Notes under the pieces: generated by a model | Told to the model about the DNA's origin: nothing | Databases searched by the model: none | The model's input: only the letters and a program-made list of their open reading frames with translations | Assembly: GCA_963691705.1 (NCBI GenBank) | Contig: OY829540.1 | Span: forward strand, 72,154,367-72,218,366 | Reading direction: 5' to 3' | From: Viola odorata | Taxonomy: Eukaryota; Streptophyta; Magnoliopsida; Malpighiales; Violaceae | Length of the DNA: 64,000 nt | In this document: positions 1-64,000 of the stretch, piece by piece | Layout of the letters: each line of letters starts with the position of its first letter | How positions within the stretch are numbered: the first letter of the stretch is position 1 | Made by a program: the position numbers and the translations under genes

Positions 1-2748
1 AGGAGGTGGAGGCGGAATTGATGAGGAGAGGCAACAAGTGGAAGTAGCGAATGTTGAGAGTGACGAAGAGGAAGGGGGTGATAGAGCTTATTCTTCTGCC
101 ACAGCTTCTACGTAAGTAACCCTTTCTCTCCTCTCTCCTTTTTCTTCCTTCTGTGATTACTATCCATTTTGAATTTCATTTATTCAAGTCCAAAACTAGC
201 TTCTTTTTGGTGGATTGAAAATTGCAATGATGATGATGTTGGTCTTAGATGTCTTAGATTGACTTTTCCGTACACTTTTCTTTCTCCTCATACTTGAAAC
301 ATGATAGTTTATTTTTAAGGCAAGTGTCAGTGCATCATGATTGTGAATTTGTGAATCACAAAATTATCATCTCTCTTTCCACTGGGTCTTACTTTCCTCT
401 GAGTGTTTTTCTGTTCTTGTAGCTTTACTATATGGGATACTAATTACTGTTTTGTTTTTTCTTTTACCTATTTTATGATGGGCGCCTTAGTGTCACTAAA
501 AAATGCGAATCAGTGAATACAATGGTCTCATTTCTCTGGTGGATTGTCGGCTTTTACTGGGTTGTCTCTGGTGGAGACATCCTTTTGCAGAAGGCTCCGC
601 GTTTATACTGGTACTTTAGCTTATGCTCTCAAACTTACCTCCAAATTTTGGGAATTGTGTGAGATCATTACGGTATTTACCTAATCTAGGCTGAGTTTGT
701 TGCTAAGGAACTTCATCTTATTCATTGTTGCTATTATTTTCTCTTTAATGCTTCCCATTGTGACTGTGATAATAACTAATCATTATTAGAAAATAAAAGT
801 ATAAAACAACTGTAATGTTTCTATTGTGATAGAGATGTTTCTGCACATGTTTCTATTATGAGTTTGTTGCATGCTGCGATTAAATAAATTAAAGGGTCTC
901 TAATCCTGAATTTCTGCAGGCTGGCTGTGGTTTTCCTGGCATTCGATGTGTTCTTTGCAATATTTTGTGTTGTTTTGGCTTGTCTGATTGGGATTGCTCT
1001 CTGTTGCTGCTTGCCATGCATTATTGCAATTCTTTATGCTGTTGCAGGCCAGGTATGAACTTATATTTAGCAATATCGACAAAACAATTGCTATGGGAAT
1101 GTTTTGTGTGATTAAGGGTGCTCGTTGCTGATGTTATTACTTGTGTGACTAAATAGGAAGGAGCATCAGAAGCAGATCTCAGTATTCTTTCTAAGTACAG
1201 ATTCCAAACAGGAGGCTACGAGGACAAACCGAGCATTGGCGCCGGGAAAATGACTCCTGTAGAAACAGGCAGTGGATACTTGGCAAATGAGCGTGTACTT
1301 TTGCAAGAGGATGCGGTAAGTATTTTACTATGGGATCCTTTACCACTGCGACCCACTAATGGCATTCATGTTTGCTCTTGGTTGTTCTGCTGTATATGTG
1401 CATTTCCATATCTGTATATCATTGCTTACTCCTTAGTTGGCCCACAAAATGAGAATACTATGTACAGATGCCCGCCCCGCAGCATATGGCAATTGAATTC
1501 CTGTCACTTTTACCTTAAAATATGGGATAATAATTATTTTCTTTACTATCTGTTTGTGTTCTGTCCAATGTATTTATGTATGAAATCCAATGTCATTTAG
1601 TGATAATCCAAATTAGCTTTGTTGAGATACGGACATGAGTCTTGAGCATGCGGATGTTTTGTTTAGCACTTATTTGCATGGCTTTAGCGCTTTCCTTCTT
1701 TTATCTGTTTTTTTTGTTTGGGGACAAGGGGCCCAGGACAATAAAACCAATACCACTCAGTTGCATGGCTTTAGCTCTCTTTTTCTTCTTCTTTTTGGTT
1801 TGGGGACAAGGGGCCCAGTACAATAAAACCAATACCACTCAGCAATAGATGAAATATCTGGAAATTTTCTCATCTACACAAAGTTCAGTCTAGTTCTCAG
1901 TTGTAAGAGAACATTGATTGTAAGACACTGATTGTAAGAGAACATTTCCATTAAGTTTGTTAGTCCAGCTGCACGCTGTGATGGAGCCAGTGGGATGTGT
2001 GTGCCTGCACTTATGCCCATCTTTGAGAAAAATAGGAATAATTGAAATTTGTAGCTCTGGTATGTTGGGAGCAGTCAAATGCTTAACGGTCTTTTTCCTT
2101 TGGATAGGAATGTAGGTAAGGAGACTCGAACTCAAGACCTTGCCCTCCCTACGTTGTAGAAAGTACCACGGAGCTGCAAGGTCATTGGTGGTAATGCTTG
2201 ACGGTTGGATTATATGAGAATCCGTTAGAACTGTCCGTATTGCCATTTGGGTTGTTTGGACGTTGATGAGTTGCAATAGGTTTTCATTTTGCTTTCAGTA
2301 AGCAGGCTAGTCAGTCTGCTACTGCTTGAAGTTGTTTAATAGTTTAAGACTTGGAATGTGATGCTGAATTGAAGATTTTCTTGTGCTTTTCTCCTTGGAG
2401 TTAGTTATGAGGCTGGGAGAAAAATTATAAACAAAGAAAAATGGAACGGTTGTGAGGGCTGGGATAGCAAAACAGTATATGGGTAGCTACTTATTTTAGG
2501 GCCAGAGCTATCAAGTTATATTGAGATTTTACTATCAATTCAGATGCTGGATTAATTTTTCATTTAACATTTTCCTTACTTTTCAGGAATGCTGCATTTG
2601 TTTGAGTTCATACGAGGATGGAGTGGAGCTCCATGCACTCCCTTGCAACCATCATTTCCACTCCATGTGCATTGTGAAATGGCTCAAGATGCATGCAACA
2701 TGTCCCCTCTGCAAGTACAACATCCTCAAGGGGAGTGAACAAGTGTGA
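1..2748 (+). CDS. RING-H2 E3 ubiquitin ligase, membrane type (3' part)
   Basis: Partial gene; the 5' end lies outside the window. Exons read as 1-111, 920-1052, 1157-1315 and 2587-2748, all with GT-AG borders and one continuous frame. The first exon is acidic and glycine-rich. The second encodes a very hydrophobic stretch ([12 protein letters not shown], then a Cys-rich CCCLPC) that looks like one or two membrane spans. The last exon holds a RING-H2 finger: CCIC, then CNHHFH, then CPLC, ending NILKGSEQV. This order (membrane spans, linker, C-terminal RING-H2) matches the plant family typified by Arabidopsis At1g12760/At1g63170 (known family resemblance, from memory). Inferred role: a membrane-anchored E3 that transfers ubiquitin from an E2; the substrate is unknown. 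The intron 1316-2586 is large and carries a tandem duplication. Confidence 0.88.
1674..1842 (+). repeat. two-unit tandem duplication in an intron
   Basis: Two direct copies of about 85 bp, 1674-1760 and 1761-1842, each starting TTGCATGGCTTTAGC and ending CCAATACCACTCAG. Both contain TTTGGGGACAAGGGGCCCAG. They lie in the intron before the RING exon. The copies differ mainly in the pyrimidine run. Confidence 0.85.
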
Positions 2749-3790
2749 ATAAGCAGTATGGAAATACCACCTACTCTTTGTTTGTCTTCGTGTACAGAGA
2801 GATCCAAGAAGAGGCAAATATTCGAGATGAGTAGACAACATTACAGCAGTTGGTTAATATAGCTTCATTCTGTGTTTTTACTTATGTTAGCCTTTGAGTT
2901 TGTCCTGATTCTTCCATTTAAATGATTTGTTTGAGATGAGCGTGCAAAATGGAGCATAAATTTGAAGGTCTCTGTTCATACGTGTATTGATGTCGTAGCT
3001 ATAGATATGTTTAGCTTGGCAGGTATACAGATAAAGCTGATATTGACTGTTAGCGAAAGGATTGATGTAACACTTTCAACATGTCTTTTTTCACCCCAAA
3101 TTTGATTCATTACTCGAATCATCAAATGGCAATGTGTATCTTTAGCTTTCTGCATGCCATTGAGTGTTTTGGGGGTACAACTCAGGAGTTTTAGACCTGA
3201 GCTCGCTTTTGGTTTTAATTGCATTTTTATGTTTATGAATTGTGCTCTGTGACACGAAACTTGTGGTATTCTTCTTTTTTCAGTCTTCTCTGTTCTTTCA
3301 TGTTGCTTCAGTAAAGGAGATCAATCTTTCCTTCACTTCATTTTTCAAACTCGAATCCAAACTTAGGTGAAGGGTGAAAGTCATAACTATTTGGAAATGA
3401 GAAAAAAGAAGTGGTTAAAAAATACGAGCAATCGTCCTTCATGAGCACAAAAAAAGTACCATATTATATGCTGCTACAAAGATTTTTTCTTTAATAAAAA
3501 TGATCTCCATCCAGACGTAGGCATTAAGCCCCTGAAATATAAACAGCAAAGCAGCAGCTATATGTTCTATTACACAATCCAACAGAAAACTGGTGTCCTT
3601 GTACATGCTTTAGCTCCGTAAACAATTAGCTCGAATAGCTCAGTTGCAAAACAATCCATAACTCTCATTGGCTAGTAATGAAATGCAGTCCAGTTGCACA
3701 TTTATCAATAGAGCGACCGCATGATCTGTTGAAGAACTTCAACAAACATCTGTCGTGAAAACACCTGCATCGTCTTAAGACTTGTCAAAA
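2749..3790. other. convergent 3' flanks
   Basis: No coding signal seen. This holds the 3' untranslated region and flank of the plus-strand RING gene and of the minus-strand LpxC-like gene, which converge here. Confidence 0.5.
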
Positions 3791-6040
3791 TCAGCTCTTG
3801 AATGATCCACTGAGGTGACGTACAAAATCACCATGAAGCGCGTGGCCGCCCTGTGCATCATACGCACAATTCAGTCAGAAACATGAGAGGTTCATCATTG
3901 TTGCACAACTGCATTTTTGGGAATCAACACAAACAAAAGTCGAAAGAACGTGATTAATCACGCCTCTGTTTTACTATGGACGTTCACAAGATCATACAAA
4001 TCATAATATGATATCAACCTCTCAGGAAAAACAAAAACTTTTGTAACAAACCATTTAGATTGCCTCTTGAACTCGTAAGCACAAAATCTAAGTTAGCTGA
4101 GAGTATTATGGGTAAAAGACATGTCCTTAAAAATCCTACACCCATCCACTCACACAGATCTGATTTTTACTCATTTATTCATGTATAGATCCGCAATCTA
4201 AAGTGTCCGGACCAAGAACATACCACATTTTTCCTTTTCATTTTTGGGTAAGATATATTCAGGAGGCGATTACAGAAAGATTTAAAATAGATGTGCAGGG
4301 TTAAGTGCTTCAAACAGTAGCATATACGGTTAATATACCTAGTAATATAACGTGGCATCACGAAGAAACAACTAAGTCCACAGAATGAAAAAAGATCTTC
4401 AAAAGAGGAAGGCAATAACAAGAGCTAATAGTTACACGAGGACAGGATATCAGCTACAAGTACAAAACACGAACTAAAACATGACTTTGTTGATAAGCTG
4501 TATCAACATTCAACATGGCATATTCAGACGAGGATTATTTCAGTCTTGCCGGTATCAGTCTGCCAACAATGAACAAATCTATGAGCTCACATGTATAAAA
4601 TAATCAATTACATGCATGTCTATTTAAACATCCATGAGGAAAGGCATAAACATGTACGTTCAACAGTTTGGAAATCACAAACACTCAAACATGTATCATG
4701 TTACCATGAATGCCAAAATACAGAAATTCTGTCCACGAATAATAATTTTCCAATTACTTGTAGTATGCTATTAAAGCAAAAGCATGTAGAAAGTTAAATA
4801 AAAATCCATGCCTTGTAAGCAACAATATGTGCAACTGGAAGTCTTTGATTCCCAAATTGAGCAAACAGCGAAAGATCGCCAACAAGGTCTAAGACCTTGT
4901 GGCGACAAGGTTCATCAGGGAAACGCAGCGGAGGATTCAACCAACCTTTACTGGCACTGTAGAACAAACGCCAGGGGTTACAAACACATTATGAGAAGAG
5001 AAGGATGCAATAATTTGTTTTTTCTTTTACATTCACACTTCGCCTTAAAAAAAGTAAGAAGTAACTCACCTACAAACAATGGCATTGTCTAGTGAGCCCC
5101 CTTTAATAAGCCCTGCATTGCGCATGTGCTCCACCTGCAATGCTTTTTCAATGTTAGTTCTACTGTCAGCTAAACAAAAATGTATAATCAAGATTTTTCA
5201 AAATCTAGTAGAGCAAGCAACACTGCATTTCGATGCATCCAAACTTCACTAACTCATCTAACAACAATAACCAAGCAATGAAAGTGAACAGAGAATAAGA
5301 ATAATGCTGACCTCTTCATAGACACAGAAAGTTCTAGCTGAAGCAATTTGTTGGCCATACACAATCTCATTAAAAGGACCTAACGTAAACCACTGGGACC
5401 CAATAGCAGGAACCATAGAAAAATCAATCCCATAACTGATGCGAAGTTCCTGCGACGGAAATGCAGCCACAAAAGAATCATTCTTCATCACATGAACCGT
5501 TTCATTCAAGTGCGGCGCAAATCTTTCACAATGATTCCCAGACTCATCTACTGCTTCCACTACCCCAACGTCTTCTATCGCGCTCACCCATTCCCGGGCC
5601 GACCCGTCCAATACAGGGACCTCAAAGTCGGAGTCTTGGCCCGAAATGGATATCTGGATGCAGCAATTGTCGACACCCATGGCCTCCAGAGCAGAAAGCA
5701 GGTGCTCCAGAGTTCGGATTCTGATGCCATCTTTGCAGATTGTTGGACAAAGTCGATGAATGCGGGAATGGGTCTTGAAGGGAAGTCAAAATACCTTCCT
5801 TTTCCGGCATGGGCGGGAGAAATCTTGACCGTTGAAAGCTCGCCGGAGTGTAGAGCCTTGCCGCTTACCTCAAAGCCGCTCTTTAGAGTCTTCTGAAACC
5901 TGCCAGTCTGATGTATATCAGATGGAAGTATGTATGATCGAAGGTTAAAGATGAATAGAGAGCAGAGAGGGTGAAGGAGAGAGTACTGATTTCCAAGAAA
6001 TTAGGTCGGAGAAGCGCTTGAGGGAATGGGAGAGAGTCAT
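3791..6040 (-). CDS. LPXC: LpxC-like UDP-3-O-acyl-GlcNAc deacetylase, with frame break
   Basis: Plant homologue of bacterial LpxC, the zinc-dependent deacetylase of lipid A synthesis; in plants the family is reported as mitochondrial (known). Exons on the minus strand: 5987-6040, 5312-5907, 5070-5134, 4812-4956 and 3791-3850. Recognisable blocks in order: [15 protein letters not shown], a [17 protein letters not shown] block with the conserved [54 protein letters not shown] and [13 protein letters not shown]. All exon phases agree except in the second exon: the frame reading [11 protein letters not shown] stops matching near 5745-5752, and the downstream blocks are one frame over. About six residues expected there are missing. 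This suggests a deletion, so the copy may be a pseudogene, unless the assembly is wrong. The last intron begins GC (AAG/GCATGG at 4811-4810) and joins in frame. The start was chosen because it splices in frame to TGRFQ. Confidence 0.82.
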
Positions 6041-6141
6041 GGAAGAGAGTCCAGGAGTTGAAATAGGGATGCATCAATGTGTTTGTAAATTTTCCCCAGA
6101 GAACGGAAACAGGATTAGAGTGTGCAGTGATTTTCCTTCAT

Positions 6142-6575
6142 GAGCTAATTTTTTTTACGAGAAAGGCAACCATAAATTAAATACCATCGGCAGAAACAAA
6201 AGGCACGATCGCCTCGGGCATTCTCCTAACCAAACATTTCCTAATCTGGAAATCAGAGCCAACTGTCCTAACTCATGGGCAGGGACGTTGGAGGATCTAC
6301 TAGTATGTAAAAAGGAGCAACAGCGTAACGAAGAAGCAAGGCGGTGAACTTCTTCCAGCACCAAACCAGAGTAATTTAAAGAAAAATCACCACTGGACAG
6401 AGCTAAGATATTCTGAAGGCAGTCCGATTCAATGATAATCCTCTCGCACCTCCACTGCCTGGCTTGAAACATAGCATCTCGCATAGCTAAGGCCTCGGCC
6501 GTTTGCGGGTCAGACCTGTGAGGGAGGAAGATTGCCCCAAAGAAAATCGTTCCACCCTAGAGCTAATTTTTTTTT
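6142..6575 (-). mobile_element. 5'-truncated LINE remnant (RNase H end) with target duplication
   Basis: The stretch 6157-6560 is flanked by a 15-bp direct repeat, GAGCTAATTTTTTTT, at 6142-6156 and 6561-6575. Read on the minus strand it encodes the C-terminal RNase H-like domain of a plant non-LTR retrotransposon ORF2: DPQTAEALAMRDAM, then IIIESDCL with the catalytic-type D, then NVPAHELGQLAL. A one-base shift after WLGECP leads to a frame ending SADGI and a stop, then a short tail with A-rich bases next to the repeat. This is the expected look of a 5'-truncated LINE insertion (known mechanism). It is not functional. Confidence 0.8.
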
Positions 6576-7248
6576 TGGTTACACTAAAGTACATAAACCT
6601 TTTCTTCCCTAATTTTTTTTAATAAACGAAAATAAGATTTATACCGAGTTCGATTCTCTACTGCTATTTTTATTATCGGTCAAATAATCAATAAACTACA
6701 TACTTATTGACTATTCTTACAGACTAAAAATATAAAAATAATAAAACTCCAATTTGTATATATAATTTTAATGACAATATTGTATTATTTATTTTATTTT
6801 ATATTGAGTCTAAAAATTTGATAAAATAACGATGGAAAAGTCACATATTTTGTAAAAACATTAATAATGAAATTAAACTGAGTAAGAACTAAGAATAATA
6901 TTAATCCCCATATTTATCTATTTTTTCAATTAAGCCCCCGCATAAACGAAATCTTAATAGAACTCAATGTTTGTCCAAATTGTCTTAGTTAAGTTCTTGC
7001 CCCTAATTTCTTTTAATTTTCATTATTTTAATTCGCTAGAACTTAATGTATTTTCATGTGGTAGAAGGCATATTAACCGAATTGAGATAATTTGAACAAA
7101 CATGACGGATTTAATTGAAAAAAATGAAGAAACGTGAGGACTAAAAATGTATTTTTAGCCTAAAGAATAAGAACTAGCACGGGTTCATAGCTATTTTTAG
7201 ATGGTTTTTTCTAACTAATATTACTAGAAAAGAAATCATAAAATAATG
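6576..7248. other. AT-rich intergenic stretch
   Basis: Very AT-rich, with no open reading frame of note and no recognisable repeat boundary. Confidence 0.5.
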
Positions 7249-7362
7249 TTCACGAGCAATTTTTTGGAACTCGATGAGTGGGTAAACGACTGTAAGCACA
7301 TTTATCGGGAAGCAAATTTGGTGGCGGATGCGCTAGCTAATTTAATTTTTTTCACGAGCAAT
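7249..7362 (+). mobile_element. 90-bp RNase H-coding fragment with 12-bp direct repeats
   Basis: A 90-bp insert (7261-7350) reads LELDEWVNDCKHIYREANLV followed by ADALANLI, the C-terminal signature of plant RNase H-like (RVT_3-type) domains. It is flanked by perfect 12-bp repeats TTCACGAGCAAT at 7249-7260 and 7351-7362. In the sense orientation the fragment ends in T rather than A residues, so it does not look like a normal LINE end. Templated repair of a staggered break is an alternative origin. Confidence 0.7.
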
Positions 7363-7765
7363 CTTTCTTATTTTATGTTGATGTGTTTATCAATATCTTG
7401 AATCTTATAGAGAGCGGTAAAATGAGTGTTATCCATTCTCTATTGTGTTAGAGCATAAATTGTTTGTTTTAATTCTTTGTGTTTATCAATATCACCACTA
7501 ATGTCTTTGAAGGAAAAGATGAAAGTTTCAATTGCCAAGTTAGAAACTTCTTCTGTATTTTCTGCACATATGATTTGATGACTATTATGTGTACAATCGC
7601 GTGATTAGCAAAAAAATGACAAAGAAAATAAATAAATAAATATACGTATATTTGAATAATTATTGATAATGTATAATATGGTTGATACATTGTATATGAT
7701 TGATGTGTATGAAATTGTGAAGGATGATACATGTTGTCTTGGATATAAAATTATTAACGCTGATT
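7363..7765. other. AT-rich stretch, no gene seen
   Basis: AT-rich DNA between two small insertions; nothing else recognised. Confidence 0.45.
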
Positions 7766-8194
7766 ATATAAACCAAGGTTGTAAAACCCGGCCCGGGACA
7801 TTGACCCGGGCAGGTCAGAGGGCGAGAGGGTCAAAAGTTCAACCGGGTTCAACCGGGTTCAACCGGTAGTATCGACCCGGTCTATTTAATAATATTATTT
7901 ATATATTTTTATAAATATAAAATTTAATTAATTACCTTATAAACTAAAAACACAAACAAAAAAATGAATTAATGAAATGGGATTAAAGGAAAGGAGTGGC
8001 CAACCCGGTTTGACCCGGTTTGACCCGGTACCGGGTCACCGGGTCTCCGGTTGAACCGCCGGGTCACCCGGGTTTTTGCCGGGTCAGCAAGAGTCCGGTT
8101 TTAGGGGGTTAACCGGACCGGTCAGGCCACCGGTCCCCGGTCGGACCGGTCGAACCGGCCAGGCCGGTCCGGTTTTTACAACAATGATATAAAC
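7766..8194. mobile_element. hAT-type MITE, 413 bp, with 8-bp target duplication
   Basis: The element spans 7774-8186. Its ends are imperfect terminal inverted repeats: CAAGGTTGTAAAACCCGG on the left, and the right end reads CATTGTTGTAAAAACCGG in reverse complement. It is flanked by a perfect 8-bp duplication ATATAAAC at 7766-7773 and 8187-8194. CA-starting ends and an 8-bp duplication are hallmarks of the hAT superfamily (known). The interior is made of repeated CCGGTT/GACCCGG blocks and an AT-rich centre, with no transposase ORF, so it is non-autonomous. Confidence 0.88.
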
Positions 8195-8306
8195 TGACGA
8201 AACAGACTATATGGTTTATATTATTATATTTTTTTCTTAATAAATTTTATTTATTAACGAAGAAAAGATTAAAATTCAAATTCAAATTTTAGCTCGCCAC
8301 CCGTAA

Positions 8307-8522
<216 letters not shown>

Positions 8523-8733
8523 TAGATTTTATAAACTTTAAGGACTTTTTATGTTTTTTTCCAAAAACATTGGATGCAATTTTTTACAAAAATTGTATGC
8601 ATCACCCCTGTAATACTCAAAAGTCAAAAGGGAAAGAAAAAAAATCTGTTTTTCACAGTGTATAGCTCTCTTCGTTTTTTTTAAAAAAGAGCACAATTTG
8701 CCCGCCACTGAAACTAAAACCTCTGCTTCCCAA

Positions 8734-8898
8734 AAACCCTAATTCAATGAGCTTTATGGTTTGATTAATTCTTCTACCATCTTTGTTTCTCCTCATTCAA
8801 GATATCTCCGTCTATCTGCTATCGATTCCAAGCTTTCCCTCGCTCCATTCCCCACAAAACCCTAGGTCTTCTACCTCTCGCACCGAATCCTAGGGTTT
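8734..8898 (+). promoter_or_regulatory. telo-box motifs upstream of NUP155
   Basis: AAACCCTAA at 8734-8742, AAACCCTA at 8857-8864 and the reverse TAGGGTTT at 8891-8898, just upstream of the start at 8921. Telo-boxes are common in plant promoters of housekeeping and proliferation genes (known); a role here is inferred. Confidence 0.5.
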
Positions 8899-8920
8899 TG
8901 TTTCCTTTCCCCGAAACAAC

Positions 8921-11900
8921 ATGTCGTGGGAGGACGAAGTTGTGCTCCGAGACGTCACCAACGCCGGCCTGGTGGTGAGCGATCGCATTGCTCGTGAGGC
9001 TGCAACCCAGACCGACCTAGAAGAAGCGCTCGAAGCTTCCAGATACGCCAGCCATCCCTATTCGAGTCACCCAAGAGAGGTACCTTTCAAGCAAAGTCAA
9101 ATCTTATTTTGTTTTGATTTCTATTGTAATTGTATAATTCTCTTGTGTTCAGATTTTGTAGTAATTAATAAAGCTATATTCCCAATTTTCATACTGCAGT
9201 GGCCTCCTTTGATTGAAGTGGAGGATACTTGGGAGTTGCCTCCTGTACTTATTGAAAGGTACAATGCTGCTGGTGGAGAAGGGACTGCTTTGTGTGGCAT
9301 ATTTCCTGAGATACGCAGGGCCTGGGCATCCGTAGACAGTTCTTTATTTCTATGGCGTTTTGATAAGTGGTGATCGTTTTTCCTTTTTTTTCTATTTTCC
9401 TCAACTCTCTTTATAATTCTTACTCTCGGTACTTCATCTTGTGCATGCTGTGTATCTTTGCTTATTGTTGGTTTCTTCTTTTCTCTAATAGGGACGGCCA
9501 ATGTCCTGAATACTGCGCGGAGGAACAAGCCATTTGTGCTGTTGGCCTAGCCAAATCTAAACCCGGTGTTTTTGTTGAAGCTATTCAATACCTGTTGGTT
9601 TTAGCCACTCCTGTTGAGGTTCTTACTCTGCACCTTTCTTATAATCCTGTATTCATAAAGGCATAATTTCTATACAGGCCTTTCCCACATAGAAAGAAGC
9701 TTTGAACTCTATGTTTAATGGCCTTTTCCTTCAAGTTAGGGATCTATTAATATACCCTTAACTCACTAGGTTCATGACAAAGATATCTTATTGATGTGCT
9801 GAAGGGCAGTTATTTGACCTTGATGAAGTTTTTTACTTCTGTGTCCCAGTCATCAAATTGAAACATAAGAATTAACCTTTTTGTAGTCTTCCTTCAGATT
9901 TTCTCACATTTTCCAAAAATAAAGTGTCAATTCTGGAGAATTTAAATGTATGAATTTGATGCAAATTGTGTGCATGCTTTTAAATTCAAGGAATAACTTT
10001 ATCTGGTATGTCATCATGCTTGACTTATGACTTAGCAGAATAGCTTCTTTGTAAATTGTGAGGTGGAAGTAGCTGAGTTAATGATTGATTTATGGTCATT
10101 TCTGCGTATTTTAGTGCCGTGCAGCTTCTTATAGTTCAGCCTAGTCCTGAAGATCATTCATTCTATTCATATTATCTTCTAGGTGAAAAGTCTTTTTTTT
10201 TGGGTTTGTGTTGAAGAACTTACTATTTCTCAAATCCTGCTAAAGTCAATGTGGTTATAGTGGGTCAAAGCATTATAAAATCATCTCCAACTGAGAGACT
10301 ACCTTCATTGTTGATTTGCTGCTTTTATTAAGGTGCAATTTGTAAAGGAAAATAAATTTGGGTGAAGAATTCTTGAACTTCACTTTCTATGCATGTCCAT
10401 AGGATTTTCTTCTCTCTTGATTATCTTGTCACTTGATAGACACTCGTGTTGACTAGTGTCTGCCTTCCTGTCAGTTAATTCTTGTAGGACTATGCTGTTC
10501 TAGATCTGGTGATGGCACTGATCCATATGCAGAGCTTTCGCTACAATCATTGCCAGAGTATACTGTGCCATCTGATGGAATTACCATGACTTCTATTGTG
10601 TGTACTGATAAGGGTCGTATCTTGCTTTCTGGACGTGATGGCCATATCTACGAGTTGCATTACTCTACTGGTTCAGGCTGGCATAAGCGATGCCGTAAAG
10701 TTTGCCTTACTGCTGGTTTGGGTAGTGCCATTTCAAGGTACATTAGTGTCGTTAGATTCTTTGGAGTTGCACAAGGCTATAAGTTCTTCTAAATTCTAAT
10801 TGTATTTTGGTGTGTAACTTTCGTATGCTTATGTGATAAATTTATATTTATTGATGAAGATCAACCCGAATGTCAGATCAGTACTTCAGTCTTAGATATG
10901 GTTATTTTCTCTGTAATTATGGGCTTCTAGGTTTCTCAGTTTAAATAGACTTTGTGCTTTTCCAGGTGGGTAGTACCAAATGTATTCAAGTTTGGAGCTG
11001 TTGACCCCATTGTTGAAATGGTTTTTGACAATGAAAGACAGATCTTGTATGGACGAACTGAAGGTGTAAAGATTCAGGTTTATCTCTTGGGTTCAAATGG
11101 GGAGGGACCACTGAAGAAAGTGGCTGAAGAAAGAAATTTGTTCAGTCACAAAGATGTGCATTATGGAGCCAGGCAATCAACAGGACAGAGAAGTCCTAGT
11201 AGATCAGTGAAGCCATCTATAACTAGTATCTCGCCTTTGTCAACGTTGGAATCAAAGTGGCTTCATCTTGTTGCTGTTTTATCTGATGGCAGGAGGATGT
11301 ACCTTTCAACTTCTCCATCTAGTGGGAGTAATGGCTCTGTAGGAGGTTTGGGCGGCTTCAATGCGAATTTTCCAAAGCCAAACTGTTTAAAAGTTGTAAC
11401 GACTAGACCCTCTCCTCCATTAGGTGTAACTGGTGGACTTACCTTTGGAGCCCTCTCTCTTTCCAATAGAGCTCCAACTGATGATCTAACATTAAAGGTT
11501 GAAACCGCATATTATTCTGCTGGAACTCTAGTCCTTTCTGATTCATCACCGCCAACAATTTCTTCTCTCGTCATTGTTAGCAAGGACTCAAGCTCACAGC
11601 CATCTATTTCTGGTAGCATGGGTGCAAGGAGTTCCCGAGCTTTGCGCGAAACTGTGTCCTCCCTACCAGTTGAAGGTCGAATGCTTTTTGTTGTAGATGT
11701 TCTACCTTCGCTAGATACTGCTGCCATTGTGCAGTCATTATATTCAGAACTTGAGTTTCTTGGATTTGAAAGCTCTAGAGAATCCTGTGAAAAGGCGTGT
11801 ATAAAACTTTGGGCCAGAGGTGACCTTGCAACCCAGCATATATTGCCAAGGCGGAGAATTGTTGTATTCAGTACCATGGGAATGATGGAAGTGGTTTTCA

Positions 11901-14900
11901 ACAGGCCTGTGGATATTCTTAGAAGGTTTTTTGAGTCCAACTCTCCTAGATCAGTCCTGGAAGATTTCTTTAATCGTTTTGGGGCTGGTGAGGCAGCTGC
12001 AATGTGTTTAATGATTGCTGCAAGGATAATTCATTCTGAAAATCTTATAAGCAATGCTACTGCTGAGAAGGCTGCTGAAACCTATGAGGATCCTAGAGTT
12101 GTTGGAATGCCTCAACTTGAAGGTAGTAATGTGCTATCAAACACTAGAACCACGACTGGAGGTTTTAGCATGGGACAGGTTGTTCAGGAGGCAGAGCCAG
12201 CCTTTTCAGGTGCACATGAAGGGCTCTGCTTGTGCACATCAAGGTTGCTTTTTCCTGTCTGGGAACTCCCTGTTTTTGTCATAAAGAGTGGTCCATCTGA
12301 TGCTGCTACCGAAAACGGAGTAGTTGTATGCAGGCTGTCTGCTGGGGTTATGCAAGTACTTGAAAACAAGGTTCGATCACTAGAGAAGTTCTTAAAATCT
12401 AGAAGAAATCAGAGGAGGGGACTTTATGGCTGTGTAGCTGGTTTGGGAGACGTGACTGGTTCTATATTGTATGGAACTGGTTCAGACTGGGGCAGTGGTG
12501 ATCGGAGTATGGTACGGAATTTGTTTGGGGCTAACTCAAGGAGTGTCGAGTCCAATGGTGGTGGGGCATCAAATAAAAGGCAACGACTACCATATAGTCC
12601 TGCAGAATTGGCTGCCATGGAGGTATATGTTTGATGTATTTCATTTTCAGGTGTCTTATGCCATGTTTTTCATGACTTAATTGTTGTTTATGCTACAGGT
12701 CAGGGCAATGGAGTGCATAAGGCAATTGATTCTTAGATCTGGCGAAGCTTTATTTTTGCTGCAGCTCCTTTCTCAGCACCATATAACACGCTTGGTTCAG
12801 GGAGTTGATGCTAATCTACGGCAGACTTTGGTTCAATTAACATTCCATCAGCTAGTTTGCTCTGAAGAGGGTGACTGTCTAGCTACTATGTTAATTGCTG
12901 CGCTAATGGAGGTGAATAATGCTCAATTGCTCATATGTAACACACTAAGATCAATTCTAACTACAGCTTCTCCTATATTTATTGGATATCCCCTCGTTAT
13001 TTTTCCTTTGCTGATGAGTGCTATCCTGCAGTCTGATTTTTTTTCTTCAACTAACACAATTCATATCTCCAGTATTATACTGGTCCGGATGGCAGGGGTA
13101 CAGTAGATGATGTTAGTGGAAAACTACGCGAGGGTTGTCCAAGCTACTTCAAGGAATCTGATTATAAGTTTTTCTTAGCTGTGGAATTCCTTGAAAGAGC
13201 TGCTGTAACTTTAGATCCTGTGGAGAAAGAGAATCTTGCCAGAGAGGCCTTCAATTTCTTGAGCAAAGTTCCAGAGTCTGCAGATTTACGAACAGTTTGT
13301 AAACGATTTGAGGATTTAAGGTGATGCTGATCTTCAAGACAAAGGCTGAAACCCAAGGTTTCATTATTTTTTATGTTTATTTGAACTAGTGCATATTAAC
13401 CCTAAATTGTGATGGATCTACAGATTTTATGAAGCTGTGGTTAGGTTACCGCTGCAAAAGGCGCAATCCCTTGATCCTGCAGGTGATGCTTTGAATGAGC
13501 AAATTGATGTGGAAGCTAGAGAAAGTGCACTTGCTCAACGTGAACAGTGCTATGAGATCATTATTAGTGCTTTGCGTTCTCTTATACCTGAGGCTTCCCA
13601 AAGGGAAATTGGGTCTCCTGTTAGGCCTTCTTCTATGCGACCTGCACTTGACCAGGCTTCTCGGAAGAAATATATTTGCCAGATTGTTCAACTTGGTGTC
13701 CAGTCGCCTGACAGAATATTTCATGAGTATCTTTACAGGACCATGATTGATTTGGGCCTAGAAAATGAGCTGTTGGAGTATGGAGGTCCTGATTTAGTGC
13801 CTTTTCTGCAAAGTACTGGCCGTGAGCCATCACAAGAGGTACTGCTTAGTTTTGTTGAAAATCACACAGTAGCCGCTTTCTCCTATAAATCAGCTTGAAG
13901 TGAACACTGAAAACTTTAAAACTTGACTTGAACCAGTTAAAATACTGAATTCTTTGATTTTGAGTCTCTGTTTCCACTTGTTGACCTATTTCACCATTAG
14001 TTTGCCACTATCTCTAGTTGTTCAGCATTGTTGTGTTGCTTTGATTTGTTTATTGGACAGAGCTAGTAGAAAGGCCCAAAAATCAAGAGTTTAAATGTTT
14101 ATGGGGTAGACTTAAGAAAACTTCACATTGGCTTATAGATATGGTGGTCTCTGTATATATTTTTTCAGTCTAGTTCTGTTGTTTATCTCCCCTTGTTTTG
14201 TTGTTTCCTTTTTCTTTCTCTTTGGTTATTTGAATTTCTACTTTGGAATTTGTTGAAGCAGTGAAAAGTGTAACATTATTAGCTTAGCTAGTGCATACAC
14301 ATTCTTCAACAAATGTTCAGTTGTTTTTCTTTTCTGGTAAAGATTTGCATTTGTTGTTGTTGTTGTTGTTGTTTAGACTCTGTTGTCAATCTTGCAGGTT
14401 CGAGCTGGTTCTACAGCAACATCAGTTTCCTTTCCAATTCGTCATGCAAGAGCACCCATCCTTTCTGATCAAGCAAAATACCTTGATCTTCTGGCGCGGT
14501 ATTATGTCTTGAAGCGGCAGCATGGGCTTGCAGCTCATATCTTGCTAAGATTGGCTGAAAGACGTTCAACTGATGCAGGACATGTCCCTAGTCTTGAACA
14601 AAGGTTCCCTCCTATCCTCCTCCTCCCATGCTCCAGTCCTCCATTCATATTATTAATATCTAGACTATATTTTCTTTCATCTTTGCTTACTAGTATCCTT
14701 TCTTCAGTGTTGTGACTTGCTTGGGTTTTTGCATGCCACTGAAACACATTTCACCTACACATTGGTAAAACTTAGAGGAGCCAATGCACCAAATATGATT
14801 GGTTAACCATCTAGCGCCACCATTATCTGGTTGAACATTTCTCTTATTTTTCATTTTTCATTCAACTGATAATTTGAAAGGTTTATGCTGTGTACAGGTT

Positions 14901-17900
14901 GATTCACAAAATATATTTGAGGTTTTTTTCAAATTCAATATGACCTATTCAAATCAAGACTCCACTTTTTCTGTGTGGAAAAGAAAACCCTTACCTGTTT
15001 GAAAATTCTTCTGAAAGGGACCATTTGTTACCCATAGCTGCATAGAGGCTTGTGGTTCACCCTGAAAGATCTAGTGAAATGAAGGATAGGGTATGCTGCC
15101 TTTGCTTCATTTCAAGTCATTCATCAATTCACTGCTTATACTAAATCAGAATGATATATAATCATGCGTTTATATGCATTGGTGAATAATTTGGCATATT
15201 GTTTAATATTTCTTTGGTCCAGTAGTGGAGGGGCCATTTACAGTTATTAGCTGGAGTTAAAGGGTGGCCTAGGTATCTTGAGTGTTCTCTTTTCAGTATA
15301 TAGCTAATCAGCAATTGAAACGTAACAACCAGCGCAAATCCTGTTATTCATTTTACCAAAATTTCTGATAATTATTTGTTTGAACTATGTCAGGCGACAG
15401 TATTTAAGTAATGCAGTTCTACAAGCTAAGAATGCAAGCGATGGTGGAGGTATGGTAGATTCTTCAAGGAGTGCGTTAGGTAGTGGATTGCTAGATTTAC
15501 TTGAAGGAAAACTTGCAGTTCTTCGGTTTCAAATAAAAATTAAGGAGGAGCTTGAAGCTATAGCTTCTAGATCAGAATCTTTGTCTAACTTGTCTGATGT
15601 GCAAAATGAAATGATTCCTGATAACAATGCCAATACTGAGTTTGTGAAAGTTGCACGGGAAAAGGTCAAAGAGCTATCATTGGACTTGAAGAGCATAACT
15701 CAACTATATAATGATTATGCTGTTCCTTTCGAACAATGGGAGGTGTGTCTCTTGCTTTTGAATTCTGTTTCTGATCAAATCGATTGAATGGTTGTTCATA
15801 TTCTTCCAGTGATACATACATAATGATGATGCAGCTCACATTTGATATTAGGCCACAGTAGTAAAGCTACTGAAACTGGCAGAGGTGCCTTCTCTTTAGA
15901 TCTAGGCATAAAACCACTGTGTCTTTGTCTGTGTTTTTGGTTCAATTTGTTTAGTCGTGGTCTTGAATATCTTGATGCATGATGAGTTTCACCTAGAGGA
16001 TGTTAAACAAAAAAGAGGTACCTTGAGCCAGTGGTAGTCCATGCATGGAAATGAGCATTTGTCGCTCCCGTCAGGTTACCTTCACACTTGGATGTTATAG
16101 AGACTGACTAGATGTGACTGTTTTGATATTCCTGTTCGTCTCTGCATGCAATACTTGTTTTTGGTTTTCCATGTTCATGATGGAATTCCTTGCTTTTCCT
16201 TTTTTTCTCTTCAGATATGTCTGGAAATGCTTTACTTTGCAAGTTATTCTGGTGATGCTGACAGTAGCATTGTTAGAGAAACCTGGGCTAGACTAATCGA
16301 TCAAGCTCTCTCAACGGGTGGCATTGCTGAAGCTTGTTCAGTACTGAAGAGGGTTGGTTCCCACATGTATCCTGGGGATGGGACTGTTTTACCATTAGAC
16401 ACCTTATGTCTTCACCTTGAGAAGGCTGCACTGGTGAGCTGAAATTCCTGTAAATACATACTTCTGTTTCTATCTCTAAAACTATGCTCAACTTTGATGT
16501 TTGTCAAACTTATCCCCTAAAGGTTGCATGTCATACATCTGTTTATGATTGAAATTACATTTCCTGAAATAGTGTTGAGTACTGTTGACTCTATGTGCTT
16601 CATTTGAACTTTGCTGTTTTCTACTCAGGCGGGTTTTGGTAATTTATTGTCTTTTCTTTTCTTTTGTCTTAGGAGAGACTGGAATCAGGAGTTGAATCTG
16701 TTGGGGACGAAGACATACCAAGAGCTCTTCTTGCTGCTTGCAAGGGTGCAACTGAACCTGTATTGAACACCTATGATCAGTTACTATCAAATGGAGCTAT
16801 TCTGCCTTCTCCCAACCTTAGGTTACGGCTCCTTCGTTCGGTGCTAGTGATACTTCGTGAATGGGCGATGTCTGTATTTGCACAGAGGATGGGTACAAGT
16901 GCTACTGGTGCTTCTTTAATATTGGGAGCAACTTTCTCACGAGAGCAGACAACACTCATTAACCAAGGGATTCGTGATAAGATAACAAGTGCAGCAAATA
17001 GGTGCGCTTGTCCTTTCAGCCACTTGTTACTTTTTGCTCCTGTTGTGTTACATGTCAGTCAAACAATTATGTTTCTTGGTGTAAGGTCAAGGTTACTAAA
17101 GTCAACTAGATTTTTTTTTTGGTGTTAGATTCATGAAAGCATAGTTCAATTGAAGGGAAGTAAAAGTAGTTAGATGGTCAGCACCAGGGTCGTGATGAGT
17201 TTGGGATCTATCTTGATTCACTTTTTTGGTACTCAATTTAGTGGTTGTGGGTTGTCTTAGATGTCAAAACAATGACAATCTTGTTGGTCCACAACCCTTA
17301 TTTTGCCTTTGATATGTGGGTCAAAAACGAGGATAGTTTCATCCCATTTGTTCTCTTTCTCAAGATCATTGATACAATCTGTAGAACTAGGTTTTCTAGT
17401 TGCAACTTTAATGATAGCCAGATTTTCTTTAATGATCTAAGCCAGGTTTAGCTTAACTTGGAAGGACTGAAAAATGAGCATTATCTTTTCTCTTTTTGCA
17501 CTGTACTCTAGTTTCCTAACTGAATTTCAAATTCTTTTGGTTATCGTGATTGGAGGCAACTGTGTGTTGATATTCAAGATCAGACAGTTTTTTGTTAGGA
17601 ATGTCTTGGGTTTAGTTCGTGTGAGAAATGGTGTTTCATTCACCAACCCAAGGACAAGTGACGTGGCAGATTTTAATCGGTTTGATTAAGTTTTTTCGAT
17701 TAATCTTTTTGGTTTGAGTGGATTTTCCCAACAATCTCTTGCTACGTAAGTTTGTTTGTTTCAAGATACTTTTTATGAAAAGTTCCTGCACACCATTCAG
17801 TAAGGTAGGCCTTTAATATACTCATAGCGACAGCGTATCCTGCCATTTGTGTGTTGTCACTTCTCTTACCAGAATGTTATTACTGCATCTTTTGTGTTAT

Positions 17901-18134
17901 CTGTGTGCAGTGACCAATCTTATTTCCTCTGTTAGTTTCTTATTATTATCGTGTCGTTTTGCAAATACGTATCGCGGTGGTATTCATCTCACATGCTGAG
18001 GAAATTGTGATTACAGGTACACGACCGAAGTGAGGAGGTTACCCCTACCGCAAAACAGGACAGAGGCTGTTTACCGAGGATTTCAAGAGCTTGAAGAGTC
18101 TTTGATAAGTCCTTTTTCTTTCGATAGATCGTGA
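8921..18134 (+). CDS. NUP155: nuclear pore complex protein NUP155
   Basis: Complete 13-exon gene with GT-AG borders and consistent phases: 8921-9079, 9200-9369, 9492-9618, 10475-10737, 10966-12622, 12699-12911, 13073-13320, 13424-13838, 14398-14603, 15394-15742, 16215-16433, 16673-17001, 18017-18134. The product is about 1490 residues, close to plant NUP155 (about 1460, from memory). The start MSWEDEVVLRDVTNAGLVVS is typical. The N-terminal half reads as the beta-propeller region (GRILLSGRDGHIYELHY, and WLHLVAVLSDGRRMYLSTSP). The C-terminal half is the helical solenoid (RAMECIRQLILRSGEALFLL; VEFLERAA). Known role: a linker nucleoporin of the inner ring of the nuclear pore. Nothing in the sequence is broken, and it is in tandem with VAC14 on the same strand. 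Confidence 0.97.
14349..14374 (+). repeat. TTG microsatellite in a NUP155 intron
   Basis: Seven or so TTG units in the intron upstream of the exon at 14398. Confidence 0.8.
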
Positions 18135-19738
18135 TTCCTTAATGTACCATATATATGATGTTGTATGAAATTTATTGGAAAAGTTAGTTGTGATGATAGA
18201 AAAGGGTAATAAATAGTTCATTGTCTATGTTTCCAGTTGTACATTAGACTCGTGACAATTGACTATTCAAAGGTATCATAAAAAAGCATGATTTGAATTA
18301 GACGACTGAAGTCTGAAATTTTTATCTGCCAATCTTCTCGTCTACATTCTTATATGTGCGAAAATTGCAATAGCACCAGCGGTTGACATTTATCAATTAT
18401 ACATTGATTACGTACGTATTGGGCTTGCAATTGTACCCTTTTTTGGCCGATTTGATTGAGAAAATCGAGACTCCATTATAGGTCTGGTTCTTACAATCCC
18501 AATAAGCTATGGATCGGTCGAATCCGATTGTGAACCGGTTGATTCGCAAGTCGCAACCGATTTGGGCGGTTCTGACAGGTTTTTTTTTAAAGAATAAAAA
18601 AAATGATTCACTCCTTTAATTAAACTTTCAGCATTTTTTATTTAAATTTAGTATTTTTTTTCCCTATAAATCTATATTATTATTATTTTTGGACAGATTC
18701 TTATTTACTTTCATATAAAAATATTTATGTGCTAACTTTTAATTCAATTTATAATTAATACATATTAAAAAAATAGATTTTTTAATTTATTATATATTGG
18801 GAGGTATAAATGTTGAAATCATAGTATTTTTAACCATATTCAAGCCTTTATCGAATATTTTCCAAAATAAAAAAATTTGGCGATAAAAAATACGTTTGTT
18901 CTTACTTGTCGTTTTAGCCGCATTGTTTTTTTTGGTTAGTAATGTATTCTTGTATTTCAATGTTAAATATACTTAAACTTTCTTTTTCTACTCTTACTTA
19001 AATGTTTTTATTTATTAGGAAAGTAATTATTCCCTTAAAAAGAAAAATGAAAATTAATTCATCATTAATCATATCCTTTCATTGTTTCACACTAACTTCA
19101 TTTATTTATTTTAAAATAATTATCTATGACATAAATAAAATAAAATAAAATAAAATAAAAGGGCTGTAAGGTAATTGCTCATGCCCCCTCGTCCAGCCTT
19201 GTCGTGTAACCATGTTCCCGTTCCCGTTCTTTCCTCAGTTCGGTTTGGGTAGCATCTAACGTTATTACGCGATTCCGGGCACCAAAATCAAAAACAAGAA
19301 CGAACTTTGGAAAATTCTCCACATTCAACTTTTATATTCATTATAATAATTAAAAATTAAAAAATTAAAAAATTAAATAAAAAATATAGTAAAAATGTAA
19401 AATAAATAATAAAACAACAAACAAAAGAAAGAAAAAAAGAAAAAAAGAAAAAAAGAAAAGAGGAAATGAAAGGAAAGGAAAAGACTATAAACTAGAAAAA
19501 TAAGAGAGCTGAAGAGGAAGGGAAGAAAAACCAATAATCACCGCATCTAATGACTTTCCGATTCAATTCCCTTCTTAATCCTCTCATCAGATCTGATTAT
19601 CACCACTCCCCAACCAATCTCTAACCCGATTCCTTCTCCCCAATTGCAATTCTGTTTCCACTCCCAATTTCAATTTCTTGGATTCCCAAATCCAATTCTA
19701 ACTCCCTCCTCACTAGCAGTTGCCTTCCCTTGCCTGCC
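18135..19738. other. NUP155-VAC14 intergenic region
   Basis: AT-rich spacer containing the NUP155 3' flank and the VAC14 promoter and 5' untranslated region. An AAAAT microsatellite lies at about 19133-19160 and an A/G-rich run (AAAAAGA units) at about 19425-19470. A degenerate CCGATT/AACCGG-rich patch at about 18480-18580 may be an old repeat, but no borders are visible. Confidence 0.5.
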
Positions 19739-22700
19739 ATGGCCGACGCGCTCTCAGTCATCCCAGCCAACGTCCTCCGCAATCTCTCCGATAAGCTCTA
19801 CGAGAAGCGGAAGAATGCGGCTCTTGAGGTCTGTCTTCCTTGTTTTCACTTACTCCTTACTGATGATTGTATTTTGAGAAGTTTTAAATTTCTGTTTTTT
19901 TTTTTTAATTGAATTTCGTTGTGTGTTTACATGTAGGTTGAAGGCATAGTGAAGTCTTTGACTGCGGCGGGTGATCATGAGAAGATATCAGCGGTCATCC
20001 TATTGTTGACCCAAGACTTCACCTACTCGCCTCAAGCCAACCACCGCAAGGTACTTACTCACTTCTAAATTCTTAATCTTGTGGGTTGCCTAATTTGTTG
20101 TTCTGATTATGAATTTTACACCGTTGCTTCTGGTATTTTAGGGAGGATTGATAGGACTGGCTGCAGCGACTGTAGGACTGACTTCGGAAGCAGCCCAACA
20201 TCTTGAGGTTTGTGATGTTCTGCTACTCTTTTGTCAGGTTGGCAATGTTAGGATTTTACACTTGGCAACACTTGGAATTTCTTTTAGCAGTTGCATTAGG
20301 ATTTACCGTCTTCTTTTTAGAATTGACAAGAGTTAGAATTTTCGAGGCAGTTGCTTTAGGATTTTACAATTCGTTTGTGTACGCTGAGAACTTTGTATAC
20401 TGTGCAAATTTTGTCTTTTTTTTTCATGTTTAATTTTATCTGCTTGCACCTATATGTCTGCTAAAATCACGTTCTCCTTTCTCTTAAAGAGTGAACCGGT
20501 AGGAAGTCAATTGGTCATCAAAAGCATTGTACACCATTTCTTTTTGTTGGGTGAATAACTCAATTAACTTTACAGAAGATGGAAAGCTGCAAAAAAGTAA
20601 TACTAGTCCGGTAATACTACCCTAGTTTGTTTGGCACACCTTGACTGCTGGGCAAGCTTGTTGACATTAAAACAACTAAATTGTGTTGCTTAGGTGCTAG
20701 GCACTGTTAAAATGCTAGACTTGGAAACTTTTATCCCGACCTTTTCCTAACTAATGAATTGCAGTGGAAAAGGGAAGTTGAGTAAACTGTCTATTGTTTG
20801 ATGTTTGGACTGGTGAACTATGGAACACAAAGCAAAAGGTCTTTACTAAAGTGGGGTAAAGAATGTGTTTTAAAACATTTAAAAAGTACTTGAAAACTGA
20901 ATTCTTAAGTTATGCCTTCCAATAGAAGGAGCACTATAGGCTTCTCTTAGATTGGAAACACATTCCTTACACAATACTTTTCTTCCTTTACAATTACCTT
21001 CACTATGTATCATTCCAATGAGCATTGAGCTGTATGAAAAATGAACGGTTCTAGTACTGTTGAAAGTATGATATTTTGTATTTGTATCTAATCTGCTTTT
21101 ATCTTTGCTTATATTTTTTAAGCTATGCATTTTGACTCCAATATATACTCCAAGCTATTTGTGTTCAAGCCATTACTAATTTTTTTAAGCAAGTGGTAGG
21201 AGGAACTTCCATTATATCTTGAGTATGAACTCCAAGATATATAGTGGCCTAATATCATTTTAACTTGCTTTTGCAAAAATGTATTTGTTATGCTGCTTGG
21301 GCCCATCTATTATAGTTAAACTTCTGATAGTTATGTGGTTCTAACATGTCTGTAGTAGCTAAATTTCGAAACGGTATCTTATTCTCTAAATCTATTTTCG
21401 GACTTCGTTCTTACTTTCTCTTACATGTCTTTTTGGACTTTCTGCATCTACTAATCTAGTTATTCAGATCTGCTAGAGATTTAGTTTTGTTGGTCCCGTG
21501 CTGCATTTTTCTGTATCAGTGTGGGGGTACAGTTTCTTTGTATTCGTGTATTTTCTTTCCTATTCACATGATTTGTAGCTAACAAGCATCAGCCTGTATC
21601 AATGGTGTAGTTTAAATCCAAATCGAATGTCAGTCCTAATATGAATCTTACCATAGTACTAATTTAAATGGTTCTGGAAGTGTACTACTACATACAAAAC
21701 TATCAAGGAGGGGACACGGACGCATCCACAGACTAATTAAACCTTAGCACCTTTTAGTCACCTTACACAGAGGGTTGTTCCCATACGGTGACCTTTTCAA
21801 AATGAACAGTGAATAATGGGGTTTTTTTAACCTTATTTTTGAAATCAGGATTTAAGACTTGATTTAGGTATGAAGCAATGCATAGTGGCTTGACTGAGTG
21901 CGGCTTTTGTTAGGAAGTTTGTTTGGAGTTTAATACAGTTGAAGTCGCGTTAGTAATGCAGTTAGAGCTGATTGGGGTGCAGAGTTATTGATGATGAGAA
22001 GGAATCTTTCGGAGAAAATAGGAAACTTCTGAAGTGAGAAAGCATCTGCCACACAATAGTCATAATTTTGCAGCGGTTTTGATTTGCCATACCTTGTTGC
22101 CAAACATCTTTAATGCAATGCGCCACTGATCAGCTGTTATGTAAATATGAAAAGATCCTCGGTGTTTTAGCTTCTTAGCCTTATTCTCCTACCAATGGTG
22201 AGAGTCATTGAGAGAACGAGCGTGGTAGCTTTTGACTTGATTTCAGTCAACTTTGCTTGCTCTTGTAGCCCTAGGTGTTCCATTTGAATCTCTACTGTGA
22301 CCATTGTGCATTTCGAATGAGGACTTTGTAAATTAACTTGTCTGTTAGACCAGCTGTTAAATGTCAGGGATTGGCATAACATTCTTTCTAGAAGGCATAT
22401 AAAAGAGCCATGTGTTTTATCTCTTTTATGACTTTTTTTTGCAGTATTTGAAACATTTTGGAAGTTTTACAACTTTAATTGCATTCATTTCTCATTTTTG
22501 TTCTTACAATATTTATTTTTTCCGTTGTTTTGGATGCATCTTTGCAGCAAATTGTGCCACCCGTTCTTTCTTCTTTCTCTGACCAAGATAGTAGGGTTCG
22601 TTATTATGCTTGCGAAGCTTTATATAACATTGCTAAGGTGAGAGCGGGATATGCTAATTTACGTCCCTCATGTTTCCATATTCCTTGGTACCTTATTATC

Positions 22701-25700
22701 TCCTTATTGTTGTTTTTGTGTTTTTTATTTATTATTACTATTGCAGGTGGTGAGAGGGGACTTTATTGTTTTCTTTAATAAAATTTTTGATGCCTTGTGC
22801 AAACTGTCTGCTGACTCGGATCCCAATGTACAAAGTGCTGCTCATCTTTTAGACCGGCTTGTTAAAGTAAATACCTATTCTTACCTGCAATTATATTTTC
22901 TTTTTACGATAAAACTGGAACCCCGTAATTTGAGACCAATTCTTATTTCACTATAATGAAACAGGACATTGTTACAGAAAGTGATCAATTCAGGTATGCA
23001 AACTTTGATATGTAGGTTAAGAATTGGCAAATTGCTTTGTTGACTTCTCTCATGATGTGAAAGCGTTTGTGTTTCTATGGCTGCCTCTTTCTCAGCATTG
23101 AAGAATTTATTCCATTGTTGAGAGAACGCATGAATGTCCTAAATCCTTATGTTCGCCAGTTTTTGGTTGGATGGATTACAGTGTTGGACAGTGTCCCTGA
23201 TATTGATATGCTTGGTTTTCTTCCTGATTTTCTAGATGGTAAACAGTAGTCACTTTTCAAATCTGAAATGCTTTATTTTTTTATTATATCACTTCTTCAT
23301 GCTTACTGACCTGACCCATGCATTTTGAAAATGTCAGGTTTGTTTAATATGTTGAGTGATTCTAGCCATGAAATACGACAACAAGCTGATTCTGCTCTCT
23401 CAGAGTTTCTCCAGGAGATTAAGAACTCCCCAGTAAGACTTCCATTGAAATCGAAATGCAGTTCCTGTTCCTATATTCTGTAGTTTCTCCCATCACGTGA
23501 CTTGCTTTAGGAAAACTTGTTCCAACCGTTTCACCTTTTCCCCCTAATTTCATGATTTTTCGATAGTGTATTTTCGTTGTAAAAAAAACTTATTTATTTG
23601 TAATTATTTTTGAAGTCTGTAGATTATGGACGAATGGCTGAAATACTGGTGCAAAGGGCAGCTTCTCCTGATGAATTTACTCGGTTAACAGCTATCACAT
23701 GGGTGAGTGGGACGTTTTCTGCTTGTATCATCATCTTTTGTATATATGATTTTGTAAATCATATATGTTTGAGACGGAAAATCTTGAGAATTTGAGAAAT
23801 TGTTGTTTTTAAATATTATTTGCACTTATGTAGTAGTTTGATGTGTCTAACTGCAGATAAATGAGTTTGTAAAACTTGGCGGGGATCAACTTGTTCCTTA
23901 TTATGCTGATATCCTTGGGGCCATTCTCCCCTGTATATCTGACAAAGAGGAGAAAATTAGAGTGGTGAGCTGGTTTTGTACTATCTGACAATAATAAGTG
24001 TTCACATGCTAAGCATTTTATCCTGAGCCTATTCTTTTGGGTGTGAAAGGTTGCTCGTGAAACCAATGAAGAGCTTCGTGCAATCCAGGCTGATCCTTCA
24101 GAAGGATTCGATGTGGGAGCAATTCTTTCCATTGCTAGGAGGTATAGTTTTTGTAATTGTTAAGAAGTATTAGCTTAAAATGATGTAAGGAAGTTCCTTT
24201 TTACGCAGCACTTTTGCATTGACAAGAATTGCAGTTAGTCAAAGAGCTTAGAGCCAGCTATCTATTTGAGAAATTAGTCACAATGTTACTTTTGGTTTGA
24301 TAATTACTTCAACTTGTGTATTTTTCTTGATTTTTTTTGGCTGATCAGGCAATTATCTAGTGAGTGGGAGGCTACTAGAATTGAAGCATTGCACTGGATA
24401 TCAACCCTTTTAAATAGACACCGACCTGAGGTAATTTTCAGTGGCTTACATAATCTAGATGATATGAATGATATGTTGAGTTGCTTTTCTTTTGTTTATG
24501 AAACAGGTTCTAGTTTTCTTAAATGACATATTTGAAACCCTTCTGAAAGCACTATCAGATCCCTCTGATGAGGTAATCTTGCACTCTTGACTGCATGCGT
24601 CCTATATTTGATAATTTTATCTGGTTATGCTTTCAGCTTTCTACTCATTTCGAAACATCTGTTTCTGAAGTTTATGGATAACCATCACATTGCATTTATC
24701 TATACGTCCGGACTTGCAGAGTGTATATATATTTTTTCCTTTCCTGAAAGTTATCTGGAGTTATGATGCTTTTGAAAAGAAATTTGGGTCCCATGTGATT
24801 TAATTTATTGATTTTTGTACTTCTCCATTAAGTTTTTAAATAATTGTTTCTAAAGCAAGTTTTAGTCAATTTACTCTGTTATTGGTCATTGATCCAGGAT
24901 TAGTCTTTACTTTGTCCGGTCTTGTTAATGCTTCGTAAGTGTGTGGGTGTCTAATTGGTTTATGAGAAGTGAGTCAAACTTGAATTGTGCCAGATGGGGA
25001 CATGATGGACACCAATCAAAATATAGTTCACTGGCAATGCTTCTTCCTTGTAAATCTAGATTTTGTGTAACATAAAGGTCTGTAATTATCTTGTGCTTAA
25101 TATTCATTTACTTAAACTTGGTATGTTTCTGAATGCCTCCCAGGTTGTGCTTCTTGTTCTTGATGTACATGCTTGCATTGCAAAAGATACACTACACTTC
25201 CGACAACTTGTTGTGTTCCTAGTGCATAATTTTCGCATCGATATTTCTCTTCTTGAGAAGTGAGTGTCACTCTCATTACTTCTTTCACTAATTATATTTG
25301 GAAGTCTTTTACTTTTATACTGCTCTGCTAGTGAAGGTTTATCTTTGATGTATGGTGATGTCTTATTTCTTCTGTAATTTACTTCTTTGTTCTGTTAGGC
25401 GTGGTGCTTTGATTATTCGGCGGCTGTGTGTACTTTTAAATGCTGAAAGGGTGTATAGGGAACTTTCTACGATATTAGAAGGGGAAGCTGACCTGGATTT
25501 TGCATCGATTATGGTTCAGGTTTGACACTTTATATTCAAGTTTCTTCATTGCAATGTGTGGCTGAATAAAACAGTAAACTGTAGCAATCATTAGTTTCAG
25601 TTGAGCATGGCATACTTCAATTAATGTATATATATCACCCTTTTTCTTTTCCTCTTCTTTTCTTCAGGCTTTGAATTTGATTTTACTTACATCCTCCGAA

Positions 25701-27658
25701 CTAGCTGAGCTCCGAAGTCTTCTGAAACAATCATTGGTGAATGCTGCTGGGAAAGACCTTTTTGTTTCCTTATATGCTTCATGGTGCCATTCACCAATGG
25801 CTATCATAAGCCTTTGCCTATTAGCACAGGTAAGGTTTTCTGGATTTGGTCCTCACAGCTTGTTGATATTCACGCCAGCCCTTTCACTGTCGTCATTTGG
25901 TGTTTTTCTCAGACATACCAGCATGCCAGTGCTGTGATTCAATCACTTGTAGAGGAAGACATCAACGTCAAGTTTTTGGTCCAGCTGGATAAATTGATTC
26001 GTTTGCTGGAAACTCCAATCTTTGCTTACCTTAGACTGCAGGTGCAGAATTGAAACCAGTTATAATGTTTCTCTCTTCACTCTGAAGATAAGCTTTTTAT
26101 ATACCTTAGGAGTTTTGATTTGTAACTTTTGTCATGGTTTGTGTTCTTTATTCCTTTGACTTTTTGGTTGGCTTCTGTTGTCCTACTTGGGATCTTCCTA
26201 GAGCTTTTATCATGAGCTGGTATTCAAGGAGATTTGGATTCCTTTTTGATGCCCCTTTTTATTTTTTCAACCTTTGTTCATCATTTGCAAAACTTTTGTT
26301 TTAAGAATTTGTATACTCTGTGATCATCTTGTTCATCCCACTGGAAGATTCTTGACATGTATCTTGTTTGATCTTGCTATATATATCTAAATAATGGCAA
26401 TTGTAGTCAAGGTTTTGTAAATAGATAAGCAGGTCTAACAGCGGTGGCCCATGTGGGAAACACAAGGATGGCTTGTCATCTTTACTGTTTAAAATGTTGT
26501 CCTTGGTTGCTTACTGTACTACTTTGTAAAAGAATGAGTTTTTTATTGAGTGATTAGTGTCTAATTCTGTTTGTCTTATATAAAGATGGTTTATATTCAA
26601 GTTATTTATTTAATTGAACTACTTTGTTATTGATGTGTGGTTTTTGTTTTTGCAGCTACTTGAACCAGGGAAATATACATGGTTGTTAAAAGCTTTGTAT
26701 GGACTTCTAATGTTGCTTCCCCAGGTATATCCGCATAGTTCTATGCAATTTCCATTCAAAGTCTTCAACGCTCACCCACCAATTGCCCAAACCTCACACT
26801 TAAGCTGAACTTTCTGTTTTAATTCTAAAAAAGATAATTGATTTTTTTCAGGATTCTAATTTCTGATGCACAGATTTGTTGAATTCTTGTATGCAGCAAA
26901 GTGCCGCTTTTAAGATCCTACGTACTCGTTTAAAAACTGTTCCCGCATATTCCTTCAGTAGTGATCAAATTAAGCGAACTGCTTCTGGCAACTCATACTC
27001 ACAAATTTATCACTTGGCGAGTGGATCACAAAACTTTGAGGATGGTGACCTAAACCAGGACGTAGGGAATTCTAGCTCACATAATGGAATAAACTTTGCA
27101 TCGAGGTTGCAACAGTTTGAGCAAATGCAAAGGCAACATCGCATTCATGCAAACACCAACACAAACACTCGTGCACCGTCTCGCAGCAATTCCACTTCAG
27201 TATCAAAGGTTGGCTTTAGTTTCGTATTAAGCCGTGTCTTTCTTCTTTATCATGCTTTGTTTTATGTTTTATGCTGGTTATTTTATTTTTCTTTTTTGCG
27301 TTAATTATTAAACTGTAGTAACCAAATGAGGTGGTCTTTAAAAGAGAGGACTCAACGAAGATGTTGTTGCTTGATGTGGATGTCTTGTGGCCCTTTTTAG
27401 TTACATATATTATGTTGGAAGACATGAGAATATTTACTCATTTGTTCGAGCATTTTGAGAGACGGTCATTTGATGATAATCTATTATAGTATAAGTTATA
27501 TGCATTCCTATTTGTTAATGTTTTTCCTTCTCTCGCTGTTACGTACGCAGGATGTCCAAAGACCAGAGGAGCCCCCCCAGCGGACATCTTCTACGTCAGA
27601 AACGAATAAGCCTCCTTCGAGATCGTCCAGGAGGGGGCCGGGGCAGTTACAACTATAA
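19739..27658 (+). CDS. VAC14: VAC14 homologue, scaffold of the PIKfyve/FAB1 complex
   Basis: Complete 20-exon gene with consistent phases: 19739-19828, 19937-20050, 20142-20207, 22548-22637, 22747-22866, 22965-22993, 23096-23238, 23338-23432, 23616-23702, 23857-23964, 24050-24141, 24349-24430, 24507-24572, 25144-25259, 25399-25519, 25668-25829, 25913-26041, 26656-26724, 26897-27208, 27551-27658. The product is about 732 residues. It starts [20 protein letters not shown], then HEAT-type helical repeats ([30 protein letters not shown]), then the conserved C-terminal Fig4-binding type region ([20 protein letters not shown]), and a low-complexity basic tail. Known role: a scaffold that holds the PI3P 5-kinase FAB1/PIKfyve and the phosphatase FIG4 on endosome and vacuole membranes. 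The third intron is 2.3 kb. No damage seen. Confidence 0.96.
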
Positions 27659-28845
27659 AGATGCTGGAGCTTCCTGACGCATAAGATTTGGTTGGTTATA
27701 TAACTTGTAAAATTGTATATCCTAGCTTGTTCTGTTACTTTTGTGGAGGTTGGGATGGTAAAAAAGTAAAAAAAAAAAAGTGGTTTTGAGATATGGTAAA
27801 GCTCGGGCGCGTTTCTGAGCTATTTTTTATTTTCTTTTCCTTCTCTGTTGTAGAAGACATTGGAGGCCATGTGGTTCTGTTATTTTTTCTATTGAAATCC
27901 ACATGGGAGATGGAGTAGAGCAAAGTATTATTATGTTAGAGGCCCATCCCACTATTATTGTCATGGAGACCTTGTTATATAATAATAATAAGGATGGAAT
28001 CATCATCAGCTAATTCTTGTTATATAGAGAGATGCCGAATTTGGGCTTGCTTTATTTATTAATTAATTAATTAGTGATTTCCTCACTTCTATCTTCTTTT
28101 TTCTCTTCATTTGTTTATAATCCCAGCCATCCATTTAATTGTTTTGTTGAATGTAGATCATGATTTCCATCATGAACACTCAATTGTGGTTAACAGGGAC
28201 ATTTGAAAAAAATAAACTCCATTAATCCAATTTATTACATAATTATTATCATTTAATAAAAATTATATTTTCTAACCTCTAAAATTTGAAGGAATGAGTT
28301 TATGAACATGTAACGTCACTTTGTTAATTATATAAATATCTGCATGAATAATCTGTAAAATCTTACACGTCGAATATAGATCATGCTTTCCAATATAAAA
28401 CAGATGCTTTTAAGAAAAAAATAAACTAATTTGTTTGATCATGTTCTTAGATTCGTTTAGCTCAATTTGAAGAACACGAATCGACTACGCTAAGCAACAT
28501 GAATCCTCAATTATTGTCATTCCACCGAACAACAGAAAAACCGAACTTGCACAACTAGAGGAGGATAGAGTCTTGACTTCGAGGCTTCTTGTCTACGATA
28601 GAAAAGAAACCTTTAAGTTGGCTGTTTTATTGGATGAACCATTATAGCTTACATGAATTTACAATAATCTACATTCAGCACCCTTCTGCTGGCAAAACAG
28701 GACGACTCCAGCCAATTCTACAACCCAGCAAAGGGATTTTATCATTTTGGCTGTCCAAAAAAAAACCAGGACAAAACATTTGTACAGCTCGACGACGACA
28801 CCCAAAAGGTGGAACAATGTCAGTCATTCTTGTCGAATACAGTGT
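27659..28845. other. convergent 3' flanks of VAC14 and the ankyrin gene
   Basis: AT-rich; no gene or clear repeat recognised. Confidence 0.5.
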
Positions 28846-31459
28846 TTACAAAGCGTAGATTGTCTCCCTATCAGAGTTATAGTCATCAAGATCTGACACA
28901 TTGGCAGAGTAAGACCACGAGAAGGACTTGCTTCCACTTGTCCTTCTTATGCGCCTCTGGGAATCCCGGTAACCTCCAAAATGCTGCCGGAAAACAAAGT
29001 AGGCCATAAATCCGAGTGTCCCGATGAGAATCGGCGCTCCCATTAAGGTTATAGTTATTGCCATCCACAAACCACCCTTCCCCACAACCACAAAAGCTAT
29101 AGAGAGAAAAGCTCCACATGTGCAAGCACAAGCAGTCCACATTAGCTTGTTAGCTACTGACACAACCTGTTTCTGAGCCTTAGTATTCCACGCAACCAAC
29201 GTGATCTGGACCACGACAACAGCTAGAGAAATGAAGAGTGATGTTGCGTTTAAGAGGCAAAAAACTCGGAAACCAACAGTGTATGCAATGTCAGCTTCTC
29301 CTGCTTCAGGTCCAGTATTTATATACTGGCCAGGCAAGTTGAATATAGCCAAGAAACCAATTGAGGCAAAAAGAACAGCAACGACTGTGACAGAGTTGGT
29401 GGTATTCTGGACAGCTTCTCTATGAAGTTTCCTCAGTTCTTTCGCAATACCAGTAACTCGTCGGTTCGTAGTTTCATTTTGTATGAGTTGTGCACTCACC
29501 TCATGCTTTATATCACTCACTGTCCTCTTAAGTTCCATTGCTTCGTCCAATTTACCAACATGCCTAGCATGCTTTGCACCAGCTTCTGTGAGAGCTTCAT
29601 TGATTTCTAGAGCAGAACCTCCGTACTGGAGTTTGTCTGACAAATCCATTGCTGTTTCACGCTGGTTATTGATGGCATTCACATCAATTGAAGTATAACT
29701 TAGCAGGAGGTTTACGATCTGTAAGAGGGAGAGTACAGTATAAGTGCTGGATATGCAGCAAAAAACAACCACATTCACCCAGCTAGACTTGACAGACAGG
29801 CTACTTTTGCTACCACCATTTTCGTGTTCCATTTAAATAGGTCAAAAAGAGTAACTGCTGCAACTACAACAGCATAGGTATAAATAGCAAGATTGTTAGC
29901 ATGTAGAAATCAATAGCTATTCACATCCATGATTGGGAGTTCTTTATTTCTGCATCCTTTTTGGTAAATAAATCTCCTATTTCATCAATTTCCTAATGTG
30001 TGAAGAGAAACAGATACTGGACCAAAAGGAAATATGATCTCCCTAAATTCAGGTTTAATTCAGAGAAAAAAGAATGCAAAACATACAGGCATAGCATCAT
30101 CTTCATATGTAAGTATTCTTTAATATTGGTTTGATGCTGCAGATGAAGGACAAGTTCCCAAGAAATAATACCAATACGCAAAAGAACTTCCAAGGAATTC
30201 CATCTCATACACCAAAAAGATCATGTAAATTGACCATTATATTGTACATATGAGATGTGGATTAATGAAGTAACATAATTCAAAATGATGCCAGTAAGAA
30301 ATCGGGGATGTGGTGATCTAACTACCTGCGGACGACATTTCCTTGTGGCCATGTGCACTGCAGTGTTACCTTTCCTGTCACGCTCATTTAGTATAGAGCA
30401 ATCAGCCTGCAATATCTCCTCAACCACAGAAGTACTCTGGCCCTTTACAGCCATATGGAGTGCAGTTTGGCCTTTCTTATCTTTGATGGGAACAATTCCA
30501 GGGTCACGGTCTATAAGGGTTTTAACCATATGAAGGAGGCCATATCTGCCAACAGTGTGCAGCGCAGTTTTGCCATTTTTCCTCACAATCATCATCGAGC
30601 TGACATCAGCATCCAGAATGGCATTCACCACATCCAAATAATCTTGAACAGCAGCTGAATAAAGAGGGCTAGTATTGGTGGAGTCACATATCTTACAAAG
30701 CTCAGGCCAAAGCCCCAAAAGTTCTTTCACGATGCCTGAATCAACAGCCAATACAACAATACTAAGTAAAACAATCAGCAAACTGCTACTCAGAAGGAAA
30801 GTCATTCGTCAATATCCAGGGAAATTATGCAAGTCAATTCCTATCAGAGGTGATCCACAAGTTCCTAAAGAGGAAAGAAATTAACTTTTTGAGCTCGTTT
30901 GACTTGAATTTACAACAATACTAAGTTAAACAATTAGCAAACTACTAAGTACTCAGAAGGAAACTTATTTCTCACTATCCGGAAAAATTATGCAAGTCAA
31001 TTCCTATCAGCTGTGATCCACAAGTACGTTCCTAAAGAGGAAAGAAGTTAACTTTTCTAGCCTGGTTTAAAAAATCCAAGTTCAGACTATTTCAAAAGAA
31101 GCCAATTTCAGACTTGAATTGACCATACCTAAATGACCCTTCTTAGCTGCAACATGAAACGCGTTCATATCAGACTTGGACCTGATCTTCACGGTCCCAA
31201 CATCACAAAATTTGACCAGAAAGCTGAAAACTTCTTCAAAATTGTTATCGGCGGCGATGTAGAAGGCGGTTTCCCCGGCATCGTTCTGCATATTCATTAG
31301 ATCAGAGAGAGGAGATGACGACGACCCATCAGAGGAATCATCATTTTTTAGCTCCTCCACTATCTCTTTCAAAGATGGGAGGTCAGCTGAGCGGACAGCA
31401 GAGAAGAAAGACTGATGGGTCAGGAAGCGAAGTGACTTAGACTCCATCACCTTCGCCAT
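28846..31459 (-). CDS. ankyrin-repeat membrane protein with PGG domain (ITN1/ACD6-like)
   Basis: Three exons on the minus strand: 31129-31459, 30326-30735 and 28846-29718, phases consistent, 537 residues. The start is the ATG at 31457-31459 (MAKVMESKSLRFLTH). Ankyrin repeats run through exons one and two (GETAFYIAADNNFEEV; MNAFHVAAKKGHLGIVKELL; GKTALHTVGRYGLLHMVKTL; GQTALHMAVKG; GNTAVHMATRK). The last exon carries the PGG-type domain with about four membrane spans (SVTVVAVLFASIGFLAIFNL followed by PGQY, then CLLNATSLFISLAVVVVQIT, and two more), followed by a basic, Ser-rich tail. Known relatives act in salt, ABA or defence responses at the plasma membrane; the specific role here is not visible. 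It converges with VAC14. Confidence 0.93.
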
Positions 31460-31720
31460 CAATCAGTTGACTGTTGAGCAGATCACCTCCCTCTTTCTCT
31501 GTGGTCTCAGTATGGGCATTAATGGTGAGAAAAAGGCTTCCTTTGTGTCATCTGTCGAATGGGGAAAGCGAAAGACTGAGGAGGAGGCGTGAAAGAGGAA
31601 AGGGGAGAGACTTGGGTTTGCTGAGTGGAGGATGGATTGGAGTTGGACGGTGGTGGTGTATGCTATTGCTGTGCAGAAGTGATTGAATTTGAGTATTGGC
31701 TCGGGCCTCTTTAGCAAGCC
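31460..31720. other. 5' flank of the ankyrin gene
   Basis: Promoter side and 5' untranslated region of the minus-strand ankyrin gene; no motif singled out. Confidence 0.45.
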
Positions 31721-32241
31721 AAATTTTTAAACTTTTTCGTGGGGAAAAAATTACTGAAGGGAATCAAAGAGAAAGAAAGGGAATAGAGAGTAAAAAAATT
31801 GTAAAACCTCCCCCCGACCTATAAAAAAATTCCTCTTAAAAATGGGAGGAAAAGGAAAGAAATTAGACACTGAGCTTAAATTAGAAAAAAAGTCATGAGC
31901 TTGAGCTTTGGTCATGGGATTTAAAGGGAATTTTCTTCCTTTTCCCTTGTGTATAAAAGATGCATAAAGGATTAGGAGGAGAAGGAAAGGAAATTTTTAA
32001 ACTTTCCCTTGTATGGGAAAAAATTATTCAAGAAAATCAAAAGGAAAGGAAGGGAATAAGGAGTAAATAAATTGTAAAAATTTCTTCGCTGGCCCACAAA
32101 AAATTTCCTCCCAAAAATGGGAGGAAAATGAAGAAAATTAGAAACTGAGCTTAAATTAGAAAAGAAGGTCATGAGATTGGGCTTTGGTCATGGGATTTAA
32201 AGGGAATTTTCTTCTTTTTTCCTTGTGTATAAAAGATGCAG
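31721..32241 (+). repeat. 270-bp tandem duplication
   Basis: Two direct units, 31721-31990 and 31991-32241, both starting AAATTTTTAAACTTT and containing GAGCTTAAATTAGAAAA and TTGGTCATGGGATTTAAAGG, then CCTTGTGTATAAAAGATGCA. Parts reappear in reverse orientation at about 59920-60010, so the unit belongs to a dispersed repeat family. Confidence 0.8.
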
Positions 32242-32242
32242 T

Positions 32243-32680
32243 CATACAAGTGAATTTCTCTACAAGTTCTCTTCCTCTCTTTTTCTTTTCTTCTCCTAGT
32301 TAAACTTTCTCTCTTTTCCTTCCTGCACTTTAATTCCCATACAAATCAAGTTCTCTTCCTCTCATTTCCTTTCCTTCCCCTAGTTAAACTTCCCATTTTT
32401 TACTTCCTGCACTTTAGTTCCCATACAAATCACAAGTGGAAAGGAAGCTACTAAACGGGTAAAGACGAGAAGTGTCATTTCTCAATTTTTCTGTTGTCCG
32501 ATTCCACAAGGAGAAAGAAGAAAGTTTTCTTTTTTCTTTTTTTTAAAACCCTAATGTTTTGTATAGGAACTAAAGTACACGAAGGAAAAGAGAGAATTTA
32601 ACTAAGGAAAGGAAAGGAAAGGAAAGGAAAAGAGAAGGGAATTTGTAGACAAATTCTCTTGTATGGCTTCATCTTTTATA
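32243..32680. repeat. inverted repeat of the same MITE-like family
   Basis: A left arm at about 32243-32345 (CATACAAGTGAATTTCTCTA, then C/T-rich DNA, CTAGTTAAACTTTCTCTC, then CACTTTAATTCCCATAC) is the imperfect reverse complement of a right arm at about 32560-32675 (GTATAGGAACTAAAGTACAC, then GGAAAGG runs, then TTGTATGGC). A second, partial left-arm copy lies at about 32346-32435. The two arms could form a long hairpin. A related copy lies at 59238-60081. Confidence 0.7.
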
Positions 32681-33590
32681 TACAAGAGAAAAAAAGAAAA
32701 TTTTAATATTTATGTATGGCAACATTGATGGAAAGGAATGAAAATTTAATTATTTTTACTACTTAAATTACATTATTCAAAGGAAGGGAGTGAGGTTTTT
32801 ATTATAAATGAAGGTGAAACTAATATGATTATCGGTTGGTATTTTGTTAATAACAAAGTTTGAATAATGTAATTTAAGTGGTGTAGCTTTAAAATGAATT
32901 AAAATATACTATTTATATTTTCCTACATCAATTAATAATTTTTTTTTGATTTTTTTGTGGAATTTATTAGTAGGTTTTGATGGTGAAATTATGAAAGAGT
33001 TTATATGTGCAACTTATATTGATCAGAGTTTTTCCCTCTAGTTTTACATATGTTTACTACAAAGGTTAGCATAGTTGTGATTCCTCAAAAATCAACCTGA
33101 GGTTATTCTTGATAAAACGTGGGCCGATGTCGTCGTTTTGTTGTAGTCTTGGACACGCCCAAATTTTGTAGCCCTAACAGTAGGAGAAATAAAAGGGTCT
33201 TCCATGATAAAACGTTGTATGTGGTTGGATCATGCTTGTTGGACACAGCAACGCAGCCCCAGTTCCAGTACAGGGCCCAATTCTATGAAACAGAACCCAA
33301 CAACACATAGTAACTTGGCATTAAAAGAAAAGATCTTTTTCGTGTGACTATCGAACCACTCACACAATTTTGGTGAAATTACGTACTTGTTTCATACTTG
33401 TTTCTTTTCTCTCCTTTTTTTTCCAATTTAATTGCGTTAGTAACACGTATACATTTGTTAGGAAAGTGCCATTCATTTGGTGCAAACAAGTGTAAACACT
33501 TCAACCCCTCTTACAAGGTGAGCAAAGACTCAATCGAATGTTGACAACTCTTCCATCTCAATTCATATTAAATGTGAAAACTACCACCAA
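32681..33590. other. intergenic stretch with a duplicated segment
   Basis: AT-rich. About 150 bp at 32945-33095 (including TTCCCTCTAGTTTTACATAT and GGTTAGCATAGTTGTGATTC) recurs at 60358-60487. The rest shows nothing. Confidence 0.6.
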
Positions 33591-33607
33591 ACTTCTTCAA
33601 AACAGAG

Positions 33608-33615
33608 TATATAAA
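33608..33615 (+). promoter_or_regulatory. TATA box of the receptor-like protein gene
   Basis: TATATAAA lies 126 bases upstream of the start codon at 33734, a normal spacing for a plant core promoter with a short leader. Confidence 0.6.
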
Positions 33616-36362
33616 GTCACGTGGCCAAGAAAACTGCAAATATAGAGTCACAAAACTCAAATCTCTTTTGCTTCAAATTTTCCTCCATCTTAGTTTCATT
33701 GAAATTGTTTAGAAAAAAATAAGAAAAACCCTCATGGGTTCATCTCCTTTTATGTTTCTTGTGCTTCTGTCGATTGGAAATCTTGAATTTAGTACCATTT
33801 CGGCTGATCCAAATCCAACTTGTATCAAGAATGAGCAAGAAACCCTTCTCAAGATCAAACAAGGATTCAATGACACTTCAAACAGGTTTTCATCATGGAA
33901 TATTGCAGAAAATTGCTGCACATGGAAGGGACTTTCCTGCAGCAACAGAACTGGAGGTGGCCATGGCCATGTCATCAAGCTTGACCTCAGCAACCAATCC
34001 AATTCCACTTCCTTGCAAGGTCAGACAATACCCAATTCTCTACTTAATTTGACACATCTCCAATCTCTAGACTTGAGCTACAACAATTTCTCTGGAGTTG
34101 TTATCCCCACATTTCTTGGTTCCATGCACAATTTGACATATCTCAACCTTTCTTGCTCAAATCTTGAAGGAAAAGTCCCCCAAAATCTTGGAAACTTGTC
34201 AAATTTACAGTATCTTGATCTTAGTTGGAACTATGGATTGAGAATTGATAATCTTGATTGGACATCCATACTTTCTTGCTTGAAAGTCTTGGACTTGTCA
34301 GGACTAAACCTTTCCATGGCAAGAAACTGGTTGCATTCGCTAAACATGATCCCTTCTCTACTAGAACTACACTTATCATCCTGTCAAATACCTCACATGC
34401 CTCTTTTACCACATACCAATCTGACATCCCTCGCTTTTCTTGATCTCAGCAATAACAATTTCACTACCACCATCCCCACCTGGTTGGTCAATGCCACTAA
34501 CATTCAGTATCTTAACCTAAGCATGAACAATTTCCGCGGCTCAGTTCCGAGTGAGATGGGGAATTATGAGCTGCTTCAAGTGCTTGACCTGTCTTACAAT
34601 GAGCTAGAAGGTGAAATAACAGATTCAGTGCTGAAGCATGTATGCAACTTTTATGAGCTCAGCTTGGCACACAACAGATTTAGTGGTGAGATTTCAGGGT
34701 CTTTTCGAAACACAACCTCTGGTTGCAGCAGGAGGAGCAACTTAAAGAGTTTGGTTCTTGAAACTAACTTCTTCAGTGGTTTCCTTCCTGAAAATTTGGG
34801 AGATTTTAAGCATCTAGAGTTGCTCAATCTTTACTCGAACGCATTTCGGGGTCCCATTCCGGAATCGATTGGGGAACTTTCAAGTTTGAAAGTGTTGTCT
34901 CTCTCTCACAATCTCTTGAATGGCAGTGTTCCAGAAAGTCTAGGGCAGCTTTCAACCCTAGAAATTTTGGACCTCCATAACAATTCATTGGTTGGTACTC
35001 TTTCTGAAATTCATTTTTCAAAACTCAGGTCCTTAACTACCTTGTATCTATACAGGAACCCATCACTGGTTTTTAATGTCAGCCAAACATGGATACCGCC
35101 TTTTCAGGTTCAAAATCTTGCTTTGTTTTCATGCATTGTAGGACCCAAATTCCCACAATGGATTCAAACACAGACCAATCTTACAATTCTTGAGATGCAG
35201 AACACTAGCATTTCTGGCACCATCCCAGATTGATTTGAGGACATCACTTCTAGTATTATACTGTTGGATTTGTCCTATAATAAGATTGGAAAAAATCTGC
35301 CAAAATTGAGACAGTATTTTCGTTCTACTCCTTATAGGTTCATATACTTGGGATCCAACAAGTTTGACTGTCCTTTAACTCCATTCCCTTCTGATGTGGT
35401 TGAATTAGACATCTCCAATAATTTTCTTTGGGGACATATTCCTGAAACAATTGACACCATGATGCCAAGATTGACCATGTTGCTTCTCTCCAACAACTAT
35501 TTCAATGGAACAGTTCCTGATTCCTTGTGCAAAATAAAAGAATTAAGGTACGTCGATATCTCCGGAAATCATCTTTCAGGACGAATTCCTGACTGTTGGA
35601 GTAGGTCACAACAATTGAATGGCCTGGACATTTCAAACAATTCCATCAGTGGTCATATCCCATCATCTTTGGGTTCTCTGGTAGAACTCCAGTCTTTGCA
35701 CCTGAAACACAATTCTCTGCAAGGAAAGATTCCTGACTCATTAAAGAAGCTAAACCAGTTGCAGATTCTTGATCTTAGTGAGAATGCATTTGAGGGTGTC
35801 ATTCCTTCGTGGATAGGCGAAAACTTTGCTTCTTTGAGAGTCCTCAGTCTTTGTTCCAACAGGTTTGACGGCCAGATTCCTGATCAGCTCTGTCGGCTTT
35901 CGTTGCTCCGAATCTTGAACTTGGCCAACAATAACCTGACAGGAACAATTCCTGACTGCCTAGGTAACTTCACCGCAATGACTGGCGACGGGTGGAGTTT
36001 CGAAGAGTACTGGCTCTACCGCCCTACTGTTTTCGGTAGAGTTTATGGTTATCAGAATTTCGTTTACAATGAGAGGATTTTAGTTTACATAAAAGGGATA
36101 GAGCGTGAGTACACCAGAACACTTTCCTACCTCTTTTCCATTGACATTTCCAGCAACAATATGGATGGAGAGATTCCTGCAGAATTAACAAGCCTGTCAG
36201 GTCTGCAAAACCTGAATCTGTCAAGAAACAATCTGACGGGTTACATTCCGCCAGAGATTGGCAACATGAAATCATTAGAATCTCTTGATTTTTCCAGAAA
36301 TGAACTATCTGGCTCAATTCCTCCAACCATCTCTGCACTGAACTTTCTAAGTCACCTGAACC

Positions 36363-37207
36363 TGATATGATCACGGCCGAAAATCGGAAGAGAAATCCAG
36401 CCGAGATGATATGAAACGAAGGGAGGATCTAGCTCATGAGTTTGTGACTAAAAACAACCATAAAAACAGTAGGAAACACGAATTAACGGAGGGAGACACG
36501 CAGCGGAAAAGATTAAAACAAATACCCGGATTAAGAAGGCGGTTGAAGACGGGAGGGATGATTGAACAAACGAACGATTGAACTTGAGTTCGGATTGTTG
36601 AACGGCTTGAACACGGGCAGATTGTTCAAGAACACAAAAACACTCAAATTCGGATTCATTGTTCACACAAATGGAAGTAACAACGAGTTACACATTTAAA
36701 GGATTCTTGTTTTTTTTACTTGACTCAAGCCATGGCGATCCAAGACCAAGGCAAGCCCCAAGATGGAGCTCCGGATGAATGAATGAGGAAGGAGTGTTCT
36801 CACTTAACATTCATTCATCATCCAAAGCTTCTAACAAAAGAAAGAAAAGAACTATTTATACTAAGTTACAATTGACCTACACTATTACAAAAATGACCCT
36901 GAAAAATAGGCTTGGAAGCCCAAAATTCGGAGACAAAGCAGGGGCAAAACGCTATGGCGTTTTGGTACTGGACAGTTGCGCGCGCTAAAATGTCGACGAG
37001 CATAGCTTTTGATCCACCCGTCCGATTGGTCTGAAACTTGTCCCAAATGAAAGCTAACATCTTGAAGTTTCCATAAAGCCTCTGATTTCTCAAATCGGAC
37101 ACCATTTGCTTGTCCATATGCTGCATGGGCGTGGCTTGCACTCGGGTCTCCTTCCCTTGCTAGGTCAAGGCCGAAAATGTTTAAAAAGGGGGTCCGTGAT
37201 CATATCA
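36363..37207 (-). repeat. lower (3') LTR of the 2.9-kb element
   Basis: 845-bp LTR starting TGATATGATC and ending GATCATATCA, next to the GAACC duplication. Confidence 0.9.
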
Positions 37208-38238
37208 AACTCTTTCCCTTCGAAAGGATTCGTCCTCGAATCCGAAACTTAAAATCCGATCTACTCAAAATTTGCCGAAAAAATAATATGATGAAGAGAC
37301 ATGGTGAATTCTTTCCTGCACAAGTAATAAACATTAGTGTAAAAACACTCCCTCACGTGTTTACACTCGTGTTTAAACTCTCATAAATATTGTACTCACC
37401 AATCTCTCAACTTTCTTTTTTTTTTTTTTTATCATAAATAACCCTTGAGAGGGAAAAATAGTCAAACATCACATGTTTGACAAGTTGGAAGAAGGAGGGA
37501 GAGTGTGGCCGGCTCATGGGGGAGAATGAGCATGGGAGACAAGGTGGGTGGAGACAAGGTGGGTGGAAGACAACCTTTAGACAAAGGTGACAAGTGGGAG
37601 GGAACATTTGACCAAAATAAATAAAAGAATGTGTGAGTGGGATATTTGTTTATGTTAGGCATGGGAGACAAGAAGACAAGTGAGAGAATACTTGTCTCTA
37701 CATATTAATAAACAAAAGGGAAACACCACACACATTCAGCCAAAGGCAAAAGATGGATCAAATGGACTCCTCTCTTGTCTTCCAACCAAGAAGACTCAAG
37801 AACACAAAGATGAACACATGAAGAACACGAAGAACACGAAAATAAAAATTTTGCACACCTTCGGCTAGGATGGCCAAAAATGCACGAAATTTTCACAAGA
37901 CAACAAGAAGACACACAACAAAGATTGACACTTTGGATTTTTGCGAGTTTCGGACAAAAATTCGACACTTTTTTGGAAAGAACACAAACTAACATGAACA
38001 CACTCAAGAACACGAAGAACACGATAATGAACCTTGACTGCCTCCGCCGACGATTCTGTCAAGACCCATTTTCGTGGCCGAAACATGTCATCAAGTGTGA
38101 CACAACAACAATCACAAGAACTGAAACAACTCAAGAACACAAAAACGAACCTAACTACCTCGGTCGGCGATTCTGTAGGGCTCGAGTTGTGGTCGAAACT
38201 AATCTTAAGTGAATCAATTCCAACAAGCAGACTCAAGA

Positions 38239-38335
38239 AAAAATCAAGATGATTTTCGGACAAAAATCAAGATGATTTCGGATAAAAATCAAGATGATTT
38301 TCGGACAAAAATCAAGATGTTTTTCGGACAGAAAA
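38239..38335 (+). repeat. 22-bp tandem repeat inside the 2.9-kb element
   Basis: About four units of AAATCAAGATGATTTTCGGA plus two bases, with small variations. Confidence 0.8.
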
Positions 38336-38408
38336 ATCATCTCAACAACAACACACAAACAGAGACAGAGATTTACAAACCCAAGAGCCCAGAAGCTCCG
38401 CTACCACT

Positions 38409-39297
38409 TGATATGATCACGGCCGAAAATCGAAAGAGAAATCCGGCCGAGATGATATGAAACGAAGGGAGGATCTAGCTCATGAGTTTGTGACTAAAAA
38501 CAACCATAAAAACAGTAGGAAACACGGATTAACGGAGGGAGACACGCAGCGGAAAAGATTAAAACAAATACCCGGATTAAGAAGGCGGTTGAAGACGGGA
38601 GGGATGATTGAACAAACGAACGATTGAACTTGAGTTCGGATTGTTGAACGGCTTGAACACGGGCAGATTGTTCAAGAACACAAAAATACTCAAATTCGGA
38701 TTCATTGTTCACACAAATGGAAGTAACAACGAGTTACACATTTAAAGGATTCTTGTTCTTTTTACTTGACTCAAGCCATGGCGATCCAAGACCAAGGCAA
38801 GCCCCAAGATGGAGCTCCGGATGAATGAATGAGGAAGGAGTGTTCTCACTTAACATTCATTCATCATCCAAAGCTTCTAACAAAAGAAAGAAAAGAACTA
38901 TTTATACTAAGTTACAATTGACCTACACTATTACAAAAATGACCCTGAAAAATAGGCTTGGAAGCCCAAAATTTGGAGACAAAGCAGGGGAAAAACGCTA
39001 TGGCGTTTTGGGCAAAACGCTATGGCGTTTTGGGCAAAACGCTATGGCGTTTTGGTACTGGACAGTTGCGCGCGCTAAAATGTCGACGAGCATAGCTTTT
39101 GATCCACTCGTCCGATTGGCCTGAAACTTGTCCCAAATGAAAGCTAACATCTTGAAGTTTGCATCAAGCCTCTGATTTCTCAAATCGGACACCATTTGCT
39201 TGTCCATATGCTGCATGGGCGTGGCTTGCACTCGGGTCTCCTGCCCTTGCTAGGTCAAGGCCGAAAATGTTTAAAAAGGGGGTCCGTGATCATATCA
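38409..39297 (-). repeat. upper (5') LTR of the 2.9-kb element
   Basis: 889-bp LTR, carrying three copies of a 22-bp unit at about 38990-39055 where the other LTR has one. Confidence 0.9.
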
Positions 39298-39917
39298 GAA
39301 CCTGTCTTTCAACAACTTCTTCGGCCGCATTCCATCTGGCAATCAAATCCAAACACTGGATGACAGATCTGCTTATATGAGCAATGCAGGGCTTTGTGGA
39401 CCGCCATTAGACAAATGCCAAGAGGATGAAGAGCAGATTAAGGAAAGAAATTCTGATGATGATGATGGTGATGAGTTTGAGATTCTTGGATTCTACAGTG
39501 GGTTAGGTATGGGTTTTGCAGTTGGATTTGTGGGAGTGTGTGTCACATTGTATTTCCAGGATTCGTGGAGGAATGCATACTTTGATTTAATTGAGAAATT
39601 TGCACCATGTTTTGGATAAAACCAATTATTTCTGGCGAAGTTTCATGCTTTCTAGATTTTCTCCGGAGATGAGAGTCGAGTCCCAATTTGTTGGCTGTAG
39701 GCTGGAGATATATATGTTCTTGGCAGTTCTAATTGCCTCAACCATTCTTTTCTTTATCATTGTATCTGTTTATAGTTTCATTCTTTTTTTAGAAGTAAAA
39801 ACTGTAATAACAATAGGAGCACGAAGCTTTGTACATTACAAATCAAAATATTATCGAAATCTGATCGAGTTCGAATTGCTTGTCTACATTCTTATCCATG
39901 TTAAAAGAAAAGAAATA

Positions 39918-40019
39918 CTAACTGTTTCCTCCCTTTTCAGCTTTCGTTTGGGCCCTCTTTTTTCTTGAGCTAGGAGATGGTCTGAATCTTCCTCCTCCAT
40001 CTTCTGACTCATCCAAAGC
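39918..40019 (-). CDS. small membrane protein, second exon
   Basis: Read on the minus strand after an AG acceptor (40021-40020): ALDESEDGGGRFRPSPSSRK, then KRAQTKAEKGGNS and a stop, 34 codons. The phase (0) fits the exon at 60178-60276, whose ORF ends at a GT donor in phase 0. Together they give a protein of 66 residues: one hydrophobic N-terminal span and a basic Ser/Arg/Lys-rich tail. I do not recognise a named family with confidence. If the two exons belong together, the intron is about 20 kb and contains the whole nested retrotransposon. The stop lies about 300 bp from the end of the receptor-like pseudogene, in convergent orientation. Confidence 0.6.
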   Translation of the reverse strand, partial: ALDESEDGGGRFRPSPSSRKKRAQTKAEKGGNS

Positions 40020-40035
40020 CTTAATGCTTAGTATG

Positions 40036-40040
40036 GGAAC
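40036..40040 (+). repeat. left target-site duplication of the outer element
   Basis: GGAAC, repeated at 59233-59237. Confidence 0.9.
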
Positions 40041-40768
40041 TGATAATCCGCTGAACGGGGTGAGGGCTCTTCCGTCAAATGGCATGCCGGAGTGTGGTGA
40101 TTGAAGCTCCTTGAGCGACCTGCAAAACCGCCGGAGTAATCTCCGGCGGAGATTCTCCGATGCCAAAGTTAGTGTTTGGATAATAGTGTCTAGAGAAAGT
40201 ATGGGGTTGCTTAGCTTGCCCTCAATTGATATCCAAAAGTCCCTTTTCAAGTACTTCCCCCTAGTCCATATGTAGGGCTAGAGTGGTTGAATCTTTTGAC
40301 TTTCCTCCCCTTTTTTTCAGAGGGTGGTTGAAAGGTAAGGTCTAATAATTGTAACGTGTAGCTACTATATGATGAGTTGGTGGGGGCAGGTAAGGCTGTT
40401 CCCCACACCAACTTTGACTAAATGTATAATGGGAGTTATATAAAATATACCTCTGTTTGGAGATTACTGCTCGTGTCAAATCGGCATGGTGCCGTTGTGT
40501 CAAATCGGTCAGGTGCCGTTCTCGCCAATCGGCCTGGTGCCGTTTGGAGGCTGTTGACTTGGTCAACGTATGAAGCGGTGCCGATCCGTTTCCTCATGGC
40601 TTGAATGGATCGGCTTTGTGCCGTTTGGTGACAACGGGCCAGACTTGTCCTTTTGCCACTTATTCCCGTTGACTTGGTCAATCGGTCGTGATGCCGTTTT
40701 GACTGGTCAACGGTACTTGTGAAGGTACAATGTCCGTTATGCCCTTCTGATTATTTTATGTATTATCA
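40041..40768 (-). repeat. 3' LTR of the outer element
   Basis: 728 bp. It contains three tandem 24-bp units at 40481-40552 built on TCGGCATGGTGCCGTT, plus two looser copies. Confidence 0.92.
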
Positions 40769-41400
40769 GAGGCCCAACAACAAACGAGCCCGAGTGTTTA
40801 CCAAGGGCTTGCCGTTTCGTGCTTGATACTTGTCAATCGGCATGCTACCGTTTGGCTTTAATTTAGTGCAGTTCGTAGAGTTTTTATCTCAGTCCTGCAA
40901 ATAAATATTAATCAGTAATAAAAAAGGTTAATGCATTTAAATGCGTACCATTTGACGTGGCACATCCCCAGTAAAGTGATTGTGATTGCTTCGAGCCTTT
41001 TGAGGAGAAAATGTCTTTTCGTTTTCTGAGAAGGTTTGAATTTTGAAATTCAAAGCCTGGGAGAAACGCATGCGCCGTCTCCTCATTTAATGTTTCTGCA
41101 GCTTTATTGACATATGTCCGTCTATTCACAATCGGGCCTGCCACGTGTCATCGTCCAGTTTGGGAATACTGACGCTTGAAGTGCTATTCCTTTTAAAAGT
41201 GGTTTCTCTTGGGAAACCCCAATTTACTCTCTTTTCTCAGCGCCGCTCTCACTCATCTTCCTCTTCAAAGAATTCTCTTGTTCTCTCTCTCGTTTCCACG
41301 GCCTTCTCCTGCAATTTCGGGCTCCGTTCTTCAAGACCTCTGCGTTTTTAGGTATTTACCCATTCCTCTCCCTCTCTGATCTATTGTTTGAGATTTAGGA
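40769..41400. other. outer element: leader of the antisense gene
   Basis: No ORF. This is the putative promoter and 5' leader of the plus-strand extra gene, and also the 3' internal end of the minus-strand element. Confidence 0.5.
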
Positions 41401-43769
41401 ATGGCACCCAAACGCCCGCTTGTTACTGATGAGATCATTGATAGAACCCCCACTAAGTTAGACAGTGAAGATAAGTTGTTGGCTGAGATAGAGGCGCTAG
41501 AAATTGAGTTAACTGACGAATATTCTGCCACTGTTGCTCCTCCAAATGTTCGGTTGAACAGTAGTTTTGAAGATAACACTAGGGTTTTATATTCAAGAAT
41601 GTTTGAATTTGGATTTAGGCTTCCCCTTGATTCCATGATTAAAACTATGCTGCGTCAACATCTTTTGAACCCAGCCCAGATTACTCCGAACTCCTGGGCT
41701 GGAATTTATGCCTTTATCAAGGTCTGTGAGTTGAATGGGATCAAGTCGCCATCTCTATCCCTTTTTAAATTTTTCTTTAATCTGACCAACCGTGGATGCT
41801 TGATGATCATTCGCCCCCGTCGGGATTCCCATCTTAATGAGATTTTCTAGAGGTACGATTCTTCAGTCAAAGATTGGAAAGAGCGTTTCTTTCTGGTGTC
41901 ATCTTCTTCGTCCGGATGGGTTTCTGGATTCAATCGGGAAATGAATGAGAAACACTGGCTCAAGCCAGATAACCTTGGTGAACCTCTTCAATCCCAGGTT
42001 GATATGTTGCTGTCGGTGAACACGCCGTTTCACACACGGTATTTGGCCGTCGGCGTGCCGTTGTCTGATTGTGTTCTTGGTGAGCTTTTATTCCTAGCCG
42101 TAAACATGCCGTTTTATTCTTTGTTAACTTCTGAAATGAACTTCATTTTGTAGAGAAAACGAAGAAGAAAAAGGTTGTTCTTGCTCCTGCCTCTTCGATT
42201 CGGTTGACATCTGCAACGCCCGAAACTTCTGACAGAATGCAGACTGAGGATCAGTCAATTGATGAGTCGGCAGAAGACCAAACGGGAGCGGAAGGTCGTT
42301 TGGCAGATGAAACGGGTGATGAAGAAACGGTGGCCGAGGAGACCGTTGTCGAGAGCGGTGAGCAATCGGCAAGGCCAGAAACACACTTTGCCTTTGATGA
42401 AGAAGAAGAAGACGAAGAACCCCCTCTCATCATCAAACGGCGGCGATCCGGTTCATCGTTTCAATATTCCAAGCTGCCGGATCCGGATCCTCATGTTCTC
42501 AAGGCTGCCGCAAGAATTCTTAAGAAAAGAAAAAGAGCCGAAGAGAAACGTGCTGCTGATAGGGCGAAATGGGCATCTGCCGTTTCAGAACCGGAGGGCG
42601 AAGAAGATCGACCTCAAGCCATTTTGCAGCAAGTCGACCCGAGTCAGTCAGGAGCCGTCCCTGAGCGAGCCAATCAGACTGCTACTCTTCAAGATGAGAT
42701 AAATCGGCAAGATGCCGTTTCTGGACCAGCTGTTGGTTCTAGTGAGCCCATTCTGCCAGCGATGACTCCCCAGGGTCCTCCCGCTGCTCCTCAAGTTCGT
42801 CTTCACTGGGTCGCTGGTCCGCCAATGCCTAGTCCATTTATTTCAGATGATGTTGCACTCGCGCCGCCTGCCGATATCCAAGGTCATCTCTCAAGCCAGG
42901 GTCCTGATGGGGAAGCGACTAATGTTGTGAGCATGCACAACTTTGGGGACATCGGCTGCCGTTCCCTTGGTTTGGATGTTCCTAGCGTTGCCGACAGGCG
43001 GTCTGGGCAACTGATTGCTGAAATGCTGGCGAATGACGCCGACCGGGAGCGGTTCCGGGAGTTAGAATTTAGCGCCCAGTTTTCAAATGCCGAGAGCATT
43101 GCTTATCGCATGCTATGCAGCATTCGCTACCTTGCCGAGACGACAGATGAGAAAGTGGCGTCTCTGAGGAAGGCTCTTGAGCAATCAGACACTGAGAAGA
43201 TTTCCCTTCAGAGGGAGATGAAAACCCTTTCTGCTAGTCGGGAAGATGATAAAAAGGCAGTGATGGAAGCTCGCTCAAAGCTTGCCGATAGTCTGAAGGA
43301 GAGGGATGGACTTTCAATGATGACCAGACAGAAGCAGGCACTGATCGAGGAGCTGACAAAAGATAAGTCTGCTTTGTGCGAATCCATTACCAAGATTTCT
43401 GAAGATAAGGCCACCTTGATCAATACTGTAGCCAAGCTTACTGAGGAAATAAACGCGGTCCGTTCCGATCTGACAGCCAGAACGGCAGCATTGGAAACAG
43501 CTCAAGGTAGCATTGCCGCTAAGGACGGGGAATTGGAGAAAGTCCCTGGGAAGATAAGCTGGTGGCGAAAGAAGATGAAGGATATCATGCTGGAAAGCTA
43601 TCTCTCCTACTATGGCGATAAGCATTTCTACCCCGATCATCTTTCTCAATATGTTGCCGCTGGAGAAAGGATTGCCGAGGCTAAAGAGTATGCATCTTCT
43701 TCCGATTCAGACGAAGATGACAATCCTGTTGGACCTGACATTGCCTCTGGATCTGGGCCGGCGGCCTGA
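41401..43769 (+). pseudogene. antisense extra gene of a Tat-like element (gypsy-type transposon domain)
   Basis: Two exons: 41401-42079 (phase 1 at its end) and 42154-43769, joined by a short GT-AG intron; the joined frame continues through a Lys-rich stretch. The N-terminal part (SRMFEFGFRLPLDSMIKTML, PNSWAGIYAFIKVCEL, LFKFFFNLTN) resembles the 'putative gypsy-type transposon' domain (PF04195-like). The second exon encodes an acidic and Pro-rich middle, then a long coiled coil (QSDTEKISLQREMKTLSASR; KLTEEINAVRSDLTARTAAL) and an acidic end. There is an in-frame TAG at 41848-41850 (after HLNEIF), with matching sequence continuing after it. Its function is unknown. It lies opposite to the element's own direction. 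Confidence 0.75.
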
Positions 43770-44392
43770 GGTTTAGTTTTACTTCTTGATCATCTGCCGA
43801 TTGGCATATTTTTGTAATGAACAGATACTATTCGGAATATAATTTTGCAATTTTTAGTTATTGCAAGTACTTAAACATTTCTGTTATGCATATATATACT
43901 ACTCCAGAAAAATTTAACAAAGATAAAACAATTGTAACTTTGAACTTATCTGTGTTTTTGGCGGTTCGACCATTTGCTGTTTTGAAGATGCCGCTTTCAA
44001 CCAATCGGGATGGAGCCGATTTGGTTGTTGCTGACTCTTTAATTTTTTGTAACGTGGTTCAGTTTGAAATAACCTACGTCCACACTTCTTGAATTTTGAT
44101 AACGCGGTTCGGTTTGAAATAACCTACGTCCACGGCTGATTTTATTTTATGGAATCGGCTGCTTGCCGTTTTGGAGATACTGTCGTTGTTCATTTCACTA
44201 TCTGGTTTACTAAGACACAGATAGGTTTGAGTCTTTCTTCACTTTATCACCGTCTGATCAGCAGGACCGAAATGGTCTTATGAAGATGTGATGACGATAT
44301 ATGTCTCAATAGCGATATATGCCTCAATAACGCTATACGCTAACGATATATGCCTCAATAACGCTATATGCCTCAATAACGATATACGTCTC
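43770..44392. other. outer element: non-coding part left of the nested insert
   Basis: It contains a repeated phrase around GAAATAACCTACGTCCAC at about 44048-44082 and 44099-44134, with a third copy at about 56966-57001 beyond the insert. A tandem array of CGATATATGCCTCAATAA-like units lies at about 44290-44387. A stretch at 43883-43953 resembles 57103-57165. Confidence 0.7.
44388..44392 (+). repeat. left target-site duplication of the inner element
   Basis: GTCTC, repeated at 56806-56810. Confidence 0.92.
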
Positions 44393-45917
44393 TGATTGGT
44401 TGTTTATATTCGATGATTTATGCTCTCTTTATCTTATGTTTTGAGAGCATTTGATTGCTTCTTTTGGCCATTTACTTCCCTTTTCCTTTGTTCAGGCTTG
44501 AAAGATCAGTTGGAAGGAAAAGGAGTTGATTTGGTGAAAGATAGAGCATTTTCCAATCATGGCCGTTTTGGAGGATGATTGCAGAAATTTTACCTTATTC
44601 ATCCCTAGGCCTAGGGATGAGTCGGGCGATCTGGTGAAATTCTGGGCAGTCCGCCCATGTTTATGCGTGCCGAGGATTAATTTACTTCTTAGTGCTTTTC
44701 TTGTCCCCTGAGCATGCTAGACAGTTTTTAAACTCCACTACCTCGTGTTTCCTTAATACCTTGACTCAAGAACCCCTTGGAGACTCCATGAGGAATTTAT
44801 TCCATCACTTCTTAGTGTTCCACAAGAATATATTCTTGTCTCTTCCTCATTTTTGGAGCTGCATGCTTGCATTAATTTAATCTTGGAGTGCTGCTGCTCT
44901 TGGGGAGAACAATGAGAAGGATGGATGAGCTATAGAAGGGGAAGACTTTCGTCCAAGGAGGGGGCTGAACATCATCATTCGGACAGAGAGAGAGGAGGCA
45001 AGGACAGCAAGCGGGCTGCACTTCACCTTCACCACCAATTTCCAGATTTGTTTTACTTTTGAACAATAGTTTAATTTGTAATTTTTATTATGTATTGTAG
45101 CTAATTACCTCTGATTCTTGGTAGAGATTAGAGGTTGACTATCCATGTTGTTGTGAGACTTTTATTGGAATTAATATGAATGTTTTTATATCTCTTTTCT
45201 TCTCACTTTAATTGTTAAAACTTGTTCTTGTTGAATTAAAAGCTTGATCAACTTGTGATTTGATTTGAATGAGTAATGTCAGTTTCATTTATGTTAGTGT
45301 GATTCCTACATTATGAAGATTGAGTAGACAACTAGTGAATATTTGACATAAGATTTGTCTTTAGGAGCTAGGAGAAGGGAAGAATGGGTTCAGGGCTGAG
45401 TAATGCCATCCCTACGCCTAGGAATGGGTTTTCCGTGTGGTTACAATTTTCCAGCAACTTGACAAATTGTTAGGAAGGTTAGGGCCATTAATAGAGGGTC
45501 TCTTTAATTGGCTTGTATAGGGGGAAACTTGGGAATATAGAGGGTCTCTTATTCCTTTAACATCTCTATAAATCCATTTCAGAATATGTTTTGTCAATGA
45601 TCAATTACTAAGGATAGTCACCTTGCTTAAATCTCTACTAAGGATTGTCTCTCTATATCTGATTTCACTCACATTTCCAGTTCTAATTCGTGCATGCTAC
45701 TGTTACCTACTGATTTACATTCAAAGTGTTGTTTTTAATTTGGTTTTAATTACAAAAACTCCCCCCAACTTTGTTCCGATTTAGTTTTTACAAGAAAAAT
45801 ACAAATTACTCAAAGATTTCCTCCCTGTGTTCGAACCTTTCACTACTATCTACATTTTATTTTGTGGCTTAGCACTGAATTGTATTTTTAATTTATGATC
45901 GAGAACGACATCAGTCA
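44393..45917 (+). repeat. 5' LTR of the Athila-like element
   Basis: 1525 bp. A TATA-like TATAAA lies at 45567-45572. It carries one perfect palindrome (44599-44620) and one degenerate palindrome (45406-45427). A 62-codon open frame here is repeated in the other LTR and is not taken as a gene. Confidence 0.95.
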
Positions 45918-45922
45918 TAATT

Positions 45923-45940
45923 TGGCGCCGTTGCCGGGGA
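45923..45940 (+). other. primer-binding site, tRNA-Asp type
   Basis: TGGCGCCGTTGCCGGGGA matches the reverse complement of the plant tRNA-Asp 3' end over 18 bases, starting five bases after the LTR. Confidence 0.9.
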
Positions 45941-45973
45941 GGTAACGAGTTCTAATTTTCGTTTTTCTTGTTG

Positions 45974-46981
45974 ATGACCAGGTCCAGTAACTCACAACCA
46001 GTACCTTACGTCCCTGAGATCACAAGAGTTGAAACCGCAATCAGATTATCCAAGAGAAAGTTCAACGAATTTTCATCTTCTGGTTCAAATTCAGAAGCTG
46101 AGGAGAACCTATCCCTAGGCCTAGGGATAGACTCAGGATCAGAACCTGAAGCAGAACCAACACCACCAGAGATGGATAATCCACCACCTGAACCTACCCT
46201 TCGGGAGCTCAATCAAGGAGCTGAACAAGAGTCCTTCTTGTGTATTAACTACCGCCCAGTACCAAATGATTGGGCCGTGAAGTCAAATGTCATGCATAAC
46301 CTCAGCAAGTTCAGAGGACATGCATCCGAAAATCCTTACAAACACCTCCAAAAATTTCAGTTTGAGTGTGATGCTCTAAAACCAACTGGAGTGAGTCTTG
46401 AAAGAGCTAAGTTGAGAGCTTTTCCATGGTCTTTAGAGGATTCAGCCAAGAATTGGTTCTTTAGCTTGCCTCACAATTCCATTAATTCTTGGGCTGATAT
46501 GGCTGCTACATTTCTAAAAAAATATTGGTCAGCCACCAAAGCAGGAGCAGCTAGGAAAAGTCTTGTCTCAATTCAGCAACATGGTGACGAGTCTTTTGGG
46601 GAATATCACCAACGATTTAAAGACCTTCAAGAGGTCTGTCCTACCCATGGCGTGCCTGAGCAATCTCTCATTCAATACTTCTACGATGGCATGCGAATTA
46701 AGGACAAGGAGAAGCTTGACTCGGCAGCTGGAGGAGCCTTGCTTGACTTAACACCAAGTAGAGCAAGGGCTCTCATTCAAATCTTGGCCGATAATTGCCA
46801 CCAAAATGGGACTCAAGAACGTTCCACTTCAGCCAACAATATTAGTGTAGCTGCCCTTGAGAAACACATGGAGGAAGTCTCCACATTTATGAAGAATTTT
46901 CCAGCTGAAATTCCCATATTCAGCAAATTCCACCACAGCAAGTTGTTCCTTGTGGAGTTTGCTGTCAAATTGGGCATGTGA
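45974..46981 (+). CDS. Athila-like gag, capsid part (frame ends early)
   Basis: Starts [20 protein letters not shown] at the ATG 45974 and ends at a TGA at 46979-46981. The acidic N-terminal part contains one copy of the palindrome (read LSLGLG, near residue 46). The retrotransposon gag domain follows ([52 protein letters not shown]). After about 46909 the meaningful frame is the next one over, in which a CCHC zinc knuckle at 46951-46992 leads into pol. So gag and pol were one frame and are now separated by a net one-base loss (or two-base gain) inside 46909-46981. I saw no canonical slippery heptamer there, so this is probably a mutation. Confidence 0.85.
46109..46130 (+). repeat. palindrome copy in gag
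   Basis: Perfect 22-bp palindrome around ATCCCTAGGCCTAGGGAT, encoding Ser-Leu-Gly-Leu-Gly. Confidence 0.95.
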
Positions 46982-49900
46982 CTCATGAGTGCCCTCTCAT
47001 AGCCGATCCTCCTGAGCAAGTCAATGCTACCATGCCACAACAAGGAAATATGCACCCCAACACTAGTAATCAAGGCTGGAAAAATTACACTCACTATGGG
47101 TGGGGGCCAAACCAGCAGCAACCTCCATTTGAGTGGAAAAACTTTAAGCCAAGACAACAACAAAGCTACCAAAATCAGCAACCAAACCAGCCACCCACTC
47201 AACCACAAGTACCTCAGTTACCACCACCTCAACAACCTCTGCAACTACCAGCACCACCACAAGTACCAATCGAAGAAACTCTCAAGAAAATCCTTCAACC
47301 ATTACAAGCCACGGTGCAAGCAACCCAATCTATGTTGCAAGCAAACCAATCCACCATTGCTGACCTCCAAAAGCAAATGGCACAGCTTGCAATGAACCAG
47401 CAAAATACCTCTGGGCAGCTGCCATCAAACACAGTCGAAAACCCAAGGCACGGACTGAATGCAATCCATTTGCGAAGTGGGAGAGATTTACCTCCCAGGG
47501 AACTGCCGCATCCATCCCTAGGCCTAGGGATGGATAAACCAGAAATCCAACCAGAAGTTTTGCCCGAAAATCAGCCAGAAATGCAACAACCAGCGCCTGA
47601 ACCAGCTGAGCGACCCTCTGCACCTGCAGAGCCTCAGGTAATTCCTTTTCCCTTTCCAGAAAGGCCCTTGAAAGCCAAGAAGGAAAAAGAGGACAAATTA
47701 ATTCTTGATGTTTTTCGAAAAGTTGCAATTAATGTTCCTTTGTTGGATTTAATTTCTCAAGTGCCTAAATATGCTAAATTCTTGAAAGAATTATGTACTA
47801 ATAAGAAAAAGCTTGAGGGGATTGAAAGAGTGAACTTAAGTGAAAATGTTTCGGCAATGCTTCAACAAAGACTTCCCGAAAAATGCAAAGACCAAGGTAC
47901 GTTTTCAATACCTTGTAAAATAGGGAATAAAGAGATAGAAGATGCATTGTGTGACTTGGGTGCAGGTATTAATGTTATGTCTCTGTCCATATTTGAAACT
48001 TTGAATATAGGATCTCTTAAGGAAACTAGAGTAGTAATCCAACTTGCCGATAGATCCACTATCTATCCAGTAGGTTTGCTTGAAAATGTTCTAGTGAAAG
48101 TAAATGATTTTGTGTTTCCCGTGGATTTCTATATTGTTGATATGAAAAACAAGGATGTGCTTAAAACTACTGATGTTATCTTAGGAAGACCCTTTCTAAG
48201 AACAGCTAGAGCAAAAATTGATGTCTATGATGGATGTTTGACTTTTGAATTTTGCGGTGAAACAATTAAATTCAACATGTATGATGCCATGAAACATCCA
48301 AATGAAGTTCATTCTGTGAATTTTATAGACATAATTGATCCTTTTGTTGATGAAGTTTCTGATATTAACTCCCTTGAACCTCTTGAGTATGTTCTAAGCA
48401 AAGGATTAACCAAGAAGAAATTGGAGAAATTGGAAGGCCAAATCGAAGTCAAATCTGAAATTAGTGACTTGGTCATGGAGCTGGACACGCCTCATGTCCC
48501 AGAAGGTACTCTGAACACAATTGAAATATCAGATAAAATCACTAAAATCAGACCTTCAATTTTTCAGGCTCCCGATTTAGAACTCAAGAAACTGCCAGAC
48601 CACCTGAAGTACTCATTCCTAGGCCTAGGGATGAGTCTGCCAGTAATTACTTCCAGCAGTTTGTCAAGGTTGGAGGAGGACAGACTTGTGCAACTTTTGA
48701 AGGAATACAAGGAAGCTATAGGTTGGACCATAGCAGACATAAAAGGGATATCTCCAGCAATATGTACCCACAGAATACACCTTGAGGAGGATGCCAAAAC
48801 AGTGAGGCAACCACAGAGGAGGCTCAATCCTCCAATGATGGAGGTTGTGAAGAAAGAAATCCTAAAACTCCTTGCTGCTGGTATGATCTATCCGATTTCA
48901 GATTCTTCTTGGGTAAGCCCAGTGCAAGTGGTCCCAAAGAAGTCGGGAACCACAGTGGTGACAAATGAGGAGGGACAGTTAGTTCAGAAAAGAGAACAAG
49001 ATACATGGAGAGTGTGTATCGACTATAGAAAACTGAATAATGCGACTAGAAAGGACCATTTCCCTCTTCCTTTTATTGATCAAATGCTAGAACGATTAGC
49101 AAGCAAATCTCACTACTGTTTTCTTGATGGATTTTCAGGTTTCCATCAAATTCCGGTGGCAAAGGAGGATCAAGAAAAGACAACTTTTACATGCCCTTTT
49201 GGCACGTTTGCATACCAAAGAATGCCATTCGGATTGTGTAATGCACCAGCCACATTTCAAAGGTGTATGATGAGTATTTTTTCAGATTATGTAGAGAAAG
49301 GTATAGAGGTATTTATGGACGATTTTACTGTCTATGGAAACTCTTTTGATGAATGCTTGAAAAATCTGAAAAAAATCCTTCAAAGATGCGTTGAAACAAA
49401 CTTGGTTTTGAACTATGAGAAATGCCATTTTATGGTGAATAAAGGAATAGTTTTGGGCCATGTTGTTTCTAACGAAGGCATTGAGGTTGACAAGGCTAAA
49501 ATAGATATTATTGAATCGCAATCTTACCCATCTTGTGTGCGAGATGTGCGTTCATTCTTAGGCCTTGCAGGTTTTTATCGAAGGTTTATTAGAGATTTCT
49601 CAAAGATTGCGGAGCCTATGTGTAGGTTGTTGCAAAAGGATGTTGAATTTGACTTCGATGAAGCTTGTAAGAAAGCGTTCAACCTCTTGAAGGAGAAGCT
49701 TGTGACTGCACCGGTGATTAGAGCACCCGACTGGACCAGACCATTTGAGATAATGTGTGATGCTAGTGATACAGCCGTTGGGGCTGTTCTTGGACAAAAA
49801 ATTGGCAAAGAACCACACGTTATTTACTACGCATCAAGGATGCTTGATTGTGCCCAGAAAAATTACACTACCACGGAGAAAGAATTATTTGCAATTGTGT

Positions 49901-51480
49901 TTGCCTTAGACAAATTTCGTTCATATCTCCTTGGTACTAAAGTGATAATTTTTTCTGACCATGCAGCTTTGAAGTACTTAATGGCAAAGAAGGAGGCAAA
50001 GCCTAGGCTCATTCGTTGGATACTCCTTCTCCAGGAGTTTAACCTTGAGATCAGAGACAAGAAGGGCAAGGAAAACCTCGTGGCTGATCATTTAAGCCGA
50101 CTCCTAACTGACCAAGAAATCAGACCTGTCAAGGAAAATTTTCCAGACGAGCACCTATTCCTAGGCCTAGGGATAGAGCCCTGGTATTCTGAAATTGCAA
50201 ATTACCTTGCTACGGGTAGATTCAGAGGCGACTGCACTTCAGCCGAAAAAGAGAAGATCAGGAGGGACTCCAGACACTACCTTTGGGATGATCCTTACCT
50301 ATGGAACATAGGAAGAGATCAAGTCATCCGTAAATGTGTCCTTGAATTCGAAATTCCATCTATTCTCCAACATTGTCACTCTTATGCTTGTGGAGGACAC
50401 TTTGGCCCGAGGAGGACGTCATGGAAGGTCTTGGAGGCTGGTTTCTTCTGGCCTACATTGTTCAAGGACTCATATATCTTCTGCAGAACTTGCCCAAATT
50501 GCCAAAAGACCGGAACTATTTCAGCAAAGAATCAAATGCCACTCAATCCTATTCTTGTTTGTGAGGTATTTGATGTTTGGGGTATAGACTTCATGGGTCC
50601 CTTCCCAAACTCAAATGGCCACATTTACATCATTTTGGCAGTGGATTATTTGTCAAAGTGGGTAGAGGCAAAGGCAACAAGGGCGGATGATGCAAAAATA
50701 GTGGTTTCCTTCTTGAAGACGCACATTCTCAACCGTTTTGGAGTCCCCCGAGCCATCATAAGTGACAGGGGCAGCCACTTCTGTAATCGTGTGGTTGCAA
50801 ACCTCTTTGCAAAATACAAGATCACCCATCGTGTATCTACTGCCTACCATCCACAAACCAATGGAATGGCTGAATTATCCAATAGAGAGATCAAGTCTAT
50901 CTTGGAGAAAACAGTAGGTCCAACAAGGAAGGATTGGAGTCAGAGACTTGAGGATGCTTTGTGGGCATATAGAACAGCCTACAAAACTCCAATTGGAACC
51001 ACTCCTTATCGGTTGGTTTTTGGGAAGTCTTGTCATTTACCCGTTGAGATGCAACATCGTGCATATTGGGCTATCAAGCAATGCAACATGAGCATGAATG
51101 AAGCTGGTTTGCAAAGGAAACTTCAGATTCAGGAGCTAGAAGAGTTGAGGAATTCGGCTTATGAGAATTCAGCCATTATCAAAGCTAAGGCGAAGGTGTA
51201 CCATGATGGTCGCATCCATCCCAAGGCCTTGAGAGTTGGCCAAAAAGTTCTCCTCTTCACCTCCAGGTTTCGCATTATGGCTGGGAAATTAAAATCCCGT
51301 TGGACTGGTCCTTATATTGTTGCTAAAGTGTACCCTCATGGTGCAATCGATATTGAGGATCCGAAGACAAATTCCATTTTCAAGGTTAATGGCCAACGTT
51401 TGAAGCCATTTTATGAGGGATTTCGATCTCACATCGTGGAGAGCACCACGAATCAGCCATCTGATGTTAATGCAGCTTAA
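46909..51480 (+). CDS. Athila-like pol polyprotein (zinc knuckle, PR, RT, RNase H, INT)
   Basis: Open from 46909 to the TAA at 51480. In order: a CCHC zinc knuckle at 46951-46992; a Gln/Pro-rich linker; an aspartic protease with a DLGAG motif (Asp codon at 47953), where Asp-Leu-Gly in place of the usual Asp-Ser/Thr-Gly is common in this lineage; reverse transcriptase with [11 protein letters not shown], a palm motif FMDD (49312-49323), and [16 protein letters not shown]; RNase H ([15 protein letters not shown] near 49753, [13 protein letters not shown]); integrase with an HHCC finger (about 50372-50515); and a DD35E triad with Asp codons at 50587 and 50764 and Glu at 50872. All these catalytic residues are present, so pol itself looks intact although it is cut off from gag. 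Three palindrome copies fall in the linkers before protease, before reverse transcriptase and before integrase. Confidence 0.93.
47511..47534 (+). repeat. palindrome copy between gag linker and protease
   Basis: Perfect 24-bp palindrome, read as PSLGLGM. Confidence 0.95.
48611..48636 (+). repeat. palindrome copy between protease and reverse transcriptase
   Basis: 26 bp with one mismatched pair, read as FLGLGM. Confidence 0.95.
50155..50176 (+). repeat. palindrome copy between RNase H and integrase
   Basis: 22 bp with one mismatched pair, read as FLGLGI. Confidence 0.95.
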
Positions 51481-53938
51481 GCAAGCAGTGTCTAGTCTTT
51501 TCCAAGACTATAAACTGGAACGAAATGTGGGAGTCAGCCCACACCATTTCAACTTGTGTGATTATGATCAGCAACCTGACCTATCCCTAGGCCTAGGGAT
51601 GGGTTCAGTTTCGAATTTCAGACACAAAAATACAACAAGCTTGCCACCTCACTCAAAATTGCCAACTCATTTAAATCAGCCACATCACCAATGCCACCTG
51701 TCTAAATCAGCCACCTCACTATTTCCCTCTTCAATTTCAGTTTCCCCTTTCGTTCAAAACACCTCCATAAACCAAAAAACTGAAATTATCATTCCCACTC
51801 TATCTCAAACATCTGTTCTCCCAAAATCAAAATCCCAAAACCAAAACCTTTCGTTTTCCCTCAACCAAAACAGCAAATATCCAACCATGCCCAGAAAAAA
51901 ATCAGAAGCTAAAAGGGGCGGCTACAATCTCTTCTCAGCAAACCAGCTGCCAGGTTTGTCAGCCCAAACGCCGCCGCTTCCTCCGCCGCAGCCAGCGGCT
52001 TCTCAGTCCAAAAACCCGGCTGCTGCAGCGCCGTCCACCTCCATTATTCGAGGGCAATCAAGCCGGGCCCAAGGCTCAGCTGACCTGAATCTCAATCTCC
52101 CACCTCTGACTGCACCAGGCAGTCCCGTTTCAGCCGCTCCCTCCGCTGGAACAGACATGCAAATCCAGCCAATTTCCGCGCCCTCTGAGCAGCCTTCATC
52201 GGAGTCCACTGCTGCTTCTAACGCAGTACCCACGGCCAGCGAAGACTCTCCTACCTCCAAGCCAAGAGACATCGCTGTCTCTTCAGACTCAGACCAAAGA
52301 CCATTGAGGTCCATGATGCGCAAGGCAGCGCCGGCCACTATTCCTGCCCGTTCTGATAGAGAAGAACGGCAGCTGAGGAGGAAAGGAATCATGGTACCTC
52401 CCATCCAAGCTGCTGCCGAAATTTTGAAGCAAAAGAAGGCCCAAAAATTAGCACAGCCTGCACCTTCCACAAGAAAAAGAAAAATGGCAGCGATTGAATC
52501 CGAGGAAGAAGCAGACCCAACTCCTCCACCAAAGAAAACGAAAAGCCTATCCCAAGGCCTAGGCAAGAAGAAAACGCAAGCAACCCCTTCTCCAAAGCAG
52601 AGGATCCCTCAAGCGCAAAAAGGAAAAAAGAAGGTGACAGCCGAAACTCCTTCGCCACCGCTTCAGATCCCGCCTGCGGAGCAGCAATCAAATGTTCGCG
52701 TCCACAACAGAGCCAAATCCAGCCGCTCCAATGCTCAGGTCATGATCCCTAACATTAAATCCCTTAATGGTTGGCTGAAATTTGATGAATTTGAGCTGAT
52801 TGAAAAGCTTGCTGTTAAACAACAACTCTCTGCTCCCTCTTGTGCTAAATTGGATTTTGAGTTGCTTGATGCTTTAGGGCTTAGTGATAGGATCAGAATG
52901 TTGATTAAAAACATTGGTTGGGATTCTTTCTTTTTTCTTGAGCATCCGGCATATGCAGAACTGTGTTTAGAATTTTACACCACTTTTTGGTATGCATCTG
53001 CTAAGGAGAAATTGGGTGTTAGTTTGGATAGAGAGCGTGACATAAATTTTCGTTTGTGCGATAAATATGTCCACTGTACTCTTAATGAATTTAACGTGCA
53101 TTTGGGTTTTGTGGCTGAAGAACATATTCATGCTCCTTGGTATTTAACTGCTTTTAATGACTACCCTGCTACCTTAGATAAGCATGAGGCCTTTAGAGAG
53201 CTGACTGGAATTTCCACAGCTCATTTTGATGATAATGCTAAAGCTCATGCGATTCAAGACCCTTCTCTTAGGATCTTGCATAGGTACATAGCAGTAACTT
53301 TTGCAGGAAAATCTAGAATTTCTGGACAGCTTTCCAAACAAGAGCTTTTCTTTTTGTGGTGCATGAACCATGAGCATATTGTTAATTTAGGCTTTTGGAT
53401 AGCTACTCAGATGCATGTTTATAACAAAAAGATGTTGATGGGATCTGTTATTACACAACTTGCAATCAATTCCAAACGATTGGACCTTAAATCGGCCAAG
53501 CTTTTTAATTGTGCTTCTTTGAAGCCTTTGGATTTGATGGCTCTTGACGCGATGGGATTTTTCCATCTCGATCAAGACGGTTTTGTGTGTTATAATGTAG
53601 GTTTCACGCCCGTTCAAGATCACATTTTCAGCAACAAGAACGGGGGAATCTACAAGCTTCGTCCCTTGAATCTTCAACCCAATGCCCCTGCATCAGCCCC
53701 TACTGTTTCTGCTGCTGCTGCTGATCACCGAGATGCGGGTCCCTCGCAACCCACCATTGCCGAAGCTACTGCTCAAGAGACGGACCACATTCCAGCTCAG
53801 CTCTCGGTTCTTCTAAGGAACCAAAGCAATCTCCTCCGGATCCTGCTGCGCGAGCAACGCGAGAGCAACCATCTTCAGCAGCGGATGCTCGACGCCCTGG
53901 AGCGTGTACTTCCAGCTCCGGCCTCTCCCAATCCTTGA
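51413..53938 (+). CDS. third ORF of the Athila-like element (Athila ORF-1 type)
   Basis: Open frame of 841 codons overlapping the end of pol by 68 bases in another frame. An alternative start is the ATG at 51887 ([20 protein letters not shown]), after which the sequence becomes protein-like. Residues 159 to about 440 are Pro/Ala/Ser-rich with basic clusters ([20 protein letters not shown]), suggesting nuclear or nucleic-acid contacts (inference). From about 52740 a globular region follows ([60 protein letters not shown]) that resembles the Arabidopsis Athila ORF-1 family (PF03078-like, from memory). The position after pol is where other Athila elements carry an env-like gene; I see no convincing signal peptide or membrane anchor here. 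Two palindrome copies lie in its N-terminal half. Confidence 0.82.
51581..51602 (+). repeat. palindrome copy at the head of the third ORF
   Basis: Core ATCCCTAGGCCTAGGGAT at 51583-51600, read as LSLGLGM. Confidence 0.95.
52549..52566 (+). repeat. degenerate palindrome copy in the third ORF
   Basis: ATCCCAAGGCCTAGGCAA, read as LSQGLG in the same frame as the other copies. Confidence 0.7.
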
Positions 53939-54452
53939 GTCGTTTGCCCCGGGTTTTATCTTCCTTTTCCTATCTCTTTTGTTTTTATTTCTGTTTTTAC
54001 TTGTTTGTGTTTGTTTTTGTTGTTTGTGGTTGATTCTTTCTCACATTGAGGACAATGTGTCCTTTAAGTGTGGGGGTGGATCACTTTCGTGTTTTATTTT
54101 GTGTGTTCTTGAGTGCATGTTTGTGTGATTTTTAATTATTTTTATGCATGATCAGTTTGTTTGTTTTTAGTTTCTTTAGTTTTTCCTATTTCTTCTGCAT
54201 GTTTATTTCAGTAGCTTGTGCGTGTGTTTGCTTGTTTCTCGGGTCTGTTTTTGTGTAGTTTTTCTTGTGTGTCTTGCCCCCCCTTCGTTTGAAAATCAAT
54301 TTCTAGGCTGAACTCATGCAAACACTTCTCCAATCAACTCTTCCCAGCAGTTCTGAACATTTCCTATGTTGCATATGTGCATTTATTTAAATAGAAGTAT
54401 GATAAGTGTAGCTGTCCTAAGAAATGCTTTGCTAGGACTGATTTGCCGTCCC

Positions 54453-54472
54453 TATCCCTAGGCCTAGGGATA
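54453..54472 (+). repeat. palindrome copy in the 3' non-coding region
   Basis: Perfect 20-bp palindrome outside any ORF. Confidence 0.95.
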
Positions 54473-55266
54473 AGGATCCCTGCCTCATCACTGCTGTCAG
54501 TTTTTATATTTTTGCTTGCATGTGTACCCCTTTAAATTCTTGTGTGTGGCTTCTCTTTTCATACCCTTTGGACTGCACGATGTTGGTGGTTCGGCACCAT
54601 CATCCCAGCTTGGAGAAACTTCCAATCGGTCGTGTGCTAACCCCTTATTTAGGGCCGATCATAGCACCATGGGGAGAGCCAAAAGTCTGCATGTGCATGT
54701 GTTTGAGTTCGAAAAAAAAAAAAATAGGAATATGGAATGAAGGAAGGTTGAAAAGAAAAGAAAGAAAGAATGCGGAAGAAGAAGGAAAGTTGGAGAAAAA
54801 AATGCAACAAAGAAAGAAAAAAATGCAACAAAGAAAAAGAAAAAAATGCAACAAAGAAAAAGAAAAAAAAATAGAATAAAAGAAGTGGAGAAAATAAAAG
54901 AAGCCTTTGGCTCATTATATGTTTTAATTTTGTTCTTCACTACTGTTTGTGCTCTTTTAATTCTTGCATGTGTCAGCAGCAGTGTATGGATTTTGAGCCA
55001 AAGGAGGAGACGTTTTGAGGTTCTAGGATTTTATTTCTTGGTTGACAGCTTGCTATTATACTCCTATATAAATATTTGTTCATTTGTGATGTTGGGGGTG
55101 TTTAGCATTGCTTGGAGGAATTGATTCTTGAAGTATTTGCTTGAGTTCAGTCCAGAGTTGGATTTTCTAATCAAGGGGGTGTATTTTGTGTGTTTGTGTG
55201 TCTGATTGTCTGTTTTCTTTGTGTTTCTTTATGTCTTGAGTTCATGCTTGGGGGCAAGCATGGTTC

Positions 55267-55280
55267 AAGTGTGGGGGGTT
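55267..55280 (+). other. polypurine tract of the Athila-like element
   Basis: AAGTGTGGGGGGTT immediately precedes the 3' LTR, the position where plus-strand DNA synthesis is primed (known). Confidence 0.8.
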
Positions 55281-56805
55281 TGATTGGTTGTTTATATTCG
55301 ATGATTTATGCTCTCTTTATCTTATGTTTTGAGAGCATTTGATTGCTTCTTTTGGCCATTTACTTCCCTTTTCCTTTGTTCAGGCTTGAAAGATCAGTTG
55401 GAAGGAAAAGGAGTTGATTTGGTGAAAGATAGAGCATTTTCCAATCATGGCCGTTTTGGAGGATGATTGCAGAAATTTTCCCTTATTCATCCCTAGGCCT
55501 AGGGATGAGTCGGGCGATCTGATGAAATTCTGGGCAGTCCGCCCATGTTTATGCGTGCCGAGGATTAATTTACTTCTTAGTGCTTTTCTTGTCCCCTGAG
55601 CATGCTAGACAGTTTTTAAACTCCACTACCTCGTGTTTCCTTAATACCTTGACTCAAGAACCCCTTGGAGACTCCATGAGGAATTTATTCCATCACTTCT
55701 TAGTGTTCCACAAGAATATATTCTTGTCTCTTCCTCATTTTTGGAGCTGCATGCTTGCATTAATTTAATCTTGGAGTGCTGCTGCTCTTGGGGAGAATAA
55801 TGAGAAGGATGGATGAGCTATAGAAGGGGAAGACTTTCGTCCAAGGAGGGGGCTGAACATCATCATTCGGACAGAGAGAGAGGAGGCAAGGACAGCAAGC
55901 GGGCTGCACTTCACCTTCACCACCAATTTCCAGATTTGTTTTACTTTTGAACAATAGTTTAATTTGTAATTTTTATTATGTATTGTAGCTAATTACCTCT
56001 GATTCTTGGTAGAGATTAGAGGTTGACTATCCATGTTGTTGTGAGACTTTTATTGGAATTAATATGAATGTTTTTATATCTCTTTTCTTCTCACTTTAAT
56101 TGTTAAAACTTGTTCTTGTTGAATTAAAAGCTTGATCAACTTGTGATTTGATTTGAATGAGTAATGTCAGTTTCATTTATGTTAGTGTGATTCCTACATT
56201 ATGAAGATTGAGTAGACAACTAGTGAAAATTTGACATAAGATTTGTCTTTAGGAGCTAGGAGAAGGAAAGAATGGGTTCAGGGCTGAGTAATGCCATCCC
56301 TACGCCTAGGAATGGGTTTTCCGTGTGGTTACAATTTTCCAGCAACTTGACAAATTGTTAGGAAGGTTAGGGCCATTAATAGAGGGTCTCTTTAATTGGC
56401 TTGTATAGGGGGAAACTTGGGAATATAGAGGGTCTCTTATTCCTTTAACATCTCTATAAATCCATTTCAGAATATGTTTTGTCAATGATCAATTACTAAG
56501 GATAGTCACCTTGCTTAAATCTCTACTAAGGATTGTCTCTCTATATCTGATTTCACTCACATTTCCAGTTCTAATTCGTGCATGCTACTGTTACCTACTG
56601 ATTTACATTCAAAGTGTTGTTTTTAATTTGGTTTTAATTACAAAAACTCCCCCCAACTTTGTTCCGATTTAGTTTTTACAAGAAAAATACAAATTACTCA
56701 AAGATTTCCTCCCTGTGTTCGAACCTTTCACTACTATCTACATTTTATTTTGTGGCTTAGCACTGAATTGTATTTTTAATTTATGATCGAGAACGACATC
56801 AGTCA
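55281..56805 (+). repeat. 3' LTR of the Athila-like element
   Basis: 1525 bp, the same length as the 5' LTR. Palindromes lie at 55487-55508 (perfect) and 56294-56315 (degenerate). Confidence 0.95.
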
Positions 56806-56810
56806 GTCTC

Positions 56811-57333
56811 AGTGACTATATATGTATTGTTGGCAATATATGTATCGTTGGCAATATATGCTGCCGATTTGAACTAATCGGGCTGTTGCTGATTTGGTTA
56901 TCGGCATCCCCAGGCAGCGCCTTGGGTAGCCCTGGTAGCTTTAATATCGCCGGTTCTTGGATTTTGGTAACATGGTTCGGTTTAAAATAACCTACATCCA
57001 CGATTTATTTGATTTTTGTTTTCTCAGGATCTGCAATCACCGGAGAAACAATGCTGGCAAATATATGTTTTTCATTATTTTGGAAATATTCGATAATTCA
57101 TGTTATACATAATATTCCAGAAAAATTAACAAAGATAAAAACAATCAATAATTGAACTTATCTCTGATTCGGCTAGATGCCGTTTTGAGGGAACCGTTTG
57201 AGGTTTATACTCCTTCGGCGCTGGGCCGTTTTGAAAATATTACCATTTCGCTCCCTGATTTGGACAACGGTATGGCAGAGAAATTGGTTGACCATTCTGC
57301 ATATCGGCTTCCTGCCGTTTGCTTCTTCTCTGT
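56811..57333. other. outer element: non-coding part right of the nested insert
   Basis: It contains AATATATGTAT/CGTTGGC units continuing the array seen left of the insert, a third copy of the ...AATAACCTACATCCAC phrase, and TCGGC...TGCCGTTTT motifs at 57169-57186 and 57304-57320. Confidence 0.65.
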
Positions 57334-58404
57334 CTATTTATGCGGGGAAGATCCTTTCTTTTGGAAATCGGCCTCCTCCCGTTTCTTCCGTTGATAATCT
57401 GCTTCTTCCATTCTGGAATACTTTTCTACCTCAACCCGCAAGAGATCCAAGGTTTTAGGAGTGCTTGCAATCAAAGCATTTTCCAATTCTCGATATTTAC
57501 AGTTCCTTTTCAACGCCTCTGCTGCTAAATTAGGCGCTACATCAGGAAGAGTTGCTAGCTCCGTGTTGAATCTAGCCACATACGCAGCTAACGACTCCCC
57601 TGACTATCGCATTATGTCAAACAGAACGACTGGAGATTTTTCCATCGGAATACATGAGCTGAATCGGCTTCTGAATGCTTTTTCCAGCTGCTCAAAATAG
57701 TCAATAGATCCGGCTGGTAGCTTCTCAAACCAAGTGTTGGCTATCCCCTTAAGGGTCATCACAAATATTCGGCATAAAGCCTCATCATTTCTAGTAAAAA
57801 ACTTGACATGTTTCTTTACTAAACTCACATGAACAGTCGGATCTGTGATCCCATGATAATGATCAGATGGCAGCTTAACATGCCTGCTTACTTGATGTTT
57901 CCGAATCCGAAAGGTCAACGGATTCCTCGGATCATCATCCTGATCTTCCGGATCTGGATGAGGAACAGATTTTCTGGACAGGCTTCGTCCACCTTTTGCG
58001 CGATCTGTCTCTGGGTGATGCTGGGTCACCGATCTCTCTAGTCTCCTCTTTCTGGTCTGATGAACTGTCCCAGCTTGTGGAACCGTCGGTTGATGGTGGA
58101 TCTGTTGAGGAATAAGTTGTTGGTTGGGCGGAGGAATTCTCTCCATGATCGTCGCCATTATCACGTCCATCCTTTGGTGTAGGGCAGCAAACTCAAGCCT
58201 GACCGCTGGAGGGAGTATTGATTCGGACAGATCTGGTTGAGGAGTTGCAGAAAATAGGATTTCTGAAATTTCTGGAGAGTTGAGCCTATGTTCTGCAGCT
58301 TGCACTTCCACACAAGAAGATGAAGCTTGCGCTGGTGAAGGGTCATGGTGGCCAGCAGCTTCACCGGTGGGTTGTTTTGATTGAAAGATTGGGTCGGATG
58401 CCAT
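57334..58404 (-). pseudogene. gag of the outer Tat-like element, with an in-frame stop
   Basis: Read leftward from the ATG at 58404 (MASDPIFQSKQPTGEAAGHH). The N-terminal part is low complexity and basic. A gag capsid domain follows (HVSLVKKHVKFFTRNDEALC, TLKGIANTWFEKLPAGSIDY, FEQLEKAFRSRFSSCI). An in-frame TAG stands at 57604-57606 where Gln (CAG) is expected. The same frame then continues (SGESLAAYVARFNTELATLP) to the stop at 57334. The tail is charged and helical. I see no zinc knuckle before the stop. It sits about 100 bp from the upper LTR, which fixes the element's minus orientation. Confidence 0.85.
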
Positions 58405-58504
58405 TTTTCTGGAAATGAAAACCCCAAGAAAATAGAAGAAGAAGAAGCTTTGAATTTCAAGGTGACTCACTTAAAATTCAAAAGCTCTCAATGAAAGCAC
58501 CAAA

Positions 58505-59232
58505 TGATAATCCGCTGAACGGGGTGAGGGCTCTTCCGTCAAATGGCATGCCGGAGTGTGGTGATTGAAGCTCCTTGAGCGACCTGCAAAACCGCCGGAG
58601 TAATCTCCGGCGGAGAGTCTCCGATGCCAAAGTCAGTGTTTGGATAATAGTGTCTAGAGAAAGTATGGGGCTGCTTAGCTTGCCGTCAATTGAGATCCAA
58701 AAGTCCCTTTTCAAGTACTTCCCCCTAGTCCATATGTAGGGCTAGAGTGGTTGAATCTTTTGACTTTCCTCCCCCTTTTTCCAGAGGGTGGTTGAAAGGT
58801 AAGGTCTAATAATTGTAACGTGTAGCTACTATTTGATGAGTTGGTGGGGGCAGGTAAGGTTGTTCCCCACACCAACTTTGACTAAATGTATAATGGGAGT
58901 TATATAAAATATACCTCTGTTTGGAGCTTACTGCTCGTGTCAAATCGGCATGGTGTCGTTGTGTCAAATCGGTCAGGTGCCGTTCTCGCCAATCGGCCTG
59001 GTGCCGTTTGGAGGCTGTTGACTTGGTCAACGTATGAAGCGGTGCCGATCCGTTTCCTCATGGCTTGAATGGATCGGCTTTGTGCCGTTTGGTGACAACG
59101 GGCCAGACTTGTCCTTTTGCCACTTATTCCCGTTGACTTGGTCAATCGGTCGTGATGCCGTTTTGACTGGTCAACGGTACTTGTGAAGGTACAATGTCCG
59201 TTATGCCCTTCTGATTATTTTATATATTATCA
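58505..59232 (-). repeat. 5' LTR of the outer element
   Basis: 728 bp, the same length as the other LTR. On the minus strand it is followed by TTTGGTGCTTTCATTGAGAG, a likely primer-binding region whose tRNA I cannot assign. Confidence 0.92.
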
Positions 59233-59237
59233 GGAAC
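59233..59237 (+). repeat. right target-site duplication of the outer element
   Basis: GGAAC, matching 40036-40040. Confidence 0.9.
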
Positions 59238-60081
59238 TAAAGTGTACGAGGAAAAAAAGAGGAAATTTAACAAGGGAAAGGAAAGGAAAGGAGAGGAAGG
59301 GAATTTGTAGAAAAATTCCTTTGTATGGCTGCATTTTTATACACAAGGAAAATGAAAGGAAATTATTTTTTTCTTTTTCTTTCTTTTTTCTCTCTCTTTT
59401 TCTTCTTCCTCTCTTCTTCCACGGCAACCAGCACTGTTGCCATCACAACTAGCACAGTTCTGGGCACATGAATCAATTCCTTTGACACGGTTGGCATGCC
59501 ATCACAACCAATCCATCACTTCCACATATTAGATCAATTAATTAAAACTAATGAATTAACCAACATTTTTTGAGCAGTGTATGTTTCTGGGTGTGGTGTG
59601 AGGATGAGTGTATGTTTCTGGGCATAACCAACAAATGTGGATTGAAACCCACACCACACAAATCATGGGCTTGATTCATGTGCCCAGAACTTGCATACAA
59701 GTGAACCAATCCGGGCAAAGAATGGTTTCTTAGATTTAATTGATTAATATGCCTGCAGCAACAATTATCATTAAAAAGTGCCGAGCCAGACTCGGGTCTT
59801 CTTGCCTGGTCGCCGGACGTGGCCGTTGTCGCTGGTGTGAGGATCGCCGGATGTGGCTGTTGTCGGCGAAGATGAGAGAGAGGTCGCTTGAGGTTGCGGA
59901 CAAAGAAATTTTCTTCCTTTTCCTCCCACATTTGGGAGGAAATTTTTGGTGGGCCAGGAAGTAAATTTAGACAATTTATTTCTCTTCCTTTCCCTCCCAT
60001 TCCCTTCTAGTCTTTTTTTCCCATTAAAAAGTTAAAAAATTTACTTTACTTTCCTTTCCACCCTCAACCCTCCTCCCATAC
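59238..60081. repeat. MITE-like repeat into which the outer element jumped
   Basis: With the bases left of the outer element (GTATGGGAAC at 40031-40040) this forms one repeat. Its left end GTATGGGAACTAAAGTG matches the repeat family at 32400-32680, and its right end is TCCCATAC (60074-60081). GGAAAGG runs, TTGTATGGCTGCAT and GGTGGGCCAGGAAG are shared with 31991-32680 in part-inverted order. No ORF is supported. Confidence 0.65.
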
Positions 60082-60177
60082 ATAGGCTAAAAGATTTCTA
60101 CACAAACCAAAAATAAATGCCCAGATCATTGAGGATAATGTTAAACTAAAAGCAAAAGTATCGATTATTATTATTAC

Positions 60178-60276
60178 CTCTCTGATCTCGGAAAAGCTTA
60201 CAGCGTAGAAAGTGACAGCAGCAGCAGCTACGATTCCCAGAACTGGAGCTATCATTTGCGCCGCAACTCCCTCCAT
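60178..60276 (-). CDS. small membrane protein, first exon
   Basis: Starts at the ATG 60274-60276 and reads MEGVAAQMIAPVLGIVAAAA then VTFYAVSFSEIRE, 33 codons to a GT donor at 60177 (phase 0). The residues form one hydrophobic span near the N-terminus. The matching second exon appears to be 39918-40019, across the nested retrotransposon. The product would be a single-pass protein of 66 residues with a basic tail. I have a vague memory of similar short plant proteins but cannot name one. Confidence 0.65.
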
Positions 60277-60357
60277 TTTTTGCTGTTCTTTTCTTGAACA
60301 GACAAGAGGCGGGCGAGGAGGAGTAGTTTGTATGATTTTATTTATTATTTAAAAAAA

Positions 60358-60487
60358 AACATTTTTGCGGAATTTATTAGTAGTTTATACGTGCAACCTA
60401 TATTGAATGATTAGAGTTTTCCCTCTAGTTTTACATATGTTTATGTTTACTACAAGGTTAGCATAGTTGTGATTCCTAAAAACAAAG
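60358..60487 (+). repeat. segment shared with 32945-33095
   Basis: Direct copy of the stretch with TTCCCTCTAGTTTTACATAT and AGCATAGTTGTGATTCCT. In both places it lies to the right of a copy of the MITE-like family. Confidence 0.8.
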
Positions 60488-60496
60488 GCGATAGTT

Positions 60497-60820
60497 ATCA
60501 GAACCGGACCGGACCGGCCGATTCGTCCGGTATTTTTCACATTTTCGGTTCGATTCAGTTATCGGACCGGATATGTATATGAACCGGGTTCAACCGGTCA
60601 AATCGACCAGTTTTTACATAACCGGTGAACCGGGTTGAACCGACTGGTTTGATGAACCAAACCAAAACGACGCCGTTTTGGTTTTTTTTTTTTTTTTGGA
60701 AAAGTTGATGGGCCGGCCCATTACAAGCATGGGCCAGCCCATCAAAGAGGCAACCAAAACGACGCCGTTTTGGTTGTCTTTGGTTTTTTTTTTTTTTTGG
60801 AAAATATGATGGACCAGTCT
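60497..60820. repeat. CCGG-rich repeat and duplicated AAAACGACGCCGTTTT
   Basis: GAACCGGACCGG/AACCGGTTCAACCGG blocks at about 60510-60640. The near-palindrome AAAACGACGCCGTTTT then occurs twice about 96 bp apart (about 60664-60679 and 60757-60772), each with a poly-T run and GGAAAA...GATGG after it. This looks like a partial tandem duplication of a transposon end. Confidence 0.6.
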
Positions 60821-62690
60821 AGGGGTGTCCATCGGACGGTAGATCGGTATACCGTCCGAAATATTTCGGTATTCGGTATACCGAATGCCCAAAATTAAAT
60901 ACCATATCGTACCGAACTAAATTTCGGTACCGTACCGAAATACCGAAATTAGTTCGGTACGGTATTTCGGTATTGACGGGTGTCGAATCCGATCATAAAA
61001 TAAATAAAATGCAACTCAGTGCTATGCTACAAATTAATGCAGATAGTGGTGAGAGGATCGATCCCACAAGGACAAGCTCGTCTAACTCTTGTAGTTCCTG
61101 CAAATAACCAAGTAAAAGAAACCAAGTTTTGGGGTGGAGTAACAATTAAACGAAAATACAGTGGATTTAAGATCAGTTGCAAATAATAAAAAACAGCTTT
61201 AAAATAGGGAGAATTATAGTGGAGAAAATATTCCGGGTAGAGATCATTGCGAGATGGCATTGGTAAGTTGTTGATCATTGACAAAATACATTTTCGAAAT
61301 GGTTTTCATAGAAGAAGTTGTGGAACCAGCTCACACTAGATTCCCAACCTGCTACAAAAGTATTTAAAAGAATCACTTCATTTTAAATACCCTAATCTTC
61401 CTAAGTTCATCCTAAGATTCTAATCCGCCACTTTACCTTGGCTATGCAGAGCCTTCTACAAAGGAATCAGAATACTTATGGAAGCACTTGAGAGATTGAT
61501 TAAAGACAGTGAGGTCCCTCTTCTAGACAAGGGAATACTTTCATCATCCACGAGTCTGGTCTAGTCTGGCACTTGACCCAGCTGTCACCTAGGTCGGCCC
61601 TTCTCAAGGCCTCGGGATGGGATGACCGCCTAATTCAATTCCTTCTATCAGCTTAGACCAAGCAAATACCCCTCATGCCCTGCTGATTTGTCTACAGACG
61701 TTCTCCAAGAGTGATGTAATCACAAGAGAACTGACTACACTTGCCCGAATTAAATTCAAGGTGATCAAGCTCAAAAATTAATGAAGACAAGTTTAAAATT
61801 AAAACAAGAAGGTTTGAAATATGAAATTCATTTCTATGAAGCTTAAACAAGTCTCACAATCAACATACCAGCCAATCTCTTGATCCCTACCAGGAACTTG
61901 GAGTTTAGTTACAACACATAATCAAAATAAAACAAAAGAAGTTCAAATCCGAAATTACAAAGAGTGCTGGAATTTCTGGAAAAGGTTGGTAAATGCTGAT
62001 TTTTCTCCCTACTGTTCTTGATTGTCCGAATGCAATCCGTCCCCCTTACAAACTGAATCTTGCTACTTTAAATTGGTCCTTCATTTGCCTGCCAACTCCT
62101 CTCCAAGGACAGTCCACGCCAGCTCACAAGCTCCCAAGAGCTTGTCCTCTAAGTGCTTGTACATGAGTGGGAATATTCTTCATTTTATCAAGAAGAATGT
62201 TGATTCATTCTTCCAAAATGTCTTCAAGCACATGAGAATAACATATAGGGGCCCAAGAAGTCTAGTGTCTGCAAATAATGTATCCCAAGAAGACAGGAAA
62301 TGCACTAGAGATTAAATAAATCCGGCACGCGGATTCATGGAAAGTGCAGATCCAGCTAGCCTTCCGGAGGGTCGCTTCTTGTCGAGGCCTAGAGGAGAGC
62401 TGATCTCGGCAAAATAGAGGAGTGGCCTTGAGACGAACAGACCAACTTCAAAGCAGCAAGGCTGAAAATGGAACTTCAACACCATATGATTGATTACAGC
62501 TCTATTCTTCAAGCTTTTCACTCCTTTCCTTCACATTGATGCTCCAAAGGCTGAATCATAAGAAAGGAAGCAAATAGGCTCAAAGTAGCATATTTACCAT
62601 CTCAATTACTAGGAAAAGAGATAGTAAAACAACCAAAATAATCCATCAATCAGTATACCGAAATACCGAAATTAGGAATTCAAAATTAAA
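60821..62690. repeat. CGGTA-rich MITE remnant split by a later insertion
   Basis: 60821-60973 starts TAGGGGTGTCCATCGG-like and is full of CGGTATACCG/TTCGGTA. The same kind of sequence (GTATACCGAAATACCG) resumes at 62653. The two halves read as one repeat if 60974-62652 is removed. Confidence 0.65.
60974..62652. mobile_element. probable solo LTR, 1.68 kb
   Basis: Begins TGACGGGTGTCG and ends ATCCATCAATCA (TG...CA), flanked by GTAT at 60970-60973 and 62653-62656. No second LTR and no gag/pol ORF are inside. It contains GGATCGATCCCACAAGGACA, a phrase I associate with repeated plant DNA but cannot name. The four-base duplication is short of the usual five, so the call is moderate. Confidence 0.55.
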
Positions 62691-63266
62691 TCCATTACTG
62701 TAATTGTCGATTCTCTTGGCATTGTAATTGCATTTTAGAAGAGGTTGCATAGAACAGAAACAGAACAGAAACAACCAGAAACAGAAGAACAAAAACAGCA
62801 AGAAACAAAAACAGAAACATCCAGACACTCTTAGGATTCGAATGTAATCAGATTCATCAATGCTTTCCAATTTCCATAACCCAAAAAGAAGTTGCATAGA
62901 ACAGAAACATAAGAACAGAAATGGAAGAACAGAAACAGGAACTAGAAAGTGGAAAGGCAGTAAGTAGCAGAGTAGCTTTCTTTAACCTTTTCCTTTATAC
63001 AACAGAAACAGAAGAACATAAGAAGTGACAACATCTACAAATGAAAAAGGAGAAATATGATCATCGACAACAAAAGGTAAGTTTAAATTGTATTAACTAC
63101 TATCCATATCCCCTCACCCACCATTTCAACCCTTAATAAATTGGTACAACGTTAATTGATAGACTACAAAGCTGAAATGCTCCCAGGTTCCAGAACAGAA
63201 CACAAATCCATAAAAGAAAATGCAAATTTGATTTGATTGATGTAAGTTTTAGAAATTGGTGTTTAC
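62691..63266. other. A-rich spacer with GAACAGAAACA runs
   Basis: Irregular repeats of AGAACAGAAACA-like units at about 62745-63015. No exon of the neighbouring aminotransferase is recognised here. Confidence 0.55.
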
Positions 63267-63931
63267 CCAAGGTTTGTTAGCAAGAGCGATTAGTTTGACA
63301 GCTTCGACGAATTGATTGATCGAGGGACAAGGCATACACATTCTTTCAGAACCCATCTTCATTCGGATAGCATTCTGATCAGGACGAAACAGGAGTAAGT
63401 GCCCATCTTTCCTATACGCTTTCGTGCCTTCGTATAGTCCTTGAAAGAGGTAAGTTCTCGAGTTTGGTCGCCTAGCTTGCAATTATTTTTAAGAATTGGG
63501 AAATTGAGTAATGATTTTTCAAACTTGCCTGGCCATAATTGAGGACACCTGAGGAAGGGCTCAATTCAATGTTTTTGTAGGGACTGACTTGTCCTTGAGT
63601 AAAGTTTCCATCCTGAGTACATGTCATGGTGTACGTGTAGTCAGCTGGTCTGATGGTAAATCCAAGGTTATCCCAATCCAGATCAGCATACTCATCCTCA
63701 TCAGAACCACTGTGAGCCCAGAAAAGAAAATAAGAAAAATTAACCAAAGTCTAAATAAGCAGATTAGAATAAGGGAGGAGAAAAGGTTCAATTTTTTCGA
63801 ATTAATTAAGCTTTTACTAAATTAATTTAATTCTAAGTTCTAAACGCCATTAATTGCCTGTAATAAGATGGTTTGATCACATCTTGCAGAGGAGATGCTG
63901 CTTGTGATGCGTAGCAACTGTAAGCTCCAAG
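63267..63931 (-). pseudogene. branched-chain aminotransferase, three exons visible (partial)
   Basis: Exons on the minus strand: 63858-63931 (ASQAASPLQDVIKPSYY), 63529-63709 (DEYADLDWDNLGFTIRPADY, then NIELSPSSGVLNYGQ) and 63267-63439 ([36 protein letters not shown]). These match the PLP-dependent plant BCAT family (fold type IV; transamination of Leu, Ile, Val). The first exon may continue beyond the window. Both introns would start with GC (CAG/GCAATT at 63857; CAG/GCAAGT at 63528). The second junction is one base out of frame with its only good AG acceptor. The rest of the enzyme, including the PLP lysine, is not found on this strand down to 60277. I therefore favour a truncated pseudogene, but a very long intron is possible. 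Confidence 0.75.
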
Positions 63932-64000
63932 CTGTGAAGAATGGATAAAATTATAGTAATTAAAGGATAATTTATGGATTAAAATCATTACAAAAGCCAT

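Follow-up and report, generated by a model that had tools for sequence, protein, structure and literature searches.

The window, a stretch of 64,000 nucleotides of Viola odorata DNA, contains a young LTR retrotransposon (44393-56805) whose 5' and 3' LTRs are 99.67% identical, and all 11 copies of a palindrome with an 18-bp core lie within this one element. Paired TG...CA LTRs and a target duplication are present as in Ty3/gypsy elements, and by the position of the Pfam matches the domain order is gag, protease, RT and integrase, with integrase after RT. The element is presumably Athila-like, a label that rests on the name given in the original prediction and on a weak match of ORF3 to the ATHILA domain PF03078 (20.1 bits, cut-off 20.2). 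At E≤0.01 ORF3 matches only this domain and PF20167 (Transposase_32, putative plant transposon protein), both sub-threshold, and not DUF1985. Protein searches returned six distant matches for Gag and none for ORF3, that is no close relatives in other species. The features are given below, with no strand for the palindromes; "places" are genomic places at which the respective site was compared.

44393..45917, + strand: 5' LTR with TG...CA ends, preceded by the 5-bp target duplication GTCTC
44601..44618: LTR_a, exact core, in U3; exact in 38/40 places
45408..45425: LTR_b, two mismatches, in U3, with a TATA-like sequence about 160 bp downstream; exact in 7/41 places
45968..46981, + strand: gag ORF (PF03732, E 9.6e-22)
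46111..46128: gag46111, exact core; exact in 14/18 places, paired change CAAGGCCTTG in 2/18
46978..51480, + strand: pol ORF (protease, RT, integrase), pieces of which match PF13650, PF00078, PF17921 and PF00665
47514..47531: gag47514, exact core; its 4-base flanks occur in relatives in three different self-complementary forms
48615..48632: rt48615, one mismatch (ATTCC), between protease and RT
50157..50174: int50157, one mismatch (ATTCC), between RNase H and integrase
51218..51235: degenerate tenth site, four mismatches, in the C-terminal part of integrase
51583..51600: post51583, exact core, past the pol stop; exact in 8/8 places
51887..53938, + strand: ORF3, ATHILA-like (PF20167, E 4.7e-8; PF03078, E 3.1e-4; both under the Pfam cut-off)
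52549..52566: orf52549, degenerate, three mismatches, inside ORF3
54454..54471: nc54454, exact core, non-coding; exact in 9/18 places
55281..56805, + strand: 3' LTR, directly followed by GTCTC
55489..55506: LTR_a copy of the 3' LTR (window scan)
56296..56313: LTR_b copy of the 3' LTR (window scan)

Palindromes along the element

Scanning the window with the 18-bp core and up to three mismatches yielded 11 matches (six exact, two with one, two with two and one with three mismatches), all of them inside the element; the mean after shuffling was 0.02. The original prediction of about eleven palindromes in an Athila-like element, absent elsewhere in the window and situated in LTRs, coding and non-coding parts alike, is thereby borne out; its coordinates were right within 0-4 bases and often included flank bases. 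Since 44601/55489 and 45408/56296 are LTR duplicates, nine sites are independent. Four strong sites fall in gag or pol, and the two located in U3 precede the TATA-like sequence, which was noted by visual inspection near 45566 in the 5' LTR. No site occurs in the 5' leader of this element. The core is free of CG and the sites lie about 1 kb apart along the whole element, their spacing being more regular than random for the nine sites (CV 0.30, p 0.0006) and also when the degenerate site at 52549 is left out (eight sites, CV 0.47, p 0.028). Conservation of the four-mismatch site at 51218 is no higher than that of its surroundings and this site may be a chance occurrence. A second dispersed dyad at 36-39 kb of the window was rejected as a candidate: an ordinary short element is present there in two copies, and their inverted ends produce the pattern.

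Conservation in relatives and restriction to the family

Genome-wide, the core occurs with at most two mismatches at 1865 places and the reversed control pattern at two. The search had been proposed together with the warning that the core might be equally common outside the family; among the 50 of the 1865 places that were inspected (exact places in C1, 0-51 Mb), all belong to copies of the family or to remnants of its LTRs. Neither the core within four mismatches nor a palindrome of at least 12 bases is present in 8.8 kb of a copy from a neighbouring Athila-like family, where one 12-mer occurs three times. Scans with the exact 18-mer gave no match in viral contigs and a single one in genome contigs, in a Nitrospira MAG, which is taken as chance.

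Relatives carry the sites at the same element positions with symmetry above chance, as the original prediction had required of sister elements. Core mismatch amounts to 14/900 (1.6%) without LTR_b and 28/1026 (2.7%) with it, the background 13-50 bases from the core being 11.4%, and this conservation is partly ascertained, many loci having been fetched for holding an exact core. The LTR_a, LTR_a2, LTR_c and post51583 cores are exact in 60 of 62 places. Furthermore, the ATTCC variant of the core is kept at 8/9 rt48615 and 7/7 int50157 places, and such persistence of site-specific variants indicates that the cores are not simply homogenised and that selection is needed. We infer that the core is held by selection. 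On the other hand, the site closest to the promoter, LTR_b, is degenerate in the youngest subfamily.

The flanks behave differently. The first 12 bases change nearly twice as fast as nearby sequence (0.213 within 12 bases versus a permuted value of 0.138, sd 0.015), and yet the flanks are self-complementary above chance, which gives statistical support to the flank symmetry noticed originally, and they contain the compensatory double changes for which a check had been suggested. Some flanks are common to different sites, a modest effect of 2-2.6 sd.

Several palindrome-bearing relatives lack ORF3 (alignment gap 51652-53876 in L008, L009, L010 and L013; a similar gap in L016). In fact, a short relative free of coding sequence has perfect cores at 6/6 places representing four distinct positions, one of them in the presumed R/U5 part. 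Its repeats share 99.6% identity with one another, but the alignable parts of its LTRs are only 70-80% like the window. The retention of perfect cores in this relative implies that the sites function in cis rather than through an encoded peptide.

Origin and possible function of the palindrome

The translations of the four strong coding copies share one frame, as would be expected if a peptide motif (S/F)LGLG(M/I) were selected in Gag-Pol and the non-coding copies were by-products. However, one of the three frames holds a stop, so that four copies in one frame have a probability of about 0.12, and the non-coding LTR_a and post51583 cores are conserved at least as well. We rejected this hardly credible explanation because LGLG is found in 0/117 homolog rows at the rt48615 position and the coding-free relative retains the sites. 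The palindrome is also short and dispersed over coding and non-coding DNA, in which it resembles Rickettsia palindromic elements, which are larger insertions in coding and non-coding sequence of bacteria, and a miniature element dropped into many places by insertion was one of the roles offered in the original prediction. It finds no support where it can be tested: at the position homologous to rt48615 nearly all of the 117 rows show no length change and no empty sites one unit shorter were seen, 8/15 aligned rows are without gap at int50157 (the other seven need gaps), the rest of the window is without copies and the 50 listed places elsewhere belong to the family. As judged from these alignments, the palindrome clearly did not arrive by insertion at 48615, a conserved pol position, and probably did not at 50157, unlike the Rickettsia elements, and we regard insertional spread as very improbable. 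Movement of another kind has left traces. A deletion from 48615 to 51583 with its junction inside the core occurs at five distinct genomic places (six loci, two of which are the same place). In addition, a 20-nt left flank of the nc54454 type is present at LTR_b in L020, and the switch back falls on the 8-nt near-match AGGRCTGA; the foreign left flank is recorded at three LTR_b loci, which represent one genomic place with a transferred patch, such that short-patch movement by template switching has been seen once. Together, the core-junction deletion and the transferred patch mark the palindromes as template-switch points. Both would also be expected of a self-spreading palindrome of no benefit to the element, for which reverse transcriptase would pause at the hairpin and jump between copies, thereby copying core and flanks elsewhere and one arm onto the other; the halo of faster change and the flanks common to different sites agree with such a process. 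We nevertheless consider it unlikely, since site-specific core variants are not overwritten, the four cores named above are almost invariably exact and conversion could hardly homogenise 18 bases without also levelling the flanks.

Two readings with a function for the element remain to be weighed. We tentatively prefer, at a probability of roughly 0.37, to see in the palindrome a cis-acting dyad site that is specific to the family and repeated at steps of about 1 kb, the likeliest ligand of which would be a homodimeric sequence-specific DNA-binding protein. The alternative, to which we assign a comparable though still limited likelihood, holds that dispersed RNA hairpins, each with a stem of 7 bp, which the flanks can lengthen to 11 or more, and a self-complementary GGCC loop, are bound by Gag or pair genomic RNAs and so mark family RNA for packaging. 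Pair probabilities of 0.83-1.0 are predicted at 7/9 sites, also in 618-nt context, the stem is lengthened by flanks with compensatory double changes, and the coding-free and deleted relatives, necessarily packaged in trans, keep the sites. In all 47 flank rows, G-U types in the sense strand make up 19% (null 23%) and A-C types 12% (null 23%), with counts of 11 versus 7 within three bases and 14 versus 11 within five. G-U types are thus the less depleted, a mild lean towards RNA. This lean depends on the rows, however: in the 41 rows left when six recent, junction or degenerate ones, which carry G-U types, are dropped, the two types are equally rare (7 versus 7, and 10 versus 11 within five bases), so that the count does not tell the RNA and DNA readings apart. 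Moreover, no such fold is predicted for the LTR_b and orf52549 sites of the window, and known packaging and dimerisation signals of LTR elements usually reside in the 5' leader, which has no site in the window element. The reading as a DNA site for a dimeric protein draws on the family-wide occurrence at 1865 places, core conservation, the persistence of site-specific core variants, the coding-free relative, even spacing and the U3 sites upstream of the TATA-like sequence. It has to contend with flank pairs that covary, which a plain dimer site does not require, with the mild lean towards RNA in the 47 rows, with the failure to find a DNA-binding protein, ORF3 having only its two sub-threshold Pfam matches, with relatives that keep the sites without ORF3, with the degeneration of LTR_b next to the promoter and with the selection of loci for an exact core. 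Of the roles proposed originally, a dimeric-protein site is slightly favoured and an RNA dimerisation or packaging role may be nearly as likely; spread by insertion is unsupported at the positions open to testing.

We infer both that the ligand is a protein reading DNA and what the site does. A putative homodimer encoded by the family or the host would have to act along the entire element. It could, for example, keep the chromatin expressible, the part that VANC proteins play in VANDAL transposons. The repeated core, able to form a hairpin, would serve reverse transcriptase as a point for switching, and this switching would edit the flanks, occasionally exchange them in short patches and produce deletions between sites.

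Comparison with known systems and implications

A literature search found no system with a distributed dyad word along a retrotransposon, and CCCTAGGCCTAGGG was not found in a literal text search. By analogy, the closest published kind appears to be the palindromic repeat boxes of Sireviruses. These RM boxes are short palindromes present in 8-32 copies in LTRs and internal region and proposed to be cis-regulatory; they cluster in LTRs and before env, nearly all are non-coding with mostly a CGG-CCG core, a few lie at the env start in two elements and the hosts are Ty1/copia (PMC2829016). The Viola element shares with them a short palindrome in many copies in a plant LTR retrotransposon, conserved within the element, and its 11 copies exceed the lower limit of eight per element. 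It differs in its Ty3/gypsy order (integrase after RT) instead of Ty1/copia, in evenly spaced sites that include gag and pol, in the lack of a CG core and in covarying flanks.

The YAGTATTAY motif of VANDAL21 is non-palindromic, mainly non-coding, uniformly oriented and often tandemly repeated, and belongs to a DNA transposon with a known binder, VANC21, that acts in anti-silencing (PMC5735166, PMC10398659). A short motif concentrated in one transposon family many times per element is a feature common to both and would let a transposon protein reach the whole element, and deleted copies of the VANDAL21 type, which may respond in trans, would be a further likeness. The Viola sites, in contrast, are dispersed, palindromic and also coding, their protein ligand is putative and ORF3 is without a DUF1985 match (E≤0.01). 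Ty1 RNA has a few dimerisation palindromes or kissing loops in the 5' region only (PMC5454406); self-complementary hairpins in LTR-retrotransposon RNA, predicted in Viola, are thus a shared trait, but the Viola palindromes are repeated along the element. RNA viruses possess multiple packaging hairpins with a common recognition motif dispersed over the genome (PMC6281560). These signals vary around a motif, whereas the 18 bases in Viola are nearly identical and fully dyad-symmetric.

A broader reading, which we put forward as possible but rather doubtful, sees a distributed dyad code at steps of about 1 kb, the arms of which would be kept self-complementary site by site through snap-back and patch switching of reverse transcriptase, and which would either offer a dedicated protein a chromatin handle along the whole length or live as a parasite on the retrotransposon. 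If the palindrome is bound by a protein, this would be a second independent transposon family that marks its whole length with a motif of its own, in this case among retrotransposons, the class with which plant genomes are filled, and a single 18-mer would allow direct tests of anti-silencing or RNA selection in retrotransposons. If it is not, the family would provide a rare natural record of reverse transcriptase copying, editing and spreading a palindrome, readable at more than a thousand genomic sites.

Distribution of the palindrome in the element and the genome

The original prediction that a palindrome is scattered some eleven times through an Athila-like element was borne out. Its 18-bp core, ATCCCTAGGCCTAGGGAT, has 11 matches with up to three mismatches (0.02 expected), all of them inside the element and none elsewhere in the 64-kb window (C4:72154367-72218366). 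As had also been claimed, the sites occupy LTRs, coding and non-coding parts, each LTR having two and gag/pol having four strong ones, while single sites lie behind pol, in ORF3 (weak) and in the 3' spacer; an additional weak site lies at 51218. Counting LTR pairs once, the nine sites are evenly spaced (CV 0.30 versus 0.86 for random positions, p 0.0006; CV 0.47, p 0.028 without the weak ORF3 site). The element itself is delimited as follows:

44393-56805, LTR retrotransposon: LTR pair, TG..CA ends, GTCTC duplication on either side

Its LTRs measure 1525 bp and are 99.67% identical, and gag (PF03732) is followed by protease, RT and integrase in Ty3/gypsy order, while the matches of the third ORF to ATHILA and Transposase_32 are both sub-threshold. 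The gag and pol ORFs overlap by four bases in different frames (46978-46981), which means a programmed shift or, alternatively, a defect in the window copy. Similar short repeats (84%) flank the element at 44086-44148 and 56954-57016, and its insertion target was a repeated stretch. A neighbouring Gag-like ORF (57604-58470, minus strand; PF03732, E 5.3e-6) belongs to another retroelement. An ordinary inverted-repeat element, short and with inverted ends that read CCGTGATCATATCA, is present twice (36360-37210, 38406-39301; copies 93.6% identical).

A search of the whole genome (699 Mb, 26 contigs) with up to two mismatches returned 1865 places for the core versus 2 for a reversed control. Individual inspection covered 50 of the 1865, namely the listed ones among at least 50 exact matches; these come from C1, below 51.1 Mb. 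With the surrounding DNA fetched for each, all 50 proved to be family copies or LTR remnants, 49 assigned via locus alignment and one (L059) via flanks alone. An Ulmus protein led to another Athila-like family (74 scored matches among 24907 candidates, 63-66% identity). This family looks free of the core, judging from one 8.8-kb stretch with neither a core within four mismatches nor any palindrome of at least 12, and from the five copies scored on C1 below 51 Mb, none of which is near a listed exact core.

Conservation of the core

Sister copies (78-91% identity) keep the palindromes at homologous positions. When 8 sites were compared over 13 copies (57 comparisons, core within four mismatches required), 14 of 900 core bases differ from the window if LTR_b is excluded and 28 of 1026 if it is included, versus 11.4% at 13-50 bases away. 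When core rates were set against local medians in an alignment without the core-match requirement, they were 0-0.7% at 44601, 47514, 48615, 50157 and 51583 (local medians 5.6-16.7%), 2.8% at 54454 (19.8%), 6.3% at 46111 (10.3%) and 5.6% at the weak site 51218 (6.5%); LTR_b at 45408 fares worse than its surroundings (18.3 versus 11.9%). The contrast is weaker in coding parts, where 12-23% of local windows are equally conserved at 46111, 47514 and 50157. Both sets of figures are flattered by the fact that most compared loci were fetched for having an exact core.

Exact cores by site type at 176 distinct genome places (up to four mismatches, the window's own included; 9 places not classed)
LTR_a, 44601/55489: 38 of 40
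LTR_a2, unalignable U3 type: 11 of 11
LTR_c, in relatives: 3 of 3
K2602, in a short relative: 1 of 1
post-pol, 51583: 8 of 8
gag, 47514: 8 of 9
gag, 46111: 14 of 18
3' non-coding, 54454: 9 of 18
LTR_b, 45408/56296: 7 of 41
ORF3, 52549: 0 of 2
between protease and RT, 48615: site-specific ATTCC form in 8 of 9, the remaining place being the deletion junction
between RNase H and integrase, 50157: site-specific ATTCC form in 7 of 7

Since such site-specific variants last, we would argue that mutual overwriting of cores is not the simple rule. Near 51.054 Mb, C1 holds a short, young relative (L023 with L061) with 99.6% identical repeats of at least 1954 bp, truncated where the fetched DNA ends, and with no tblastn match (1e-3) to gag or the first 400 pol residues. 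It carries exact cores at all six places, corresponding to four distinct positions, two of which (LTR_c and K2602) are absent from the window element. That a coding-free relative keeps exact cores indicates that the sites act in cis. Five further loci (L008, L009, L010, L013, L016) have palindromes and are missing the ORF3 region (window 51652-53876).

Flanks, halo and template switching

The flanks extend the symmetry, as originally noticed. In a set of 47 distinct flank combinations that excludes site 52549, the first five pairs contain 3.26 Watson-Crick pairs, whereas 2000 exchanges of right flanks among sites give 2.05 (sd 0.15, maximum 2.64); within-site shuffling lowers pairing too (observed 153 versus 135.6, sd 5.0, p 0.0006), the p values for flanks being too strong as the copies are related. 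Paired changes occur at gag 47514 (ATCC/GGAT, ACTC/GAGT, GTCC/GGAC), at 51583 (ACCT/AGGT, GTCT/AGAC, GTCC/GGAC) and inside the core at 2 of 18 places of gag 46111 (CAAGGCCTTG). With every pair type scored a single time at each site and the full 47 rows used, Watson-Crick types make up 36 of 57 within three bases (63%, null 47%, sd 3), the others being sense G-U (11; 19%, null 23%), A-C (7; 12%, null 23%) and other (3); within five bases the 96 types comprise 54, 14, 11 and 17, respectively. The excess of true flank pairs is firm.

The 12 bases adjoining the core change faster than the rest (0.213 versus a permuted mean of 0.138, sd 0.015; none of 2000 permutations as high). This halo appears on both sides at LTR_a and 54454, on either side in the first six bases and, further out, on the left at 51583, in the first six bases at 47514, on the left at 46111, and on the left plus further out on the right at LTR_b; none was seen at 48615 and 50157 in the same comparison. 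At positions 1-6 the 5' side is more changed (91/334 versus 50/340, summed over copies that are not independent). In one copy, L020, the left flank of LTR_b is a 20-nt replacement matching the 54454 flank of another, L015, with two differences, returning at the near-match AGGRCTGA with a net gain of four bases. A deleted subfamily, sampled at six loci representing five distinct places (L038 and L056 coincide), has the 48615 left flank fused to the 51583 right flank with the core as the exact junction, and seven LTR pairs spaced 5.64-5.69 kb fit short elements of this core-to-core type. L056 and these pairs outline an amplified 5.65-kb subfamily with a deletion between two palindromes plus ORF3 loss. 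Flank sharing between sites slightly exceeds the null (left 6.69 versus 6.30, sd 0.19; right 6.31 versus 5.92, sd 0.15), the top right-hand pair being the 48615-51583 deletion itself. From halo, patch and junction as products, we infer reverse-transcriptase template switching at the core.

Possible nature of the palindrome

Row lengths exclude that the palindrome arrived by insertion at 48615 and make this unlikely at 50157; gag 47514 lies in a variable linker. At 48615, nearly all of 117 plant protein rows (drawn from the top 120 among 7981 scored proteins) are as long as the window's own reading there; they read FLGENETLPV and similar, and none has LGLG at this position, which speaks against a peptide motif. 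At 50157, eight of 15 aligned rows are ungapped (P0110, P0045, P0022, P0070, P0059, P0097, P0041, P0035) and seven gapped, among them L060, a copy of the sister family. A palindrome spreading by itself without benefit is improbable, and remaining explanations have little weight.

An RNA hairpin is a candidate only slightly less likely than a DNA-protein site. Local folding in 138-nt and 618-nt contexts gives the seven core pairs probabilities of 0.83-1.0 at seven of nine sites, and no core hairpin at 45408 and 52549. The full 47-row set leans mildly towards G-U being tolerated in flank stems, as an RNA stem would allow; in a 41-row set with recent, junction and degenerate rows dropped, G-U and A-C are about equal (7 versus 7 of 54; 10 versus 11 of 91). 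Kissing loops are described near the 5' end of Ty1 (PMC5454406), and dispersed packaging hairpins have been proposed for RNA viruses (PMC6281560).

For DNA-binding proteins, VANC21 is described as binding a non-palindromic nonamer, mainly in non-coding DNA of VANDAL21, with VANC causing methylation loss across the whole element (PMC10398659, PMC5735166). Titles and abstract openings on Athila palindromes, the literal core and dispersed palindromic motifs of LTR elements offered nothing alike besides the RM boxes of Sireviruses, the nearest published kind, which are palindromic, number 8-32 copies in LTR and linker, are nearly all non-coding and have a proposed regulatory role (PMC2829016). The dyad site in the Viola odorata family is real, family-wide, conserved and evenly spaced, and it may serve as a putative DNA-protein site, a reading to which we assign a probability of roughly 0.37.
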